Assembly: GCA_009885945.1 (NCBI GenBank)
Contig: VFJR01000013.1
Span: 1 to 64,000, forward strand
Source: Anaerolineaceae bacterium
Lineage (GTDB): Bacteria; Chloroflexota; Anaerolineae; Anaerolineales; Villigracilaceae
DNA: 64,000 nucleotides
Direction of reading: 5' to 3'
This document shows positions 1-64,000 of this stretch, piece after piece; positions within the stretch are counted from its first letter, which is position 1, and each line of letters begins with the position of its first letter. The notes beneath the pieces were generated by a model. That model saw nothing but the letters and a program-made list of their open reading frames with translations, had not been told where the DNA came from and did not search any database. The translations under genes were made by a program, and so were the position numbers.

Positions 1-482
1 ATCACCAGCAAAGTGTGCGCTCCTTCCAGCGCAATTGATTTTGTGAAAGCATGTAAAGCTGACTTGCTCGCGGCATACAAGCCAATGGATGGCAAATTCA
101 TCTCCCCTGCCACCGAGCCGATATTAACAATTAATTCCAGAGAGGCTAAACCAGCGATCAATTCCAATGGAGCGAGTGTATTCACTTGCAATACACGCTC
201 TATTTCATCAACTTTCAATTGCTCTAATGATGAATGACTGCCAACCCCTGCGCAGTTAATTAAAATATCTACACTTGGAATTTGTTCAATTAATCTTTTT
301 CTTTCATCCAAAATACTTAAATCGCAAATGAAAGCCTGAGCATTCTGCAACAGATCAAGGCTGGGATGCTCGCGATCGACGAGAGTCAGCAAACAGCCCT
401 GAGCGTAGAGCAGAAGCGAGAGTTCGCGCCCCAGCCCGCGCGCGGCGCCAGTAATCAGAATTCTTTTTTTGCTCAGGTTCAT
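1..482 (-). CDS. SDR-family short-chain dehydrogenase/reductase (3' end cut by window edge)
   Basis: Reading the minus strand from an ATG at 482 gives an open frame that runs off the window edge. It begins MNLSKKRILITGAARGLG, the TGxxxGxG nucleotide-binding motif of classical short-chain dehydrogenases. Further on are NCAG (the NNAG-type structural motif), a serine-containing NIGSVAG strand and the catalytic YAASK (YxxxK). About 160 residues are present out of a usual 240-260. It should be an NAD(P)H-dependent soluble oxidoreductase; substrate unknown. It lies 27 bp downstream of the epimerase-like gene on the same strand, so the two are probably co-transcribed. No clear ribosome binding site precedes this ATG. 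Confidence 0.85.
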   Translation of the reverse strand, partial: MNLSKKRILITGAARGLGRELSLLLYAQGCLLTLVDREHPSLDLLQNAQAFICDLSILDERKRLIEQIPSVDILINCAGVGSHSSLEQLKVDEIERVLQVNTLAPLELIAGLASLELIVNIGSVAGEMNLPSIGLYAASKSALHAFTKSIALEGAHTLLV

Positions 483-509
483 CAAATCATTAATGACGGA
501 TAATATGTA

Positions 510-1475
510 TTACGTATGAATCACTGAATCCTTGATGGATTGATCCAGAGTAAAAGTCGGTTCCCAGCCAAATTCTTTTTTAATTTTTTCATTGGAACAC
601 GGCTTATCCACATTGACCAACTTAAGGCGGCGAATGCCGGGGTTGATGTGCAGCACATCCAGCAGACCAACCAATCCATCGGCGATATTAATGCCAATAG
701 GCGACAAAGCAAAGACTCGTTTATTTTGACCCATATATTTCACAATACTGCGCGTAAACTCCACCATACGATCGTTAAAAGATGAAACCAAATAACGTTC
801 GCCAGTGCGTCCTTTGGTAATTGCCAGCGTTACAGCGCGCGCCACATCACGCACATCCACAAAAGCGTTGATGTAATCCATCATCGGCACAATAGGAGCT
901 TTGCGCACAGCGTTCATTGCTTGCTCCACCCGCTCCGAACCGGGACCCAGAATAACGCTGGGGTTAAGGATGATCACGCGCATGTCTTTAGACATTTCTT
1001 GCAATTCAACTTCGCTGATGCGTTTTGTATAACCATAAACATCGTTCTTTTCTTTATCTTTAAGATCGGGGATAAAAGTTTCGTCTGTAATCTGCGGCGG
1101 ACGAAACTCGACAGCCGAAATGGAACTGATAAAAATAAAATTTTTCACACCCGCTTCACGCGCGGCTTTTGCAAGATTGCGCGTACCAATAATATTTGCA
1201 TCAATTACTTTTTGTCTGTCTGCGGGCACAAACGAAACCATCGCCGCACTATGAATCACAGTGTCTACACCTTTGAGTTGTTCTGCAAAAGTTTCTGGGC
1301 TGGTTAATTCTCCGCGCGTCCATTGAATGCGATCGAGCTTTTCCAAATTTAAACGCGTCTTACGCTGACTGCGAATCAAGACACGCAATTCACCTTGAGG
1401 GTCATAGTCATGAATGGCTTGCACAATATACTGCCCAAGAAACCCATACCCGCCGGTCATAAAGTAAGTTGACAT
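510..1475 (-). CDS. NAD(P)-dependent epimerase/dehydratase (extended SDR)
   Basis: The 321-residue protein has an N-terminal GGYGFLG nucleotide-binding loop (residues 8-14) and the extended-SDR catalytic pair Y147/K151 in YGYTK. The 'NPSVILGPG' strand near residue 171 is typical of the NAD-dependent epimerase/3-beta-hydroxysteroid dehydrogenase superfamily. The start is supported by an AAGGAG Shine-Dalgarno sequence just before ATG 1475. It probably acts on a nucleotide sugar, a sterol-like or another ketone/alcohol substrate; the sequence does not decide which. It is followed closely by the partial SDR gene, suggesting a two-gene oxidoreductase operon. No signal peptide or membrane segment is obvious. 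Confidence 0.88.
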   Translation of the reverse strand: MSTYFMTGGYGFLGQYIVQAIHDYDPQGELRVLIRSQRKTRLNLEKLDRIQWTRGELTSPETFAEQLKGVDTVIHSAAMVSFVPADRQKVIDANIIGTRNLAKAAREAGVKNFIFISSISAVEFRPPQITDETFIPDLKDKEKNDVYGYTKRISEVELQEMSKDMRVIILNPSVILGPGSERVEQAMNAVRKAPIVPMMDYINAFVDVRDVARAVTLAITKGRTGERYLVSSFNDRMVEFTRSIVKYMGQNKRVFALSPIGINIADGLVGLLDVLHINPGIRRLKLVNVDKPCSNEKIKKEFGWEPTFTLDQSIKDSVIHT

Positions 1476-1578
1476 CTTTTGCTCCTTTGTTTAGATTAAA
1501 AACTTTACGTGCGCTAATTTCATTATACTCATTCGCGCTAGATTAATTTAAGCAAGGCAGGCAATAAAATGCGTTTGG

Positions 1579-1591
1579 TATAATCATACAA
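1579..1591 (+). promoter_or_regulatory. Extended -10 promoter, predicted leaderless start
   Basis: TGG-TATAAT (box at 1579-1584) is followed by exactly 7 nt and then the ATG at 1592. No Shine-Dalgarno sequence lies between, so transcription should begin at or one base before the start codon. The same arrangement recurs at 8309, 43229 and elsewhere in the window. Confidence 0.6.
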
Positions 1592-2482
1592 ATGTTATTC
1601 AAACGACGATATGTATTATGGATTTTGATTCCCCTCCTTGTGCTGGGAATCTCAGCCTGCGCTTCTTTCTCCAGCTTGGACACGCCTACCCCCATTTTGC
1701 CAACTGTTACGCCTCAGCCGCCCACTCCTACCCCGCCGCCATCCGCTGCAATTGTGAATGGTGAGTATATTACCCTTGTAGAATTTCAAGCAGAGTTGGA
1801 GCGCTATAAAACAGCCCAAGCCGCCTTGGGGAAAACCGTCAATGATGAAGAGGCGAACAAAATCGTACTGGAGGATATGATCGCGCAAGTGTTGCTCGCA
1901 CAAGCCGCCAGAGAGGCTAACTTTTCTGTAACAGAAACAGACATCCAGTTAAAGATTGACGCGCTTGCAAATCAAATTGGCGGCGCGGAGCAATTATCTG
2001 CATGGCAATCAGCGCACGGGTATGACGATGCCTCATTTCGAATCGCATTGAAAAGAGCCGCAGAGTCAGCATGGATGCGCGACAGTATCATTGCAGAGGT
2101 TCCGCTGATCACAGAGCAGGTGCATTTGCAACAAATTTTGACCTATAATGAAGCAGATGCTCAAAATGTTTTAGCCCAACTAAACGGCGGCGCGGATTTT
2201 AATAAACTGGCTCTTTTATATGACCCATTCACACGCGGCGAGTTAGGTTGGTTACCAAAAGGATACTTGCTGGATAAAATCCTTGACGAAGCTGTGTTTG
2301 CATTGCAGGCAGGCACTTACACAAATGTAATTGCCACAGAGGCTGGTTTTCATGTGGTAAAAATATTGGAACGCGGCGACCATCTGCTTTCACCTGACGC
2401 GCTCTTAACCTTGCAGGAAAATAAATTAAAGAAATGGGTTGAAGATCAACGCGCAACAGCGCAAATTGTGCTCGCCCCATAA
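1592..2482 (+). CDS. PrsA/SurA-like peptidyl-prolyl isomerase lipoprotein (parvulin type)
   Basis: The 296-residue protein starts with a short basic stretch, a hydrophobic segment and a lipobox ending in SAC (Cys near residue 23), so it should be a lipid-anchored exported protein. A Thr/Pro-rich linker (residues 31-50) follows, then a SurA/PrsA-type helical N-terminal domain. A parvulin-like rotamase region (about 165-285) contains 'HLQQIL', 'DFNKLALLYDPFTRGELGWLPKG' split over a loop, and 'GFHVVKIL'. It probably helps exported proteins fold outside the membrane. The gene has a leaderless-type promoter and is followed 45 bp later by another exported protein gene with a similar linker. Parvulin activity is inferred from overall motif order. 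Confidence 0.85.
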   Translation: MLFKRRYVLWILIPLLVLGISACASFSSLDTPTPILPTVTPQPPTPTPPPSAAIVNGEYITLVEFQAELERYKTAQAALGKTVNDEEANKIVLEDMIAQVLLAQAAREANFSVTETDIQLKIDALANQIGGAEQLSAWQSAHGYDDASFRIALKRAAESAWMRDSIIAEVPLITEQVHLQQILTYNEADAQNVLAQLNGGADFNKLALLYDPFTRGELGWLPKGYLLDKILDEAVFALQAGTYTNVIATEAGFHVVKILERGDHLLSPDALLTLQENKLKKWVEDQRATAQIVLAP

Positions 2483-2527
2483 ATTGAAATAGTACGCGGT
2501 CTACAATGCCGCACTTGGAGTAATAAT

Positions 2528-3289
2528 ATGAGTAAATTTGACTACGAGTTTGAAGAGAAACCAGAAAAAGCAAAGTTTCAAATAGAGCAAATAGATTATT
2601 TAAGCATTGGCATTTTATTAATTACCCTATGCATCGGCTTGTATTTTGTCGCTGTTTTTCTCGCGCCCAATTCGGGAATTAATCCGTTTGCGCCTAATCC
2701 ATATGACCCAAACGCAACAGCCACTTTTACCATTACGCCGATTCAACCTGACGCTACCTGGACGCCAAGCCCAACCATTGAGCCCAGCCTAGCGCCCACC
2801 TTGGTACCCACCTTTACGCCGTTGCCATCCCCCACTTTCTTTTCGTTAATTCCACCTACAAACACACCTACTTCATCACCTACCATTACGCCGAGCAGAA
2901 CACCCAAAGCTCCGTTTACAGCCACTGTGAATGTTTTGCAAAGCGATATCACCATTCCTCATTTGGCAGGACAGGGATGTAATTGGCAAGGTATTGGCGG
3001 TTCTGTAGTAGACGCAAACAACAGCGATATCATTGGCATGGTAGTGAGGTTGGTGGGTATATACAATGGCAAGCTGATTGAAATGACCAGCGTCAGTGGA
3101 ATAACACCTGGTTATGGAAAATCTGGTTTTGAATTTGTGCTTGGCTCTACGCCGCTTGCATCCAAGGATGAATTATTTTTACAGTTGCTCGATCAAGCGG
3201 GCTTGCCGCTTTCTGACAATGTCTACCTTGAAACCTTCAACGACTGCAAGAAAAACTTATTATTGGTAAGATTTAAGAAAAATAGATAA
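2528..3289 (+). CDS. Membrane-anchored protein with Thr/Pro-rich linker and C-terminal beta domain
   Basis: This 253-residue protein has a short cytoplasmic N-terminus rich in Glu/Lys and one membrane segment at about residues 27-48. A long Pro/Thr/Ser linker (about 62-140) follows, then an extracellular domain of about 100 residues beginning near 'CNWQGIGGSVVDANN'. The two Cys in that domain (CNWQ and NDCKK) could form a disulphide. The domain pattern resembles small Ig/Fn3-like or carboxypeptidase-regulatory beta folds, but I do not recognise a named family. A GGAG ribosome binding site precedes ATG 2528. It probably shares a transcript with the upstream foldase gene and ends at a strong terminator. 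Confidence 0.75.
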   Translation: MSKFDYEFEEKPEKAKFQIEQIDYLSIGILLITLCIGLYFVAVFLAPNSGINPFAPNPYDPNATATFTITPIQPDATWTPSPTIEPSLAPTLVPTFTPLPSPTFFSLIPPTNTPTSSPTITPSRTPKAPFTATVNVLQSDITIPHLAGQGCNWQGIGGSVVDANNSDIIGMVVRLVGIYNGKLIEMTSVSGITPGYGKSGFEFVLGSTPLASKDELFLQLLDQAGLPLSDNVYLETFNDCKKNLLLVRFKKNR

Positions 3290-3304
3290 CTTGTTTTAAC
3301 CACA

Positions 3305-3346
3305 AACAAAACAGACCGCAGATAAATATCTGCGGTCTGTTTTGTT
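3305..3346. terminator. Bidirectional rho-independent terminator
   Basis: There is a perfect inverted repeat of 20 bp per arm (AACAAAACAGACCGCAGATA and its complement) with only two bases between the arms. A-rich and T-rich flanks on both sides suit termination of both converging genes (3289 + and 3368 -). Confidence 0.85.
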
Positions 3347-3367
3347 AAAAACTCACAACTCTCTATT

Positions 3368-4816
3368 TCACTCGTTCTTCAATTCGTTCAATCTGATTTT
3401 TAATTTCTTTTTTATTTCTGCAAATTCGGCTTGATCTGTGACGTTTGTCAACTCGTAAGGATCAGTCTTCAGGTTATACAATTCTGTTTCACCAGTCACA
3501 TATTCCACATATTTCCACTCTGCGTTCCGCACGGCGTAAAACTCTGGTATCTTAGAGCCAACTCCATCCTCTGCGGGCCAATGTTCTAGTAGTAAATCTT
3601 CACGCCAGATTGTCTCTTTGTTTTCAAGCAAAGGCAGCAAACTCACTCCATTTACACTTGCTGGAAAAGGAACGCCTGCTAATTCGGCAAATGTGGGCGC
3701 AAGGTCAATGTTTGCAGCAATCCGCGTTTCATTACGGGCAGGAAACAACCCCGGGGCATATACAGTGAACGGCACACGAATACAACTTTCATAAGGACAG
3801 TTCTTGGTCAAGCCAAAACCGTGATCTCCAACTGTTAAACCGTTATCAGAAAGAAAGACAATCACCGTCTTATCAGTTAAGCCCGTTTGATTCACCATGT
3901 TCAAAATAGATGCAGTGCCGTCATCTACAGACAATAGCGAACGCAAAATTTGTTTATAGGTAATATCTATTTTCTCTACTGTAATAGAATTCAACTCTTG
4001 TAAATAGATAGGTTTATCGCTTCGGTCTTCTTCCATAAAAGCTGGATTGCGGTACGCATCAGCCTGCAATGCAGAATTAGCTCGAAATTGAACATCATGT
4101 CTTTCTGCCCAAAAATAGGGAGCATGCGGATTGTAGTACCCAACGAACAAAAAGAAAGGCTCGTCTTTTGAATCGGCTATAAAATTCACAGCGTTCTGCG
4201 TGGTCACATCGGCGCTAAAGTCTGCGGGGGCTTCGCCATGTTTTACAATAGTCCCATTAACTGACATGTTGTAATTAATAAATTCAGCGTCAAGTAAAAC
4301 CGCCCAATCATCCCAGCCCGGCGGAACGTATCCATAAGGCTGTAAAGCCTCATACTCATTTAAATATTTTCCATAATATGCAGTTTTATAACCCGCTTCA
4401 TTAAGCCAGGAAGCAATTGTAGACGAATCGTCAAACTTCGTTGCTCCGCCATCAGGCGCTCTATTAGAATGTACGCCATGATTGTGCGCGTACTCTCCCG
4501 TCAAAATACTGGCACGGCTAGGACAGCATAGCGGCGTAGTTACAAATCCATTTTCAAAGTTAACCCCATTTTTCATCAGCACATCACGCACAGTGGGCAT
4601 AAACTGCACAGTCTCATAAGGCTGATCATCAGTCAAAATTACGATGATATTGGGGCGCGAATCATTTAATCGGGATACAGAAGCAGGCGCTTCATTCCCC
4701 CCCTCAAACAGGGTCACAGCATAAGGAACGGGAGTGGCGTCTGAAACATTTTCCTGCGCTGTACATCCTGCAAGAATTGCAAAAGTCAGCGCAATGAGAA
4801 TCAGCTTTAATTTCAC
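3368..4816 (-). CDS. Sulfatase lipoprotein (arylsulfatase/N-acetylglucosamine-6-sulfatase type)
   Basis: The 482-residue exported hydrolase has lipobox LAGC (Cys18). It carries the alkaline-phosphatase-superfamily metal motif LTDDQ (Asp63/64) and the sulfatase signature C-C-P-S-R at 97-101, where Cys97 would be converted to formylglycine. A 'GKYLNEY' loop and 'FLSDNG' metal-ligand strand are also present. It should remove sulfate esters from glycans outside the cell. The gene overlaps the upstream HD gene by 4 nt (ATGA), indicating translational coupling. No formylglycine-generating enzyme or anaerobic sulfatase maturase is in this window, so maturation must be encoded elsewhere. Confidence 0.92.
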   Translation of the reverse strand: MKLKLILIALTFAILAGCTAQENVSDATPVPYAVTLFEGGNEAPASVSRLNDSRPNIIVILTDDQPYETVQFMPTVRDVLMKNGVNFENGFVTTPLCCPSRASILTGEYAHNHGVHSNRAPDGGATKFDDSSTIASWLNEAGYKTAYYGKYLNEYEALQPYGYVPPGWDDWAVLLDAEFINYNMSVNGTIVKHGEAPADFSADVTTQNAVNFIADSKDEPFFLFVGYYNPHAPYFWAERHDVQFRANSALQADAYRNPAFMEEDRSDKPIYLQELNSITVEKIDITYKQILRSLLSVDDGTASILNMVNQTGLTDKTVIVFLSDNGLTVGDHGFGLTKNCPYESCIRVPFTVYAPGLFPARNETRIAANIDLAPTFAELAGVPFPASVNGVSLLPLLENKETIWREDLLLEHWPAEDGVGSKIPEFYAVRNAEWKYVEYVTGETELYNLKTDPYELTNVTDQAEFAEIKKKLKIRLNELKNE

Positions 4817-5382
4817 GTCTGAATATTTCCAACCAAGCCCAACTCTGGCGCGATCTTTCGTAAAGCCAGAATCACATTACCAGCATGTTCCCAAATATCA
4901 ATGCCAAAATCTTTGGCATTATGTTCCATCTCTTCACGATTGGTACCTGCGGCAAAAGCCTTATCCTTCCACTTCTTTTTAACCGAGGAAACCTCAAGAT
5001 CAAATAGTGAACGTGATGGGCGCACTAAAGCAATTGCAGTGATCAAGCCTGTGATCTCGTCAGATGCGGCAAGAGCTTTCCGGCGGAGCGTATCACGCGG
5101 CACGCCGGTATGATCTGCATGAGACAAAATATCTTGAATAAGCTCATCACTCACGCCGCGCTCACGCAAGATCAGCGCCCCTTTTTGCGGATGTCCTTCC
5201 AGCGTGGGATGAATCTCCCAATCAAAATCATGGAGCAAGCCAAGCAAGCCCCAGATTTCTACATCTTCGCCAAACTTTTCGGCATAGAAGCGCATGGCGG
5301 CTTCAACACAAAGCATATGGCGAACCAAGCCTTCGTTTTTTACAAACTCACGCACCAGCGTAATCGCATCTTCACGAGTCAT
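4813..5382 (-). CDS. HD-domain (HDIG-type) phosphohydrolase
   Basis: The product is 189 residues. An N-terminal His in 'RHMLCVEAAM', the HD pair in 'LLHDFDWE' and later His in 'GHPQKG' and 'SHADHTG' form the metal-binding set of HD-superfamily hydrolases. I place the start at ATG 5382 because a GGAG sequence lies 7 nt upstream. An in-frame ATG at 5388 would sit only one base from it. The substrate, probably a nucleotide or phosphoester, cannot be read from the sequence. It is soluble and lies in an operon with the sulfatase (4-nt overlap). Confidence 0.85.
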   Translation of the reverse strand: MTREDAITLVREFVKNEGLVRHMLCVEAAMRFYAEKFGEDVEIWGLLGLLHDFDWEIHPTLEGHPQKGALILRERGVSDELIQDILSHADHTGVPRDTLRRKALAASDEITGLITAIALVRPSRSLFDLEVSSVKKKWKDKAFAAGTNREEMEHNAKDFGIDIWEHAGNVILALRKIAPELGLVGNIQT

Positions 5383-5418
5383 ATTCATTCTCCAAATTAA
5401 ATTTCAGTGGAAATTAAA

Positions 5419-5880
5419 TTATTCAGGTTGTTTGAAAGGTATCATCAATAAAAAGCCAAACGCAATCACTACTTCCCCGATCATTACACCGCCTGCCTGC
5501 AAGGGACCAAAATAAGGAATCGCAGGCAATGCTTGCGAGCCCATGCCAAAGACATCCGCCATGCCAGTGAAAATACAAATCACAAAACCCGTACTGACAA
5601 GCCGCAAGCCAATATCTGCGGGAATCGAGCGTTGAGCGCCGTGCCAGCGCGCAATCATTGCAACTGCACCGCCAATGCAAATAATGGAAAGCCCTAATAA
5701 AAATACGGCGATTTGAATAAAGCCAACCACCTTGCTGCGATCCCAGCCAAACCAGCCAGGTTTGGCTCCTACCAAAAATACAAAAAGCCCAAGCAGGGTG
5801 ATATAAATGCCAATTCTGATTCTTTCATACGCTGGCGTTTGAGCGAACTCACCAGCAGATGGGTTGGGAGAAGTGTTCAT
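5419..5880 (-). CDS. Small four-helix membrane protein of unknown function
   Basis: The 153-residue protein has about four hydrophobic segments (near residues 25-43, 52-73, 90-110 and 125-147), a short polar N-terminus, and a gly-rich 'GPLQAGGVMIGEV' helix. I do not recognise the family. Its ATG overlaps the stop codon of the upstream M19 dipeptidase gene (TAATG), and there is no independent ribosome binding site. It is therefore probably translated by re-initiation and co-expressed with the peptidase. Confidence 0.75.
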   Translation of the reverse strand: MNTSPNPSAGEFAQTPAYERIRIGIYITLLGLFVFLVGAKPGWFGWDRSKVVGFIQIAVFLLGLSIICIGGAVAMIARWHGAQRSIPADIGLRLVSTGFVICIFTGMADVFGMGSQALPAIPYFGPLQAGGVMIGEVVIAFGFLLMIPFKQPE

Positions 5881-6962
5881 TATGAGAGATGTTTCCTTAG
5901 GCGGGCGATCCAGTTTTCGCCAAAAATATTTTTAATATCGTTGGCTGAATATCCATGCGCAGAAAGTCGCGGCTCCAACATTTGCAAATCTGCCACTGTA
6001 TCCAACTCCAGTGGAATGGATTGCAAACCAAAGCCGCCATCAAAATCGGAGCCAAACCCGGCATGTTGAGAATCACCTGCCAGCTGGCAAACGTGGTCAA
6101 TATGCGCAAGATATGTCTCCAGCGTTACTTCTTCTCGAGAACTAGTTGAACGCTTCCAGCCTGTTTTTAAAAAAGTGTTGAAAGGCACCGAACCAATTAC
6201 GCCGTCACGGTCAATAATACCGCGTAAGGCACGGTCTGATAAATGGCGATTATTAGGAAAGTTTGGCAAAAGCGCGAGACAATTTGTATGGGTTGCAACT
6301 ATAGGACCTGGATAAATATCCAAAGCTTCCAGCACGGCTTGTTCGTCCATATGGCTCAGGTCAAGGATAAAATTATAGTCTGCCATGGCGTGTAATAGTT
6401 GACGCCCATCATCTGTAAGCGGGCCAGGTTCGCCGGTGCCGCCGCAAAAACGAGTGCCTACCCAGGCAGGTCCAATCAAGCGCACGCCCATTTCATGCCA
6501 CATTCGCAATTCATCCAACTTTCGAATGCCTTCCCCGCCTTCCATCAGAATCACTAGCCCTACAGGGTGACCTTCAGCGCTTGGGGTTTGCCACTGCTCA
6601 AGGTGTTGAGTCAGGCTGGAGTTTGAGTCGATCAGGCAAAAATGATTCGGATGAGAATCAAATAACTTATGATAGGTCAGGCACTGGTCGCGGTAGAGGC
6701 GGTGTGCTTCATCAAATGTTTTATAAAATTGGGTGTCGTATGAAAAAGCTTGCCGGGCTGGTGATGCAAACAAAGTGGAAAATACAATCGCCACATTGCC
6801 GCGCTGGTACTCCTGCCAACCAATGACCGAATCCCCGTTATCTTCAACTGCTTTTGAGTCAACTTCAAGCTGGCGGGTCTCGGCAACAGAACGCGTATAA
6901 TCACGCCCAAATGTCGAGATATTCCATGCTAAGTCTGAATGTGCATCAACAATAATATTCAT
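5880..6962 (-). CDS. Membrane dipeptidase family (peptidase M19) metallohydrolase
   Basis: The 360-residue protein opens with DAHSDLAW, the H-x-D zinc motif of renal-dipeptidase-like enzymes. It continues with 'ILMEGGEGI' (bridging Glu), 'DLSHMDEQA' and 'VATHTN' (His ligands) and 'GFGSDFDGG' (Asp region) in the family order. It should be a cytoplasmic di-zinc dipeptidase; no signal peptide is present. It begins directly after the terminator of the S1-domain gene. A TATAAT only 2 nt before the ATG may be its promoter or simply part of the terminator tail. The next gene overlaps its stop codon. Confidence 0.9.
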   Translation of the reverse strand: MNIIVDAHSDLAWNISTFGRDYTRSVAETRQLEVDSKAVEDNGDSVIGWQEYQRGNVAIVFSTLFASPARQAFSYDTQFYKTFDEAHRLYRDQCLTYHKLFDSHPNHFCLIDSNSSLTQHLEQWQTPSAEGHPVGLVILMEGGEGIRKLDELRMWHEMGVRLIGPAWVGTRFCGGTGEPGPLTDDGRQLLHAMADYNFILDLSHMDEQAVLEALDIYPGPIVATHTNCLALLPNFPNNRHLSDRALRGIIDRDGVIGSVPFNTFLKTGWKRSTSSREEVTLETYLAHIDHVCQLAGDSQHAGFGSDFDGGFGLQSIPLELDTVADLQMLEPRLSAHGYSANDIKNIFGENWIARLRKHLS

Positions 6963-6971
6963 AGATTATAA

Positions 6972-6997
6972 AAGAGCGCACCGTTTGGTGCGCTCTT
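6972..6997 (-). terminator. Rho-independent terminator of the S1-domain gene
   Basis: An 11-bp inverted repeat (AAGAGCGCACC / GGTGCGCTCTT) with a 4-nt loop is followed on the minus strand by a T-rich tail. It lies between the S1-protein stop codon and the M19 gene. Confidence 0.85.
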
Positions 6998-7000
6998 GTT

Positions 7001-8218
7001 TTATTCGCCTTGGTCTTTGAATTCTTGGGTCAGGAGTTTGAAATCTTTGTCGGCAAAGGCGGCGGAGTCTACTTTACGCAGGCTCAAGCCTACTCGATGT
7101 TGATCCGCATCAATGCGAATAACACGCAGAGTTTTGAGATCGCCTTCTTTAAGAACTTCTTTTGGATGTTCAACCCGCGTCTCACTTAGCTCTGAGATGT
7201 GGATCAAACCTTCAACATCACCTTCCAAACGGGCAAACGCGCCAAACTTGGTCAGACGGGTGATCGTGCCTTCGACGAGTTGACCGACGCTGAATTGTTC
7301 GACGCGGGATTTCCAAGGATCATCCTGCAAGGCGCGCATAGAAAGTCCAATGCGGCGTTTTTCGCGATCAATGTTGATGACCTTAACTTTGACTTCCTGT
7401 CCAACTTCAAGGATTTCTTTGGGATGCTGAATACGCTCCCATGAAAGTTCTGTAATGTGTACGAGACCATCTGCGCCATTGAGGTTGATAAAAGCACCAA
7501 ACTCGGCAAGGCTGGTGACGCGCCCAGTATATACTTTGCCTTCTTCTAATTCACTGATAACGCGTTCTTTCATAGATGAACGGCTTTCAGTATTGGCGGC
7601 GCGCTCTGAAAGAATTAAACGGCGGCGTTCGCGGTCTACTTCAATGATGCGCACAGAAATATTTTGACCGACCATTTTTTGCCAGCGTTGTTCTGGAGTT
7701 TCGCCAGTTGATTGTGAACGGCGATTCGCGCTGACCTGTGAAGAAGGTACAAAGCCGCGCAATGTCCCCACAGGTACAATCAAGCCGCCTTTGTTGAAGC
7801 CTGAAATCTTGCTATCCACTACAACTTCGTCGGCGATCATTTTTTCAACATTTTCCCAAGAGATCTGTTCCATGGCGCGTTTGAACGAAAGTACAACATT
7901 GCCATTATCATCTTCGGGGCGCAGAACATAAACACTTACTTCTTGTCCTACTTTTAATTCGGCGCGTTCTTCTGCTGTGAGTTGTTCTAATTCACGACTA
8001 TTAATCACACCTTCTGATTTAGCGCCAATGCTTACAAGAATTTGGCTGGAGCCAATACTCGCGATCATCCCTTTGCGAATTTCCCCTGTTTGAGGTAAAT
8101 CAACATTAAGGTCTTCACTTTGGAGTAGGGACTCCATCGTTTGGTTGTTTGCTTGGTCTCCCTGTGGGTTCGCGTCAGCGCTCCCCTGCCCAGCGAGGGT
8201 TGAATTTTGATCAATCAC
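7001..8218 (-). CDS. S1-domain RNA-binding protein (ribosomal protein S1-like, four S1 repeats)
   Basis: From GTG 8218 the protein has 405 residues. Four OB-fold S1 repeats are visible. The first two are divergent ('GMIASIGSSQILVSIG' and 'SKISGFNKGGLIVP'). The last two are canonical ('VTSLAEFGAFINL...GLVHITELSW' and 'ITRLTKFGAFARL...GLIHISELSE'), each ending in an 'RRIGLSMRAL/HRVGLSLRKV' strand. The GTG start is chosen because GGAG lies 9 nt upstream and the open frame before it would run into the divergent gene's promoter. S1 proteins bind mRNA and help the 30S subunit load structured messages. The N-terminal 35 residues are Asn/Gln-rich. Confidence 0.9.
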   Translation of the reverse strand: MIDQNSTLAGQGSADANPQGDQANNQTMESLLQSEDLNVDLPQTGEIRKGMIASIGSSQILVSIGAKSEGVINSRELEQLTAEERAELKVGQEVSVYVLRPEDDNGNVVLSFKRAMEQISWENVEKMIADEVVVDSKISGFNKGGLIVPVGTLRGFVPSSQVSANRRSQSTGETPEQRWQKMVGQNISVRIIEVDRERRRLILSERAANTESRSSMKERVISELEEGKVYTGRVTSLAEFGAFINLNGADGLVHITELSWERIQHPKEILEVGQEVKVKVINIDREKRRIGLSMRALQDDPWKSRVEQFSVGQLVEGTITRLTKFGAFARLEGDVEGLIHISELSETRVEHPKEVLKEGDLKTLRVIRIDADQHRVGLSLRKVDSAAFADKDFKLLTQEFKDQGE

Positions 8219-8251
8219 TACATGGCTCCGATTAAATGAAATATAAATAAA

Positions 8252-8280
8252 ATTATACAGGCGAATGGACAAGTTGGCAA
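8252..8280 (-). promoter_or_regulatory. Sigma70-type promoter of the S1-domain gene
   Basis: On the minus strand TTGCCA, a 17-nt spacer and a perfect TATAAT (8252-8257) stand about 35 nt before GTG 8218. This is one of the best -35/-10 pairs in the window and supports the GTG start. It faces away from the MFS promoter at 8309. Confidence 0.75.
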
Positions 8281-8308
8281 CCCTGAATACTTGGATAACC
8301 CAGAATGG

Positions 8309-8321
8309 TACAATCTGTTTT
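8309..8321 (+). promoter_or_regulatory. Extended -10 promoter, predicted leaderless start
   Basis: TGG-TACAAT (8309-8314) is followed by 7 nt and ATG 8322, with no Shine-Dalgarno sequence. The spacing matches that before ATG 1592. Confidence 0.6.
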
Positions 8322-9602
8322 ATGCACCAAGCTATCCCACCCGTTGAGAAATATATTCGCCAAAATTTAAAACATAACGTCACTGTTAATTTAATAGATG
8401 GGGGCTTCTTTGGCGTAGCGCTTGGGTTTGCATCCTTTAGCACTATTCTGCCGCTCTTCGTAGCATCCATGACCAATTCTGCAACGTTAATTGGATTGGT
8501 ACCTGCTATTCACTCAGCGGGTTGGTTATTTCCTCAACTATTTATAGCAAGTTTCGTCTCCCGTTTACGCCGCTACAAACGTAATGTATTGATGACGACC
8601 ATACATGAGCGTGTTCCATTTTTGGGATTCGCGCTAGTCGCACTTTTGCTTCCAAAGATCGGCTTTCAAGCAGGGCTTATCATCAGCTTTATCTTGCTCA
8701 CCTGGCAAGGGCTCGGCGGTGGATTCACTGCCAATGCATGGACATCCTTAATTTCAAAGATTATCCCCCCTGATTCGCGCGGTTCATTTTTTGGCGCGCA
8801 AGCCGGGCTGGCAAATTTCTTCATTAGCTTGTCAGCTGTCGGCGCAGGGTATTTACTTACTTACATCGCATCGCCATTTGACTTCGCGGCTTGCTTTATT
8901 CTCGCATTTATTTTTTTCTCCATCTCTTGGGTTGCCATGTCTCTCACTCGTGAACCCGAAGATACAGAAAAAATCATCCCTGCAGAAAAAACTCATTTTT
9001 GGGACGACGCAAAAAAGATATTAAAAAAAGACACTAACTTTGGCTGGTTTTTAACTGCAAGATTCTTATCGCAATTTGCCACCATGGGCTTTTCGTTTTA
9101 CATTATTTACGCCTTGCGCGAATTCAATATGACAGAATTAATCGCAGGGTACTTTACCTTCACCCTCACCATCGCGCAAACAATTGCAAATTTTGGCATG
9201 GGTTGGATCGGCGATCGCATAGGGCATCGCACCATGATCATCTTTGGCGCAGTTGCCGCGTTGTTTAGCGCCATCCTTGCATGGAGCGCAACATCCATCC
9301 TATGGTTCTACCCAATTTTTATTCTAACGGGTATCGCCAACGTCTCTATTTGGACACTCGGCTTAACCATGACCGTAGACTTTGGCAACGAATCTGAACG
9401 CCCCATGTACATTGGTCTATCACAAACGCTGACAGCTCCCGCCACCATCATCGCGCCTCTCGTTGGCGGTTGGATTTCAGATACCGCGGGCTTCATCCCC
9501 ACATTTACCATATCAGCAGTCTTATCAGTAGTAATGATCGCAATCCTTATATTTCTAGTCAAAGACCCGCGCAAAACCAACCCATTAACCATTAACTATT
9601 AA
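8322..9602 (+). CDS. MFS transporter
   Basis: This 426-residue integral membrane protein has twelve hydrophobic segments in two halves. It carries 'NMGWIGDRIGHRTMI'-like loop elements (GDRIGHR, the G-x-x-x-D-R-x-G-x-R MFS signature in the second half) and a central hydrophilic loop near residues 205-235. The start is placed at ATG 8322, not at the ATG 57 nt upstream, because the promoter box ends 7 nt before it. Substrate unknown; drugs, sugars or metabolites are all possible. The M24 peptidase gene follows after 15 nt with its own AAAGGA site, so they are probably one operon, perhaps linking peptide processing and export or uptake. Confidence 0.88.
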   Translation: MHQAIPPVEKYIRQNLKHNVTVNLIDGGFFGVALGFASFSTILPLFVASMTNSATLIGLVPAIHSAGWLFPQLFIASFVSRLRRYKRNVLMTTIHERVPFLGFALVALLLPKIGFQAGLIISFILLTWQGLGGGFTANAWTSLISKIIPPDSRGSFFGAQAGLANFFISLSAVGAGYLLTYIASPFDFAACFILAFIFFSISWVAMSLTREPEDTEKIIPAEKTHFWDDAKKILKKDTNFGWFLTARFLSQFATMGFSFYIIYALREFNMTELIAGYFTFTLTIAQTIANFGMGWIGDRIGHRTMIIFGAVAALFSAILAWSATSILWFYPIFILTGIANVSIWTLGLTMTVDFGNESERPMYIGLSQTLTAPATIIAPLVGGWISDTAGFIPTFTISAVLSVVMIAILIFLVKDPRKTNPLTINY

Positions 9603-9617
9603 CCAAAGGAATCTTCT

Positions 9618-10808
9618 ATGTCCCTCACTCAAGAAAAAGTCAACCAAGCCGTCGAAATTCTCAAAGAACAGAAAACCGATATGTGGCTCACCTTTGTGCG
9701 CGAAACATCCGGCGTACGTGACCCAGCACTGGATTTTTTAATCGGCGCCGCTGATCTAACCTGGCATTCTGCTTTAATCCTCACCAGCACAGGCGAAAAG
9801 ATCGCCATCATTGGCAATCTTGAAAAAGACGGCATTCAAAGAATGAATGTCTTTGATGAAGTATTGGGATACGACAAATCTATCCGCAACCTCTTACGCG
9901 ATACGATCACCCGCCTCAACCCTCAACAGATAGCTGTTAATACTTCCAGAGACAATGTCCACGCTGACGGTTTGACGCACGCCATGTACGAATCCCTGAA
10001 AGAATATCTTGAAGGCACACCTTATGCAGACCGTCTGGTCAGCGCCGAGCCCGTCATCAATGCCATGCGCGGGCGCAAAACCCCAGTTGAGCAAGCGCGC
10101 ATTCGCAAGGCAATTGAGATCACAGAAGAGATTTTTCAAAAGACATTTGCCTTTATTAAAGTAGGTATGACAGAAATCACCGTGGCAAATTACATGCACA
10201 ACCTAATGAAAGAATATAGTGTAGGCTTTGCCTGGCCCGAAGAGAATAACCCCGCCGTCAACTCTGGACCCAACTCCCCCGTCGGTCATAACGGACCCAC
10301 TGAAATAAAGATCGAACGCGGGCACATCATCCACTTTGACTTTGGCATTAAATATGAAGAGTACTGTTCTGATATTCAACGCGTGGCATATGTATTAAGA
10401 GAAAATGAAACTGAAGCACCCATTGAAGTACAACGCGGGTTTCTCACCGTCCGCACCGCCATAGAACAATCTCGCAAAGCCATGAAAGCTGGAGCCATTG
10501 GCAATCACATTGACACCATCTCACGAGAAGTCATCACCGACTCTGGATACCCAGAATATCCTTATGCCCTTGGACATCAACTCGGGCGCGTTGCTCACGA
10601 CGGCGGCGCACTGCTCGGACCTCTTTGGGAAAAATATGGCGACTCCCCCAACCAAAAATTAGAAATAGATCAGGTCTACACCATTGAACCCGGCTTGGCT
10701 GTTCCAAACTACGGCTATATTGGCTTGGAAGAAGACGTATTCATCACATCTAAAGGCGCAGAATATTTCTTCGAACCACAAAAAGAAATTATTCTGATAA
10801 AGGGATAA
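9618..10808 (+). CDS. M24-family metallopeptidase (Xaa-Pro aminopeptidase-like)
   Basis: The 396-residue protein has an N-terminal creatinase-like domain (about 1-165) and a pita-bread catalytic domain. The five metal ligands are visible in order: Asp in HFDFG, Asp in CSDIQR, His in LGHQLGR, Glu in TIEPGL and Glu in LEEDVF. The length and order fit aminopeptidase P/prolidase-like M24B enzymes, which use two Mn or Zn ions to split Xaa-Pro bonds. It is cytoplasmic. It is preceded by an AAAGGA ribosome binding site and sits 15 nt after the MFS transporter gene. Confidence 0.92.
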   Translation: MSLTQEKVNQAVEILKEQKTDMWLTFVRETSGVRDPALDFLIGAADLTWHSALILTSTGEKIAIIGNLEKDGIQRMNVFDEVLGYDKSIRNLLRDTITRLNPQQIAVNTSRDNVHADGLTHAMYESLKEYLEGTPYADRLVSAEPVINAMRGRKTPVEQARIRKAIEITEEIFQKTFAFIKVGMTEITVANYMHNLMKEYSVGFAWPEENNPAVNSGPNSPVGHNGPTEIKIERGHIIHFDFGIKYEEYCSDIQRVAYVLRENETEAPIEVQRGFLTVRTAIEQSRKAMKAGAIGNHIDTISREVITDSGYPEYPYALGHQLGRVAHDGGALLGPLWEKYGDSPNQKLEIDQVYTIEPGLAVPNYGYIGLEEDVFITSKGAEYFFEPQKEIILIKG

Positions 10809-10816
10809 ATAGTATT

Positions 10817-10917
10817 TATACAGGACCTACGCAAAACAGATGATAAAAAATGGTTTTATCATCTGTTTATCTCCGTTTATCTCTGGTTAAAACAGGGTCT
10901 TGCGTAAGTCCTATATA
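10817..10917. repeat. MITE-like element with 16-bp terminal inverted repeats
   Basis: The ends are TACAGGACCTACGCAA (from 10819) and TTGCGTAAGTCCTATA (10900-10915), an inverted pair with two mismatches, flanked by TATA on both sides. Inside is a second inverted repeat, AAACAGATGATAAAA at about 10833-10847 with its complement at 10854-10868. It is about 100 bp with no coding capacity, in the gap between the M24 gene and the glycosyltransferase gene. TA-flanked short elements of this kind are usually mobilised by a transposase encoded elsewhere. Confidence 0.7.
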
Positions 10918-10961
10918 GCTATTTTTCTACAAACCAAAAGATGAAGTAAACTTGGGCAGTT

Positions 10962-13091
10962 ATGTCCAACGAAACCAATCAAAACTCACCGGAACGGGAG
11001 CCTACCGTTCTCGACCTGTACAAGTCCGTCACCAAAGACTGGACTTCGTTCTTTAATTTCATCCGTTCTTTATGGGATGCGCGTCGCCGCGAATTAGTAA
11101 ACCGCGCCGCCATTGAACAATCGCAACTGGTAGAAGTAGAAACCCCAGCGCCTGCATTGCCTCTTTCTGAGTCATTCCCTTGGCGTGCCACATTGGGATT
11201 AATGCTGGCTTTGATAGGGCAATTTGTTCTTGAACCGCCTTCCCGAAACACAACTCTGTCATTGGCTTTTTATTTGCTGGCGATCAGCTTTGTAATTTGG
11301 GGCACACTCAAAGACGAATGGCATTTGCCCGCACTCTCTCTTGAGCATAATCGCACAGACCCGCTCACCCTTCGCTCCATTCCACTTTTTGTTTCTGCCA
11401 TCTGCGCGGTAATTGCCTTAAGCGAATTTAACGATAACAAATTCAACGGGCTCAATGTTTCTTTTTGGCTGATCGCTATTTTGTTGTTTTCCTATGCACT
11501 ATTTCTGCGAAGCGAAACATCCTCGCCCAAAATTAATTTCAACTCAAAAAATGTACCATGGCTGGTCGTTCTCCTTGCAATTGCAGGTGTCTCTTTTTTC
11601 TTCCGCCTCTATCGTTTAGACGCCGTGCCCGTAGAGCCATTCTCTGACCACGCCGAAAAAATATTGGATGTCTTCGAAATATCTCAAGGACAAACCAAAA
11701 TATTTTTTGAACGCAACACAGGACGTGAAGCTCTGCAAATGTATTGGACATTACTCGTTGCAAAAATATTTGGCACGGGCTTTTCATTTTTCAGTCTTAA
11801 ACTCGGTACTGCATTACTTGGCTTGCTTACTCTGCCATACATATATTTACTTGGCAAAGAATTTGGTAATCCGCGCGCAGGATTATTCGCCCTTTTTTTA
11901 TTTGGAATCGCCTACTGGCCCAACGTGATCTCACGCATCGGATTACGCTTCCCTTTATATCCCCTCTTCGTCGCGCCCACGCTTCTTTACTTGATCCGCG
12001 GCTTGCGTACTCGTAACCGCAACGATTTCCTACTCTCCGGCTTGTTCCTCGGTCTGGGCTTACATGGGTATTCCCCATTCCGCATTATGCCGATTCTTAT
12101 CATAGCGGTCATTGCCATTTATTGGCTTCACGCAAAATCACGCGAGATTCGCGTGCAAGCTTTTTGGTGGCTGTTAACGATTGGATTTATTTCCCTGATT
12201 GTTTTCCTGCCGTTATTAGGCTATATGATTGAAAATCCTTCAGCATTTTCATATCGTGCCCTTAGCCGTGTCGGCAGTATCGAACAGCCATTGCCAGCGC
12301 CAGCGTATCAAATTTTTGCTTCTAACTTAATGAATGGCTTATTAATGTTCAATTGGGATGATGGCGAAATTTGGGTCAACTCCATGCCGCATCGCCCAGC
12401 ATTAGATTTTGTAACAGGCGCATTATTTTTACTAGGCATCATTTTATTGATCGTGCGCTATTTGCGCAAACGTGAATGGCGGGATATGGCATTGCTGGCT
12501 TCAATTCCCATTTTGCTATTACCCTCTGTTTTATCTTTAGCATTCCCCGCAGAAAATCCCGCATTGAATCGCGCAGGCGGCGCATCGGTGGCGGCGATCC
12601 TCGTCAGCGCGCTGGCGCTTGATGGTTTTGTATCCAGCTTCGAGGGCGGAAAGAAGCGGCTCGTCTTCGGCTGGGGATTAACGCTAATGTTGTTAATCAC
12701 GTCGGCGTATCAAAACTATAATATCGTCTTCAATCAATTTGACCAGAACTTTCGCGCTGGCGCATGGAACACTTCTGAGATGGGCAAAGTCATTAGTGAG
12801 TTCCGCGACAAGTATGGTCAAACGGATACTGCTTGGGTTGTGCCGTATCCCTATTGGGTGGATACGCGTTTGCCCGGCGTATGGGCGGGCATCCCCAACC
12901 GCGATTTTGCATTATGGCAGGATCAACTGCCAACATCTGTCAATATTCAAGGTCCAAAAATGTTTATCTTTTGGCATGAAGATAGTGCTACGCAAGAAAT
13001 TTTAACTGGGTTGTATCCGCAAGGAAAAATAAAACTTTATACATCCGCAACCGCAGGCAAAGATTTTATTGTGTTCTTGGTAGAGAAATAA
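10962..13091 (+). CDS. GT-C fold glycosyltransferase, ArnT/PMT (GT39)-like membrane protein
   Basis: The 709-residue protein has a cytoplasmic N-terminus of about 75 residues and roughly thirteen membrane helices. The first extracytoplasmic loop, 'VPVEPFSDHAEKILDV', carries the acidic pair expected of lipid-linked-sugar glycosyltransferases of the ArnT/PMT type. The C-terminal ~150 residues form a soluble domain. Such enzymes transfer a sugar from a polyprenyl carrier to a protein or lipid on the outer face of the membrane. Its stop codon overlaps the start of the next, much larger GT-C/YYY gene (TAATG), so the two are coupled. The start at 10962 has no good ribosome binding site. Confidence 0.85.
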   Translation: MSNETNQNSPEREPTVLDLYKSVTKDWTSFFNFIRSLWDARRRELVNRAAIEQSQLVEVETPAPALPLSESFPWRATLGLMLALIGQFVLEPPSRNTTLSLAFYLLAISFVIWGTLKDEWHLPALSLEHNRTDPLTLRSIPLFVSAICAVIALSEFNDNKFNGLNVSFWLIAILLFSYALFLRSETSSPKINFNSKNVPWLVVLLAIAGVSFFFRLYRLDAVPVEPFSDHAEKILDVFEISQGQTKIFFERNTGREALQMYWTLLVAKIFGTGFSFFSLKLGTALLGLLTLPYIYLLGKEFGNPRAGLFALFLFGIAYWPNVISRIGLRFPLYPLFVAPTLLYLIRGLRTRNRNDFLLSGLFLGLGLHGYSPFRIMPILIIAVIAIYWLHAKSREIRVQAFWWLLTIGFISLIVFLPLLGYMIENPSAFSYRALSRVGSIEQPLPAPAYQIFASNLMNGLLMFNWDDGEIWVNSMPHRPALDFVTGALFLLGIILLIVRYLRKREWRDMALLASIPILLLPSVLSLAFPAENPALNRAGGASVAAILVSALALDGFVSSFEGGKKRLVFGWGLTLMLLITSAYQNYNIVFNQFDQNFRAGAWNTSEMGKVISEFRDKYGQTDTAWVVPYPYWVDTRLPGVWAGIPNRDFALWQDQLPTSVNIQGPKMFIFWHEDSATQEILTGLYPQGKIKLYTSATAGKDFIVFLVEK

Positions 13092-16000
13092 TGACTAAAA
13101 AATATAACTGGCTTTACGACTTAGCTTTATTGGTGGTATTAATTGCGGCGGCATATTTGCGCGTGGTGGGATTGAACTGGGATAACAATCAGCATTTACA
13201 TCCCGACGAACGCTTTTTAACAATGGTAGAAAGCGCGCTGATACCCGCACAATCACTTTCAGAATATTTTGATACTACCAATTCGCAATTGAATCCGCAC
13301 AATCGCGGATATGGTTTTTTTGTGTATGGGAATTTCCCGATCAATATCGTTCGTTATCTTGCAGAATGGCTGGGACAGGGCGGCTATGATGAAGTGGCAT
13401 TGGTTGGGCGGCAATTTTCTGCACTGGCTGACCTTGGAGTGATTATCCTCTTATATTTCATTGCATCACGTTTATATGGGCGCAAGGTTGCTTTGCTCGC
13501 CGCGTCTTTCTCGTCGTTTGCTGTAATGCAAATTCAACAATCTCATTTCTTTACAGTAGATAACCCGGCAAATTTCTTTTCATTCTTGGCAATTTTATTT
13601 GCAGTGTGGATTTCGACAAAGAGTAGAAAGTGGGAATTGGAAAGTGGTAAAACGATAATCGAGATTCGAGAATCGGAAGAACAGTTACCAAATGACGCAT
13701 CACGAATTACGTCTTACGACTCCCAACCCTCGAATATCGAATCTCGAATATCACATCTCAACCGCGATCCTATCTTCTGGTTAAGCATCGCCTTTGGCAT
13801 ATCGCTGGGCATGGCAATTGCATCCAAGTTAAATGTTGTGCCGATGGCGGTGTTACTGCCTATAGCGTTGGTCTTACATTTTCTTCAAAAGAAAGAAGAA
13901 ACAGGAAAAACTGATAACTTATCACGGATCACTGATTCCGAATCACAAATCACGCATTACGCAGCACTGATTACGAATAACTGGCATCTGCTCACTATCT
14001 ATTTACTCGCTGGCGGCATTGCAACTATTTTCGCATTCCGCATCTTTATGCCTTACGCATTTGATGGCATTGGCTTCAATGATAAATGGCTGGCAAACAT
14101 CAGCGAGTTACAAGCACAATCCAGTGGTGACGCAGATGTACCATTTGCTTTGCAATGGGCGCGCCGTTCACATTTTTATTCCGTTGAAAACTTAACCAAA
14201 TGGGGCTTGGGTCTACCGCTCGGCATTCTTGCATGGATTGGTTTCCTTGCAATGGGTTGGCGTATCCTCAAAGGGGAACAAAAACATATTTTGCTTTGGG
14301 GTTGGACAGCTTTATATTTCCTGTGGCAATCCATGGCGTTCAATCCCACCATGCGTTATCAACTTCCAATTTATCCGTTGCTATGTTTAATGGCGGCGTG
14401 GGGCATCATCACGTTATCACGTTCAAACGTTAAAACATTTAAATATCTAGCCATACTCACTGGCGCACTTGTACTTATAGCAACCGCCGCGTGGGCATAT
14501 GCCTTCACGCGCATTTATACGCGCCCTCACCCCCGCGTTGAAGCCACGCAATGGATTTATCAAAACCTGCCGGGTCCAATCAACTTACACATTCAAACAG
14601 AGAATGGCATCTATCAACAACCGCTTCCGTTTTCTTATGGCTCAAACTTAAGCAATACGCCTGCCATTATGTCTTTCATAGCCAATGAAAGCGGAACCAT
14701 CTCTGAATTTTATTTGCCGAATGTTTCTGCATTAATGGTTAATCCATTGATTCCGAATCCGCCAACCACAGATTCGAACACCGCGCCAATCTTGATTCCA
14801 GATTTCGCGCCCGCTTCTGATCAAACCCTCAGCTTGATTCTATCCATTGTGCCAGAGCCAACACCCGAGCAGACTCTCGCAACATCCACGCTTACAGATA
14901 AATTCAGAACCACCCTCAATCACCCACGCGGTACAGAATATATACTCAAGTTGGATAAGCCCGCACGCGTGATCAAAGGCGATACATATTTCTTCACCAT
15001 GCAAACCACTGGCATACTTGGTTTCAAAGGCGCGGCGCCGATCAATGAAACATCGTGGGATGACGGCTTGCCTCTGCGCATGGATGGTTACGACGGCTTT
15101 GGCGGTCTATATGACGGCACATTAAATCAAGAAATGTATTGGGACGATAACCTCGATAAGATTATCCGCTTCGTTTCCAACTTAACCAAAGGCGACTACA
15201 TCTTTATCAGCTCTAATCGTCAATGGGCATCGGTGACGCGCATCCCAGAACGGTATCCATTAACCACTGCTTATTATCGCGCACTCATTGGTTGCCCCCC
15301 GCAAGAGGATGTGATCTGGTGTTACAACGTTGCCAAGCCCGGGCAGTTTGAACAACAATTAGGATACGATTTGATCAAGGTCTTTGAATCTTATCCCACG
15401 CTGGAAATCCCCGGGGTATTCAAATGGGAGATCAATGACCAGTTTGCAGAAGAAGCGTTCACTGTTTATGACCATACCAAGGTTTTAATTTTCAAGAAGA
15501 CAAAAGAGTTTAATTCTGCAAAAGTGGATGCTTTTTTCAAATCAGTGGATTTGAGCAATGTAGTTCATCTTACGCCGAAGCAGGCAAACAATTACAAGAA
15601 TCCCATGTTGAGCGCGAGTGTTTTTGCCAAACAACGCGCAGGCGGCACATGGAGCGAGTTATTTGATTACAACTCACTACAAAACAAATATCCAATTGTG
15701 GGGTTGGTGATTTGGTATCTGTTCATCTTTCTACTTGGGCTGGTTACTTATCCAATCACACGGCTGGCTTTATCTGGCTTAATGGATAAAGGCTATGCAT
15801 TAAGCCGCGTGGCTGGCTTGGCATTGCTTGCATATCTTTCGTGGATGAGTGGTTCGGTTGGCTTGGGTTATACCAGAGAAACAATCGGCGGCGCATTGGC
15901 TATTATCGCTGTGGCAGGTATCAGCTTGGGCTGGATGCGCAAAGACCAGCTCGTTGAGGAGTGGAAATCCAACAGGAGATATATCCTATTAATAGAGGGT

Positions 16001-18118
16001 ATCTTCCTCGCTGTCTTTCTCATTGATTTGTTTATTCGTTTTATGAATCCTGATTTGTGGCATCCTGCCAAGGGCGGCGAAAGACCGATGGATTTTTCGT
16101 ATCTGAATGCAGTCTTGAAGAGTACCTCATTTCCGCCGTATGACCCGTGGTTTGCGGGCGGATATATTAATTATTATTATTATGGTTTTGTACTGGTCGG
16201 CACGCCTGTCAAGCTATTAGGAATTGTGCCTTCGATTGCATACAATTTTATTTTGCCAACTTTGTTTGCGCTGATTGGCATTGGTGCGTTTACTGTAGGT
16301 TGGAATTTATTGCACGAAAAAGAATCAAAGTTTAACGCCTTTGATTCTCGTTTGATTGCGGGCATCAGCTCGTTAATGATGACCATTCTGCTTGGCAACC
16401 TTGGCACGATTCGCATGATCCAACAGGGCTTTCAAAGACTCGGCACACCCACTGGGCTAATCCCGGTTGATTCAACAATGATTCAAAGATTTATGTGGGG
16501 CGCGCAAGGTCTTTGGAAATCGCTTTCAACTGGCGCGGCGCTTCCTTACGGACGCGGAGATTGGTATTGGTTCCCAAGCCGTGTGATTCCTGCGCCATTT
16601 GACGTTGAGCCGATCAATGAATTTCCGCTGTTTACATTTTTATACAGCGACTTGCACGCGCATATGATCGTCTTGCCATTAACTTTGTTTATCATTGCCT
16701 GGATTATTTCATTCATAAAATCACGCGCGCAATTAGATCGTTCTCAATGGATCGCAACATTCATCGCGGGCGGTTTGTTCATCGGCGCATTGAAGCCAAC
16801 GAACACTTGGGATTTATATACTTATCTTGCATTAGCTTGTGTAACCATAATATATGTCATTACGAGCAGCGATCTTGCTCTTCGTGACAAAGCAATCTTC
16901 TTAACCAAATTGGGGATTGCTTCGCAAAGAACACTCGCAATGACATGGAAATGGCTGTTTGCGCTCATCGCCGCGGGTTTACTGTACGCGCTCTCTTCAG
17001 TGTTTTATTTACCCTTCACCCAATCCTTTAGCCAAGCCTACGGGGCAGTACAACCATGGACAGGCTCTCACACGCCCATTTGGTCCTACTTTGCACATTG
17101 GGGTTTGTTCCTGTTTATCATCATCGCCTGGCTGGCGTGGGAAACACGCGAGTGGATGGCGGCAACTCCTGTATCTGCATTAAGCAAACTGCGTCCTTAT
17201 CAACTGGCAATTGAATTATCGCTCGCGGCAGTAGCAGCATTAATGTTGTACTTCGCTATCAATGGAATCTCTGTCGGTTGGTTTGCATTGCCGCTTGCAG
17301 TTTGGGCAGGTGTATTATTACTACGCCCCAACTCATCTGACATACGCCGCTTTGTTTTGTTTATGATCGGCACTTCATTGACCTTGACCATCGTGGTTGA
17401 GTTGATCGTGCTGGTCGGCGACATTGGGCGCATGAACACGGTCTTCAAGTTATATCTGCAAGCGTGGGTCATGTTGGCTGTTAGCGCAGGCGCGGCATTG
17501 GGTTGGGTATTACCAGCCTTTGTAGCATGGCGCGCGTCTTGGAGAAATGTTTATCAATATGGCGTCTGGTTATTATTAGTCGGCGCATCACTATTCACAA
17601 TTTCTGCAACCACCGACAAGATGAGTGACCGCATAGATGTGAACGCACCTCGTTCACTAGACAGCATGGATTATATGAAGACAGCCACTCATTGGGATGG
17701 AGATACCATGATCTTGAACGAAGACTATCTTGCCATTCGCTGGATGCAAGATAACGTACAAGGCTCACCTGTCATCGTCGAAGCAAATTGTACAGAGTAT
17801 CGCTGGTGCACACGCTTTACCGTTTATACAGGCTTGCCTGGCGTGGTCGGCTGGAATTGGCATCAACGTCAACAGCGCGGAGTAATGTCTATTACTGTTC
17901 AGCAACGTGTAGATGAGATTGGCGCTTTTTATAATTCAATAGATGGCTCCATTGCACCAGATTTTTTGAGCAAGTATCAAGTGAAATACATCGTCGTCGG
18001 TCAATTGGAACGCAACCTCTTCTCCGATGGCATTGCCAAGTTTGAACAATTCAACGGAAAATTTTGGAAGTCTGTCTATCATGATTCAAAAACAACAATT
18101 TACGAAGTGCTGCCTTAA
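13091..18118 (+). CDS. Giant GT-C glycosyltransferase / YYY-domain (DUF2298) fusion membrane protein
   Basis: This 1675-residue polytopic protein has two halves. The N-terminal half (about 1-860) resembles PMT-type GT-C enzymes: 'NNQHLHPDERFLTM' is the first-loop acidic motif, followed by many helices and a periplasmic domain (about 510-850). The C-terminal half (about 880-1675) is the Chlor_Arch_YYY/DUF2298 domain, with a Tyr run in 'GGYINYYYYGF', 'RPMDFSYLNAV' and 'LHAHMIVLPL'. The C-half is clearly similar to the separate gene at 19129. The likely role is building or transferring surface glycans. Two low-complexity in-frame inserts (about 13617-13760 and 13905-13980) interrupt the loops between helices. 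Confidence 0.88.
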   Translation: MTKKYNWLYDLALLVVLIAAAYLRVVGLNWDNNQHLHPDERFLTMVESALIPAQSLSEYFDTTNSQLNPHNRGYGFFVYGNFPINIVRYLAEWLGQGGYDEVALVGRQFSALADLGVIILLYFIASRLYGRKVALLAASFSSFAVMQIQQSHFFTVDNPANFFSFLAILFAVWISTKSRKWELESGKTIIEIRESEEQLPNDASRITSYDSQPSNIESRISHLNRDPIFWLSIAFGISLGMAIASKLNVVPMAVLLPIALVLHFLQKKEETGKTDNLSRITDSESQITHYAALITNNWHLLTIYLLAGGIATIFAFRIFMPYAFDGIGFNDKWLANISELQAQSSGDADVPFALQWARRSHFYSVENLTKWGLGLPLGILAWIGFLAMGWRILKGEQKHILLWGWTALYFLWQSMAFNPTMRYQLPIYPLLCLMAAWGIITLSRSNVKTFKYLAILTGALVLIATAAWAYAFTRIYTRPHPRVEATQWIYQNLPGPINLHIQTENGIYQQPLPFSYGSNLSNTPAIMSFIANESGTISEFYLPNVSALMVNPLIPNPPTTDSNTAPILIPDFAPASDQTLSLILSIVPEPTPEQTLATSTLTDKFRTTLNHPRGTEYILKLDKPARVIKGDTYFFTMQTTGILGFKGAAPINETSWDDGLPLRMDGYDGFGGLYDGTLNQEMYWDDNLDKIIRFVSNLTKGDYIFISSNRQWASVTRIPERYPLTTAYYRALIGCPPQEDVIWCYNVAKPGQFEQQLGYDLIKVFESYPTLEIPGVFKWEINDQFAEEAFTVYDHTKVLIFKKTKEFNSAKVDAFFKSVDLSNVVHLTPKQANNYKNPMLSASVFAKQRAGGTWSELFDYNSLQNKYPIVGLVIWYLFIFLLGLVTYPITRLALSGLMDKGYALSRVAGLALLAYLSWMSGSVGLGYTRETIGGALAIIAVAGISLGWMRKDQLVEEWKSNRRYILLIEGIFLAVFLIDLFIRFMNPDLWHPAKGGERPMDFSYLNAVLKSTSFPPYDPWFAGGYINYYYYGFVLVGTPVKLLGIVPSIAYNFILPTLFALIGIGAFTVGWNLLHEKESKFNAFDSRLIAGISSLMMTILLGNLGTIRMIQQGFQRLGTPTGLIPVDSTMIQRFMWGAQGLWKSLSTGAALPYGRGDWYWFPSRVIPAPFDVEPINEFPLFTFLYSDLHAHMIVLPLTLFIIAWIISFIKSRAQLDRSQWIATFIAGGLFIGALKPTNTWDLYTYLALACVTIIYVITSSDLALRDKAIFLTKLGIASQRTLAMTWKWLFALIAAGLLYALSSVFYLPFTQSFSQAYGAVQPWTGSHTPIWSYFAHWGLFLFIIIAWLAWETREWMAATPVSALSKLRPYQLAIELSLAAVAALMLYFAINGISVGWFALPLAVWAGVLLLRPNSSDIRRFVLFMIGTSLTLTIVVELIVLVGDIGRMNTVFKLYLQAWVMLAVSAGAALGWVLPAFVAWRASWRNVYQYGVWLLLVGASLFTISATTDKMSDRIDVNAPRSLDSMDYMKTATHWDGDTMILNEDYLAIRWMQDNVQGSPVIVEANCTEYRWCTRFTVYTGLPGVVGWNWHQRQQRGVMSITVQQRVDEIGAFYNSIDGSIAPDFLSKYQVKYIVVGQLERNLFSDGIAKFEQFNGKFWKSVYHDSKTTIYEVLP
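13656..13760 (+). repeat. In-frame low-complexity 'SRIT' cassette A
   Basis: Inside the GT-C/YYY gene, a stretch rich in ATCACG/ATTACG and TCGAAT words encodes IREN-like polar residues containing ASRITSYDSQ and ESRISHLN. The core word ATCACGAATTACG is at 13699-13711. The two ends share TCGAGATTCGA in inverted orientation. The insert lies between predicted helices and keeps the frame open. Confidence 0.6.
13905..13985 (+). repeat. In-frame low-complexity 'SRIT' cassette B
   Basis: This is a second insert in the same gene, encoding LSRITDSESQITHYAALIT. The word ATCACGCATTACG is at 13949-13961, and related words ATCACGGATCAC and GATTACGAAT flank it. The reading frame of the word (S-R-I-T / Q-I-T) matches cassette A and the one near 62095. 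Confidence 0.6.
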
Positions 18119-18130
18119 TTTGGAGAAACA

Positions 18131-18733
18131 ATGAAAAAAATAATTTCCGCACTATCCCTGATTGCCGTCCTTACATTAAGCGCCTGTGGAAGTTCAGGCA
18201 CACCAATTCCACAGCTTAATGTCTTGGATGTGCAAAATACTGCAATTGCGCAGGCTTGGACAGATGTAGCCATGACCCAAGCAGCGTTACCCACAGCAAC
18301 ACCCATCCCGCCTACATTTACTGCAGAGCCAACCTTCACTCCTTTCCCAACCTTGCCGCCAACGATTGCATTCCCCCCTACAGCGGCGGCAGTTTTTGTG
18401 CCAACAAAAGGCGTGGATTGTAACGTGCCGATTCCTTTGCCTGTAAAGGGCGAAGTAGCCAAGGTTAAATTCGTAAACAAATCAAATGGAACTGCTTCTT
18501 TGTCATTTGGAATGTTGACCATTAATGATAAGAATGAATGCGGCATTTTTAGTTTTACAATTCCGCCAAAACAGACTGCCGAGGTAGATGTTTTGGTAAA
18601 TTGTTATTGGGGTTTTGCCTATGTGATCGAAGGAAATAATACGTCAACTGCAAAAACCAAAGAAAACATCTGTGTAGATCAAAGCAAAATATTAGGAGTT
18701 ACCATTACTGCCGAATGGATTGGGTTGGATTAA
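18131..18733 (+). CDS. Lipoprotein with Thr/Pro-rich linker, unknown function
   Basis: The 200-residue protein has a signal sequence with lipobox LSAC (Cys19), a T/P-rich linker (about 55-95) and a Cys-containing C-terminal beta-rich domain (about 97-200) with 'KVKFVNKSNGTASLSFG'. That pattern suggests an Ig-like or adhesion-type fold, but no named family is recognised. It starts 12 nt after the GT-C/YYY gene with a GGAG ribosome binding site, so it is probably co-transcribed with the glycosylation genes. It could be an accessory or a substrate of that machinery (inference from position). Confidence 0.75.
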   Translation: MKKIISALSLIAVLTLSACGSSGTPIPQLNVLDVQNTAIAQAWTDVAMTQAALPTATPIPPTFTAEPTFTPFPTLPPTIAFPPTAAAVFVPTKGVDCNVPIPLPVKGEVAKVKFVNKSNGTASLSFGMLTINDKNECGIFSFTIPPKQTAEVDVLVNCYWGFAYVIEGNNTSTAKTKENICVDQSKILGVTITAEWIGLD

Positions 18734-18737
18734 TACT

Positions 18738-19097
18738 ATGATCCTACACATTACATCCACTACAGAATGGCAAGAAGCCCAAGCCCGCGGCTACTATACC
18801 GCCCCCAGCCTTGAAACTGAAGGCTTTATCCACTGCTCCACAGATAAACAAGTAACTCATGTAGCCAACGCTTTCTATCGCGGGAAAAGCGGCTTGATAT
18901 TGCTAGTAATTGATGAAACAAGGGTCAGCCCTCAGGTTAAGTGGGAAGCGCCCGCAGGCAACCCCGCGCCCGGCATCTCCGAATCCGATTCATTTCCGCA
19001 TATCTATGGCAAACTTGATCTCGAAGCCGTCATCAAAACGGTAGACTTCATCTCCAATACTGATGGTAATTTCACCCTTCCGCTTCTTAACCTGTAA
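18738..19097 (+). CDS. DUF952 family protein
   Basis: The 119-residue soluble protein has the DUF952 pattern: 'ILHITSTTEWQEAQARG', 'LETEGFIHCSTDKQV', 'LLVIDETRV' and 'FPHIYGKLDLEAV'. DUF952 has an ADP-ribosyltransferase-related fold in structural surveys, but its function is unestablished. I use ATG 18738 because the protein then begins exactly at the family's first strand; an ATG 18 nt upstream overlaps the previous gene. No obvious ribosome binding site is present, so translation may be coupled to the upstream lipoprotein gene. Confidence 0.85.
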   Translation: MILHITSTTEWQEAQARGYYTAPSLETEGFIHCSTDKQVTHVANAFYRGKSGLILLVIDETRVSPQVKWEAPAGNPAPGISESDSFPHIYGKLDLEAVIKTVDFISNTDGNFTLPLLNL

Positions 19098-19128
19098 CTT
19101 TCAAACCTGCCACCCGTAACCGTAACCT

Positions 19129-21564
19129 ATGACCCTCTTCATCTCCTGGTACATCCTCATCACCGCCCTCGGCTGGCTCACTTTCCCGCTGGCTCATAAA
19201 ATATTTATTAATTTCGCAGACCGCGGCTATAGTCTTTCGCGCGTGCTCGGGCTTTTGATCGGCTCATATCTTTTCTGGATTTTCACATCCATTGGCATAA
19301 CCCAAAACGATTCCGCTGGAATCGTTTTGGTATTTTTTATTCCTCTAATCATCAGCGCCTATATTTATCAAAATAATAAAACAGAAGTTCAAAATTTTAT
19401 TAAAACAAACTTACGCTTAATCTTCAGCGTTGAGATTCTATTTCTATTTGCATTTGCATTTTTAGCATTGGTGCGCGCCGCCAATCCCGAGATCCTCGGC
19501 ACCGAAAAACCAATGGAACTTGCCTTCATCAATGCAGTAATGCGCTCGCCCACTTTCCCGCCGCGCGACCCATGGCTCTCTGGCTATGCCATTTCTTACT
19601 ATCATTTTGGCTACATCATCACAGGCATGATCGCAAAATTCACATCCACTCCAGCCACCAGCGCCTTTAACTTAATGATAGCGCTCATCTTCGCCCTCGC
19701 CTCGATCGGCTCTTACGGCATTCTTTACAATCTACTTTCCTCAAAAATCGCAAATCGTAAATCACAAATCGCAAATTCATTTCTCGCACCATTATTCCTG
19801 CTGATCGTTTCTAATATTGAAGGCTTATTCCATGTTCTATACACAAAAGGACTTTTCCGTTCTACCCACTTTTGGACATGGCTTAATCTAAAAGATATGA
19901 CCACACCTGCCGAATCCGCAACATGGATTCCAACTCAATTTTGGTGGTGGTGGCGCGCCTCTCGTGTGATTTATGATTCCGATTTATTGGGCAATCACCA
20001 AGAAATCATAGATGAATTTCCGTTCTTCTCTTTTTTGCTCGGAGATTTACATCCTCATGTGCTGGCAATTCCATTTGGATTATTCGCCATCGCCTTTGCG
20101 TATCATATTTATTTAGGCGCTTCAGGCTCAAGCTTCAACCTGCGTGCCATTAAATTACATTTATCCCCCCTCGACCTGATTCTCGCATCCCTCATCCTCG
20201 GCGGACTCGCCTTCCTCAACACATGGGACATTCTCATCATGTCTGCCCTGCTCATTGGCGCATATCTGCTCGCGCGGATTAATGCGGATGGCTGGCGGTT
20301 CTCTTTCGCAGAAGACCTTGCTATCTTTGCATTACCCCTCGCACTCATTTCATATATTTTATTCTTGCCTTTTCATCTTAGCTTTTCATCACAAGCAGGC
20401 GGCATCCTGCCCAACCTAATCAACCCAACCCGCGGCGCACATTTATGGATGATGTTCGCGCCATTGTTTGTGCCTATCTTTGGGTATCTTTTTTATCTTT
20501 CTCGCCGCAATAAAAAATTCGCCAACTGGAAACTTTCTTTTTTCATTGTGATCTGCTTCACCATTTTTCTGTGGGACCTCTCTTGGCTAATCGGCTGGCT
20601 GGCGCAATTTCAAGATCCTATTTTCATCACACAATATTTACAATCTCAAGGCGTTACCACCCTCCAAGAATTTTTCAAAGCCGCATCCCTGCGCAAACTA
20701 GAATCCATCACAGGCTTGCTCACCTTACTAGTCATCCTGATCCCGACCCTAGCCCACCTCTTCACCCGAACACCATCATCAGACACCTTACAAACCTCAG
20801 ATACAGCCTCCATTAACCATCCTCCATTAACCACCTTTCCTCCTTCATCCTTCATCCTTCTCCTGACCGCCCTCGCCGCCCTGCTCGTGCTCGGACCCGA
20901 ATTTCTATATCTTCGCGACCAATTTGGCACACGTATGAACACCATTTTCAAATTCTATTATCAAGCTTGGATGCTATGGAGTATTGTTGCATCTTATGGC
21001 TTGGTAATTGTTCTACAAAATGTTCACGGTCTAAAATCCGTTTTATATCGAATTGGCATTGGGTTGGTTTTATTCTCTGCATTGATTTATCCTGTCCTAA
21101 GCATACTTAATAAGACCAATAATTTCAAACCCTATTTTGGATTCAGTCTCAACGATTTTGACCGAGTCGAGCGCGAAAATCCAGACGAAGCCGCGGGCAT
21201 GAAATTCCTGAAATCCGCCCCATATGGAATTGTCGCTGAAGCCGTAGGCGGAAGTTATTCGGGCTATGCGCGCATCTCCACGTACACAGGTTTGCCAACA
21301 GTATTGGGCTGGCCCGGGCATGAAAATCAGTGGCGCGGCGGCGGCACTGAACAAGGCACGCGTCAGCAGGATATTGAGACCTTGTATCAATCTAATCAGT
21401 GGGATGTTGCAAATGAGATCATCCAGCGTTATAACATCCGCTACATTTATGTTGGCAACCTAGAACGCACATCCATGACGATTCAAGAAGAAAAATTTAG
21501 CCAACATTTAAAGATCATCTTTCAATCAGGCACTGTCACAATTTACGAAACATTTGTCAAGTAA
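19129..21564 (+). CDS. YYY-domain (DUF2298) polytopic membrane protein
   Basis: The 811-residue protein is homologous along its length to the C-terminal half of the 13091-18118 gene. Shared features are 'FADRGYSLSRVLG', 'EKPMELAFINAVMRSPTFPP' split across a loop, 'ISYYHFGYI', 'LGDLHPHVLAIP' and the C-terminal 'TGLPTVLGWPGHE'. It should carry some fifteen membrane helices and an extracytoplasmic C-terminal domain. YYY proteins are large membrane proteins of unknown biochemistry, often near glycosyltransferases. Short low-complexity stretches occur in loops near 19742-19785 and 20770-20850. Position suggests a shared pathway with the upstream GT-C genes. Confidence 0.88.
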   Translation: MTLFISWYILITALGWLTFPLAHKIFINFADRGYSLSRVLGLLIGSYLFWIFTSIGITQNDSAGIVLVFFIPLIISAYIYQNNKTEVQNFIKTNLRLIFSVEILFLFAFAFLALVRAANPEILGTEKPMELAFINAVMRSPTFPPRDPWLSGYAISYYHFGYIITGMIAKFTSTPATSAFNLMIALIFALASIGSYGILYNLLSSKIANRKSQIANSFLAPLFLLIVSNIEGLFHVLYTKGLFRSTHFWTWLNLKDMTTPAESATWIPTQFWWWWRASRVIYDSDLLGNHQEIIDEFPFFSFLLGDLHPHVLAIPFGLFAIAFAYHIYLGASGSSFNLRAIKLHLSPLDLILASLILGGLAFLNTWDILIMSALLIGAYLLARINADGWRFSFAEDLAIFALPLALISYILFLPFHLSFSSQAGGILPNLINPTRGAHLWMMFAPLFVPIFGYLFYLSRRNKKFANWKLSFFIVICFTIFLWDLSWLIGWLAQFQDPIFITQYLQSQGVTTLQEFFKAASLRKLESITGLLTLLVILIPTLAHLFTRTPSSDTLQTSDTASINHPPLTTFPPSSFILLLTALAALLVLGPEFLYLRDQFGTRMNTIFKFYYQAWMLWSIVASYGLVIVLQNVHGLKSVLYRIGIGLVLFSALIYPVLSILNKTNNFKPYFGFSLNDFDRVERENPDEAAGMKFLKSAPYGIVAEAVGGSYSGYARISTYTGLPTVLGWPGHENQWRGGGTEQGTRQQDIETLYQSNQWDVANEIIQRYNIRYIYVGNLERTSMTIQEEKFSQHLKIIFQSGTVTIYETFVK

Positions 21565-21597
21565 TTGCTGATACTCACCAGCAAACTGATTAATGCA

Positions 21598-21630
21598 ACT
21601 GTAGCGCGAGATAGTATCTCGCGCTACAGT
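21598..21630. repeat. Perfect 33-bp palindrome (16-bp arms)
   Basis: ACTGTAGCGCGAGATA, one G, then the exact complement, between the YYY gene and the YitT-like gene. There is no T-run directly after it on the plus strand (TATATATAACC follows). It may be a weak terminator, a processing site or a REP-type repeat rather than a classic terminator. Confidence 0.7.
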
Positions 21631-21650
21631 ATATATAACCTTGGAGCATT

Positions 21651-22271
21651 ATGCTAAAACCTATCCGTTGGAATACCTTTATAAAAGACTTTCTCGTTAT
21701 TCAAATTGGCTTTGCCTTATATGGCTTAGCCATTGCATTAAGTTTACAAGCAAACATCGGCACAAATACGTGGACTGTTTTTGAAAAAGCGCTCGCAGAT
21801 ATAGCAGGTTTAACTGTTGGAAATATATCTGTTATCGTAGCATTTTTTGTATTATTGATTGTTCTTTTATTAAAAGAACAAGTAGGTTGGGGAACTTTAG
21901 GAAACATCTTAAGTATTGGTCCATGGACTGATTTTTTTTTGAAAATCTGCCCTGAGTTAAATGATAACCTTGTTTTACAAATCCCTATGTTGCTAGCAGG
22001 CATTCTAGTTATGGGCATTGCCAGTGCAGTTTACATTGGCGTAAATGCAGGCGCAGGACCGCGCGATAGTTTAATGCTGGCGATTCATCGCACCACAAAA
22101 ATAAGCTTGCGCCTTGCGCGTAGCTTGGTAGAAATTACAGTTTTTATTATCGGCTGGATACTTGGCGGTCCGGCAGGCATTGGCACTTTAATCTTTGCGT
22201 TGCTGATCGGGCCATCTGTGCAATGGGCATTCAAAGTCTTCAACGTAAGACCTCATCAAGAAGAAGATTAA
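21651..22271 (+). CDS. YczE/YyaS/YitT-family membrane protein
   Basis: The 206-residue protein has about five membrane segments. 'GLAIALSLQANIGTNTWTVF' and 'VNAGAGPRDSLMLAI' are hallmarks of the YczE/YitT family, whose transport or regulatory role is unknown in general. A TTGGAG ribosome binding site precedes ATG 21651. The gene ends at a hairpin facing the convergent P-type ATPase gene. Confidence 0.85.
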   Translation: MLKPIRWNTFIKDFLVIQIGFALYGLAIALSLQANIGTNTWTVFEKALADIAGLTVGNISVIVAFFVLLIVLLLKEQVGWGTLGNILSIGPWTDFFLKICPELNDNLVLQIPMLLAGILVMGIASAVYIGVNAGAGPRDSLMLAIHRTTKISLRLARSLVEITVFIIGWILGGPAGIGTLIFALLIGPSVQWAFKVFNVRPHQEED

Positions 22272-22319
22272 GAGACTTTACACGGCTGAATAAATTACCC
22301 AGCGTGAAGAATGATTACA

Positions 22320-22354
22320 GAAAGACGCTGCCGCTATAAAGCAGGGTCTTTCTA
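22320..22354. terminator. Terminator hairpin between convergent genes
   Basis: AGAAAGACGCTGC and GCAGGGTCTTTCT flank a 9-nt loop (one bulge), between the YitT-like gene (+) and the P-type ATPase gene (-). It is likely to act in both directions. Confidence 0.65.
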
Positions 22355-22358
22355 CTTT

Positions 22359-25031
22359 CTACACTCTCTTTTCTTTCCTTATCACTGCAAACACCACCAA
22401 CCCCAAACTTATAGCAACAAAAAGGTCATACCATTTCAATGGCAATATATTAAAGAAATTCGCTAAGGCGGGAATATACATCACCATCATTTGCAAAACA
22501 ACAACCAACAAAGCCATGCCCGTTAATAATGGGTTACTTAATATATCTTTTGTAGAATGCAAAGCCAAAGCATGAAAGACCTGCATAAATGCCAATGAAG
22601 TAAAGATCATCGTTTGCCATTCAGAGCGATTCGGTGCGTAATACCACCAGCCCAAACCCAATGCAAGTATGCCAATCAACACGCCAAGCCAAATCACATG
22701 TCTGCCGAAAATATTCTCATTTACAGAACTGGGCTTATGTTTCATTACTCCACGTTCGGGGCCTTCAACACCTATGCCCAAGCCAAGCAATCCATCTGTT
22801 ATGAAATTAAGCCATAATAACTGCACTATAAACAGAGATGTTGATTTTCCTGCAAACAACGCAAATAACATGACCAACACTTTGCCAATATTACCTGCCA
22901 CACTAAAATTTACAAACCTGCGAATATTATCCGAAATAGTGCGCGCTTCTTTTATTGCGGCAACAATGGTTGCAAAACTATCATCCAGCAAAACCATATC
23001 CGCGGCTTCTTTAGAAACATCCGCGCCTGTAATGCCCATCGCTACGCCAACATCTGCCCTGCGCAGCGCGGGCGCGTCATTAACGCTATCGCCTGTCATC
23101 GCCACAATATGCCCTTTTGCCTGCAAGGCTTGCACAATTTTCATTTTATGTTCGGGCATAACGCGCGCAAAAATATCTACATCATCAATCACATTTTTTA
23201 ATTCATCAAACGATAAGCTTTCGATCTCACTGCCTCTTAACGCCCGCCCATTTTCTGCAATCCCCAACTGACGCGCAATCTCAATCGCAGTCATTGGATG
23301 ATCGCTCGTGATCATCACTGGTCGAATGCCAGCGGCTAAGCATGCAACAATTGCATCTTTTACTTCCTTACGCGGCGGGTCGATCATGCCAAACAAACCT
23401 ACAAAGGTGAGATTTTGCTCAAGGTCTGTTTGAATGATCTCTGGGATCGTATCCAACAAACGGAAGGCAACCCCGCGTACACGCATTCCCTTTTTGATGA
23501 GACGAGCATTGACCGCCTCAATTCTGGACCTGGAATCTGCATCAAGCGCCTGAGCGTTTCCGTTCATCCAAATATGGCTTGCAACATCCAGCAGACCATC
23601 TATACTGCCAGTACTAAAGGCAATATATCGGCGATCTCCAATTTCTAAACCAGCCAGCGCATCAGGGTCATATTGTCCAAGGTGATGAACAGTGGTCATG
23701 CGTTTACGTTCAGAATCAAAAGGTAACTCTGCCGCGCGCGGGAATGACAAATCTAATGAAGATTTCCAATAGCCCATTTTTGCAGCGGCAACCACAAGCG
23801 CACCTTCTGTAGGGTCGCCAATGGTGTGATAACGATCATCGCCAATATCCAAGAGCTGTGCATCATTACATAACGCGCCGCCGATCGCTGCCAGCGAAAG
23901 AGACGATTGGGCTGGCGAACCAAGCCCACGGGTGGCGCGAATCGAGCCTCCACGTTCCATTTCTTCGGTTAAATTAAGCGCGTGATCTCCAACATCTAAT
24001 ACAGCAACTGTCATTTTATTTTCTGTCAGTGTACCTGTTTTGTCAGAACAAATCACTGTGACAGAACCCAAGGTATCCGCTGCGGGAAGTTTACGAATCA
24101 GAGCTTCACGTTCAAACATGCGTTGAGCGCCAAACGCAAGGGTAATAGTGATAACAACTGGCAAACTTGCTGGAACAATTGCAACGGCAACATTTACTGC
24201 CGCGAGCAATGCATAATGAAGATCATCATTTTGTAAAATGCTAAAAATAAATAACAGCGCAGAAATTCCAAGAGCACTGCCTGCAAGGTTTTTACCAAGC
24301 CGATTCAATCTACGCTTAAGCGGGGTTTGTTCCTGTTGAACTTGTTGAATCAAATCTGCGATCTTGCCAAGCTCAGTTTGCATGCCAGTGGCGATTACCA
24401 TTGCAAGCCCGCGCCCTTGCGTAACAATGGTTCCCATAAACGCCATATTGCGACGATCACGCAAAGGCAGGTTGTCTCCTGAAAGCGCGGCAGTATGTTT
24501 CTCGATCGGTTCTGATTCGCCTGTAAGAATAGCCTCTTGAATTCTTAGATTCACAGATTCGAGCAAACGTAAATCTGCGGGAATGAGATTGCCTGTTTCT
24601 AGCTGAACAATGTCACCTGGTACAAGCTCGCGCGCAGGAACTTCTTTAGACTCCGCATCACGCAGCACGCGCACATTTAGCGTTGATGTTTTTTTGAGCG
24701 CCGCAACAGTTTTTTCTGCACGATATTCCTGAGCAAAACCTATCAAGACATATATCGTAAAAGTTATCAGAATCAAAATTGTATTTCTATATTCTCCAAG
24801 AAATCCTGCAATAACTGCAGAAGCAAGAAGAATTAAAACCATCGGCGCGCTGGCGTGTTCCCAGAGAATTTGCAAAGGAAAACGTCCGCGCCGTTCAATA
24901 AGTTCATTGATTCCATAATGAGCAAGGCGTTCCTGCGCACGAACCAAGGACAATCCATCTTGTGAAGATGTGTCTAAATAAGTAAGCGCGGAGTTTGTCT
25001 CAAGAAAATGCCAGTTTATATCTTTTTCCAT
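22359..25031 (-). CDS. P-type cation-transporting ATPase (P2-like)
   Basis: With ATG 25031 the protein has 890 residues. Actuator motif LTGES is at about 169-173, phosphorylation motif DKTGTL at Asp330, and the hinge motif [11 protein letters not shown] in the P-domain. Ten membrane helices are expected, with the N-terminal cation-ATPase domain at 5-70. The architecture is that of Ca2+/Mn2+ or Na+ P2-type pumps. The M4 motif is PASL (287-290) where Ca2+ pumps have PEGL, so a key cation-binding Glu is absent and ion specificity is uncertain. ATG 25031 is chosen because a TGG-TAAAGT box lies 7 nt before it; a longer frame starts 75 nt upstream. Confidence 0.92.
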
Positions 25032-25100
25032 AGATAAAACTTTACCATAGGGATGGAGGTTATTGAATAGGGATTTGTGGGCAAAATTTAGAGAGCAAGT

Positions 25101-25138
25101 CAACAAAAAACGCCACCTTGCGGTGACATTTTTTGTTG
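25101..25138 (-). terminator. Rho-independent terminator after the PLP acyltransferase gene
   Basis: 17-nt arms (25101-25117 and 25122-25138) pair on the minus strand with two G-U pairs and a 4-nt loop, and the 3' arm ends in a T-rich run. It sits upstream of the ATPase gene. Confidence 0.7.
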
Positions 25139-25157
25139 TTTTTATTTACTTAAAAAT

Positions 25158-25268
25158 GCTATGTCGTTGCGAGGACGCTCTTGTTCTTCGTCCGAAGCAA
25201 TCTCGCCTTACTTTGTTGGGGGATTGCTTCGCCGCTAAAACCAAGAACGCGGCTCGCAAAGACATACC
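25158..25268. repeat. Dispersed palindromic repeat, family 1 (GTCGTTGCGAGG...), copy 1
   Basis: Outer ends ATGTCGTTGCGAGG and its degenerate complement CTCGCAAAGACAT are joined by inner inverted words GAAGCAATCTCG and GGGATTGCTTCG. The same word set occurs at 36163-36284 and, truncated, at 49871-49912. It is non-coding. Confidence 0.75.
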
Positions 25269-25285
25269 ATTTTGCGCAAGTTAAG

Positions 25286-26497
25286 TTACTTAACCATTCC
25301 CATTTTCTTACCGGCTTCATAAATCACATCCATGGCACGTTCGATTTCACTCGTCTCGTGCGCGGCGGTGACAGTCGCGCGCAGACGCGACAAGCCTTCT
25401 TGTACGGCAGGAGAAACCACAGGCAAAACGAAGACATCATTTTCCTGACATTGTTTGGTGAGTTCAAAGGCGCGCTCATCGGTGCCGCACAAAACAGGCA
25501 CGATGGCTGTTTCGGTTAGCAAAGTATCAAAGCCTCTGCCTTTTAATCCGCCAATAAATTGTTTTGTATTTTGGTTTAATTTTTCGATACGCCAAGGCTC
25601 ATCGAGAATGACTTTGAAAGATTCATTCGCCGCGGCGGCTTGCGCTGGAGGAAGTGCAGCGGAGAAAATATATGCACGGCTGCCATGGCGCAAATATTCA
25701 ATTAAGCCTTTTTGACCCGCAACATATCCGCCTACAGAGGGAATCGTTTTACTCAGTGTGCCCATTTTAATATCAATGCCTTCATAGATACCGAAGTATT
25801 CCTCAATCCCGCGTCCTGTTTTACCAAGTACGCCAACGGAATGGGCTTCGTCAATCATTAACCATGCGTTATATTTTTTACACAATTGAATGGTTGTGGG
25901 CAAATCAATAATGTCGCCATCCATACTAAAGACCGAGTCTGCAATGACCAGCTTAGCAATATCCGTAGGAGCGGCTTTTAACAAGCCTTCAAGATGTTCC
26001 ATGTCATTATGGCGAAAGCGGCGAAATTCTGCGCCAGACATCATACAGCCGTCTACGATCGATGCGTGATTAATTTTGTCAGAGAAGACGTAATCGCCGC
26101 GTCCCATTAAAGTGGAGATGACGGTTAAGTTTGTAACATATCCAGAAGTATAGGTAATGGCAGCTTCAGTGTGCTTGAAATTTGAAATAGTCTCTTCAAG
26201 TTCAGTGTGTAGGGTTAAAGTTCCTGCCAAAGTACGCACGCCATTGGTGCCTGTGCCCCATTTATCAACAGCTTTCTTCGCCGCCTCATTTATCCTTGGG
26301 TGGTTGACCAAGCCCAAATAGGAGTATGAACCGTACATGCCCATAACTCTGCCTTTTACGCGTACTTTTGCCCCTTCCAAAATTTCTTCTATGGGTTGAT
26401 TATAAAAATAATAGTCGTGCTCTTTCATCAAGGTCACGCGGTCTTTTAGTGCGGCAATACGCCGTGTTGCGGCGTTGTCAGTGTTCTGAATATCCAT
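25286..26497 (-). CDS. Alpha-oxoamine synthase (glycine C-acetyltransferase / BioF-like, PLP-dependent)
   Basis: The 403-residue fold-type I PLP enzyme carries 'DEAHSVGVLG' (216-225, Asp for the pyridine nitrogen and His ring stacking) and the Schiff-base Lys250 in 'GTLSKTIPSVGG'. 'GTGTNGVRTLAGT' and 'SYSYLGL' are family landmarks. It condenses an amino acid with an acyl-CoA, releasing CO2 or, in the reverse sense, cleaving 2-amino-3-ketobutyrate. KBL, BioF and serine palmitoyltransferase share this scaffold, and the sequence alone does not decide. The start has a strong CGGAGG ribosome binding site. No biotin or threonine dehydrogenase genes are adjacent. Confidence 0.9.
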   Translation of the reverse strand: MDIQNTDNAATRRIAALKDRVTLMKEHDYYFYNQPIEEILEGAKVRVKGRVMGMYGSYSYLGLVNHPRINEAAKKAVDKWGTGTNGVRTLAGTLTLHTELEETISNFKHTEAAITYTSGYVTNLTVISTLMGRGDYVFSDKINHASIVDGCMMSGAEFRRFRHNDMEHLEGLLKAAPTDIAKLVIADSVFSMDGDIIDLPTTIQLCKKYNAWLMIDEAHSVGVLGKTGRGIEEYFGIYEGIDIKMGTLSKTIPSVGGYVAGQKGLIEYLRHGSRAYIFSAALPPAQAAAANESFKVILDEPWRIEKLNQNTKQFIGGLKGRGFDTLLTETAIVPVLCGTDERAFELTKQCQENDVFVLPVVSPAVQEGLSRLRATVTAAHETSEIERAMDVIYEAGKKMGMVK

Positions 26498-26585
26498 TTA
26501 AGAGCCTCCGAAGCAGTATGTTGTAAGTTTAGCCGAGTGATGCGGGATTGTCCAGTAAGTTTGAAAAAAACATAAAAAGCTGGTT

Positions 26586-27383
26586 TTAGGGCAACGGCAA
26601 CCATGCTGGTATTTCACTCGGTCCTGCAAAACCGTGTTTTTCCTGTACAAAGACGCGTCCATGTGATGTTTGATTACATCCCACTTCATCAATAAACGAC
26701 ATTGAAAGCTCATTGGTCGCCAGCGCTTCAAAAACAAATTGCCCGCCTTCGCAACGCCACACTTCCACGATGTAATGATTCATAAATTCGTCTTCTTCAT
26801 CACCCGCGATCAATGGGATATCATCCCACGAGATATCTACAAGGCGCGGATTGTTTTTGTTCCGCGTTGCATTGAAAACCGTTGTAGGTGGATAATATGG
26901 AGAGACGGGCAATTTATATTCACCAGGATACATGATCGGCAAAGAAACGGGGCTTCCTTCCACCTCAAGAAATTTTGCGTTAACCCAGCATTTGTTTTTA
27001 CCATCCACCATCACCCAATTATTTGCATCGGTTCGCCCAGAAATGCGAATTCTGGCATCTTTATTTAAGCCATAAAGATATAGATATTCCGAGCCAGGTC
27101 CATAGCGACAGCTCAGCAAATCTGCGGTCACTTTTGCTTTGAGATAGCCAACCAATACGATGGCTGTATTGGTTGCGGTTGGAGGAATGGGAGTAAGCGT
27201 TTCGGTTGGGGGGATTGTGGGCGGCGCAAATACGGTTGGGCTGGGGAGTTCAGTTGGGGAAAACAATGTTTCGGTTGGGAAAATGATTGGGGTTGCTGTA
27301 GAAGATTCAATCGTGGCGAGTGACGCGGTTCCACATCCCATTGATAAAATTGTTAAAAATATCCATAGTTTATTAAATTTCAT
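26586..27383 (-). CDS. Lipoprotein with Thr/Pro-rich linker and bacterial SH3-like domain
   Basis: The 265-residue protein has a signal peptide with a Cys at MGCG (Cys17) as probable lipidation site. A linker rich in Thr/Pro (about 28-72) follows, then an SH3_3-like domain (about 78-140; 'SCRYGPGSEYLYLYGL' and 'WVMVDGKNKCWVNAKFL'). The C-terminal ~100-residue domain begins at 'NPRLVDISWDDIP' and may be Fn3-like. SH3b domains usually bind cell-wall or surface ligands. The gene overlaps the upstream nuclease-like gene by 11 nt. Confidence 0.8.
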   Translation of the reverse strand: MKFNKLWIFLTILSMGCGTASLATIESSTATPIIFPTETLFSPTELPSPTVFAPPTIPPTETLTPIPPTATNTAIVLVGYLKAKVTADLLSCRYGPGSEYLYLYGLNKDARIRISGRTDANNWVMVDGKNKCWVNAKFLEVEGSPVSLPIMYPGEYKLPVSPYYPPTTVFNATRNKNNPRLVDISWDDIPLIAGDEEDEFMNHYIVEVWRCEGGQFVFEALATNELSMSFIDEVGCNQTSHGRVFVQEKHGFAGPSEIPAWLPLP

Positions 27384-27906
27384 TGCTTATATTCCATTCT
27401 TGAAATTTTATTTCTTCTATATCTTTAGTAGGAAGCAAGGTTAGCTTGTCTTTTCTGCCTTGGCGCTTATAAATTTTATAAACGGCATCTTTTGGAGTAG
27501 TTACTTTTGCGACTAAATTTACCTTTTGATTTACTAGCGCAAGCAAGTCAGATTTTTTAACCAACAAAAAAGAATGTTCTTTTTCAAAGGCAATTAAATC
27601 TGCTTTCCCAAACAGCCAGCCAGTATCTTGCGGGCGAACCCCGTGCAACTCAACCCAGGTCAAATCAATTTGCATCTCTGCATCACTGCGAGAGATGCGT
27701 TTACGGCTTTTTACTTCTATCTTATAAAGCACATCGTCTTTTTTAATTTCAAAATCCCAATGCTCATTTATATTTTCATCTTTGGATGCAGGCGAAACCT
27801 GCCAGCCCAAGGACTGCGCCGTTTTTGCAAATAGATCTTCGGCACGCTGCCCCAATTCTAGGGAGTCTTTTTTATCAAATTTATTTCTTGAATTTTGTGT
27901 GTGCAT
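27373..27906 (-). CDS. PD-(D/E)XK nuclease-like protein
   Basis: The 177-residue soluble protein has 'ELGQRAEDLFAKTAQSLGW' (first helix with Glu), then 'HWDFEI' (Asp) and 'YKIEVKSRKR' (E-x-K). That order and spacing match the PD-(D/E)XK active site found in restriction and repair nucleases. The rest of the protein is a lysine-rich beta/alpha domain with no recognised name. It could be a genuine nuclease or an inactive relative. It overlaps the downstream lipoprotein gene by 11 nt, an odd partnership with no obvious shared function. No methyltransferase is nearby. Confidence 0.65.
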   Translation of the reverse strand: MHTQNSRNKFDKKDSLELGQRAEDLFAKTAQSLGWQVSPASKDENINEHWDFEIKKDDVLYKIEVKSRKRISRSDAEMQIDLTWVELHGVRPQDTGWLFGKADLIAFEKEHSFLLVKKSDLLALVNQKVNLVAKVTTPKDAVYKIYKRQGRKDKLTLLPTKDIEEIKFQEWNISNEI

Positions 27907-27953
27907 GTCAATATTTGCAGTACCATTTATTTATATAAAAATTTTTTTTAGAA

Positions 27954-28742
27954 TTATCCATTCTCTTGATTAAAAGAACCCTGCAAAATTTCTTCAATTA
28001 ACTTTTGGAGAGCCTCAAAAGATTGCGCACCCTCCACTTTATAGCCATTGATCAAAAACGTCGGCGTGGCACGAATTCCATCCGCTTCTGCCTGCGCTAG
28101 ATCATGCTCCACCGTCCCTTGATGCATTCTCTCACTGATGCATGTTTCGAATTCCTGCTGGTCAAGGTCTATGATTTTGGCAAATTTGATTAAATTTTTT
28201 TGAGAATACGCGCCAATATTTTCGCCCTTCCAGTTGATGAAAAGCGTGTCATGATATTCCCAAAACTTTCCTTGATCACCCGCGCAATACGCGGCTTCTG
28301 CGGCATCAATAGATTCCTGCCCAAGAAACGCAAAATTTCTATACTCAAAATAAACTTTGCCTGTATTAACATATTGCTCTATCAATTGAGGTTCACTCTC
28401 TTTCCAAAACTTGAGGCAATATGGGCATTGAAAATCGCCATATTCAATAATATGAACTGGGGCATTGGGATCCCCCATAGTGTTGCTATTCGCCATGATG
28501 CGAGTGCGTTGTTCTGCTTCTTTGATAATATTTGGGATAAATTCTTGCGCTTTTTCAGGTCCTGCAAAAATCAAGGTGCCTATAAAGATAAAGACACAAA
28601 CAAATATTGCACATCCGCTTGTTGCTAGCAATGTGACCCAGCTTGGTTTTTTAGGTTCAACGGATATTACAACTTGTTCTTCGCTCATCACTACTCCTGC
28701 TGGGTTTATCAATTGATCATCTTCAATCTTCTGCTGATCCAT
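27954..28742 (-). CDS. DsbA-like thioredoxin-fold protein, membrane-anchored
   Basis: The 262-residue protein has one N-terminal membrane anchor (about 35-60) and then a DsbA/Thioredoxin_4 domain. The redox motif is CPYC in 'YGDFQCPYCLKFW', and the cis-Pro loop is 'GIRATPTFLINGYKVEG'. It should make or shuffle disulphides on the outside of the membrane. The ATG at 28742 is preferred to a TTG six bases upstream. It follows the UPF0047 gene after 9 nt and so belongs to a three-gene operon with it and the FMN flavoprotein gene. Confidence 0.9.
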   Translation of the reverse strand: MDQQKIEDDQLINPAGVVMSEEQVVISVEPKKPSWVTLLATSGCAIFVCVFIFIGTLIFAGPEKAQEFIPNIIKEAEQRTRIMANSNTMGDPNAPVHIIEYGDFQCPYCLKFWKESEPQLIEQYVNTGKVYFEYRNFAFLGQESIDAAEAAYCAGDQGKFWEYHDTLFINWKGENIGAYSQKNLIKFAKIIDLDQQEFETCISERMHQGTVEHDLAQAEADGIRATPTFLINGYKVEGAQSFEALQKLIEEILQGSFNQENG

Positions 28743-28751
28743 AGTCAAAAT

Positions 28752-29171
28752 TTATGCCCCTATAATTTTTACCAAAACACGCTTTTTTCTTTTGCCATCA
28801 AACTCGCCATAAAAAATTTGCTCCCAAGTACCAAAGTCTAGTTGACCCTCGGTAACCGCTACGACTACTTCACGACCCATCACTTGGCGCTTCATATGAG
28901 CATCGGCGTTATCTTCACCTGTATCATTATGGCGATATTGATTAATAGGCTCGTGCGGCGCAAGTTTTTCCAGCCATTTATCATAATCTTCCAACAAACC
29001 ACTTTCGTCGTCATTAATGAACACGGACGATGTAATGTGCATAGAATTTACCAAACACAAGCCCTCTTGAATCCCGCTTTCACGCAGAGCTTCTTCCACC
29101 TCAGGGGTGATATTAGCAAATCCGCGCTTTTCAGGAATTTTGAGCCAAATTTCTTTACGGTAATGTTTCAT
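28752..29171 (-). CDS. YjbQ/UPF0047 family protein
   Basis: From ATG 29171 the product has 139 residues, the normal size for the family. It carries '[20 protein letters not shown]', and '[19 protein letters not shown]' followed by '[18 protein letters not shown]', the conserved UPF0047 block. Some members complement thiamine phosphate synthase mutants weakly, but the physiological role is unclear. The longer open frame upstream of 29171 is rejected because it would overlap most of the neighbouring flavoprotein. The true overlap is 17 nt. Confidence 0.9.
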
Positions 29172-29745
29172 AATAAGTAAACCATTTTTCATCAAGGGAT
29201 TGCCACTCTTCGCTCTGGTCTGCGCGCTCAGCCCAGTTTTCTTTGCCAGTCCACGATTCGATTTTGATCTCATAGACAGACGTGGCGCGCAATTCTTTTT
29301 CGGTAGCGGAGCGATAGTCTTTGTCAATTTGCATTGCGCCAAAATATTTGGCGACCAGCTTGTGTAAAACAGTAACTTGCTCTTGTGGGTCTGTGATCAG
29401 GCTTGCCTTGCCATATACAATCACGCTTCGATATTGAAGCGAAAATTCCAAGGCTACGTTGGCGGGCAATAGTTTACCAAACTGAGTTACCTCCACGCAT
29501 ACTTCCGCATGACGTTCAATATTTGAGCGGATGCGCCCTGCAATATTGGAATGAAAAATTAAGCGGTGTCCTGCTTCGTCGTAGAAAAATGTCGTTGGGT
29601 TGATAAAAGGCTGAAGGTCCCAGCGTGAGGCGATGTGCGCGATCTGCTCACGCTGAAGCAAGGCGCGAATCCATTCATCATCTTTTGTAAGATGGGGTCT
29701 GCGTTGAAATGCGTTAGGGGGTTGATTTTCGTGACTGCGAGTCAT
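29155..29745 (-). CDS. Pyridoxamine 5'-phosphate oxidase-like FMN-binding split-barrel protein
   Basis: The product is 196 residues from ATG 29745. The split-barrel pattern includes '[25 protein letters not shown]', '[18 protein letters not shown]' (FMN phosphate contact) and '[13 protein letters not shown]'. It resembles NimA-like/PNPOx-like flavoproteins of 150-200 residues that reduce small molecules. The cofactor is probably FMN or F420; the substrate is unknown. The upstream open frame (to 29835) overlaps the preceding membrane-protein gene and lacks a better start. Confidence 0.85.
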
Positions 29746-29773
29746 AGTTTTTTTCCAAAAATAATGTGAATTC

Positions 29774-30352
29774 TCATTGAGTGTCAACAAGTAAATATTT
29801 ATACCAAGCCCATAGCGCAACAAAGCCAAAGACACAGGTTAATCCAGTCATGATCCAATTCGTCTGATTAGAAAGAGCTAACACGCCAAGCAGAAAGTAA
29901 ATAGATGCGCCAAAAGTTAACCCGCCCAGCAGGGTAACTTCAAACGCCATTAAGTTGGCAATGCTATAAGGTTTGTTGGTAGCAGGAACTGATTTGGCGC
30001 GCCACTTGAAGGCGGGGGCAATTTCAGGATTCTCTTTTATGTAATATTCCTTGATCTTGTTCATGGCTTGCACAGATTCATGCCACGCGGCACGCAGACG
30101 GGCAAGCTGGGCAATGGTTAATGCGCCCATAATCGTAAGTACAAGAAATAGTAGAAAAAATGCCAGTGAAAGTACAGCGCTTGTATCCGCTGCAAATTGT
30201 GTTCCCAAAATTGCCGCCACCAATGAACCAGTCGAGACAAGATAAAAAGAGGTCGCACGTGCGCGGTCTTCGTTGGCTTGAAAAACCGTACTGGCAATGT
30301 AATTATATTCAGCCAAAAGTATTTCGTTTTTATTAAGTTTTTGTTGCGCCAT
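29774..30352 (-). CDS. Small membrane protein of unknown function
   Basis: The product is 192 residues from ATG 30352, which has GGAG 7 nt upstream. It has four hydrophobic segments (two near 37-85, two near 140-188) separated by a basic/polar helix containing 'QLARLRAAWHESVQAMNKIKE' in two parts. The pattern resembles SLATT/DUF-type two-plus-two membrane proteins, but I cannot name it. It is followed by the FMN flavoprotein gene on the same strand. Confidence 0.7.
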   Translation of the reverse strand: MAQQKLNKNEILLAEYNYIASTVFQANEDRARATSFYLVSTGSLVAAILGTQFAADTSAVLSLAFFLLFLVLTIMGALTIAQLARLRAAWHESVQAMNKIKEYYIKENPEIAPAFKWRAKSVPATNKPYSIANLMAFEVTLLGGLTFGASIYFLLGVLALSNQTNWIMTGLTCVFGFVALWAWYKYLLVDTQ

Positions 30353-30405
30353 ATATTTCTCCAGTTTTCGCTGAGCCAATTATGACATAAGTTTGATTTA
30401 AATAA

Positions 30406-30438
30406 TACACCCCGCAGTTAATAATTCTGCGGGGTGTA
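30406..30438 (-). terminator. Rho-independent terminator after the M29 aminopeptidase gene
   Basis: TACACCCCGCAG, a 9-nt loop, then CTGCGGGGTGTA. It sits 18 nt past the aminopeptidase stop codon on the minus strand. Confidence 0.8.
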
Positions 30439-30455
30439 TAAAAGTTTTTTGGTCT

Positions 30456-31700
30456 TTACACCTTGAATGCCCATTCACCTTTACGCATCACCGGCTCACG
30501 CGTGCCATCCTGCCGAATGCCATCAATGTCCATTTTGGCAGAACCGATCATAAAGTCCACGTGGGTCAGGCTGTTATTACCGCCGCTTTGCTGGAATTCA
30601 TCATCATTAAGTTCTTCCCCGCCGATTAAGGTAAAACGATAGGCGCGTCCAATGGCAATATGACAGGATGCGTTTTCATCGAAGAGTGTATTGTAAAAAA
30701 GATGCCCGCGCTTGGAAATAGGAGAACTATGAGGCACAAGAGCAACTTCACCGAGGTGCGAAGCGCCCTCATCAGTATCAATTAATTTCTTGAGGATAGT
30801 TTCGCCTTTTTTGGCTTGAACACTGACCACACGCCCATTCTCAAAAGTCAGGCTAAAGTCTTCGATCAATGTGCCGCCATAACTCAGAGGCATACTCGCC
30901 GCAACATATCCATCTGCACGATTTCGATCAGGCAGGGTAAACATTTCTTCGGTAGGTATATTTGCAGTGAAGATCGTGCCGTTCTCAGCCATAGCTTGCG
31001 CGCTGGTCCATTTATGTCCATGCGGCAAACCGATGGTTAAGTCAGTGCCAGGACCTTTGTAATGAAGTGCGCTGTATTGCTTTGATTGTATATATTTTGT
31101 ACGTTCACGTAAATTTTTAATATGTGTTTCCCAAGCCTTGACGGGGTTCTCTGTATTAACCCGTGTTGATTCAAAAATAGCTTTCCATAATTTAGCTTCT
31201 GCTTTTTCCACGGATAGTTTGGGGAAAACTTTTTTCGCCCATGCAGGGCTGGAAGCCGCGATCACACACCAATTAACCGCGTTGCGCGTCACTGCCGCGC
31301 TGATAGGTGCGTTGTGTTTCAATGCAGTTTTTTGCGCGCTGGAAATAAATTCCATGTCGAGACCATTGAACAAGTCAGGGTTGTTCGATGAAATAGACAA
31401 AATCGCATCACCCTTGTTGATCATGTCCATAATACCGCTTACCTGCCAGGTTGAAAATTCGTCATGTGAATCGCGCGGCGCGCTTTCGACACGCAAACGA
31501 GCAAGTTCTTCATCCGCCCAAATTACATCCACATAACGAGCCCCAACTTCATAAGCGACTCGGGCAATCTCACGCACCAACGGGGCTGTATGAATGGGGG
31601 TACGAATTGAAAGCCTTTGCCCTTTGCGAAGACCCAGCCCAATCTTTACAACCACTTCTGCATATTTTTTTAAGTTTTTGTTGAAGGAAGACGATGCCAT
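30456..31700 (-). CDS. M29-family metallo-aminopeptidase (AmpS-like)
   Basis: The 414-residue protein shows the M29 pattern: 'GLGLRKGQRLSIRTPI' at the N-terminus, 'WCVIAASSPAWAKKVFP', then the metal-ligand blocks 'NIPTEEMFTLPDRNRADG', 'LGEVALVPHSSPIS', 'LFYNTLFDENASCHIAIG' and 'NNSLTHVDFMIGS'. These enzymes are cytoplasmic two-metal aminopeptidases of broad specificity. Start ATG 31700 follows an AAGGGAA ribosome binding site, and a TATACT -10 box stands near 31732-31737 on the minus strand. It is a single-gene unit ended by a hairpin. Confidence 0.92.
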   Translation of the reverse strand: MASSSFNKNLKKYAEVVVKIGLGLRKGQRLSIRTPIHTAPLVREIARVAYEVGARYVDVIWADEELARLRVESAPRDSHDEFSTWQVSGIMDMINKGDAILSISSNNPDLFNGLDMEFISSAQKTALKHNAPISAAVTRNAVNWCVIAASSPAWAKKVFPKLSVEKAEAKLWKAIFESTRVNTENPVKAWETHIKNLRERTKYIQSKQYSALHYKGPGTDLTIGLPHGHKWTSAQAMAENGTIFTANIPTEEMFTLPDRNRADGYVAASMPLSYGGTLIEDFSLTFENGRVVSVQAKKGETILKKLIDTDEGASHLGEVALVPHSSPISKRGHLFYNTLFDENASCHIAIGRAYRFTLIGGEELNDDEFQQSGGNNSLTHVDFMIGSAKMDIDGIRQDGTREPVMRKGEWAFKV

Positions 31701-31833
31701 AATTTCCCTTAAAATGACGATTTTTTCAAGTATAGCACAGGGATAACTTTTATCGGTTGCGGATTTATTTCAGAATATGATTATGTTTCTGTCATGTTTT
31801 ATGTGAGCGCAAGCATTAAGATAACACCGAATT

Positions 31834-32802
31834 ATGTTACCAGCTACCCACCCAAACACCCCGCAAGCGCAGCCTGCCCGCCAATCATCCCTGCCTATGA
31901 AAACCCTGCTCCTCATTCCTGAACCCAATGAACGCGCCATGGTTACGCAAGCGGCAGAAAAATCCAAGCATCAGACAGTTTCGATTGAGACCAGCGAACA
32001 AGCTTGGCGCATCATCGAAACAGGGCAAATCCAATTAATTATCGCGGATTGGGATGCCAGCGATGTACGTCCGCTTAAATTTATTCAGCGTGTACGGCAA
32101 GCCCACTCACACAAACAGTTGTATATTCTTCTGGTGACATCCAAAGTATCAGACGAAGAACTTATTAATTGCGGGGCTGATGACTACCTGCGAAAACCAT
32201 TCTCTGAAACAGAAATCAAAATGCGCATTATCATGGCAAGCCGCATCCTTACCCTCACCAGCAGCCTTGCGGCGGCTCACGAACAATTAGCACATCAAGC
32301 AATCTTTGATGAGCTGACAGGTTTCCTAAATCGTTCTGCATTTCATAAACAGGCATTGGGCGAGTTAGAAAGAGCACGGCGCAGCGCTATCCCATTTTGT
32401 GTCGCCGCAGTAGAAGTGGATAACTTCAAAGCCATTGTTGATCAGCATGGGCAGGAAACAGGCAACAACGTATTAAAGATCGTCGCTCAAACTATTCGTG
32501 AAAAAAGCCGTCCTTACGACAGCATTAGCCGCTGGAGCGGAGATTCATTTTTAATGGCGGTTTCTGGAACCATTGGAGCGGATGCCGAAAAAGTTGCAGA
32601 ACGTATCATCAAAAGCATACGTTCCATGCACATTACAACAGATAAAAACCAGCCAGTGGATGTTAACTTAAGCACAGGCATTGTGTCTGTCATGACGGTA
32701 AACAACGCAACAGAAATTGAACCGCTTCTTCTTAAAGCAAGGCAGGCTGTTGTGCGCGCCAAAGAAGCAGGCGGCAATCAAGTATTTATGATCAGTGAGT
32801 AG
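31834..32802 (+). CDS. Receiver-GGDEF protein with degenerate active site
   Basis: The protein is 322 residues (301 if ATG 31897 is used; neither has a good ribosome binding site). A receiver domain (about 23-140) has Asp72 in 'IIADWD' and Lys in 'RKPFSE'. A GGDEF domain (about 160-320) starts at 'DELTGFLNRSAF'. The signature loop reads S-G-D-S-F where active cyclases have GG(D/E)EF, so one metal-binding acidic residue is Ser. An RxxD product-binding I-site (RPYD) stands exactly five residues before that loop. It may be a weak diguanylate cyclase or a c-di-GMP receptor controlled by phosphorylation (inference). Confidence 0.85.
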   Translation: MLPATHPNTPQAQPARQSSLPMKTLLLIPEPNERAMVTQAAEKSKHQTVSIETSEQAWRIIETGQIQLIIADWDASDVRPLKFIQRVRQAHSHKQLYILLVTSKVSDEELINCGADDYLRKPFSETEIKMRIIMASRILTLTSSLAAAHEQLAHQAIFDELTGFLNRSAFHKQALGELERARRSAIPFCVAAVEVDNFKAIVDQHGQETGNNVLKIVAQTIREKSRPYDSISRWSGDSFLMAVSGTIGADAEKVAERIIKSIRSMHITTDKNQPVDVNLSTGIVSVMTVNNATEIEPLLLKARQAVVRAKEAGGNQVFMISE

Positions 32803-32841
32803 TGCGGGATAAACAGAAAAAGTTAATAACAAAGGACATTA

Positions 32842-32889
32842 AACAGTGACCGCTAACGGCTGACTAGTTTGCCATTAGCGGTCACTGTT
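32842..32889. terminator. Bidirectional terminator
   Basis: There is a perfect 15-bp inverted repeat (AACAGTGACCGCTAA and complement) around an 18-nt loop, followed by ATTTTAAAA, between the converging receiver-GGDEF and S9 peptidase genes. Confidence 0.8.
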
Positions 32890-32906
32890 ATTTTAAAACG
32901 AGCAGA

Positions 32907-34925
32907 TTATTTCAAATATTTATCAAACCATCGCAAAATATGTTTAATGCGTTCAACGCGGCGGTCTGTACGTCCATTGCGCGACAAGCCATGAAATTCA
33001 TCGGGGTAACGCACAAATTCAGTATCCACCCCCAAACGTTTGAGCGCCACAAATACTTGTTCACCTTGTTCAATGGGGCAGCGTAAATCATTTTCATAAT
33101 GCTGAACTAAAGTTGGCGTGCGCGCATTACCAATATATTTCAATGGGGACATATCCCACCATTTTTTGTAATCCTTGAAAGGCGGCTCGGCTTCCACTTC
33201 ATATTCAAATGTCCAGTTCAAATCACTTGAGCCCCATTCACTCACAAAATTACTCACACAGCGATCTGTAATTGCGGCTTTGAATCTTTTTGTATGCCCA
33301 ATGATCCACAAGGTCATATAACCGCCATACGAGCCGCCTGTTACGCCCATGCGCTCGCTATCAATGTAAGGCAACTTCTCAACATAATCTGTCCATGCCA
33401 TTAAGTCTGCATAATCGGCTGTGCCCCACGCGCCCCAAATTGCGCCGGCATGTTCTTCGCCATAGCCTTTGCCTCCGCGCGGGTTACAAAAATAAACAAC
33501 ATAACCCTGCGCAGCTAATACTTGAAACTCATGGAAAAACATTTTGCCGTATTGCGTCAGCGGTCCACCATGAATATATAAAATAGATGGATATTTTTTT
33601 CTCGGATTAAAAGCGGGAGGTTTGAGAATCCAGCCTTGCAATGGATTTTTACTTGGACCCTTAAACCATACCTCTTCGAATTTACCTAACTCGCTTCTTT
33701 CTATGACCTCGCGGTTGATCCTGCTTAAGATGCGGGTGCTACCCGATTCAATTTCGCGCACAAAGACCTGCCCCGCGTCATCCATGTGACCGAAGTGATA
33801 TGCCACGAAACTCTGCGCATTATCAAAACTGATGCCGCTGACCATGCCGCCTTCACCAACGATCTCTCGCAAGTCATCGCCAGTAACTGAAACGGATTTT
33901 AAAACACTGCTTCCGTTGAGCCCCGCCTGAAAGTAAATTTTCTTTCCATCTTTCGACCACACAGGCGGCATTAATTCACCTGCGGCTGTATCGCTAGTAA
34001 CAGATGCAGATGCTTCAATATCATATTTCTCAATTAAATTCTTTGCGGACTTGCTTCCATCAATTGAGACAATCCACAAGCTGTCATTTTTATATTCCAA
34101 TCCTTTGCCGTCGGTGCCAAAGTATGCGATCCATTTGCCGTCTGACGAAAAGGAAAGCAAGTGTTTATTGCCTTCAGGAGTTTTAATTTTGCGCGCATCC
34201 CCTCCGTCAGCTGGGATAATGAACAGGTCGGTTGCGTAAGGGTCGAGGTCGGGGTCTGAGGCGCGGTTCGAGAAGAAGGCGATCCATTTCCCATCAGGTG
34301 AATAGGCTGAGTTAAATTCATCCCAAATTTTGTGATCAGTTAATTGTTTAGGCTTGCCAGTGCGCGCGTCAATACTCCAAAGATGGGTGCGTTCATGAGG
34401 CAAATATCCATACCCATCGAGTTTGTAAAATAGACGGTCATAATGCCGAGCTACCACGCCAAGTTTTTTCTTATCTTCATCTTCTGCGCGCTCAATATCA
34501 GCGGCATCCATTTTGCGAATTTCACACAATAGTTTTTTGCCGTCAGGCGACCATTGAAAATCATTGATCTCTGCGTCTAGATTTGTGAGCTTGCGTGCTT
34601 CACCGCCATCAAAGGGCAAAACATAAATTTGCGGCGTCTTTTCTTTTGCGCTGCGTTTGGAGAGAAATGCGATTTGGCTTCCATCCGGCGACCAACGCGC
34701 GGTGTTATCACTTTGGTCCCCAAATGTATACTGCCTCGTTTGATTATCTTTGACAGATACAACAAAAATATTTGAATATTTCTTTTCTGTTTTGCGGTCT
34801 ACACGCTGTAAAACATATAAGACATGATTTCCATCTGGAGAAATACGCACGTTAGATAACACTTGCAGGCGGTAGAGGTCTTCAAGTTCAATTGTTTTTT
34901 TGGCTTGCTGTTTTTGTGAGGGCAT
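32907..34925 (-). CDS. S9-family serine peptidase (prolyl oligopeptidase / acylaminoacyl-peptidase type)
   Basis: The 672-residue enzyme uses ATG 34925 with a GGAG site 8 nt upstream. A seven-bladed propeller (about 20-400) shows repeated 'WSPDGKWIAF'-like blades. It is followed by an alpha/beta hydrolase domain with nucleophile Ser in 'GVTGGSYGGY', Asp in 'HYENDLRCP' and His in 'PDEFHGLS'. No signal peptide is seen, so it should be cytoplasmic and cleave short peptides. It is monocistronic, between a terminator and a dispersed repeat. Confidence 0.93.
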   Translation of the reverse strand: MPSQKQQAKKTIELEDLYRLQVLSNVRISPDGNHVLYVLQRVDRKTEKKYSNIFVVSVKDNQTRQYTFGDQSDNTARWSPDGSQIAFLSKRSAKEKTPQIYVLPFDGGEARKLTNLDAEINDFQWSPDGKKLLCEIRKMDAADIERAEDEDKKKLGVVARHYDRLFYKLDGYGYLPHERTHLWSIDARTGKPKQLTDHKIWDEFNSAYSPDGKWIAFFSNRASDPDLDPYATDLFIIPADGGDARKIKTPEGNKHLLSFSSDGKWIAYFGTDGKGLEYKNDSLWIVSIDGSKSAKNLIEKYDIEASASVTSDTAAGELMPPVWSKDGKKIYFQAGLNGSSVLKSVSVTGDDLREIVGEGGMVSGISFDNAQSFVAYHFGHMDDAGQVFVREIESGSTRILSRINREVIERSELGKFEEVWFKGPSKNPLQGWILKPPAFNPRKKYPSILYIHGGPLTQYGKMFFHEFQVLAAQGYVVYFCNPRGGKGYGEEHAGAIWGAWGTADYADLMAWTDYVEKLPYIDSERMGVTGGSYGGYMTLWIIGHTKRFKAAITDRCVSNFVSEWGSSDLNWTFEYEVEAEPPFKDYKKWWDMSPLKYIGNARTPTLVQHYENDLRCPIEQGEQVFVALKRLGVDTEFVRYPDEFHGLSRNGRTDRRVERIKHILRWFDKYLK

Positions 34926-34969
34926 ATTGGTTTCTCCATAAACAAACATGATGCTTTGAAAATTAAGAT

Positions 34970-35094
34970 TATGTAAGTGATTTTACACACCATCTCGAAG
35001 GCGTTGCACTGAGCTTGTCGAAGGGTTTGAAAGGCTCGACAAGGTTTTTCTCAAGGAAACCTTCGGGATGTTCTACCTAAGGTGAGTTACATAA
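34970..35094. repeat. Palindromic element carrying the CTGAGCTTGTCGAAG word
   Basis: The ends form a degenerate inverted repeat (TTATGTAAGTGATTTTAC on the left, TGAGTTACATAA on the right) with inner arms CATCTCGAAGG and CCTTCGGGATG. The centre contains GCACTGAGCTTGTCGAAG; its complement-like form is found inside the repeat at 36163. The right end supplies the stop codon region of azlD. Confidence 0.65.
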
Positions 35095-35401
35095 ATATTT
35101 GCAACAAAATCAACGCGGTCATTCCTGCCAGAATGGTAAGTAATGTATTCTTAGTGTAATAAGCAATAACAATCGCAATCATACCAGCCAAAAGACGATG
35201 ATTGCCGAGGGATAAATTCAATTGATTGCCACGGATAAAAATCTCTGGGAAAATAATTGCAGATAAAACCGCGGGGGGCACATAATGCAATGCGCGCTTC
35301 ATCGTTTCTGGGATTTCAAATTTACCAAATAAATAAATCAGAGAAAATCTCATCCCAAAAGTGATAACGCCGCCGAGAAGCATAACCAGCCAAATATTCA
35401 C
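35087..35401 (-). CDS. azlD: AzlD-type branched-chain amino acid exporter subunit
   Basis: The 104-residue protein has four membrane segments: 'VMLLGGVITFGMRFSLIYLF', 'HYVPPAVLSAIIFPEIF', 'LLAGMIAIVIAYYT' and 'LLTILAGMTALILL'. This is the AzlD pattern. It overlaps azlC by 4 nt (ATGA), the usual arrangement. The pair exports branched-chain amino acids or analogues. The 3' end of the gene runs into a dispersed palindromic element, which supplies its last codons and stop region. Confidence 0.92.
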   Translation of the reverse strand: MNIWLVMLLGGVITFGMRFSLIYLFGKFEIPETMKRALHYVPPAVLSAIIFPEIFIRGNQLNLSLGNHRLLAGMIAIVIAYYTKNTLLTILAGMTALILLQIFM

Positions 35402-36099
35402 AGCATCTCTCCTAAGGTTTTGCGCCTTTCCAATAGTGAGCCAACAAAAATACCTGTCAACGACGCGAGGATAAGTCCTAATTTAAAAGGCAGTGAATAT
35501 GCCAGTAATGCCACAACCCCTGCGCTTAATGCTGCCGCAATCATTGGGCGATTCTTTAATGCAGGCACAACCATTGCAATGAATGTGATTGGCAGTGTAA
35601 AGTCGAGAGGCCATTCATCTGGAATGGCTTTGCCAAGGAAGACTCCGATGGCTGTGCTGACTTGCCAGTTAAACCATAATGCAAAACCTGCGCCAAACAC
35701 AAACCAATGGCTTGTAGCTGTAACACCTTCTTTTTCAAATTTAAGAATACTTGGGGCGTAGGCTTCATCGGTTAATAAATAAGAAAGCAATATCTTCCAT
35801 TTTATAGGCAACTCTTTTAAATAAGGAGCTAGTGATGCGCTGTACAACATATGCCTTAAGTTGACAACTGCAATCGTTAATATAATAACGAAGCCCGGAG
35901 CAGATTCCAGCACTAATTGAGTGGTGATAAATTGAGATGAGCCGGCAAAAACAATAGATGACATCATTTGCGAGGCGGCAGGCGAAAGCCCCGCGCCGAG
36001 CGCCAAAGCGCCATAGATCATGCCGAAAGGAAATACGCCGATAAGCAAAGGTGCTTCTGCTCGTACGCCGTCCCAGAATGATTGTATATGTGGTTTCAA
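35398..36099 (-). CDS. azlC: AzlC-type branched-chain amino acid exporter subunit
   Basis: The 233-residue polytopic protein has the AzlC signature 'GVFPFGMIYGALALGAGLSP' and 'MSSIVFAGSSQF', followed by 'VNLRHMLYSASL'. It appears to start at TTG 36099, preceded by TGAGG at good distance. The only nearby ATG upstream (36111) runs into a stop after four codons. Together with azlD it forms the two-subunit exporter. The upstream 200 bp are occupied by a dispersed repeat, so any promoter lies inside or beyond it. Confidence 0.92.
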   Translation of the reverse strand: MKPHIQSFWDGVRAEAPLLIGVFPFGMIYGALALGAGLSPAASQMMSSIVFAGSSQFITTQLVLESAPGFVIILTIAVVNLRHMLYSASLAPYLKELPIKWKILLSYLLTDEAYAPSILKFEKEGVTATSHWFVFGAGFALWFNWQVSTAIGVFLGKAIPDEWPLDFTLPITFIAMVVPALKNRPMIAAALSAGVVALLAYSLPFKLGLILASLTGIFVGSLLERRKTLGEML

Positions 36100-36121
36100 A
36101 AAAGCCTCATGATTAACTTAT

Positions 36122-36307
36122 TGTAACTTGTAACTACTCAGCCATATGTTACATACATGATCATGTCGCTGCGAGGCGCTTACTTCGACAGGCTCAGTAC
36201 AACGCTTATTCTTAGCCGAAGCAGTCTCCTTTCGACTGGAGATTGCTTCGGCGGAAAGAGCAAGAACCCGCCTCGCAACGACATAGCTGAGTAGGTACTG
36301 TAACTTG
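36122..36307. repeat. Dispersed palindromic repeat, family 1, copy 2, with nested CTGAGC word
   Basis: The core 36163-36284 begins ATGTCGCTGCGAGG and ends CCTCGCAACGACAT, with inner GAAGCAGTCTCC and GGAGATTGCTTCG. The core is framed by an outer inverted repeat (GTAACTACTCAGCCATA / CATAGCTGAGTAGGTACTG). Inside, ACTTCGACAGGCTCAGTAC is the complement of the word at about 35007, so one repeat appears inserted in another. Confidence 0.75.
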
Positions 36308-36311
36308 GCAA

Positions 36312-37574
36312 TTATTTAAAAAACAAATCTAGTTTTTTCTTAAGATAAGCACGCAGTTTGGTTTGCTTAATCCCACTAAAATCAATTTTGATGGCATCCA
36401 TCATGTTTGCAAAACGAATCAAGCCATTGGCGAGCGCACTAGCAAAGGCTTCATCTTTTGGCGCATCATCTTCGAGCCAAAAACCTAGAATTTGTAATGT
36501 CATGGTTGTGCGATCCAGTTTAGGGTCAAGTCGCGCAACTAGGTCATCGCCGTATAAAATCGGCAAAGTGTAATAACCCCATCTGCGTTGATGCAGGGGT
36601 TTGTAGACTTCCCATAGATATTCAAAATCGAAGATCTTATTCGCACGGCTGCGTGCGCTGACAATTTCCAACGGCGCCAAAAATGTGACTTCTTCTTCGG
36701 TAGATGGTCCAACCTGTTTCCATGATTTGGGAATACGCCCCGCTTCTAATGCAGACAAGTGAGGCTGATCCCGTTTTAAGATAAGGAAACCATCCTTTGA
36801 GCCTTCCACTTGCACCCGTGAGACGGTTTTTTGTTCGATCATTTTTTCAATGCGTTCTTTTGCTTCTTTTTGCGTGACCGTTCTGTGAATATAATCACCC
36901 AAACCCGTGCGCCATGTGTTTTCACGAGCCAGCCCAAGGAAAGAAATCCATTTACGTCCGAAGTAGTCTTCTGTATCAGCTTCAGTTGCAGAGTAATCAA
37001 ATTCTTGCGGCACCACGCGTTCGCGTAAATCATAGATGCGATCAAAACCTTTGCGATTGGTGATCATCACTTCACCCGTCATCCACAAATAATACAAAGC
37101 TACTGAAGCTTCTTTGCGCCCGCGGTAACTCCAGGCAGATACTCTTGCACCCTCAAAATCGCGATTCGCTAAGGGACCTCGTTCTTTGAGTTCGTTAAGT
37201 ACAAATTTAATTAAATCTTTAGGCGGATGTGTGAAGGACTCATACATCATTCCTTTTTGCTGTCGATGCTTCATGTGTAATTGCCAATAAGGAAACTCTG
37301 TCATTGGATACATAAACAGCCAGCCGCCATAGTCAAAAGCTTTGCGTTTTTCGTATGCCATTTTGTATAAAAGCTCGGGTTTGTAATTAAGCACGCGCCC
37401 ATACATAGCAATATCCTGACTGCGCGCAACCATGGTCAAAGGGTCTAGTTGAACACCTTCCATTTGGCGTAGAGATGCTTCAGTGCCGCGAATGCCTTCG
37501 AAACGGCGAGCAGGCCAAAGGGCTTGTTGACCGAGAATGAAGCGGCGAAATGTTTGTTTAGAAATTGAAATCAT
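36312..37574 (-). CDS. AlkX/YcaQ-type winged-helix DNA glycosylase
   Basis: The 420-residue protein is of the HTH_42 (YcaQ/AlkZ) superfamily, recognised by 'FRRFILGQQAL', 'LRQMEGVQLDPLTMVARSQDI' and the C-terminal 'HQRRWGYYTLPILYGDDLVAR' region. The catalytic motif is Q-L-D (42-44), the Q-phi-D form that distinguishes E. coli YcaQ/AlkX from Streptomyces AlkZ (Q-phi-Q). These enzymes unhook DNA interstrand crosslinks and alkylated bases. ATG 37574 is favoured because the family N-terminus begins there; the longer frame adds eight odd residues. Confidence 0.85.
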   Translation of the reverse strand: MISISKQTFRRFILGQQALWPARRFEGIRGTEASLRQMEGVQLDPLTMVARSQDIAMYGRVLNYKPELLYKMAYEKRKAFDYGGWLFMYPMTEFPYWQLHMKHRQQKGMMYESFTHPPKDLIKFVLNELKERGPLANRDFEGARVSAWSYRGRKEASVALYYLWMTGEVMITNRKGFDRIYDLRERVVPQEFDYSATEADTEDYFGRKWISFLGLARENTWRTGLGDYIHRTVTQKEAKERIEKMIEQKTVSRVQVEGSKDGFLILKRDQPHLSALEAGRIPKSWKQVGPSTEEEVTFLAPLEIVSARSRANKIFDFEYLWEVYKPLHQRRWGYYTLPILYGDDLVARLDPKLDRTTMTLQILGFWLEDDAPKDEAFASALANGLIRFANMMDAIKIDFSGIKQTKLRAYLKKKLDLFFK

Positions 37575-37624
37575 AGGGAGTGAAATGTTACAGGTCAAAA
37601 GTTGAAAGTCAAAAAAGAAAGAAG

Positions 37625-37648
37625 AAAGACCGCCAGATGGCGATCTTT
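37625..37648 (-). terminator. Terminator hairpin after the small membrane protein genes
   Basis: AAAGACCGCCA, two bases, TGGCGATCTTT (one mismatch), T-rich on the minus strand, downstream of the gene ending at 37677. Confidence 0.65.
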
Positions 37649-37676
37649 TAGGTTTAATACTTATAAATTGAAATGA

Positions 37677-37868
37677 TCAATCATCTTTTATGGATGCAAT
37701 AGCACGCAATAGACCGAAAACCAGCACGCCTATTTTTAATCCTTCGCCGGCGGTTATGGCTGTTTCGCTTTCATTCTTTTTTGCACGGCGATTAAGCAAT
37801 AACGCGGCGATCAAACCAATCAGCGCGCCTGCCAGCGCCCCTCCAAAAATAACTCTATTGTTGTTCAT
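37677..37868 (-). CDS. Small glycine-rich single-helix membrane protein (YtxH-like size)
   Basis: The 63-residue protein has an N-terminal membrane helix, 'FGGALAGALIGLIAALLLN', followed by a charged segment 'RRAKKNESE' and a second hydrophobic stretch. The GxxxG-rich helix and basic stop-transfer residues resemble YtxH-like envelope proteins, but the match is only by pattern. A GGGAAAC precedes the ATG. It lies 21 nt after the 143-residue membrane protein gene, so they are probably co-transcribed. Confidence 0.65.
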   Translation of the reverse strand: MNNNRVIFGGALAGALIGLIAALLLNRRAKKNESETAITAGEGLKIGVLVFGLLRAIASIKDD

Positions 37869-37889
37869 CGTGTTTCCCTTTCATTAATA

Positions 37890-38321
37890 TTACGGCATGT
37901 AGGCGCTAAAAAATTCCTGTATCTTTTCTGAGACGCGAGTTAGTGCGCGCACGGGTCTTTCGACTGCTTTGGCGGCATGAATAATGTAGGTGCGGGCATG
38001 ATAAATATAATCTTGTGCCATGCTGGTGTACTTTGGCAATGCGCCCAACGCCTGAGAAAAGTAGTAGATAATGATCATTAAGACAGCAAGGACAATAATG
38101 CCAATCAGAATTACGGGTGTAAGAATCCACATGGTAGAAACTGCCGCCCAACGACCAACATCTCCCCCGCCATAGAATGTGGAACGGATTAAAAGTATGA
38201 TACCAACAAACAACAAAAGCGTAGAAAGCAATACAGGCATAATGATTTGAGTGATAACCTGATTGCGATGCACTTTATATGAATGATGCACTGGCGGCTT
38301 GGGGAGTTTTGCTTTTTCCAT
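37890..38321 (-). CDS. Two-helix membrane protein of unknown function
   Basis: The 143-residue protein has a basic N-terminus, two long membrane helices (about 26-50 and 65-92) and an amphipathic C-terminal helix containing 'YHARTYIIHAAKAVERPVR' and ending 'EFFSAYMP'. I see no named family. Its Ala/Arg-rich tail is on the cytoplasmic side if the positive-inside rule holds. It sits directly before the small glycine-rich protein gene. Confidence 0.7.
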   Translation of the reverse strand: MEKAKLPKPPVHHSYKVHRNQVITQIIMPVLLSTLLLFVGIILLIRSTFYGGGDVGRWAAVSTMWILTPVILIGIIVLAVLMIIIYYFSQALGALPKYTSMAQDYIYHARTYIIHAAKAVERPVRALTRVSEKIQEFFSAYMP

Positions 38322-38394
38322 TTTGTTTATTTTAGCATATTTAAAAGTGCTATCCGGGCTAGCCGAAATTATTTTGGCGGATTAAATATATTAT

Positions 38395-39309
38395 TTAATG
38401 TTTATTTCGCATAATGGCATATTTTTCCAGCTTATCGCAATATTCGGGCATGGAATGACAGGCAACCCAGCGCCCAGGCATAAGAAGCGCCAACAACATT
38501 TCCCAGCCCCGGCGAAAAAACGGAATGCCGCGATACAGGTCGCCGCCGCGAGTTAGGAAACGCGCGTCACCAACGTGACGATAGCCAATGGAGGGTACCA
38601 ACGAGACAATATCAGTACTGTTCACAATGCGATATATGGGTGCTTTCATATTCTTTTGGTATTCATTGTTCCCAACCCGCGGGCTGCCATAGGTATAACA
38701 TGCTGAAATTTGATCACCGATAATGCGCTCTAGGCTTTGGGTTGCGACTGTTGCCAAGGCGCCTCCTAGCGAATGACCTGTGATGAAAAGCGGCCATCTA
38801 TCGTGATTTTTATCGGTGAGGCTTTCTTCTATCTCAAGGGCAACTTCGTCATAGGCATCGCGAAAACCCACGTGTACTTTTCCTTCTTTTGTGGATTGTT
38901 TATAAACATTAATATCTGCCCTAAGATCGTCAATCTTTTTAATTTCGGTGCCTCTAAAAGCAAGCACTGCAAAAAAATCGTTCCGCGCCAAAAAAGCCTG
39001 AGTGCTGCCTCTTGAAAATATCTTTATTAATTCAAAATTTCCGCTCTTTAAATTAATTTTCAGACGCGCATATTCTTCTTCGCTGGTTTCAAATTCAATA
39101 TATGCCAAATTTGCCATTGTCGCCATTACCCAAGCCATTCTGTCGGAATAGGCGGCACGCATGATAAACGATGCAGACTTTAAAAGGTCTGTGGATGTAA
39201 AAACATTAAACTCTTTAACTGCCTGAAGGTAATCCTTTTTAGCGTGTTCAAATGTTTTTTGGGCACGAGCAAATACCTGCTCCTGTTGCTTTACAATTTC
39301 TTTTTTCAT
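38395..39309 (-). CDS. Lipase class 3 family protein
   Basis: The 304-residue protein starts at ATG 39309 with a strong GGAGG site. The Lipase_3 pattern is clear: 'FFAVLAFRGTE' (oxyanion region), nucleophile Ser in 'FITGHSLGGALATVA', 'YTYGSPRVGN', catalytic Asp in 'NSTDIVSLVPS' and a C-terminal His in 'ACHSMPEYCDKL'. No signal peptide is visible, so it is probably cytoplasmic or exported by another route. The substrate is probably an acylglycerol or ester. The Lys-rich N-terminal helix of about 40 residues is unusual. Confidence 0.9.
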   Translation of the reverse strand: MKKEIVKQQEQVFARAQKTFEHAKKDYLQAVKEFNVFTSTDLLKSASFIMRAAYSDRMAWVMATMANLAYIEFETSEEEYARLKINLKSGNFELIKIFSRGSTQAFLARNDFFAVLAFRGTEIKKIDDLRADINVYKQSTKEGKVHVGFRDAYDEVALEIEESLTDKNHDRWPLFITGHSLGGALATVATQSLERIIGDQISACYTYGSPRVGNNEYQKNMKAPIYRIVNSTDIVSLVPSIGYRHVGDARFLTRGGDLYRGIPFFRRGWEMLLALLMPGRWVACHSMPEYCDKLEKYAIMRNKH

Positions 39310-39402
39310 AGCGCCTCCATCGAACAAGAATGTGAAACGAATCTATCAAAACTATACAACTATTAAGCAGATATTTCAATGACCATAGGGGTAGCCGTAG
39401 GT

Positions 39403-40221
39403 TTATGCTAATTTTTCAAGCATATCAAGTTCAGTTTTTGTTAATTCAATTTCTGCCGCCTCAAAATTTTCTTGAATATGGCTGGGATTGGCAGACATGG
39501 GAATGGTAATAATACGCGGATGAGAAATAACCCAAGCCAACACAATTTGATAAGAGGTCACATGATGCGCTTTGGCAATTTCTTCTAATGTTTTTGTTGA
39601 GCGCAACTTGCCCTCATCGACGGGAGAGTAGGCGGTAAAGAAAATATCATTTTGTTGGCAATATTCCAACATGCCATTTTTTACATAAGAACGATCGTTT
39701 AAACTATACGGAACTTGATTTGTGACAATCGGCGTTTCTGATAATTGTTGTGATTGCTTCAACAATTTTAAGTTAAAGTTACTCACGCCAAGATGTTTTA
39801 CTTTTCCATCTTTGACAAGTTTATTTAAAGCGCGAAATGTTTCTACGAGCTTCATATCTGACGCGGGCCAGTGGATAAGGTACAAATCGATATACTCTGT
39901 TTGCAAACGCTGTAAAGATTTTTCACAAGATTGGATTACTTGATCGTATTCCAAGTGAGCTGGCATTACCTTTGATGTAATGAAAAACGCTTCTCTCTTA
40001 ATCTGTGAGCTGGCTACGGCTTGCCCGAGTAATTCCTCAGCGTGACCGGCGGCGTACATTTCTGCGGTGTCAAAATGAGTGTAGCCAACCTTAATCGCAG
40101 AGTGAAGAGCGGCTGTCGAAACGGTATCAACTTTCGGGTCGGGAAATGAACCGCCGCCAATTTTCCAGGTGCCAAATCCGATCTTAGGGAGAGTCAAGCT
40201 GGGGATGGTATCAAATTTCAT
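39403..40221 (-). CDS. Aldo/keto reductase
   Basis: The product is 272 residues from ATG 40221, which overlaps the histidine kinase gene by 11 nt. The catalytic tetrad is visible: Asp and Tyr in 'HFDTAEMYAAGHAEELLG', Lys in 'FFITSKVM' and His in 'LYLIHWP'. The NADP-binding end 'ITIPMSANPSHIQENF' is degenerate, since the usual 'IPGTS/IPKSS' element reads IPMSA. It should reduce carbonyls with NADPH. The longer upstream frame is antisense to nothing but runs through the kinase gene and is not needed. Confidence 0.9.
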   Translation of the reverse strand: MKFDTIPSLTLPKIGFGTWKIGGGSFPDPKVDTVSTAALHSAIKVGYTHFDTAEMYAAGHAEELLGQAVASSQIKREAFFITSKVMPAHLEYDQVIQSCEKSLQRLQTEYIDLYLIHWPASDMKLVETFRALNKLVKDGKVKHLGVSNFNLKLLKQSQQLSETPIVTNQVPYSLNDRSYVKNGMLEYCQQNDIFFTAYSPVDEGKLRSTKTLEEIAKAHHVTSYQIVLAWVISHPRIITIPMSANPSHIQENFEAAEIELTKTELDMLEKLA

Positions 40222-41536
40222 TAGGTTTTGCCGCCAAAGTAAAAAAGAATGTAGTGCCTTCATTTTCTTTTGAGTCCACCCAAATACGCCCGCCGTGAAC
40301 TTCAATGGTACGTTTGACCAAGGCAAGCCCAATGCCTGTGCCTTCACTATTTGTATTTAATTTATTAAATAAGCCAAATATACGGTCTTTATGCGCAGGA
40401 TCAAAACCGATGCCATTATCTTTCACAAAAAAGACAGGCTGTTTATCCTGTATATCAAACCCAACTTCAATCACAGCAGGTTTATGTTGGCTTGAAAATT
40501 TAGCGGCATTATCAAGTAAGTTTTGCATGACCTCGAGAAGGCGAATGCGATCACCATATACATTTGGCAGGTCTTTTTGAATTTTCACTTCAACGTTATT
40601 GCTAAGTAAACGCCCATCTACAAGAGCTATCGCTTCACGTACAATGGTTTCAAACGAGATCTCTTGAGGAGGATTCATTAATCTGCCTATGCGCGAGAGT
40701 TCCAACAGGTCATTTAATAATGCCTGCATTTTTATGGCGGCTTGGCGCACATGATCAATATCTTGCCCAAACCTATCTAGGTTTCCCTCGCGCACGTCTT
40801 TTTCTAAGAAACCAAGAAATCCGCCTATGGTAATTAATGGGCTCTTGAGATCATGCGATACAGTGTAGGTAAATCTTTCTAACTCAGTGTTTTTTAATTC
40901 AAGTTCTTTAATGACTTTTTCGCGTTCTACTTCCATACGTTTGCGCATATTTATCTCATGCTGAGCATTGGCAAACGCTTGGTCTATTTTGCGAAGTGAC
41001 TGGCTAATTAAAAAGGAAGCAACAATAATATAAACGGTTTGTGCTGTCCAAAACGCGGCGGGCGGCGTGGCACCGTTTGATAAAGGCAGGGTTCCGTTTT
41101 GGCCCCAATAAAGAATAAACGCGTTGGTAATAACGCTAAAGATACTCCAGCCTATCGCAGCTCGCCAGTTTAAAGTTAGACCGGCACAAATCACAACAAT
41201 CAAATAGCCCATGTAAGCGGGGTTTTTGTAATCTGCACCAAAAGCCATGGCAGTTGTAAACATAAGCCAGAGTGAGAAAACTACTAACCAGCCGACAACG
41301 CGTACATAGCCCCTATTAACCAATTCTTTTAAGCCAAGCAGGGCGAGCACAAAAGGTATGATAATCACTGCCCGCCGCCAACGCATGACAGCATCAACGG
41401 GCGCCAGCAGTCCATACAAACTAGACGCCATGATAAAAATCCACAATATGGTGTTTAACAAGGCGGCTGAGCGATTTACATCATCATTTGCGTCAAATGT
41501 TGGCGCTATTACCCATTGCTTAAATCTGTTCCACAT
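40211..41536 (-). CDS. Membrane sensor histidine kinase
   Basis: The 441-residue protein has six hydrophobic segments (about 25-190), a coiled coil (about 195-215), a HisKA domain with phospho-accepting His in 'YTVSHDLKSPLITI', and an HATPase domain with N-box 'NLLDNAAKFSS', G1 'VKDNGIGFDP' and G2 'GTGIGLALVK'. The start ATG 41536 has GGAG 7 nt upstream. The sensor region is membrane-embedded with hardly any loops, as in MASE-like sensors. No response regulator is adjacent; the nearest are at 31834 and 44320. Confidence 0.92.
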   Translation of the reverse strand: MWNRFKQWVIAPTFDANDDVNRSAALLNTILWIFIMASSLYGLLAPVDAVMRWRRAVIIIPFVLALLGLKELVNRGYVRVVGWLVVFSLWLMFTTAMAFGADYKNPAYMGYLIVVICAGLTLNWRAAIGWSIFSVITNAFILYWGQNGTLPLSNGATPPAAFWTAQTVYIIVASFLISQSLRKIDQAFANAQHEINMRKRMEVEREKVIKELELKNTELERFTYTVSHDLKSPLITIGGFLGFLEKDVREGNLDRFGQDIDHVRQAAIKMQALLNDLLELSRIGRLMNPPQEISFETIVREAIALVDGRLLSNNVEVKIQKDLPNVYGDRIRLLEVMQNLLDNAAKFSSQHKPAVIEVGFDIQDKQPVFFVKDNGIGFDPAHKDRIFGLFNKLNTNSEGTGIGLALVKRTIEVHGGRIWVDSKENEGTTFFFTLAAKPNEI

Positions 41537-41617
41537 GTCATAGCTCCATACATACAGTGTGCGTGGCCATCAAGTTGATTTATACAACACAGTTAGCTTG
41601 AAATCAATGCAAATATC

Positions 41618-41914
41618 TCATTCGGGTTCCAAAGAAAATTGCAGAGGAAAGCGTTGTAAATCTGCCGCAGTATGCGCCTTGTGAATGCGCGTTTCTGCTT
41701 CAGTTTTCGGCAAGGTTTGTACGTAAGCAGTGCCGCTCATATGCGCTTTGAACATTATATCTGTTGCCCTGTCGTTACCAAGATAGAAAATGGAGGTTAG
41801 TATCTGCACCACAAACTCCATGGGCGTGATGGGGTCATTATGGATGATAATGCGGTATAAGAGTTCGAATTCGGTCTCTTCAGAAATATCTGGCGCAATT
41901 TGGGTTTCGATCAT
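41618..41914 (-). CDS. clpS: ClpS, ATP-dependent Clp protease adaptor
   Basis: The 98-residue protein has the ClpS core: 'YRIIIHNDPITPMEFVVQIL' (substrate pocket Asn-Asp and the hydrophobic helix), then 'DIMFKAHMSGTAYV'. ClpS delivers N-degron substrates to ClpA/ClpC. ATG 41914 is chosen because TATACT lies 6 nt before it with TTGTTT 17 nt further upstream, predicting a leaderless message. A frame eight residues longer overlaps this promoter. The acidic N-terminal tail is short, as expected. Confidence 0.9.
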   Translation of the reverse strand: MIETQIAPDISEETEFELLYRIIIHNDPITPMEFVVQILTSIFYLGNDRATDIMFKAHMSGTAYVQTLPKTEAETRIHKAHTAADLQRFPLQFSLEPE

Positions 41915-41949
41915 AAGGAAAGTATAGCGGGTTTTCAAGCGTCAAACAA
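41915..41949 (-). promoter_or_regulatory. clpS promoter, predicted leaderless start
   Basis: On the minus strand TTGTTT, 17 nt, TATACT, then 6 nt (TTCCTT) and ATG 41914. There is no Shine-Dalgarno sequence. Confidence 0.6.
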
Positions 41950-42062
41950 TAGAATATGCCAAATTATTAACTTTTGGTCACAATTATGTGATGTATATGT
42001 TAAAAACAGGTATCTTTGCGATAAGATTTAGCAGAAACGTTTTTATAAAAAAGGAATAATAT

Positions 42063-43172
42063 ATGGAAAAACATCTTGCAGGCACCTGTATGGTATGTGA
42101 TACAGCGCTCGAAGGTCCAATCGGGAATGTAATGCGCGTGTTTGGCATTCATCGCAGTACCCAAAACCCCAATCTATGCAACCGTTGCGGAACACATTTT
42201 GAAGATGGTAAAGTAGTGGAATTAACTGTGCTCTTTGCCGATATAGTTGGCTTCACCACCATGACCAGTGAACTGGGTCCTGAAAAGACATACGACATTG
42301 TGGAAGCGTTTTTTCAAAAAGCCAACACATCGTTGATCAAACATGATGCCTTCATTGATAAGTATATTGGCGATGCCGTGATGGCTTTATTCAATGCGCC
42401 CATTCAACATATGAATCATGCCGAAAAAGCGCTTGCCGCCGCGTTTGAAATTCAAGATGCGCTGCCTGACTTGGCAAAACAATTTAATCGTGACCTTCAG
42501 ATTCGTGTGGGGATTGCCAGCGGATACGCACGCGTTGGAAACATTGGTTCGAAAGACCGAAAAGATTACACAGCCGTTGGCGATGCCGTAAACTTAGCAT
42601 CTCGCCTTGAGGCACGCGCAAACCCAGGCGAAGTTTTAATGGACAGCATTGGCTTTGAAATGGTAGCAAAAAAATTCCCGAATATTAAGCCAGAGTATTT
42701 GAATGTAAAGGGTTTTAAAGAGCCCGTACAAGCCTATCGTGTGCGCTCCAACAGTTCACAAAGGTTACTCAGCGAGTCAATCTCGTTAGATGCAGGTAGA
42801 ACATCCAGTTTTGGTTCGGTATTATTTGCGATTTTAGGCGCACCTTGCGCTATCACTTCAATATTAGGACCTTTATCTATTATTTTGGGCGCGGGCGCAT
42901 TAATGGGTGCGGCGGCGCCTTTCTTTCACACATTAGATCAATCCATTTTGCGTATTCCTTTACAAGCAATAGCGTTAGCTGGTGCATTCGCAAATCTATA
43001 TGTAATTTGGCGCGGATATCGAAAACTTAAAGCGCAGGACAGACAATCTGCGCTTACACTTCACGAAAGACGAAAGACATGGCTGGTGGGAAGCATGGCA
43101 GTGATCACCTTGCTGGCAATTGGCTTTGAAGTGTATGCACATACATATTTAAATCACATGGGGTTATTTTAA
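42063..43172 (+). CDS. Class III adenylate/guanylate cyclase with N-terminal zinc ribbon and C-terminal membrane domain
   Basis: The product is 369 residues. C9-x2-C12 and C39-x2-C42 form a probable zinc ribbon. The cyclase domain (about 52-215) has both metal Asp (Asp60 in LFADIVGFT, Asp104 in YIGDAVMAL), substrate Lys100, 'KDYTAVGD' with Asp168, and Asn177/Arg181 in NLASRLE. These choose ATP, so cAMP is the likely product. After the cyclase come three or four membrane helices (about 235-365), the reverse of the usual sensor-first order. An AAGGA site precedes the ATG. Confidence 0.9.
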   Translation: MEKHLAGTCMVCDTALEGPIGNVMRVFGIHRSTQNPNLCNRCGTHFEDGKVVELTVLFADIVGFTTMTSELGPEKTYDIVEAFFQKANTSLIKHDAFIDKYIGDAVMALFNAPIQHMNHAEKALAAAFEIQDALPDLAKQFNRDLQIRVGIASGYARVGNIGSKDRKDYTAVGDAVNLASRLEARANPGEVLMDSIGFEMVAKKFPNIKPEYLNVKGFKEPVQAYRVRSNSSQRLLSESISLDAGRTSSFGSVLFAILGAPCAITSILGPLSIILGAGALMGAAAPFFHTLDQSILRIPLQAIALAGAFANLYVIWRGYRKLKAQDRQSALTLHERRKTWLVGSMAVITLLAIGFEVYAHTYLNHMGLF

Positions 43173-43228
43173 AAATAGTACGCTGTGAATAGCGCAATCT
43201 TTGTAATTAAAGCGACGATAGCTTCTGG

Positions 43229-43240
43229 TAGAATCGCTTT
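43229..43240 (+). promoter_or_regulatory. Extended -10 promoter, predicted leaderless start
   Basis: TGG-TAGAAT (43229-43234) is followed by 6 nt and ATG 43241, with no Shine-Dalgarno sequence. It shares the TGGTANAATC word with the boxes at 1579 and 8309. Confidence 0.6.
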
Positions 43241-44245
43241 ATGAAAAAATGGCAATTTTGGCTCGGGGCGCTGATCAGCGTCTTTTTTATTTGGCTTTCA
43301 TTACGCGGCTTGCGCCTTAATGATTTTTGGGGAGCTGTACAAAAAGCAAATTATATTTGGCTTGTGCCTGGCATCGCTGTGTATTTTATCGGCGTGTGGG
43401 TGCGGGCATGGCGCTGGCATTATTTACTGCGCCCGATCAAAAATATCCCTACGAAAAATATGTTTCCCATTACAACCATCGGCTATATGGGTAACAACAT
43501 TTATCCTGCACGCGCAGGCGAAGTTTTACGCGCGGTAATTCTCAAACGCAAAGAAGGCGTGCCCATTTCAGCATCGCTGGCAACCATCATCGTTGAAAGA
43601 ATATTTGACGGCGTAGTAATGCTGGCATTTGTTTTCGTCAACTTGCCCGAGCTGGCTAAACTAACAAGCGCCTCTGGGTTTGTTGGCAATATTCAACAAG
43701 CGGCTATTTACGGCAGCGGGATTTTCATCGGCGCGCTGATCACCTTTTTATTGGCGGCAATGTTCCCGCATACCACCATGAAAGTTGGGCTATGGTTGAT
43801 CTATCGTTTCATACCTCAAAGATTTCAAACACGGATCGTCAGCCTAACCACTAAATTTTTAGATGGACTCGCTTCGCTTCGTTCCCCTCTTAACGTATTG
43901 ATGGTCTTCCTTACTTCAACATTTATCTGGCTGTTAGAGACAGGCAAGTACTGGTTCGTGATGCACGCCTTCAACTTCAACGTGTCATTCTTCGCCTTGA
44001 TGTTGATGAACGGAATCGTCAATCTCGCTACAACAATCCCATCTGCACCGGGCTACATTGGCACATTTGACGCGCCGGGTATTGCGGTGTTAACTGCCTA
44101 TGGTGTGGATCAAGCCACAGCGGCAGGTTACACCCTCACATTGCATGTTGCGCTTTGGCTGCCCATCACATTACTGGGCGCATACTATATGGCGCGTGAA
44201 GGCTTGAAGTGGGATGATTCTTTGAGGAATGAAACAATAGAATAA
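43241..44245 (+). CDS. Lysylphosphatidylglycerol synthase-type transmembrane (UPF0104) flippase-like protein
   Basis: The 334-residue protein has about eight membrane helices. The family landmarks are 'RAWRWHYLLRPI', 'GYMGNNIYPARAGEVLRAVIL' split in the sequence, 'IVERIFDGVVML' and 'TIPSAPGYIGTFDAPG'. The family is related to the flippase part of MprF and to archaeal AglD. It probably moves a lipid or lipid-linked sugar across the membrane. No synthase domain is fused. It stands alone after the cyclase gene under a leaderless-type promoter. Confidence 0.88.
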   Translation: MKKWQFWLGALISVFFIWLSLRGLRLNDFWGAVQKANYIWLVPGIAVYFIGVWVRAWRWHYLLRPIKNIPTKNMFPITTIGYMGNNIYPARAGEVLRAVILKRKEGVPISASLATIIVERIFDGVVMLAFVFVNLPELAKLTSASGFVGNIQQAAIYGSGIFIGALITFLLAAMFPHTTMKVGLWLIYRFIPQRFQTRIVSLTTKFLDGLASLRSPLNVLMVFLTSTFIWLLETGKYWFVMHAFNFNVSFFALMLMNGIVNLATTIPSAPGYIGTFDAPGIAVLTAYGVDQATAAGYTLTLHVALWLPITLLGAYYMAREGLKWDDSLRNETIE

Positions 44246-44319
44246 GCGATCTGCAATTATCAAATTAAGCTATACTTAAAGTACCAGAAATGATGCATTT
44301 TTAATGCAAAGGCAGATAA

Positions 44320-44979
44320 ATGAATCAAATCAATAATTCCCCAAAAAAATTACGGATACTTATCGCTGATGATGTTCAGGAAACACGGCGCAATACCCGT
44401 CTGATGGTCGCCGCCGTTAACAATACGGAAGTGGTAGCAATTGCATCTAACGGCAGGCAGGCTGTAGAGATGACAGAAGAACAACGTCCAGACATTGTTA
44501 TTTTGGATATCAATATGCCTGAAATGGACGGCTTAACCGCATATAAAAATATCCGGCAGGCACATCCAAACACAGCCTGCATCATCATATCCTCAGAAAA
44601 TGATCCTGTTACTGTAAACGCCGCAAAATCCATTGGCGTTCAGGAATTTTTAGTTAAACCTTTTATCATTGAAGAATTAGAAACTGCTGTTGAAAATATA
44701 AAAAAACACTTAAGCGAGATACGCCAAAACGCCACTCTGCCTGACTTGTCAAATATAAATAGCACAGCATATTTGGAGCAACTAGCGAATGAATATTTGA
44801 AAGAGGGGCGCACAGACGATCTGGCTACGCAAATTTTTGAACGGCTGGCTATGAATCCTGAATGTTCTCTGCGCTGGCTGGAAACTCTGGCAATGATTTA
44901 TGCGATTCAGCAGGAATGGGGAAAACTCAAACCCCTCGTAGCAAGGTTGGAAGAAAAAACAAAGAACAAAAATAAATAA
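44320..44979 (+). CDS. Response regulator with C-terminal helical (TPR-like) region
   Basis: The 219-residue protein has a receiver domain (about 10-130) with 'LIADDVQE' (acidic pair), phospho-Asp in 'VILDINMPEMDG', Ser in 'IIISSEND' and Lys in 'FLVKPFI'. The ~75-residue C-terminus, 'AYLEQLANEYLKEGRTDD' to the end, looks like two or three TPR-type helix pairs and has no DNA-binding motif. Output is probably by protein contact. It lies 13 nt before the flavoprotein gene, with an AAAGG site before its own ATG. Confidence 0.85.
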   Translation: MNQINNSPKKLRILIADDVQETRRNTRLMVAAVNNTEVVAIASNGRQAVEMTEEQRPDIVILDINMPEMDGLTAYKNIRQAHPNTACIIISSENDPVTVNAAKSIGVQEFLVKPFIIEELETAVENIKKHLSEIRQNATLPDLSNINSTAYLEQLANEYLKEGRTDDLATQIFERLAMNPECSLRWLETLAMIYAIQQEWGKLKPLVARLEEKTKNKNK

Positions 44980-44992
44980 TATTGGAGCATTG

Positions 44993-46267
44993 ATGAAGAT
45001 TGCAATTATTGGGGCGGGATATGGCGGCATGGTTGCCGCGTATGATTTAAAAAAAGCAGGACATGCTGTTGTTATTTTTGAATCCGCTCAGTATGTGGGC
45101 GGTCTTGCCAGCGGCTTCAAAGAGCCGCATTGGGATTGGTCGGTGGAGAAGTTTTATCATCACTGGTTTCAATCAGATGCTGAGATGCTTGGATTGATAC
45201 GTGAATTAGGATTGGAAGACAAGGTGCGCTTCCCGCGTCCATTGACCGTAATGTACTACAAGAAAAAATGGTATCCCTTTGATTCGATCCTCAACGCGCT
45301 TCGTTTTCCCGGGCTTGGGTTTGGGTGGAACAAAATTCGCTTTGGGTTTGTCGGATTGTTTTTACGCCTCACCAATAACTGGCGCGCACTAGAAAAAGTC
45401 ACTGCAGATCAGTGGATGATGAAATGGGCAGGCAAACACGTTTACGAGAAGATGTGGAAACCGCTGTTGATTGGCAAATTTGGTCCTTACTATAAAGATG
45501 TCAACATGGCGTGGATGTGGGCGCGCATTAAAGCACGCACCACCCGCTTGGGAACATTTGAGGGCGGCTTTCAAAATTTTGCAAATTTATTTGCAGAAAA
45601 ACTTCGCAGGCTGGGAGTTGAAATTCGACTTGAGGCTAGCATCAAGTCTATTAAGCAGAATCAGGCTTCGCTGAGTTTGAACGTGGATGGCGAATCGTTT
45701 GACAAAGTATTGGTGACGACATCTCCAACACTGTTGGCAAAGATATGTCCCGATCTTCCTGAAAATTACCTAAAAGGCTTGCTGGATTTAAAATCGATGG
45801 GCGCAGTAGTGATGACGCTTGCGCTGAATCACTCTTTATCAAAAGACGGCTATTACTGGTTCAACGTGCCAAAAGATGAGGGCTATCCATTTTTGGCGTT
45901 AGTAGAGCATACCAATTTTGTTCCAAAAGAAAATTTTGGCGGCGATCATATTATCTACGCGGGTGATTATTTGGAACTGGGGCACGAATATTTTTCGATG
46001 AGTGATGAACAATTGCTTGAGAAATTCATCCCCGCATTTCAAAAGTTCAACTCTGAATTTACGCGCGAGTGGGTTAAGAAGATTTGGGTGCATAAAACAA
46101 ATTATGCCCAGCCTGTGCCTTTGGTCAATCACTCAAAAAATATTCCTGAAATTCAAACGCCTATCCATGGCTTATACTTTGCTTCAATGAGTCAGGTGTA
46201 CCCTTGGGATCGAGGTACAAATTTCGCTGTGGAGATCGGACGCCGCGCAGCAAGGATGATGAAATGA
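44993..46267 (+). CDS. FAD-dependent amine-oxidase/protoporphyrinogen-oxidase-like flavoprotein
   Basis: The product is 424 residues from ATG 44993 (GGAG five bases upstream). It begins with a Rossmann motif, KIAIIGAGYGGMVAAYDL, followed by 'GHAVVIFESAQYVGGLASGF', then ends with 'GLYFASMSQVYPWDRGTNFAVEIGRRAA', the second FAD contact. The set resembles NAD(P)-binding amine oxidases and UDP-galactopyranose mutase-like or glycan-linked flavoproteins ('WDWSVEKFYHHWF'). The exact reaction cannot be read. The DinB-like gene starts inside its stop codon (ATGA overlap). Confidence 0.85.
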   Translation: MKIAIIGAGYGGMVAAYDLKKAGHAVVIFESAQYVGGLASGFKEPHWDWSVEKFYHHWFQSDAEMLGLIRELGLEDKVRFPRPLTVMYYKKKWYPFDSILNALRFPGLGFGWNKIRFGFVGLFLRLTNNWRALEKVTADQWMMKWAGKHVYEKMWKPLLIGKFGPYYKDVNMAWMWARIKARTTRLGTFEGGFQNFANLFAEKLRRLGVEIRLEASIKSIKQNQASLSLNVDGESFDKVLVTTSPTLLAKICPDLPENYLKGLLDLKSMGAVVMTLALNHSLSKDGYYWFNVPKDEGYPFLALVEHTNFVPKENFGGDHIIYAGDYLELGHEYFSMSDEQLLEKFIPAFQKFNSEFTREWVKKIWVHKTNYAQPVPLVNHSKNIPEIQTPIHGLYFASMSQVYPWDRGTNFAVEIGRRAARMMK

Positions 46268-46818
46268 TCGAATCAAATATCTTAAGCCCATTAATTCTCT
46301 CTGCCTTCAGCAAAGAAATCACCTGGCTGGATGCATCAAAGCGTCACCCATTGGATGACTTTATTGAGACATTTCATCACATGCGCGAACGCTCTACAGA
46401 AAATTTACGAGACCTGACCGATGCGCAAACAATGTTTGCTTCCCCAGCGCACTCGTTATGGTCTATCAGCGAATCAATTACTCATCTTATTTACACACAG
46501 GGGTTTTATCATAATAAGTTACTGGAAGTTTCCACAAGTCAATTAGCACACATCGTAGAAGCGGCGCGCGGGTTTGGCGAGGGCGCTCAACAAAATATTT
46601 CAGCGCATGGCTTAAGGACAAGTTTAAATGCGGCTACAGAAAGAATTAATGCTGTTCTTAAAGAAACCCGCAGCTCGCATGATCCCGCAAAAACAGAAAA
46701 TAATTCTGCCTTTGGTATTTGCGACTACAATACGTGGGTGTTGCTCCTACTGGCTCATGAAGTAGATCACTTACGCCAGATGGTTGCAATGAGACGGCTG
46801 GCGCGAACAAACGCGTAA
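46264..46818 (+). CDS. DinB/YfiT-like four-helix bundle metal-binding protein
   Basis: From ATG 46264 (4-nt overlap with the flavoprotein gene) the product has 184 residues. The helical bundle carries metal-ligand His in 'SISESITHLIYTQGFYHNKLL' split over two helices and in 'LLLAHEVDHLRQMV'. DinB-like proteins are often small-molecule thiol-dependent transferases. A longer frame from 46204 would run in a second frame over the preceding gene and is not needed. The partner flavoprotein suggests a shared but unknown metabolic step. Confidence 0.82.
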   Translation: MIESNILSPLILSAFSKEITWLDASKRHPLDDFIETFHHMRERSTENLRDLTDAQTMFASPAHSLWSISESITHLIYTQGFYHNKLLEVSTSQLAHIVEAARGFGEGAQQNISAHGLRTSLNAATERINAVLKETRSSHDPAKTENNSAFGICDYNTWVLLLLAHEVDHLRQMVAMRRLARTNA

Positions 46819-46971
46819 CTACTTTGAGAATGTCACATTTCAAAACTTTTTACCAAAAAGTCCACAAAGGGTCACAAAGGAGAGCAAAATACTAAAATCA
46901 AAGGTTTCCTTCGTGATGTTTGTGGTTAAGAGCTTTGATTTCAACTTTAATGTGACTTTGTCGAACTACTT
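46817..46971. repeat. MITE-like element with 22-bp terminal inverted repeats
   Basis: AACTACTTTGAGAATGTCAC (from 46817) and GTGACTTTGTCGAACTACTT (to 46971) are inverted copies with several mismatches. Inside, CCACAAAGGGTCACAAAGGA faces TCCTTCGTGATGTTTGTGG. The left end overlaps the last codons of the DinB-like gene. No coding capacity. Confidence 0.65.
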
Positions 46972-46989
46972 ACTTATAAAGGAAGGTAT

Positions 46990-47577
46990 ATGAAAATAGT
47001 TAATATAATTGAAAAGAAGCTTGTGCTTGATATTTTTTTCAAGGTTGAAGAAGCTCAAGTGCAATACGAACTACATAGCGGGGGATTGAGTAAACCATTA
47101 AGCCGCCTAAGTCTAAATAGAGGCAACTCTGTTGCGGTTTTGGTTTTTAACAAAGATACACAAAAAATAATCTTGATCAACCAATTCCGCTACCCCACCT
47201 ACCAAAATGGACATGGCTGGGTAACAGAAACCATCGCGGGCATGGTAGACCCCGGTGAAAACGCGGAAGAATCGGCACGCAGAGAGTTACTAGAAGAGTC
47301 AGGGCTGGTAGTTTCAACTTTAGAACATATCAGCACCTTTTATCCATCTCCCGGCGGCTGTTCTGAATTAATTTATTTATTCTACGCAGAAGTATCTGGT
47401 ATCTATGCCAAATATAATAAAGCAGGCGGGTTGATCAGTGAAGGCGAGGATATTCTTACGCTGGAAATGACTTTAGAAGAAGCCCTTGAAAAAATAAAGT
47501 CTGGCGAGCTGATGGATGCAAAAACCATCATGGGAATCATGTGGCTGGAAAATAGACGGCTAAAAAATTTAAAATAA
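46990..47577 (+). CDS. NUDIX hydrolase, ADP-ribose pyrophosphatase-like
   Basis: The 195-residue protein has a complete Nudix box from Gly84 to Leu106 (G-x5-E-x7-R-E-U-x-E-E-x-G-U, with Glu90, Arg98, Glu99, Glu102, Glu103). Before it is 'VLVFNKDTQKIILINQFRYP', and after it is 'STFYPSPGGCSELIYLFYAEV', the pattern of ADP-ribose/sugar-nucleotide pyrophosphatases (NudF/NudK type). It should cleave nucleoside diphosphate sugars such as ADP-ribose. An AAGGAAGG site precedes the ATG. The next gene starts 22 nt later and encodes a protein with a macro domain, so a shared ADP-ribose or related substrate is likely. Confidence 0.9.
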   Translation: MKIVNIIEKKLVLDIFFKVEEAQVQYELHSGGLSKPLSRLSLNRGNSVAVLVFNKDTQKIILINQFRYPTYQNGHGWVTETIAGMVDPGENAEESARRELLEESGLVVSTLEHISTFYPSPGGCSELIYLFYAEVSGIYAKYNKAGGLISEGEDILTLEMTLEEALEKIKSGELMDAKTIMGIMWLENRRLKNLK

Positions 47578-47599
47578 TATTCAACAAAAAGGATGAACT

Positions 47600-48787
47600 A
47601 TGGGCAATAGCTACGAAGGTAAAAAATGTTTTGTGATCATGCCGTTCGGAAAGAAAACTGACCTAGACGGAAAACCTATTGATTTTAACGATGTGTATGA
47701 TAACTTCATCAAACCTGCAGTGGAGTCAAAAGAACTTGGCATAGATTGTATACGCTGTGACGAGATCATTGACACGGGCTCGATCCATTTCAAAATGTTT
47801 CACCACATCTTTGAATCAGACGCCGCGATTGTGGACATCACATCCTTGAATGCAAATGTTTTTTACGAATTAGGGATTCGGCACGCGCTCAAAAAACATA
47901 CCACTTTAGTTATCCGCAAGGCTGGCACCCCTACTCCATTCAACATCAACGGGTTAACTATAGTAGATTACAACTTGGATACCCCCGAAGACGTGGAAAA
48001 AAGCAAAGAAACGATTCGTAAATTCATCAAAAATGGCTTGGAGAACCAAAATCCAGACAGCCTAGTTCATCAAGCACTGACAAATCTTAAGATAGAGCAA
48101 AAATTTGACAAGATCGACACGCTGGACACCTACATGTATAAGCTGTCCAAAGCCGCCACAAAAGAAGCATCTACGGTAGAAATCGGCATCATCACGGGCG
48201 ATATCCAAAATATAAAGATCGTAGATGTTTGGGTAAACCCCGAAAACACAGACCTGCAAATGGCGCGCCACTTTGACCGTTCCATCTCGGGCACCATTCG
48301 CTACCTTGGCTCCGAAAGGAATCGAGCTGGGCGTGTGACTAATGATATTATCGCGAATGAACTGATAAAAGAGGGCGAGGCAAAGGCTGGAGTTGTAATC
48401 CCCACTGGTTCTGGAAAACTAAAAGATTCTCACAATGTCAAAATGATATTCCACGCCGCTTCAGTAGAAGGGCAAATGGGAAATGGCTATACACCCATCC
48501 CTGATACTAGCATGTGTGTTCGCAATGCGCTTAACTTAATGGATGAAAAAGAGATGGCAAAAGAAGAATTACACTCCATTCTTTTCCCATTAATGGGCAC
48601 AGGCACCGCTAAAGTTGATCCTACAGAAGCGGCTAAGAAATTAATCGATGCCGCGCTGGCGTATGCCGTGGTAAACCCTAAGACCAAGGCGCAAAAAATA
48701 TACTTTCTGGCATTCAACGAACAGGACTTGGAGATTTGTAAACACATCTTCGACCATGATGAGCGGGTTGAGCTGATAAAAAAATAA
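47600..48787 (+). CDS. Deoxyribosyltransferase-like (TIR/DRHyd-related) + macro domain fusion protein
   Basis: The 395-residue soluble protein has two parts. N-terminal (about 8-145): 'CFVIMPFGKK', 'DCIRCDEI', 'SDAAIVDITSLNANVFYELG' and 'IRHALKK', the pattern of nucleoside 2-deoxyribosyltransferase-like/DRHyd domains, with Glu90 as the expected nucleophile. C-terminal (about 193-390): a macro domain recognised by GDI at 200-202, VNPEN at 212-216 in place of VNAAN, 'VVIPTGSG', 'KMIFHAASV' and 'HSILFPLMGTGT'. Such parts act on NAD+, nucleotides or ADP-ribose. It lies 22 nt after the NUDIX gene. Function as a defence or stress effector is inference. Confidence 0.82.
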   Translation: MGNSYEGKKCFVIMPFGKKTDLDGKPIDFNDVYDNFIKPAVESKELGIDCIRCDEIIDTGSIHFKMFHHIFESDAAIVDITSLNANVFYELGIRHALKKHTTLVIRKAGTPTPFNINGLTIVDYNLDTPEDVEKSKETIRKFIKNGLENQNPDSLVHQALTNLKIEQKFDKIDTLDTYMYKLSKAATKEASTVEIGIITGDIQNIKIVDVWVNPENTDLQMARHFDRSISGTIRYLGSERNRAGRVTNDIIANELIKEGEAKAGVVIPTGSGKLKDSHNVKMIFHAASVEGQMGNGYTPIPDTSMCVRNALNLMDEKEMAKEELHSILFPLMGTGTAKVDPTEAAKKLIDAALAYAVVNPKTKAQKIYFLAFNEQDLEICKHIFDHDERVELIKK

Positions 48788-48792
48788 CACAG

Positions 48793-48834
48793 TTAATGAC
48801 AAACGGCAGACCATGGTCTGCCGTTTGTCATTAA
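48793..48834. terminator. Perfect 42-bp palindrome, bidirectional terminator
   Basis: There are two 21-bp arms with no spacer (from TTAATGACAAACGGC to its exact complement), with A/T-rich ends on both sides, between the converging macro-domain and mvaD genes. Confidence 0.85.
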
Positions 48835-48854
48835 AAATCCCTAATCAGAAAACT

Positions 48855-49823
48855 CTACGCCGCTCTTGCCGCGCCGCCTACATTGGCGGTCAATACATTT
48901 TTTACCCCTGGTAATTCATTTAGTTTTTTTGAAATCATTTTTGATTGTTCACGCAACGTGATCACATGCACATTCGCGCCTGCATCCACTGTGTAAGCAA
49001 CAGGCAAACCACTGGCGCGCCATTCACGCACAGCTTGAAAGACTCGCAAAGTAGCAGGCTGCCAATACATCAACGGGGGATTGGATGTCATCATCACAGA
49101 ATGCATGATGTCTGAATCCAATTCAATAATATGCGCCAGCGCATCAAAATCTTTTTGCAAGATCGCCTGCCGGCAAATATCCAACCTGCGCGCAGTATCT
49201 TGGACGCGTGCATTTTGCAATGGGCTTGTGCCCGCCAATGCGTGCCCCTCGGTAGAACCTGTTTTTTTATGCCCTGCATTAACAACAGCAACACAATCGG
49301 TTAGATCCCAATGTTCGGGCGGCGCAATAGAGATTGCATACGAATCTTCTTCAGCCTGACCCATCTTCCACTCAACGAATCCGCTGGGGATAGAACGTGA
49401 TGCAGATCCAGAACCGCGTCGCGCCAAACGAGAAAGCTGATCCTGCTTCAAGTTAAGTCCAGCCGCCTGAGAAGATGCCAACGCCAGCGCCGCAAATGCC
49501 GCCGCAGATGACGCAATGCCTGCACCCGCGGGGAAATTATTTTCGGTGGTTACTTCAGCATTCTCTTTTATACCTGCCATCTCGCGCACAATATTAAGGA
49601 TATAAGACACACGCTCTAAGCCGGGACCAAGAATCTGCCGCTTGTTGAGAGTCAGCTTATGGGCGGGGAAAGAAGCGGAGAAGTTAACCGTGGTACGTGT
49701 GAAGAGTCCGTCCAAATTCATAGAGATGGAGCCGTTGACGGGTAGTCTTAACGTATTATCACGATTGCCCCAATATTTGATCATTGCGATGTTTGGGTGT
49801 GCGAGGGAGGTGAAGGAAGCCAT
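48855..49823 (-). CDS. mvaD: Diphosphomevalonate decarboxylase
   Basis: The 322-residue GHMP-superfamily enzyme shows 'HPNIAMIKYWGNRDNTLRLP', the GHMP ATP loop 'FPAGAGIASSAAAFAALALA' and 'RRGSGSASRSI', the family's order and spacing. It makes isopentenyl diphosphate (or isopentenyl phosphate in variants) in the mevalonate route. ATG 49823 is chosen because TGA-TAAACT ends 6 nt upstream, a leaderless-type box. No other mevalonate gene is in the window. The catalytic Asp expected in the C-terminal half is plausibly 'TVDAGANVHV'. Confidence 0.92.
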   Translation of the reverse strand: MASFTSLAHPNIAMIKYWGNRDNTLRLPVNGSISMNLDGLFTRTTVNFSASFPAHKLTLNKRQILGPGLERVSYILNIVREMAGIKENAEVTTENNFPAGAGIASSAAAFAALALASSQAAGLNLKQDQLSRLARRGSGSASRSIPSGFVEWKMGQAEEDSYAISIAPPEHWDLTDCVAVVNAGHKKTGSTEGHALAGTSPLQNARVQDTARRLDICRQAILQKDFDALAHIIELDSDIMHSVMMTSNPPLMYWQPATLRVFQAVREWRASGLPVAYTVDAGANVHVITLREQSKMISKKLNELPGVKNVLTANVGGAARAA

Positions 49824-49829
49824 GTGCAA

Positions 49830-49838
49830 AGTTTATCA
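49830..49838 (-). promoter_or_regulatory. mvaD extended -10 box, predicted leaderless start
   Basis: On the minus strand TGA-TAAACT (box 49830-49835) is followed by 6 nt and ATG 49823. No -35 match is visible. Confidence 0.5.
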
Positions 49839-49870
49839 TTTGTTTTGTAAAAAACGGCGTTTATAGATTT

Positions 49871-49912
49871 GGGGATTGCTTCGCCCCAAGAGCGGGGCTC
49901 GCAATGACATAG
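49871..49912. repeat. Truncated copy of dispersed palindromic repeat family 1
   Basis: Contains GGGATTGCTTCG, GAGCGGGGCTCGCAATGACAT, matching the right half of the repeats at 25158 and 36163. The left half is missing. Confidence 0.65.
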
Positions 49913-49923
49913 CATTTTCGCCC

Positions 49924-49952
49924 TTGACAACTTACTAACTAGTAAGTAATAT
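49924..49952 (+). promoter_or_regulatory. TetR-gene promoter with operator between -35 and -10
   Basis: TTGACA (49924-49929), 17 nt, TAATAT (49947-49952), then 7 nt and GTG 49960, so the message is predicted leaderless. The spacer is filled by the palindrome CTTACTAACTAGTAAG (49931-49946), perfect 7-bp arms around AC. A repressor bound there would block RNA polymerase directly. Confidence 0.8.
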
Positions 49953-49959
49953 AGAAATC

Positions 49960-50532
49960 GTGGTCAAAAACTCAAACACCCAAAGAACAATCCTCGACCT
50001 TGCCGAAGCCCTGCTTCAGGATAAAGGTTTTAATGGTTTTAGTTATGCTCATATTGCAGAAAAACTTGGGGTAAAGAACGCCGCCATTCATTATCACTTC
50101 CCTTCCAAAGAAGAGTTGGGCTGTGCGGTGGTGCAACGCTATCGAGATCGTTTTCAGTTGTGGATCAATAATGCTCGTGTAAAAGATTTATCGCCGCAGA
50201 AAAAATTGGATTGGTTTTTTGGGATTTACACGACACTGCGCGCCGATAAAGGCAGGGTTTGTCTGGCTGGTTCGCTGGAAACTGATTTCAACGCCATCCC
50301 CGATTCTCTGCGCGAACAAACACAGTCCATGACCCGCGAAATGTTATCTTGGCTGCAAGCAACATTAAAGGAAGGTAAACAGCTTGGCGTATTTCAATTC
50401 AATGGTGAAGCGGGCGCAAAGGCGGCGCTGGTCTTGTCCAGTTTGCAGGGCGGCTTACAAATTGCGCGCGCTTTGGGCACAAAGAAATTTCACGAAGTGG
50501 TCGAACAGAATAAACAAGATTTACTCGCGTAA
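49960..50532 (+). CDS. TetR/AcrR-family transcriptional repressor
   Basis: The 190-residue protein starts at GTG 49960. The N-terminal HTH has 'TILDLAEALLQDKGFNGFSY' and 'AHIAEKLGVKNAAIHYHFPS', the usual TetR recognition helix. The C-terminal domain ('SLETDFNAIPDSLREQTQSM') resembles the LmrA/YxaF group. It is preceded by its own operator, and an almost identical operator lies before the alpha/beta-hydrolase gene that follows. It therefore probably represses both until a small ligand binds. The ligand is unknown; the target gene suggests an ester or lipophilic compound. Confidence 0.92.
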   Translation: MVKNSNTQRTILDLAEALLQDKGFNGFSYAHIAEKLGVKNAAIHYHFPSKEELGCAVVQRYRDRFQLWINNARVKDLSPQKKLDWFFGIYTTLRADKGRVCLAGSLETDFNAIPDSLREQTQSMTREMLSWLQATLKEGKQLGVFQFNGEAGAKAALVLSSLQGGLQIARALGTKKFHEVVEQNKQDLLA

Positions 50533-50550
50533 ATTTTTTTATCATCAAAA

Positions 50551-50566
50551 CTTACTAATTAGTAAG
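50551..50566. promoter_or_regulatory. Second TetR operator, upstream of the hydrolase gene
   Basis: CTTACTAATTAGTAAG is a perfect 16-bp palindrome that differs from the operator at 49931 by one central base. It stands 21 nt before the ATG of the hydrolase gene. Confidence 0.82.
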
Positions 50567-50587
50567 TAAATACAAAGGAGAAAAAAT

Positions 50588-51400
50588 ATGGCAGCACCAG
50601 AATCCCCAATCGTATCCGAGGTCATTATAAAGAAGGTGTATCGTACGTTTTTTAGTCCCAACAAACATGAAGTGAAGCTAGAAGATGAAGCTATTCTTGC
50701 GCGTGGAAATAATTATCGCATTCCGTTTGAAGGCGGTGAATTGGCAATTACAACCTGGGGAAAAAAAGGTCCCGCTGTTTTATTGATGCACGGCTGGGGC
50801 GGCGCGCGATCACAAATGACGGGTTTTGTTGACCCGCTATTATCCGCTGGATATCGTGTGGTGGCTTATGATCAACCCGCGCATGGAGAATCAGACGGGA
50901 AGATGACCAGTGTGCTCGAGATTGCGCCTACTATGGACTTAGTGATGCAGCGTGAAGGCGAGTTTGAAGCGATCATCGCTCACTCATTTGGAACATTGAT
51001 CACATCCTATGCATTGACCAAATTAAATTTCCCGCATCCTGCCAAGTTGGTATATTTGGGCGCTTTCAATCGGCTTTTAGACTCACTGCCGCGTTTTCAA
51101 GTATTGGCGAAATTACCTGATGAAATCATTGCAGGCTTACGAAAGATGATCTATCAAAATTTTGGTGAAGGTGTTTTGGATGTGATCAATAATGAAACGA
51201 TGACAACCCGCATCAACATACCCGCTTTGATGTTCCACGATATAGCAGACGCGGTGACGCCTATTGAAGACAGCCGCGCGATCGCAAAAGCGTGGAAAGG
51301 CGTGCAATTCATCGAGACGAAAGGGTTAGGTCATCGAGGCGCGTTGCAATCCAAAGAAATACACGAACAGATTTTAAATTTTTTAAATACTGAGTTATAA
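50588..51400 (+). CDS. Alpha/beta-hydrolase (esterase/lipase-like)
   Basis: The 270-residue protein has oxyanion motif 'LLMHGWGG', nucleophile Ser in 'IIAHSFGTL' (A-H-S-F-G in place of G-x-S-x-G), Asp in 'FHDIADAVTP' and His in 'GLGHRGAL'. It is soluble, with an unusual N-terminal extension of ~55 residues before the first strand. A GGAG site precedes the ATG. The TetR operator immediately upstream makes it the likely regulated gene of the pair. Substrate unknown. Confidence 0.9.
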   Translation: MAAPESPIVSEVIIKKVYRTFFSPNKHEVKLEDEAILARGNNYRIPFEGGELAITTWGKKGPAVLLMHGWGGARSQMTGFVDPLLSAGYRVVAYDQPAHGESDGKMTSVLEIAPTMDLVMQREGEFEAIIAHSFGTLITSYALTKLNFPHPAKLVYLGAFNRLLDSLPRFQVLAKLPDEIIAGLRKMIYQNFGEGVLDVINNETMTTRINIPALMFHDIADAVTPIEDSRAIAKAWKGVQFIETKGLGHRGALQSKEIHEQILNFLNTEL

Positions 51401-51454
51401 AATTTAGACTTTTATTGGCTGCATTAAGGCACCAAGCCTTTTAACCGTAACAAT

Positions 51455-51496
51455 ACAACTGACAAATTAGGCGCACATGCTTAATTTGTCAGTTGT
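51455..51496 (+). terminator. Terminator hairpin after the TetR/hydrolase pair
   Basis: ACAACTGACAAATTA and TAATTTGTCAGTTGT, a perfect 15-bp inverted repeat around a 12-nt loop, followed by GTTTATATT. Confidence 0.75.
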
Positions 51497-51525
51497 GTTT
51501 ATATTGGAAAAGTGATAAATGTCCA

Positions 51526-51554
51526 TTGCTGGAAAATTATATATAATATACAAT
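51526..51554 (+). promoter_or_regulatory. Promoter of the cupin gene
   Basis: TTGCTG, 17 nt, TACAAT (51549-51554), inside an AT-rich run. The Shine-Dalgarno GGAG and GTG 51577 follow about 22 nt later. Confidence 0.65.
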
Positions 51555-51576
51555 ATGCTCTGTTGTGGAGAATACC

Positions 51577-51903
51577 GTGGACATATTTGAACTTGCACAA
51601 TTGATTAATCAACAAACTGACTCAAATAAAGCCTACATCGAGTTCCTCAAAGTGCCAGATTTGAGCATGGGGCTGTATGTCTTGCCCGCAGGCGGAGTTG
51701 ACCCGCAAAGCCCGCATACAGAAGATGAAGTTTATTATGTGGTGAGTGGCAAAGCACAGATTAAAGTTGCAGATGAAGACCGTGCGGTGCAGGCAGGTTC
51801 AATTGTGTATGTGGCGAAAAATGTAGAGCATCGCTTCCATTCGATTGAAGAAGAATTGACCCTGATCGTGTTCTTCGCTCCAGCAGAGTATTCAAGTAAG
51901 TAA
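51577..51903 (+). CDS. Small cupin-domain protein
   Basis: The product is 108 residues from GTG 51577, which has GGAG six bases upstream; an in-frame GTG 12 nt earlier overlaps that site and is less likely. One double-stranded beta-helix domain has metal-ligand His/Glu in 'PHTEDEVYYVVSG' and His in 'VYVAKNVEHRFHS'. Such proteins bind a metal and act as enzymes or as ligand sensors. It is placed between the TetR unit and an AT-rich lipoprotein gene; no partner is obvious. Confidence 0.88.
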   Translation: MDIFELAQLINQQTDSNKAYIEFLKVPDLSMGLYVLPAGGVDPQSPHTEDEVYYVVSGKAQIKVADEDRAVQAGSIVYVAKNVEHRFHSIEEELTLIVFFAPAEYSSK

Positions 51904-51918
51904 TGAAAGGGAATTAAA

Positions 51919-52845
51919 ATGAAAAAGATAAACTTAATCCTTCTTGCTGTAATTTATATAACAGCTTGCTCCCCGCAAACATTAGCTACTCCAACATTAA
52001 CACCCCTTCCATCTGAAACTCTAAGGCCAGTTCCCACAAGTACAATTACCTTAAGACCAACGATATCATTTACACCAACTGCCACTCTTGAACCTTTGGG
52101 GGTAACTTTTGATATAAGCAGTGATATTCCAATGCAAGATATTGAAGAGATTCAAACTGGTCTTGAATTAGCAAGGATTTATTTGAGAGATTATCTAGGG
52201 GGCGATATATCTTCTGACTTTCAAAAAGAACTCACAATAAGAATCGTAGCCACAGGTTTAGGAGATCAATCTCTGGGTGGTGGCGGAAATTGCTGCACAT
52301 TTTCAAGAAACGAAATGTATATCTTTTTCGATGTTAAGCATATGCACTGGGCACGAACCGAGAAACCTAACCTATTTAGAGCGTTGTCACATGAACATAT
52401 TAAAATTGCTGTTCATGAATATATACATGCTTGGCAAAGTTCATTAGGTTGCTTTAGAAATGACTACAATCCACTTGGTAATTGGATGAATGAAGGTATA
52501 GCTGAATATATTGCATATGATATAACGATTCAACAAGGCATAATAACAAAGGCAAATGTTAAAATTTTTATGTATAACGCTGCTAAAAATACTGGTGAAC
52601 TAGGCCTGCCTCTACAGGCACTTGAAGCCAATGGATTGGGGTTAGTTTGGCCAGGTCATGTAGGTTATTTAGCAGTTGATTATTTAATTACTGAAAGTAA
52701 ACAAAGAACACTTTCTTTAAGGCTGATTTGTGAACAAATTGCAAATGGCGAAACAATAGATAATGCGTTTAAGAATGTTTTTGGAATAACAAGAAAAGAT
52801 TCCTATGTTAAGTTTGCAGAATATATAAAAACGTTAGTGCCATAG
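51919..52845 (+). CDS. Exported gluzincin-type metallopeptidase lipoprotein
   Basis: The 308-residue protein has a signal sequence with lipobox ITAC (Cys17), a T/P-rich linker (22-60) and a peptidase domain. The zinc motif H166-E-Y-I-H170 is followed by 'NWMNEGIAEYIAYD' (Glu192 or Glu196), matching the M1/peptidase-MA-like arrangement. It should cleave peptides outside the cell. Base composition is more AT-rich than its neighbours, which suggests later acquisition. A GGGA site precedes the ATG. Family name is uncertain; the catalytic motif is clear. Confidence 0.85.
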   Translation: MKKINLILLAVIYITACSPQTLATPTLTPLPSETLRPVPTSTITLRPTISFTPTATLEPLGVTFDISSDIPMQDIEEIQTGLELARIYLRDYLGGDISSDFQKELTIRIVATGLGDQSLGGGGNCCTFSRNEMYIFFDVKHMHWARTEKPNLFRALSHEHIKIAVHEYIHAWQSSLGCFRNDYNPLGNWMNEGIAEYIAYDITIQQGIITKANVKIFMYNAAKNTGELGLPLQALEANGLGLVWPGHVGYLAVDYLITESKQRTLSLRLICEQIANGETIDNAFKNVFGITRKDSYVKFAEYIKTLVP

Positions 52846-52858
52846 TATATTTAAGTAT

Positions 52859-52952
52859 AAGGATTTTCATGCTCAATCTCAAAACCACCCCATTTCACGA
52901 AAGAACCTCCGCGTTGTGCCAGCCGCAGAATTGTAAGGCTATTACGCAGTGA
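52859..52952 (+). pseudogene. Relic of the 5' end of a gcvT-like gene
   Basis: AAGGATTTTC then ATG 52869 starts a short frame that encodes MLNLKTTPFHERTSALCQPQ before losing homology and hitting TGA at 52950. The intact gcvT-like gene 1 kb downstream begins MIELRTTPFHERTSALCQPQ, and the ribosome binding sites also correspond. Synonymous changes (TTT/TTC, CAC/CAT, GCG/GCA, TTG/TTA) show the two copies are diverged, not a fresh duplication. Homology stops at CCGCAGAATTG, where the promoter of the next genes begins. Confidence 0.85.
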
Positions 52953-52998
52953 TATAATGACGGAAATAAGCCGTCATGTGACGGTAAATTGCCGTCAC
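52931..52998 (+). promoter_or_regulatory. Promoter and tandem operators of the wHTH-nucleotidyltransferase pair
   Basis: TTGTAA (52931-52936), 16 nt, TATAAT (52953-52958). Overlapping and following the -10 are two adjacent 21-bp inverted repeats: ATGACGG-N7-CCGTCAT (52957-52977) and GTGACGG-N7-CCGTCAC (52978-52998). This is the expected layout for autoregulation by a dimeric winged-helix protein. The -35 lies within the gcvT relic. Confidence 0.78.
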
Positions 52999-53011
52999 AA
53001 GGAATTAACTT

Positions 53012-53341
53012 ATGCTTGAAACGCTTCTTGGTTCAAAAAATGCAGAACGAGTCTTGATTTATATCTTTGCCCGTGAAGAAGGCTATGCCCGCGAGGTCGC
53101 AAGTTACTATACAACGGATTTAAAATCCATTCAAAAGCAAATGGATAAGTTTGAAAAAAGCGGCGTATTGACAAGTCGTTCGGTGGGGCGTACGCGTCCG
53201 TATGTGTTCAATCCGCGTTACCCCTTTTTGGGCGAGTTGAAAGCCCTCCTTGAAAAGGCGTTGTCGTTTTATCCCGCGAAAGAAAAAGAAGAATTGACAA
53301 TGAACAGGCGCAGACCGAGAGCCAAAGGAAAAAGTTTGTGA
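53012..53341 (+). CDS. Winged-helix DNA-binding protein (probable antitoxin/autoregulator)
   Basis: The 109-residue protein has an N-terminal winged helix: 'LLGSKNAERVLIYIFAREEGYAREVA' (split), then recognition helix 'DLKSIQKQMDKFEKSGVL', wing 'SVGRTRPYVFNPRYPF'. The C-terminal tail is basic (RRRPRAKGK). It overlaps the nucleotidyltransferase-like gene by 4 nt (GTGA). The pairing and the inverted repeats upstream match toxin-antitoxin pairs in which a wHTH protein represses its own operon. AAGGA precedes the ATG. Confidence 0.82.
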   Translation: MLETLLGSKNAERVLIYIFAREEGYAREVASYYTTDLKSIQKQMDKFEKSGVLTSRSVGRTRPYVFNPRYPFLGELKALLEKALSFYPAKEKEELTMNRRRPRAKGKSL

Positions 53342-53868
53342 AGCATATCAAGAATATGAGTCAGGTTGAACTGGCAGCATATCTTCAAAATGCTTTAGAA
53401 AAAGAAAATATTCAGGTTGTGCTTTCAGGCGGAAGTGCGGTTTCGTTTTACAGCAGTGACAAGTATGTTTCAAAAGATTTAGACTTGATCAATACCCATT
53501 TCACCAAACGGAGCAAAATTAAGTCTGCAATGCATACGTTGGGTTTTCAGGAGCAGGGACGTTATTTTGTAAACGCTGAAACAAAATTCTTTGTGGAATT
53601 TCCCGATGGCCCGCTTTCGGTTGGGGAAGAACCAGTGAAAGAAGTAAGCCAGTTTAAATTGGCAACGGGAACTCTGCGGGTAATCTCACCAACGGACTGT
53701 GTAAAAGATAGGTTGTGTGCCTTTTATTTCTGGAATGACCAGCAAGGACTGACTCAAGCGGTCTTGGTAGCAAAAAATCAGAGTGTGGATTTGAAAGAAA
53801 TCAAACGTTGGTCAAAAACTGAAGGCAAGGAAAAAGAATATGAAATTTTCAAAAACAAACTTAATTAA
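53338..53868 (+). CDS. Nucleotidyltransferase-fold protein (AbiEii/MenT-like; probable toxin or partner)
   Basis: The 176-residue protein starts at GTG 53338. It has the nucleotidyltransferase motif G31-G32-S33 followed by D47-L-D49 in 'KYVSKDLDLI', and 'VISPTDCVKDRLCAFY' in the second half, typical of AbiEii/DUF6036-type proteins. Such enzymes transfer nucleotides to tRNA or protein, or are inactive relatives. The third acidic residue is plausibly in 'TKFFVEFPDG'. Together with the wHTH gene it forms a two-gene module; toxicity is inferred from family and arrangement, not shown. Confidence 0.8.
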   Translation: MKHIKNMSQVELAAYLQNALEKENIQVVLSGGSAVSFYSSDKYVSKDLDLINTHFTKRSKIKSAMHTLGFQEQGRYFVNAETKFFVEFPDGPLSVGEEPVKEVSQFKLATGTLRVISPTDCVKDRLCAFYFWNDQQGLTQAVLVAKNQSVDLKEIKRWSKTEGKEKEYEIFKNKLN

Positions 53869-53877
53869 GGAATCTTT

Positions 53878-55074
53878 ATGATCGAATTACGAACCACCCC
53901 ATTCCATGAAAGAACCTCCGCATTATGCCAGCCGCAGAATTGGCGCAAGTGGGCGGGATATTTCGCCGCAGGCTCATACGAGCACACACTTGACCGCGAG
54001 TATTGGGCAATTCGCAACTCGGCGGCGTTGATCGATGTCTCGCCGTTGATCAAGTATGTCATCAAAGGCAAAGATGCGGCGGCGTTATTGCATCGCGTTA
54101 CTACACGTGACATCTACAAGATGAAGGTCGGGCAGGTTGCATACACTGGTTGGTGTGACGAAGAAGGCAAGATGATTGATGATGGAACCGTTTCACGATT
54201 AGATGAAACCACATTCCGTTTAACTGCCGCAGAACCAAATTTACGCTGGCTATCTATGAATGCCGTCGGCATGGAAGTTGAAATCACCGAAGTCACTGAC
54301 GATATCGCGGCATTAAGTTTTCAAGGTCCAAACACGCGCAAAGTTTTAAATAAAATTACCAAGAAGTCCGTTGACGAGTTGAAATATTTCCGTTTAATGA
54401 AAAACAAAATCAACGAGATGGAAATCACCGTTTCACGCACAGGGTACACGGGCGATCTTGGTTATGAAATTTGGATGGATGCGAAAGACGCGCTGAACAT
54501 TTGGGATGCGTTAATGAATGCGGGCGCGGATTATGGCATCACGCCCGTTGGAATTCTGGCGTTGGATATGACGCGCGTTGAAGCGGGTTTGTTTATGCTG
54601 GATGTAGATTACACCTCCGCAAGTCATGCGTGGATCGAATCGCAAAAATCATCACCCTTTGAGTTGGGATTGGATTGGACGGTGAATTTAGACAAGCAAG
54701 GTTATTTCGTTGGCAGGCGTGCATTAGAAAAAGAAAAACGCGAAGGCTCGGTGTGGAAGATGGTTGGCTTGGAAGTGGATTGGGTTGGCATGGAAAAAAT
54801 ATTTAAACAAGTTGGCTTGCCGCCCCAAATCCCTGGCATGGCAGTTCGTGGAAGTCTGCCAATTTTTGTAGGAAATGTTCAAGTTGGATATGCTTCTACG
54901 TCAACATGGTCACCTGTGTTAAAAAAATATATCGCGCTCGCCCATTTGCAGAAACCTTATTTTGAAGTCGGCACGGATGTAAGAATGGAAATTACAGTCG
55001 AGCATCACCGTCAGCACGCGCCTGCTAAAGTGGTCAAACTTCCGTTTTATGAACCTGAATGGAAAAAACGTTAG
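53878..55074 (+). CDS. Glycine-cleavage T-protein (aminomethyltransferase) family, folate-binding
   Basis: The 398-residue protein has GcvT domain features: 'AALIDVSPLIKYVIKGKDA', 'GKMIDDGTVSRLDETTFRLT', 'SRTGYTGDLGYEIW' and 'ALDMTRVEAGL', followed by the C-terminal barrel with 'GYASTSTWSPVLKKYIALA'. It uses tetrahydrofolate to accept a one-carbon unit from an aminomethyl or N-methyl donor. The absence of gcvH/gcvP nearby and the adjacent flavoproteins suggest a demethylase rather than the glycine cleavage system. AAGGA precedes the ATG. A diverged relic of its 5' end lies upstream at 52859. Confidence 0.88.
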   Translation: MIELRTTPFHERTSALCQPQNWRKWAGYFAAGSYEHTLDREYWAIRNSAALIDVSPLIKYVIKGKDAAALLHRVTTRDIYKMKVGQVAYTGWCDEEGKMIDDGTVSRLDETTFRLTAAEPNLRWLSMNAVGMEVEITEVTDDIAALSFQGPNTRKVLNKITKKSVDELKYFRLMKNKINEMEITVSRTGYTGDLGYEIWMDAKDALNIWDALMNAGADYGITPVGILALDMTRVEAGLFMLDVDYTSASHAWIESQKSSPFELGLDWTVNLDKQGYFVGRRALEKEKREGSVWKMVGLEVDWVGMEKIFKQVGLPPQIPGMAVRGSLPIFVGNVQVGYASTSTWSPVLKKYIALAHLQKPYFEVGTDVRMEITVEHHRQHAPAKVVKLPFYEPEWKKR

Positions 55075-55126
55075 CCGTTAAAACGTTGGAATGTTCAAAC
55101 CTAAAACGTGTAAACGGAGAATCTTT

Positions 55127-56455
55127 ATGACAACAAACGAATACAACTCTATGCTTACTGAAGCGTTGGTCGCCGCTTTGAAACGGACATTTCAGCAGTT
55201 GCAGTATTTATTGCTGGCTGGCGGACTGATTTTTGTTTTGACAGGCTGTGCTTCTGAAATCCCAGTTGTTGCGACAGATCAACCCGCTGTCACACAGACC
55301 TCCGCGCCGACTGCGACAGTAACTCCCATTGTCGTGATGAACGGGACAGCCATCAATCACGATGCGTTAATGGCGTTTGCCCAGGTAGAGGGAATTCTTT
55401 TCACCGCAAATAATCAACCTTATGATAGTGAGGGTGTGGTGGTGGCGGATGATGGATCCATGTGGATGTATAACACTGATTTGGGCAAGATGGTGAATAT
55501 GAACATCCCCACTGAGTGGATACTCGTCTCGCTGTCTCCTAATGATAAAGGGGCGCTTCAGGCAGAATTGAGCGATGGCAATACACATTTGTTTGATGTA
55601 GAAAAAGGTAAGTGGGTGGAGGTGGAGAAGATCTCAAGAGTTGAAAATTTTGGTATGCATATTGATGAAAAGACGCAGCAATTTGTGAGTGAAGCTGGTT
55701 ACTCTAGCTGGAATGAATTGATGGATGTGTTGGTATTGAACAACCCAAATATGCCATTTCGAGGAAGAGATTTGAATAAGCCGATGATCCCAAAGATGTA
55801 TGGTGATAAAAAGGATTTATTAATACCATATACTTATGGCGTCAACCAAGGATATGTTTTGGAGAGTGAGTGGATTGATGTGTCTAATGCTTCCTTCTGG
55901 CAAGATAAGGCAGACCGAGTACTTTTTCTGTATGTAGCATTTCCACACAGCAAAGAAGTAGCGATGGTTCCGATGAAGTCTCAAGTTGCGGGTGAATCTA
56001 GTTTGGATGTAGTGCCATATATTTATGATAATAATGGCGGTAAAAGTAGGATTGATGAAGGTGCAAATGACTTAGTTGGAAGACTTTTGGTGTTTCGGCT
56101 GGCTATGACTTTGGGTATGGGACCTAATGCTTCACAGGGCTATATGGATAGATTGACTACCTACAAAAATGATCCTCGTTGGGATTATTTTTATGAAACA
56201 CAAATAAAAAATAGAACACCTAAAGAAAGAGAGTTGTTTGAATATTTAATAACAAATGAGGATGGACCACTGTTTCAATTAACCATGTGGTACATAAATC
56301 ATGCTGTCCCAACAGAGGAAACCAAAGCGGGGAAATCAGGATCTTTTTTGGTTTACACCTATGATTCTGCAAGTTTTGAAAGTCCGTTTGTTTTGGCAGA
56401 TTTAATTCTTACTGAGAATGGTCAATTACCTTTATGGAATGATCCAGCCCAATAG
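55127..56455 (+). CDS. Exported lipoprotein of unknown function
   Basis: The product is 442 residues from ATG 55127 (CGGAG site). About 25 polar residues precede a hydrophobic segment ending in lipobox LTGC (Cys near 40), so the signal is unusually long. A Thr/Ala/Pro linker and a large extracytoplasmic region follow ('WILVSLSPNDKGALQAELSDGN', split; 'DKKDLLIPYTYGVNQGY'). I recognise no family. The second half is more AT-rich than the flanking genes. It lies between the GcvT-like and flavoprotein genes and its leader shares a repeat with the latter, suggesting it was inserted into that operon. Confidence 0.75.
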   Translation: MTTNEYNSMLTEALVAALKRTFQQLQYLLLAGGLIFVLTGCASEIPVVATDQPAVTQTSAPTATVTPIVVMNGTAINHDALMAFAQVEGILFTANNQPYDSEGVVVADDGSMWMYNTDLGKMVNMNIPTEWILVSLSPNDKGALQAELSDGNTHLFDVEKGKWVEVEKISRVENFGMHIDEKTQQFVSEAGYSSWNELMDVLVLNNPNMPFRGRDLNKPMIPKMYGDKKDLLIPYTYGVNQGYVLESEWIDVSNASFWQDKADRVLFLYVAFPHSKEVAMVPMKSQVAGESSLDVVPYIYDNNGGKSRIDEGANDLVGRLLVFRLAMTLGMGPNASQGYMDRLTTYKNDPRWDYFYETQIKNRTPKERELFEYLITNEDGPLFQLTMWYINHAVPTEETKAGKSGSFLVYTYDSASFESPFVLADLILTENGQLPLWNDPAQ

Positions 56456-56744
56456 TGGTTTTAATTTGTAATTCTCATCATATTTTCTAGTTGAGAGTGT
56501 CTATTTTTTGCTAAGCTGTTACCGTGAGATGTAATAATTTATACTTTTTTTATTTTACTTTTTTGGTGTTATTTTCTTATGTGTTTGGGTATTGGTAAGT
56601 GATGGTGAGGCAACTTCGGATGAAGGGCAAGATGCCATTTTATCTGCTGTCGCAAAAACGATCCGCGTTTGAAGGTTAGAACATTCAAACGTTTTAACTT
56701 GACAACGTTCCAACTTGAAAACGTGTAAACGGAGAAAAGAATAT
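56456..56744 (+). other. AT-rich intergenic region with shared leader repeat
   Basis: The first 150 bp are T-rich with nothing recognisable. From about 56664 a chain of AACGTT/AAACGTT words (e.g. ACATTCAAACGTTTTAAC) runs up to the flavoprotein gene and ends in AAACGTGTAAACGGAGAA. The same 18-nt end lies before ATG 55127. A short frame ending at the TGA near 56667 has no support as a gene. Confidence 0.55.
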
Positions 56745-58343
56745 ATGACATCATCTAATCAATACGACGCAATTATCATCGGCGGTGGGCACAATGGACT
56801 GGTCGCTGCGGCATATTTAGCAAGAGCGGGCAAGAAAGTTGTTGTGCTCGAGCGCAGACATATCGTCGGCGGGGCGGCGGTGACGGAGGAGATTTTTCCT
56901 GGGTACAAGTTCACTGAATTTTCGTATGTGGTGAGTTTGTTACGCCCAGAAATTATCCGAGATTTGGAATTGCCCAAGCACGGACTCAAGATTCTGCCAT
57001 TGCCTTCTACATTTACGCCCACAGAAAACGGAGATTATCTCGCCGCGTGGGATGACCATGATTTAACTCGTCGTGAAATTTATCGGCATTCGCCGAAAGA
57101 TGCAGAAGCGTATGATGAATATGCGCGCGTCATGGCTCGTGCCGCAAAAGCGATTAAACCGATTATCAATTTAATTCCGCCTGACCCAACTTCATTAAGT
57201 ATGCGCGATATGCTCGGCTTGCTGAAGGTCGGTCAATTTGCGGCGAGTCTTTCTGAAAAAGAATTGTATGCGATTGCAAAACTCGCCACACAATCGTCTG
57301 CGGATTTGTTAGAAGAATGGTTTGAGACCGATGCATTAAAAGGCACAAAAGCCGCCAGTGGAATCATCGGCACGTTTTTGGGTCCGCGTTCACCAGGCAC
57401 GGCGTATGTTTTGCTTCATCATTACATGGGCGAAATTGACGGCGCATTTCGTGCCTGGGGATTTGCTAAAAATGGTTCTGGCGGAGTCAGCGGCTCCATT
57501 CTTAATGCGGCGCAAGCGCTTGGGGTGGAGATCAGAGTCAACGCAAGCGTGAAGCAGGTTATCGTTAAGAATGGACACGCTGTTGGAGTCGCTCTCGAAA
57601 ATGGCGATGAACTTCAATCCAAAGTTGTTATGTCAGCGGCTGATCCAAAACGTACATTTTTACAATTTGTTGAAGGCAAACATTTTCCCGATGAATTTGT
57701 TACATCCATTCAAAACTTTCGCACACGCGGCTCGTCGGGCAAAGTTAATATCGCATTGAGTGAATTGCCAAACTTTACAGCATTGCCTTTTGAAAAAGGT
57801 CACGAATCCGTTTTGCATCGCGGCGCGGTTTCGATCAGCCCGAGCATTGATTATATTGAACGCGCGTATGATGATGCGAAGTATGGGCAAATTTCAAAAC
57901 GTCCGTATCTCGATATGATTTTTCCTTCGATGATTGACCCCGATATGGCGCCGCCTGGTCAGCATGTGATGTCTTGCTTCGTGCAATACGCGCCGTATGA
58001 TTTGGAAGGCGGCTGGAATGATGAAAAGCGTAACGAACTTGGTGAAGCCGTGATTTCGACGATTGAACAATACGCGCCGAACATTCGCAAATGTATTGTG
58101 GGCATGCAAGTGATTTCGCCAAAAGATATCGAAGCCATCGCAGGCATCACAGGCGGCAATATTTTTCACGGCGAACTTTTATTGCATCAAATATTTTTCC
58201 TGCGCCCCACCCCGCAATGGGCAGATTTCCGCACGCCACTCAAAGGATATTATTTCGGCGCAGCAGGCGCACACCCAGGCGGCGGCGTGATGGGCGCGGC
58301 GGGTATGTTGGCGGCGAAAGAGATTCTTAAAGATGGGATGTAG
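56745..58343 (+). CDS. PYROXD2/phytoene-desaturase-like FAD oxidoreductase (copy A)
   Basis: The product is 532 residues from ATG 56745 (CGGAG site). Rossmann motif 'IIIGGGHNGLVAAAYLARAG' is followed by 'VVVLERRHIVGGAAVTEE', mid-protein 'FRAWGFAKNGSGGVSGSIL', and the C-terminal FAD contact 'GYYFGAAGAHPGGGVMGAAG'. This matches the NAD(P)/FAD-dependent family near PYROXD2 and CrtI-like desaturases. The substrate is unknown. A paralogue is at 60854; a relic of a third copy is at 59861. The GcvT-like neighbour hints at oxidation of an N-methyl or amine compound (inference). Confidence 0.9.
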   Translation: MTSSNQYDAIIIGGGHNGLVAAAYLARAGKKVVVLERRHIVGGAAVTEEIFPGYKFTEFSYVVSLLRPEIIRDLELPKHGLKILPLPSTFTPTENGDYLAAWDDHDLTRREIYRHSPKDAEAYDEYARVMARAAKAIKPIINLIPPDPTSLSMRDMLGLLKVGQFAASLSEKELYAIAKLATQSSADLLEEWFETDALKGTKAASGIIGTFLGPRSPGTAYVLLHHYMGEIDGAFRAWGFAKNGSGGVSGSILNAAQALGVEIRVNASVKQVIVKNGHAVGVALENGDELQSKVVMSAADPKRTFLQFVEGKHFPDEFVTSIQNFRTRGSSGKVNIALSELPNFTALPFEKGHESVLHRGAVSISPSIDYIERAYDDAKYGQISKRPYLDMIFPSMIDPDMAPPGQHVMSCFVQYAPYDLEGGWNDEKRNELGEAVISTIEQYAPNIRKCIVGMQVISPKDIEAIAGITGGNIFHGELLLHQIFFLRPTPQWADFRTPLKGYYFGAAGAHPGGGVMGAAGMLAAKEILKDGM

Positions 58344-58601
58344 AGAGCAGAGAATAGTTATTAGATGAAAACCCGCTTCTTTCTTAACTGGAAGTTGATT
58401 CTGCGAAATGGAGTTTTACCCTGTCTTGAAAAAGGTAATGGCTAATGAAAGTATAGTTCTATTAAACCAATATTATTGGCGGTTGCAATCGGACACGCCA
58501 TAATTAGTTACGCAGAATAATATAAAGATCAAATTTGCAAATATCAGGAAGTCCGAGGAAAAATAATGTGGTATCGGATGGATAGATAGTATTGGAGCAA
58601 A

Positions 58602-59852
58602 ATGAAAATAATTAGGATATTAATCTTGTCAGTCACTTTACTTTTGTCAAGTTGCCAGTGGATAAAAGGAGTGGGAGGATACACTCCTCCAGGATTACCA
58701 CTAAAGGTAACTATCGATACAAATGGTGAAATAAACTTTGAACTAGAGACTGAAGTTGCATATCCGACCCCGCTAGGAACTTTTTCAGTTGGCATAGTTG
58801 TTGACCCTGTTGAATATTTTAACAAAAATAGTACATTAACCATTAGGTTAGATTGTGAAGATAATTTTTACGATTTGCATGGACAAGATTTCAACATAGA
58901 GTTCGAGTCAGGATATTATGAAAAAATAAATTTAAACAAACGCGGTAATGATATTCTATTAGATATACGTCATATTGATTCTAGTCCAGAAAATTGCCCT
59001 CTATCATCTGTTCCTGAAAATTCAACAGAGATAAACGGATTGTTGTCGGCAATTAAACAGCGAGGTTACATTCTTGTGGCGACTGATCCAAACTATCAAC
59101 CATATTCGTTCTTAAATACCAATGGTAAGCGCTTGTCAAAAACAAATTGTCCCAGTGACACGCTTACAACCCCAGAAATGTTAGGTTTTGACGTGGATGT
59201 GGCTCACAAGCTTGGAGATGCTCTTGGTGTTGAAACTTGTTTCGCTACGCCATCTTGGGATACCATCACGGTAGGGAATTGGGGTGACAAATGGGATATT
59301 AGTGTTGGATCAATGACTATTCTAATTACTCGACAGAAAGTCCTGTACTTTAGTACTCCATATTACTATATTCCAGCTGTAATAGCTGTTAGATTTGATT
59401 CTAACATTACTTCTATACAAGATTTAACGGGGAAAGGATTATGTGTAGCAAGTGCAACAGTTTACGAATCTTGGCTAAACGACTGGGGTCTCGAATTGCC
59501 TATTTCTTCAATCTACTCTCAACCACCATCTAATATACAAGTGGTTTCTCTTGTAACAGATCAGGAATGTGCATATGCTCTTGCAATAGACAACAACGAT
59601 TTCGTTGGATATATAACATCTGAGTCTGTTGTAGATGCAAATATTTCTGCGGGTTTACCTGTAAGAAAATTAGGAACGCCAATATTTTCAGAGGACTTAG
59701 CAGTTGCGATTGATAAATTTGGTTCATTAGATTCTGTGTCATTGCTAAATGAACTGAACAAAATTATTGAGGCGATGCATAGGGATGGCACTCTATCATC
59801 TCTTTCTGTTCAATGGTTTGATATTGACTTATCACAAGATCCAAATAAATAA
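58602..59852 (+). CDS. Solute-binding lipoprotein (SBP family 3, amino-acid-type) with extra N-terminal domain
   Basis: The 416-residue protein has a signal with lipobox LSSC (Cys18), an unassigned ~125-residue N-terminal domain, and a family-3 solute-binding domain (about 148-410). The latter contains 'GYILVATDPNYQPYSFLN', 'GFDVDVAHKLGDALG', 'WDISVGSMTILITRQKVLYF' and 'IQDLTGKGLCVASATVYE'. It should bind an amino acid or similar small molecule outside the cell. No permease or ATPase genes accompany it. AT-rich compared with the flanking flavoprotein genes; GGAG precedes the ATG. The 258 bp upstream contain nothing recognisable. Confidence 0.87.
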   Translation: MKIIRILILSVTLLLSSCQWIKGVGGYTPPGLPLKVTIDTNGEINFELETEVAYPTPLGTFSVGIVVDPVEYFNKNSTLTIRLDCEDNFYDLHGQDFNIEFESGYYEKINLNKRGNDILLDIRHIDSSPENCPLSSVPENSTEINGLLSAIKQRGYILVATDPNYQPYSFLNTNGKRLSKTNCPSDTLTTPEMLGFDVDVAHKLGDALGVETCFATPSWDTITVGNWGDKWDISVGSMTILITRQKVLYFSTPYYYIPAVIAVRFDSNITSIQDLTGKGLCVASATVYESWLNDWGLELPISSIYSQPPSNIQVVSLVTDQECAYALAIDNNDFVGYITSESVVDANISAGLPVRKLGTPIFSEDLAVAIDKFGSLDSVSLLNELNKIIEAMHRDGTLSSLSVQWFDIDLSQDPNK

Positions 59853-59860
59853 GGCGATCA

Positions 59861-59923
59861 ATGGTAATTTTGACATCTAATGACTACGACACCATCATCA
59901 TCGGCGCGGGGCACAATGTATAA
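59861..59923 (+). pseudogene. Relic of the 5' end of a PYROXD2-like gene
   Basis: GGTAATTTT then a short frame encodes TSNDYDTIIIGAGHN before a stop at 59921. The intact gene at 60854 begins MTNTYDTIIIGAGHNG, and the GTAATTTT before its ATG is also shared; 20 bases (TACGACACC... to ATCGG) are identical. The relic has lost the ATG and ends where the terminator of the following minus-strand toxin-antitoxin module begins. Confidence 0.85.
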
Positions 59924-59949
59924 AAAAGCCCCCGTTTTTCACAGGAGCT
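59922..59949 (-). terminator. Terminator of the BrnTA/HicB-like module
   Basis: On the minus strand AGCTCC, a 10-nt loop with one extra G, GGGGCT and a run of six T. It directly follows the HicB-like gene. Confidence 0.65.
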
Positions 59950-59961
59950 TGTCATAATTGA

Positions 59962-60177
59962 TTATGCAGGAACTGCGATATATTCCGCAGAGGAGTTTGC
60001 CTCAGGGATTGGCAATTTATCTTCAATCATTCCCTGAATATTCATTTCAACAGCTTCGTGCATATTCCGCTCGGTTTCTTCACGGGTTTTGCCCGTCGCC
60101 ACACAACCTGTCAAATCAGGTGAGTAGGCTGAATAATTATTTTTAGTTTTTTCGATTACGATAAGAAAGCGATACAT
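59962..60177 (-). CDS. HicB-like antitoxin-family protein without HicA
   Basis: The 71-residue protein is a single HicB-type (UPF0150) domain: 'FLIVIEKTKNNYSAYSPDLTG', 'GKTREETERNMHEAVEMNI'. The C-terminal DNA-binding part found in many HicB proteins is missing. No HicA gene is next to it; it is instead the third gene of a BrnT-BrnA module (7 nt after brnA-like). It might be an added antitoxin or an orphan. Confidence 0.85.
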   Translation of the reverse strand: MYRFLIVIEKTKNNYSAYSPDLTGCVATGKTREETERNMHEAVEMNIQGMIEDKLPIPEANSSAEYIAVPA

Positions 60178-60184
60178 GTCTATT

Positions 60185-60502
60185 TTATGAAACTGTCTCG
60201 ACTCGAATTTCTTTCAGAATCGCCGAAACCTCTTCTTCTGATTGAATATGTTGTTTGAGAACTTGGGCAGTCTTCTCCAACACGCGGTCAGTGGATAGTT
60301 TCGCCAACTCCTGCCGCATGGATTGTCCGATATATAATTTGAGCAAGGCTTCAACCGACATATCTTTCGTCGCAGAAATTTTTTCCAGTGAGGATAAAGT
60401 ATCCGCGGGAATGTGAATTGTGACGGGTTTGCTGTTCCGCGAACGGAGCTTTAAGTCAAAGCCTTCTTCAGTCTTTATAGTTTGGTCAGTTTGTTTCTTC
60501 AT
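60185..60502 (-). CDS. BrnA-like ribbon-helix-helix antitoxin
   Basis: The 105-residue protein has an RHH-like part 'KPVTIHIPADTLSSLEKISA' followed by helix 'DMSVEALLKLYIGQSM'. It overlaps the BrnT-like gene by 17 nt and follows it, the usual toxin-first order of brnTA. It should neutralise BrnT and repress the operon. The C-terminal 35 residues form a charged helix. Assignment rests on fold pattern and partner gene. Confidence 0.78.
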   Translation of the reverse strand: MKKQTDQTIKTEEGFDLKLRSRNSKPVTIHIPADTLSSLEKISATKDMSVEALLKLYIGQSMRQELAKLSTDRVLEKTAQVLKQHIQSEEEVSAILKEIRVETVS

Positions 60503-60785
60503 AAACTATCCTTTCGGCTCGGGTGGCAGAGCGAGCAGATATAATTCTGGTTCGGTCATCTCGCTCTGTATGTACAGCCAATAAAAGACGCTGTGAGAAA
60601 GTATACCCGATAATAAAATCGCGCTCTTCATTGGCATCTGCTGAAGCATCGCCCGTCTGATAAAACGGGTCAAAGAAAACTTCGCTAGCTTCTTCAAAAG
60701 TTACACCATGTTTTTCAATGTTGCTTTGCGCTTTGGTTTCGTCCCATTCAAAAAGAACGCCTTGCAATTGATAAGTGACATCCAT
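60486..60785 (-). CDS. brnT: BrnT-family toxin (RelE-fold ribonuclease)
   Basis: The product is 99 residues from ATG 60785 (a TTG 18 nt upstream is rejected). The BrnT pattern is clear: 'FEWDETKAQSNIEKHGVTFEEA', split over strand and helix, 'FFDPFYQTGD', 'RDFIIGYTFSQRLLLAVHTE' and 'RTRIISARSATRAERIVYEE'. BrnT toxins are small ribonucleases that inhibit translation under stress. The first gene of the minus-strand module; its promoter probably lies in the 70-bp gap before the plus-strand flavoprotein gene. Confidence 0.88.
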   Translation of the reverse strand: MDVTYQLQGVLFEWDETKAQSNIEKHGVTFEEASEVFFDPFYQTGDASADANEERDFIIGYTFSQRLLLAVHTERDDRTRIISARSATRAERIVYEETN

Positions 60786-60820
60786 AATCTTGTCTCGTCT
60801 CAAAGAGTGAATTTCTAAAA

Positions 60821-60830
60821 AGATTATAAT
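60821..60830. promoter_or_regulatory. Symmetric -10 box GATTATAATC between divergent genes
   Basis: GATTATAATC is its own reverse complement, so it offers a TATAAT to both strands, midway between the BrnT-like gene (-) and the flavoprotein gene (+). A -35 match is not clear on either side. Confidence 0.5.
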
Positions 60831-60853
60831 CCTAAAATTACGGAGTAATTTTT

Positions 60854-62335
60854 ATGACAAATACTTACGACACCATCATCATCGGGGCTGGACATAACGG
60901 CTTAGTCGCCGCCGCTTATCTTGCCAAGCAAAAGAAAAAAGTTTTGGTACTTGAACGCCGCTCCATTATTGGCGGCTCTGTCGTCACTGAATCATTTGGC
61001 GAAAATTTCCAAGCGGATTCAATTTATGCAGGTGGAACTCTGCGCCCAGACATTATCAAAGATTTGAAACTCGCCACACACGGGCTGACAGTTGATTCCA
61101 CGCCTCAATCTTTTATCTCCCTTCAAGCAGATTCTAATCACCTAACCCTCAACGCTGAATCTATAAAGCAGTTTTCCGAAAAAGACGCAGCCCGCTGGAG
61201 TGAGTTTGTGCGCTTTATGAATAAAGCCGCCAGCATTCTGGATGCCGCATATTCAACCATCATGCCGCGCCTGCCTCAAAATATCAACCTGCGCGATGGC
61301 TTTGGTTTACTAGAATTAGGACTCGAACTGCGCCTCGCAGGCAGAAAAGACATGATCAACTTTATCCGCGCCTTGCCAATGACCGCGCAAGAGTTACTCG
61401 ATGAATATTTCGAATCGGATATTGTCAAAGCGGCGATTTCATCCGTTGCGATTCACGGCTCCACGCTGGGACCCATGTCCGCGGGCACAGGCTACACCTT
61501 GATTCACAACTGGCTAAATCGCGGTGGGCTGGCAAATGTCAATGTTGGCAAAGCAGGCGAGATCACATCCGCTTTAGCCAATGCGCTGAAATCTTTCGGC
61601 GGTGAGATTAGAATCGAGTCAGATGTAAAAAATATCAAAGTTGAAAATCAAATTGCCAAAGGCGTTGTGCTTGCGAATGGAGAAGAAATTCTTGCGGATA
61701 AAGTTATTTCATCCGCTGACCCGAAACATACATTGCTCAAACTTGTTGGCGCGCAAGATTTGCCGCCCGAATTTGTTTGGCATACGCAATCTATTAAAAT
61801 GCGCGGGTCGGTGGCGAAGATTCACATCCAAACGAATGGCAATCATGGCATCCCAGAAGGAACACTTGTGGTTGCGCCATCTATTAATTATCTCGAACGC
61901 GCTTACGATGCCGCGAAGTATGGAGAAATTTCTGAACATCCGTATCTTGAAATAACAACTTCGGGGAATGTCGTTTCAATTCATTTCCAATTTGCGCCGT
62001 ATGCTTTGAAAAAGAGTAGTTGGCAAGTTGAAAGTGAAAAGATAGTGAAACTAGCAATTGACACACTCGCAGAATATTTCCCAGCGCTTCACGCATCACG
62101 TATTACACATCACCTCATCACCCCGTTCGACCTCGAACAAACTTATGGTCTGACCGAAGGCGATATTAATCACGGTCAATTAATATTGGATCAATTCCTA
62201 TTTATGCGCCCACTACCGGGCTGGTCGAATCACAAGACACCGATTGATAATCTTTATCTCTGCGGAAGCGGAGTCCACGGCGGAGGCGGAGTCAGCGGAG
62301 CGAGCGGCAGGAATGTAATAAAAATATTGAAATAG
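60854..62335 (+). CDS. PYROXD2/phytoene-desaturase-like FAD oxidoreductase (copy B)
   Basis: The product is 493 residues with GGAG nine bases before ATG 60854. It is a paralogue of the 56745 gene: 'TIIIGAGHNGLVAAAYLAK', 'VLVLERRSIIGGSVVTES', 'GLANVNVGKAGEITSALANA' and C-terminal 'DNLYLCGSGVHGGGGVSGASG'. It is about 40 residues shorter. A low-complexity 'HASRITHHLITPF' patch encoded near 62090-62125 carries the same word as the cassettes in the 13091 gene. Substrate unknown. Confidence 0.9.
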   Translation: MTNTYDTIIIGAGHNGLVAAAYLAKQKKKVLVLERRSIIGGSVVTESFGENFQADSIYAGGTLRPDIIKDLKLATHGLTVDSTPQSFISLQADSNHLTLNAESIKQFSEKDAARWSEFVRFMNKAASILDAAYSTIMPRLPQNINLRDGFGLLELGLELRLAGRKDMINFIRALPMTAQELLDEYFESDIVKAAISSVAIHGSTLGPMSAGTGYTLIHNWLNRGGLANVNVGKAGEITSALANALKSFGGEIRIESDVKNIKVENQIAKGVVLANGEEILADKVISSADPKHTLLKLVGAQDLPPEFVWHTQSIKMRGSVAKIHIQTNGNHGIPEGTLVVAPSINYLERAYDAAKYGEISEHPYLEITTSGNVVSIHFQFAPYALKKSSWQVESEKIVKLAIDTLAEYFPALHASRITHHLITPFDLEQTYGLTEGDINHGQLILDQFLFMRPLPGWSNHKTPIDNLYLCGSGVHGGGGVSGASGRNVIKILK

Positions 62336-62381
62336 AATCAAAACATCCGAAGCACAACATAGCTTCAGGCATTTTCTTTGG

Positions 62382-62396
62382 TGATAAAATTCTCAC
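62382..62396 (+). promoter_or_regulatory. Extended -10 promoter, predicted leaderless start
   Basis: TGA-TAAAAT (box 62385-62390), then 6 nt and ATG 62397. No Shine-Dalgarno sequence in between. Confidence 0.55.
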
Positions 62397-64000
62397 ATGC
62401 CAAAACCCGTTATTTTCACCGTTGATGACGATCCATCTGTATTGAATTCCATTGAACGCGACTTACGCGCACATTATGGGCAGGATTATCGAATCGTCCC
62501 GATCAATCAAGGCAAAGCAGCGTTGGAGTATTTAAAGAAACTAGAACAGCGCAACGAAACTGTCGCGCTGTTTTTGGTTGACCAGCGTATGCCCGAAATG
62601 AGCGGCACAGAATTCTTGACGCAGGCAATGAAGGCGTACCCGCAAGCCAAGCGCGTCTTGCTGACAGCCTACGCAGATACGCAAGCCGCGATTGTTTCGA
62701 TCAACTCAGTGGGGCTGGATTACTACCTGATGAAGCCTTGGCATCCGCCGCAAGAAAAACTCTATCCAGTTTTAGATGAATTGCTTCAGGATTGGAAAGC
62801 ACATGTGCGCCTGCCTTATGAGGGCATACGGATCGCAGGCACTTTATGGTCATTAACCAGCCACGAAATAAAAGATTTTTTAACCCGTCATCAAATTCCC
62901 TATCAATGGCTGGACATTGAAAAAGATGCAAACGCGCGTCAATTAGTAGATGGCGTAACAGCAGAAACAAAATTGCCCGTTATCTTTTTCCCCGACGGGC
63001 AGGTCTTGATCGAACCCAATCTAAAGGAACTTGCCGATAAGGTAGGTTTACAAACGCAAGCAGAACTTCCATTTTATGACATTGTGATCATTGGCAGTGG
63101 TCCTGCTGGGTTGGCGGCGGCAGTATACGCTGGCTCAGAAGGATTCAAATGTCTTGTGATTGAAAGAGCCGCGCCGGGCGGGCAGGCAGGCTCCAGCCCG
63201 AAGATCGAAAATTATCTTGGCTTCCCAACGGGCATCTCTGGTGATGACCTGACGCGCCGCGCGGTTTCGCAGGCAAAAAGATTCGGCGTGGAAATCTTAT
63301 CGGCGCAAGAGGCGGCTCAAGTCGAGGTTAAAGACGCGTATCGAATCGTTAAATTAAATGATGGCACAGAGATATCCTGCCATGCCGTGTTAATCGCTAC
63401 AGGCGCATCGTTCCATACATTAAAGATGCCCGGCGCAGATTCATTAAATGGCGCAGGCATTTATTATGGCGCGGCATATACCGAAGCCATAAATTATAAA
63501 GATCAAAATGTGTTTGTTGTGGGCGGCGCAAACTCTGCGGCGCAAGGCGCTTTATATTTGAGTCGCTTTGCAAAAAAAGTGACTGTTCTCATTCGCGGTC
63601 ATGAAATCACGGCTTCAAAATATCTTGTTGATGCAATCGTTGCCAACCCCAAAATAGAAATTATGCTGGATACAGATCTCGTTGAAGTAAAAGGCGCAAA
63701 TTCACTTGAGCAGATCACTGTAAGAAATACGAAGCTTAATGAATTACAAACCTTTGATGCTTCGGCAATGTTTGTTTTTATCGGCGTGCAGCCGCAAAGC
63801 AAAGTTGTTAAAAACTTGGTGATGTGCAATAACAAAGGATACATTTTAACGGGCACTGATCTTATGCCGGATCAAAAACCGCCTCAGGGCTGGAGCCTGG
63901 AACGGCTCCCGTTTCTATTAGAGACATCTACGCCTGGAATTTTTGCGGCGGGCGATGTGCGTTATGGCACCAATCATCGCGTTGCATCCGCAGTGGGCGA
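62397..64000 (+). CDS. Response regulator fused to a thioredoxin-reductase-like flavoprotein (3' end cut by window edge)
   Basis: An open frame from ATG 62397 runs off the window. Residues 1-125 form a receiver with 'VDDDPSV', phospho-Asp62 in 'LVDQRMPEMSG' and Lys in 'YYLMKPWHPP'. A thioredoxin/glutaredoxin-like piece follows (about 140-215). The remainder is a thioredoxin-reductase-type FAD/NAD(P) module with 'GSGPAGLAAAVYAGSEG', 'GGANSAAQGALYL' and 'FAAGDVRYGTNHRVASAVGE'. The redox CxxC expected in thioredoxin reductases is replaced by a Y-G-A-A stretch, so electrons must go elsewhere. Phosphorylation may control an NAD(P)H oxidoreductase. Confidence 0.88.
   Translation, partial: MPKPVIFTVDDDPSVLNSIERDLRAHYGQDYRIVPINQGKAALEYLKKLEQRNETVALFLVDQRMPEMSGTEFLTQAMKAYPQAKRVLLTAYADTQAAIVSINSVGLDYYLMKPWHPPQEKLYPVLDELLQDWKAHVRLPYEGIRIAGTLWSLTSHEIKDFLTRHQIPYQWLDIEKDANARQLVDGVTAETKLPVIFFPDGQVLIEPNLKELADKVGLQTQAELPFYDIVIIGSGPAGLAAAVYAGSEGFKCLVIERAAPGGQAGSSPKIENYLGFPTGISGDDLTRRAVSQAKRFGVEILSAQEAAQVEVKDAYRIVKLNDGTEISCHAVLIATGASFHTLKMPGADSLNGAGIYYGAAYTEAINYKDQNVFVVGGANSAAQGALYLSRFAKKVTVLIRGHEITASKYLVDAIVANPKIEIMLDTDLVEVKGANSLEQITVRNTKLNELQTFDASAMFVFIGVQPQSKVVKNLVMCNNKGYILTGTDLMPDQKPPQGWSLERLPFLLETSTPGIFAAGDVRYGTNHRVASAVG

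Follow-up and report, generated by a model that had tools for sequence, protein, structure and literature searches.

We propose that two back-to-back 21-bp inverted repeats in a 64-kb stretch of DNA from an Anaerolineaceae bacterium (hereafter the window, 64,000 nucleotides in full) act as operator for a two-gene module under its own control, in which the first gene (A) would encode the repressor, the second gene (B) a MenT1-like nucleotidyltransferase, and residues 38 and 39 of A would set bases 6 and 7 of each operator half-site. We put the probability of this reading at roughly 85 %. The comparative evidence strongly suggests binding of the repeats by A and, with it, repression of the A-B operon; its strongest part is the covariation between A and the repeat letters, which points to A rather than to another protein or an RNA structure.

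A tandem inverted repeat over the promoter of gene A

Direct reading of the sequence confirmed the coordinates and letters of both repeats (IR1 and IR2, Table 1), which a sequence-only reading had described as two adjacent 21-bp units, the first overlapping TATAAT. In both, the 7-bp arms are perfect and the spacers are 7 bp long, the period is exactly 21 bp, and IR1 indeed shares 2 bp with the −10 hexamer. The range marked in that reading, 52931-52998, extends from the −35 element through the end of IR2. The −35 is weak, the promoter matching the consensus at 10 of 12 positions, and transcription would be expected to start near 52965, in which case the repeats would span roughly −9 to +33.

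Table 1. Features of the A-B module and its flanks in the window
Feature	Position	Strand	Description	Basis
Remnant of GcvT-like gene	52869-52937	+	Copy of the gene's first 23 codons (78% aa identity, tblastn); upstream flank of the module	Alignment
−35-like element	52931-52936	+	TTGTAA, 16 bp 5' of the −10; inside the GcvT remnant, a duplicate of part of the gene downstream	
Extended −10	52950-52951 (TG), 52953-52958 (TATAAT)	+		Sequence
Operator unit 1 (IR1)	52957-52977		ATGACGG-N7-CCGTCAT, ATGACGGAAATAAGCCGTCAT	Read from sequence; kept in homologues
Operator unit 2 (IR2)	52978-52998		GTGACGG-N7-CCGTCAC, GTGACGGTAAATTGCCGTCAC	Read from sequence; abuts unit 1
RBS-like element	52999-53003	+	Putative; AAGGA, 8 nt 5' of the A start codon	Sequence
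Gene A	53012-53341	+	109-aa winged helix, ArsR/SmtB-like fold, presumed autorepressor	
Predicted recognition helix of A	53120-53161	+	Codons 37-50, LKSIQKQMDKFEKS	Structure model
A codons 38-39	53123-53128	+	Lys-Ser; covary with bases 6-7 of the half-site	Covariation
Gene B	53338-53868	+	176-aa pol-beta-type nucleotidyltransferase; GTG start, 4-bp overlap with the A stop codon	
GcvT-like aminomethyltransferase gene	53878-55074	+	Intact; downstream flank of the module	

Such a pair is hardly expected by chance: while perfect 7-7-7 inverted repeats occur 13 times in the 64 kb (5.6 expected under a Markov-1 model), only one pair adjoins at exactly 21 bp, and none did so in 60 simulated Markov-1 windows. 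Throughout the 3.43-Mb genome, the exact 19-mer TGACGG-N7-CCGTCA is confined to IR1 and IR2, and the five best sites with one mismatch have neither a second unit at 21 bp nor an overlap with a −10. A regulon extending beyond the module was considered and rejected, as the genome holds no further exact operator.

Conservation of both repeats upstream of homologous pairs had been put forward as a check on the operator, and a tandem pair with the 21-bp period indeed precedes most homologues in many phyla. Two sites at this period reached a four-half-site agreement score of at least 16 in 92 of the 122 loci examined, the 99% null of shuffled sequence being 14. Among periods from 14 to 35, 21 was dominant, with a score of at least 10 in 64 of 91 non-redundant loci, against 10-42 of 91 at other periods and 4.4% in shuffled sequences. 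In 53 of the 92 loci, a TATAAT-like hexamer shares 2 bp with the first half-site (a TG is present in 39 of the 53), and 13 of the 92 carry a third unit. The spacers of the units are A+T-rich (80-86%), and the operator lies in a fixed relation to the start of A, at about 42-90 bp. A few homologues, such as L026, L045, L149 and L171, showed no clear array. The half-sites themselves vary among lineages, including ATGACGG, ATGACGT, ATGACCT, (AT)AACCA, ATAACCG, ATGTCAG, TTGATCT and more.

Covariation between the recognition helix and the half-sites

Gene A matches no Pfam or NCBIfam family at cut-off. Its AlphaFold2 model, built from an alignment of relatives, is confident (pLDDT 86.5), and the predicted fold resembles ArsR/SmtB repressors such as BigR, HlyU, CzrA and SmtB, with Z about 10 to several members over 81-86 residues. 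Unlike these, however, A lacks the metal- or thiol-sensing Cys/His residues (it contains 0 Cys and 0 His) as well as a Pfam ArsR match. The predicted recognition helix opens with the motif L-X-X-I-Q, which contains residues 38-39, and the identity of these two residues goes along with that of the half-site: KS with GACGG, KP with GACGT, DP, SP, TP or AP with GACCT, YA, YG or FG with ACCA, ST with ACCG, and PDS with TGTCAG.

Counted over untied loci of the discovery set, residue 39 was followed by base 7 in 71 of 71 cases: Ser or Thr with G (28/28), Pro or Gln with T (30/30, two ties left out), and Ala or Gly with A (13/13); likewise, Lys38 went with G at base 6 in 26 of 26. Among columns 25-69 of A, residue 39 was the most informative on base 7 (1.47 of 1.65 bits), residue 38 on base 6 (1.21 of 1.64 bits), and residue 27 on base 3, where Arg27 goes with G. 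The rule had been noted before loci of two further classes were fetched, and in this later set 12 of 15 loci fitted, namely 10 of 13 untied loci for Pro with T and 2 of 2 for Ala or Gly with A, two Ser loci being tied; for L259, whose best-scoring register is shifted, base A was confirmed by eye only, in the ACCA register. The failures have C at base 7 and belong to a YRP clade (L264-L266) and a PAP locus (L250). Furthermore, loci with Arg38-Ser39 are mixed, and a plasmid homologue (L297) combines Ser39 with T. Given these failing or mixed clades, we take the code for a strong tendency and not for a law.

The changes were placed on a tree of B, which does not draw on the columns of A. Along it the residue-39 class changes 20 times, and so does base 7. 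There are 17 path-disjoint pairs with unlike residue 39; every one of them is also unlike at base 7, 16 of them as predicted. When strongly supported branches only are considered, four pairs agree, none opposes and one is neutral, too few for a significance test. Both conservation and co-varying letters thus speak for the tandem operator of a winged-helix protein that had been read from the window.

Could the repeats serve some other purpose? Control at the RNA level, by hairpins in the 5' leader acting through attenuation or on the ribosome site, would have in its favour that each repeat folds strongly (−22.7 kcal/mol for the 58-nt leader) and that palindromic covariation is equally expected of an RNA stem. 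However, as unit 1 overlaps the −10, the transcript would contain only part of it, an RNA stem needs neither alike units, nor exact adjoining at 21 bp, nor triple repeats such as the 13 three-unit arrays, and the dependence of half-site bases on residues 38-39 of A would be left unexplained; with no Rfam match near the repeats either, we hold hairpins to be very improbable. Marks of mobility, i.e. transposon ends or an integration site, come to mind since the module is inserted between two genes with short partial gene copies at its flanks, but the repeats lie at one end of the module only, in fixed relation to the −10 and the A start, they evolve together with the recognition helix, and the module is without a recombinase gene, which leaves this idea with next to no credit. 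Closer to the operator reading is the question of register, as a single A dimer might lie across the central GTCAT/ATGAC junction together with the flanking half-sites, instead of one dimer on each repeat. Conservation of the outer dinucleotides peaks at this junction, with AT at half-site 2 in 43 of 53 loci and at half-site 3 in 37 of 53, against 11 of 53 at half-site 4. Against it, arrays start with a left and finish with a right half-site, also those of three units, and outer half-sites are no more deviant than inner ones. Two further comparisons favour neither register: the cores of neighbouring half-sites are separated by 9 bp over the junction and by 12 bp inside a unit, which decides for neither, and co-deviation within specificity classes does not tell the two pairings of half-sites apart. 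On balance we find the junction arrangement rather unlikely, and each 21-bp repeat is likely one dimer site.

The nucleotidyltransferase partner and known systems

Like A, gene B falls short of every Pfam and NCBIfam cut-off. The predicted structure (AlphaFold2, alignment of relatives) is confident at a pLDDT of 92.2 and closest in fold to MenT1 (8an5; Z 13.2, rmsd 3.8, 160 residues, VIA-align), followed nearly as closely by the antibiotic-modifying enzyme ANT(2'')-Ia (Z 12.1). A profile of 35 B proteins searched against PDB sequences retrieved no MenT chain at E<=1. Invariant in these 35 proteins are LSGG, S45-x-D47-x-D49, E87, K123-D124-R125 and W132/D134, and because these include the catalytic residues, B presumably retains catalysis. 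In MenT1 (Rv0078A), the active site T39/D41 and K137 is spaced like S45-x-D47 and K123 of B, residues matched by inference and not by superposition. MenT toxins act by adding nucleotides to tRNA. From the fold, the conserved catalytic residues and the pattern of gene loss described below, B is probably a nucleotidyltransferase toxin held in check by A.

The sequence-only reading had seen the operator as in line with the autoregulation of AbiE-type modules, a likeness that holds for regulation and not for membership. As in AbiE, a two-gene operon with the repressor first pairs a winged-helix protein with a nucleotidyltransferase and carries an inverted-repeat operator in the promoter. For instance, in the Streptococcus agalactiae AbiE system the AbiEi protein occupies a pair of 23-bp inverted repeats, separated by 3 bp, on its own promoter, and Rv2827c of M. 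tuberculosis Rv2827c/Rv2826c binds four inverted repeats (PMC3985639, PMC7319586). The present repeats are instead 21 bp long and gapless (23-3-23 bp in AbiE). AbiEi moreover has a C-terminal antitoxicity domain that the 109-aa A lacks, and A gave no Pfam, NCBIfam or PADLOC match to AbiEi at E<=1, nor was one listed for any of 42 A members; we therefore do not file the module as AbiE. As to AbiEii, motifs I and II (GG-x14-DLD) and the lysine/arginine motif III are conserved in B, whereas the +DxxD pentad is not evident; the PADLOC profile of AbiEii gave E 0.006, and the Pfam AbiEii profile did not match this 176-aa protein, which is most like MenT1.

MenAT1 in turn has the MenT fold in common with B, but its antitoxin MenA1 is a 68-aa helical protein without a DNA-binding domain and MenAT1 is not autoregulated (PMC10435456, PMC11375011); none of the described MenA antitoxins is ArsR-like (PMC11375011). 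Another candidate is PDC-M05A, part of a candidate defence system of PADLOC, whose N-terminal part is matched by all 42 A proteins (best 9e-13). This profile is 201 positions long, of which A covers 7-92 only, its winged-helix part. PDC-M05 pairs a nucleotidyltransferase with a HEPN protein (PMC12988326), whereas A matches no nucleotidyltransferase part and B is modelled as a nucleotidyltransferase, not as HEPN. A separate small ORF of this genome matches PDC-M05A positions 109-159. The Makarova 2009 survey lists ArsR-COG3832 and MNT-HEPN two-gene modules, and an ArsR-like/nucleotidyltransferase pair is not among them (PMC2701414); both are mobile two-gene operons like A-B, yet neither joins an ArsR-like protein to a nucleotidyltransferase. 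Among open-licence papers we found no description of an ArsR-like winged helix paired with a B-type nucleotidyltransferase. Apparently, A-B works like AbiE yet is a different, undescribed module.

Distribution, gene loss and a model for the module

Of 152 genomes of the same family, 43 contain the A-B pair, and B relatives are encoded in 349 stretches of other species' genomes, spread over Chloroflexota, Spirochaetota, Kiritimatiellae/Lentisphaerae, Geobacter relatives and others, as well as on plasmids of Leptospira, Sulfurospirillum, Sulfurimonas and Bdellovibrio. Leptospira plasmids such as L298 and L301 carry distant A-B pairs, and in L298 a 21-bp-spaced direct repeat, TTGACTAAAAAGTAG, lies 5' of A. 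Phage records (50,697) contained no B homologue, and one was found in viral contigs. The order A then B is kept in nearly all homologues and the 4-bp overlap in most. Within the family, all 43 genomes with B have A, 10 have A only, and B without A was never seen; in several relatives, a frameshift, stop or truncation has disrupted B next to an intact A, and at five solo-A loci from which B was lost the operator is still present, many of the relatives being metagenome assemblies. B is broken or lost beside an intact A (and an intact operator where checked) at L039/L081, L040/L082, L042/L084, L043/L085 and L046/L086; A stands alone at L175, L181, L188, L190, L198 and L052:9513-9839.

This pattern bears on whether B is a toxin at all. 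A might instead repress a useful, non-toxic enzyme, such as a nucleotidyltransferase acting on antibiotics or metabolites, without being an antitoxin. ANT(2'')-Ia and LnuA are nearly as near to B in fold as MenT1, detoxification genes are typical targets of ArsR-type regulators (PMC2701414), and the antitoxin of MenT1 does not autoregulate (PMC11375011). It would however sit uneasily with such a role that A occurs without its partner and the partner never without A, and that B is patchy, mobile and frequently broken; the 109-aa A has no apparent inducer-binding site, and the layout with the repressor first, the 4-bp overlap and the double operator is AbiE-like. We therefore regard a useful enzyme as an unlikely but serious alternative to the toxin reading.

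In the window, the module has been inserted between a cupin gene and the GcvT-like gene, which lie side by side in the module-free relatives L275, L276, L279-L281, L284 and L287. The remnant upstream of the module repeats, in diverged form, the GcvT-like gene's first 23 codons (52869-52937, compared with the intact 53878-53946). Similarly, at L175 (G131) the solo A is preceded by GcvT-like sequence and followed by a complete GcvT start, and L058 (G027) offers a second case of insertion with a partial gene copy at the flank: the stretch after B (about 1606-1749) repeats part of the cupin 3' end, and the intact cupin gene lies 5' of A. Between cupin and module, the window also holds a lipoprotein gene with a weak metallopeptidase-like match (51919-52845). 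As part of a related gene occupies the same place in L277, where the module is missing, the gap between cupin and GcvT seems to be an insertion hot spot. Elsewhere in the window, a small HicB-like ORF (59962-60177, minus strand) is possibly part of a HicAB toxin-antitoxin pair, and a 395-aa protein (47600-48787) that begins with a CFVIMPFGK stretch, and whose C-terminal half is possibly macro-like, may act as a sensor or effector linked to nucleotides.

How, then, might the module work? We envisage that A, most likely as a dimer, would sit on both adjoining repeats from one side of the DNA, 21 bp being two helical turns. Bound A would cover the −10 and the transcription start and block RNA polymerase, so that the operon would be shut off and both proteins kept low, to open once free A drops; B would be coupled translationally to A through the 4-bp overlap. 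We infer that A binds and represses in this way and neutralises a toxic B. The start of the recognition helix would read the bases, residue 39 addressing base 7 and residue 38 base 6. Since this code diverges among lineages, paralogous modules would carry different operators, including the two modules of this genome: that of the window has Lys-Ser with GACGG, and that of contig C105 (L032) has Ser-Thr with ACCG. Their differing residues and operators would fit selection against cross-talk.

Through natural covariation that spans many phyla, our analysis links an operator to its protein, and it offers a simple DNA-recognition code for a small winged-helix family without a curated name. The module likely adds a toxin-antitoxin type to those known: its MenT1-like nucleotidyltransferase has an ArsR-like repressor for partner, and not AbiEi or MenA. 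In a broader view, which we favour by a modest degree, A-B would represent an undescribed mobile ArsR-like/MenT-like family crossing phyla, whose code at residues 38 and 39, of nearly one residue to one base, would yield insulated operator-repressor pairs and permit several modules per cell without cross-talk. Co-changing pairs of base and residue are, besides, a ready source of orthogonal repressors.
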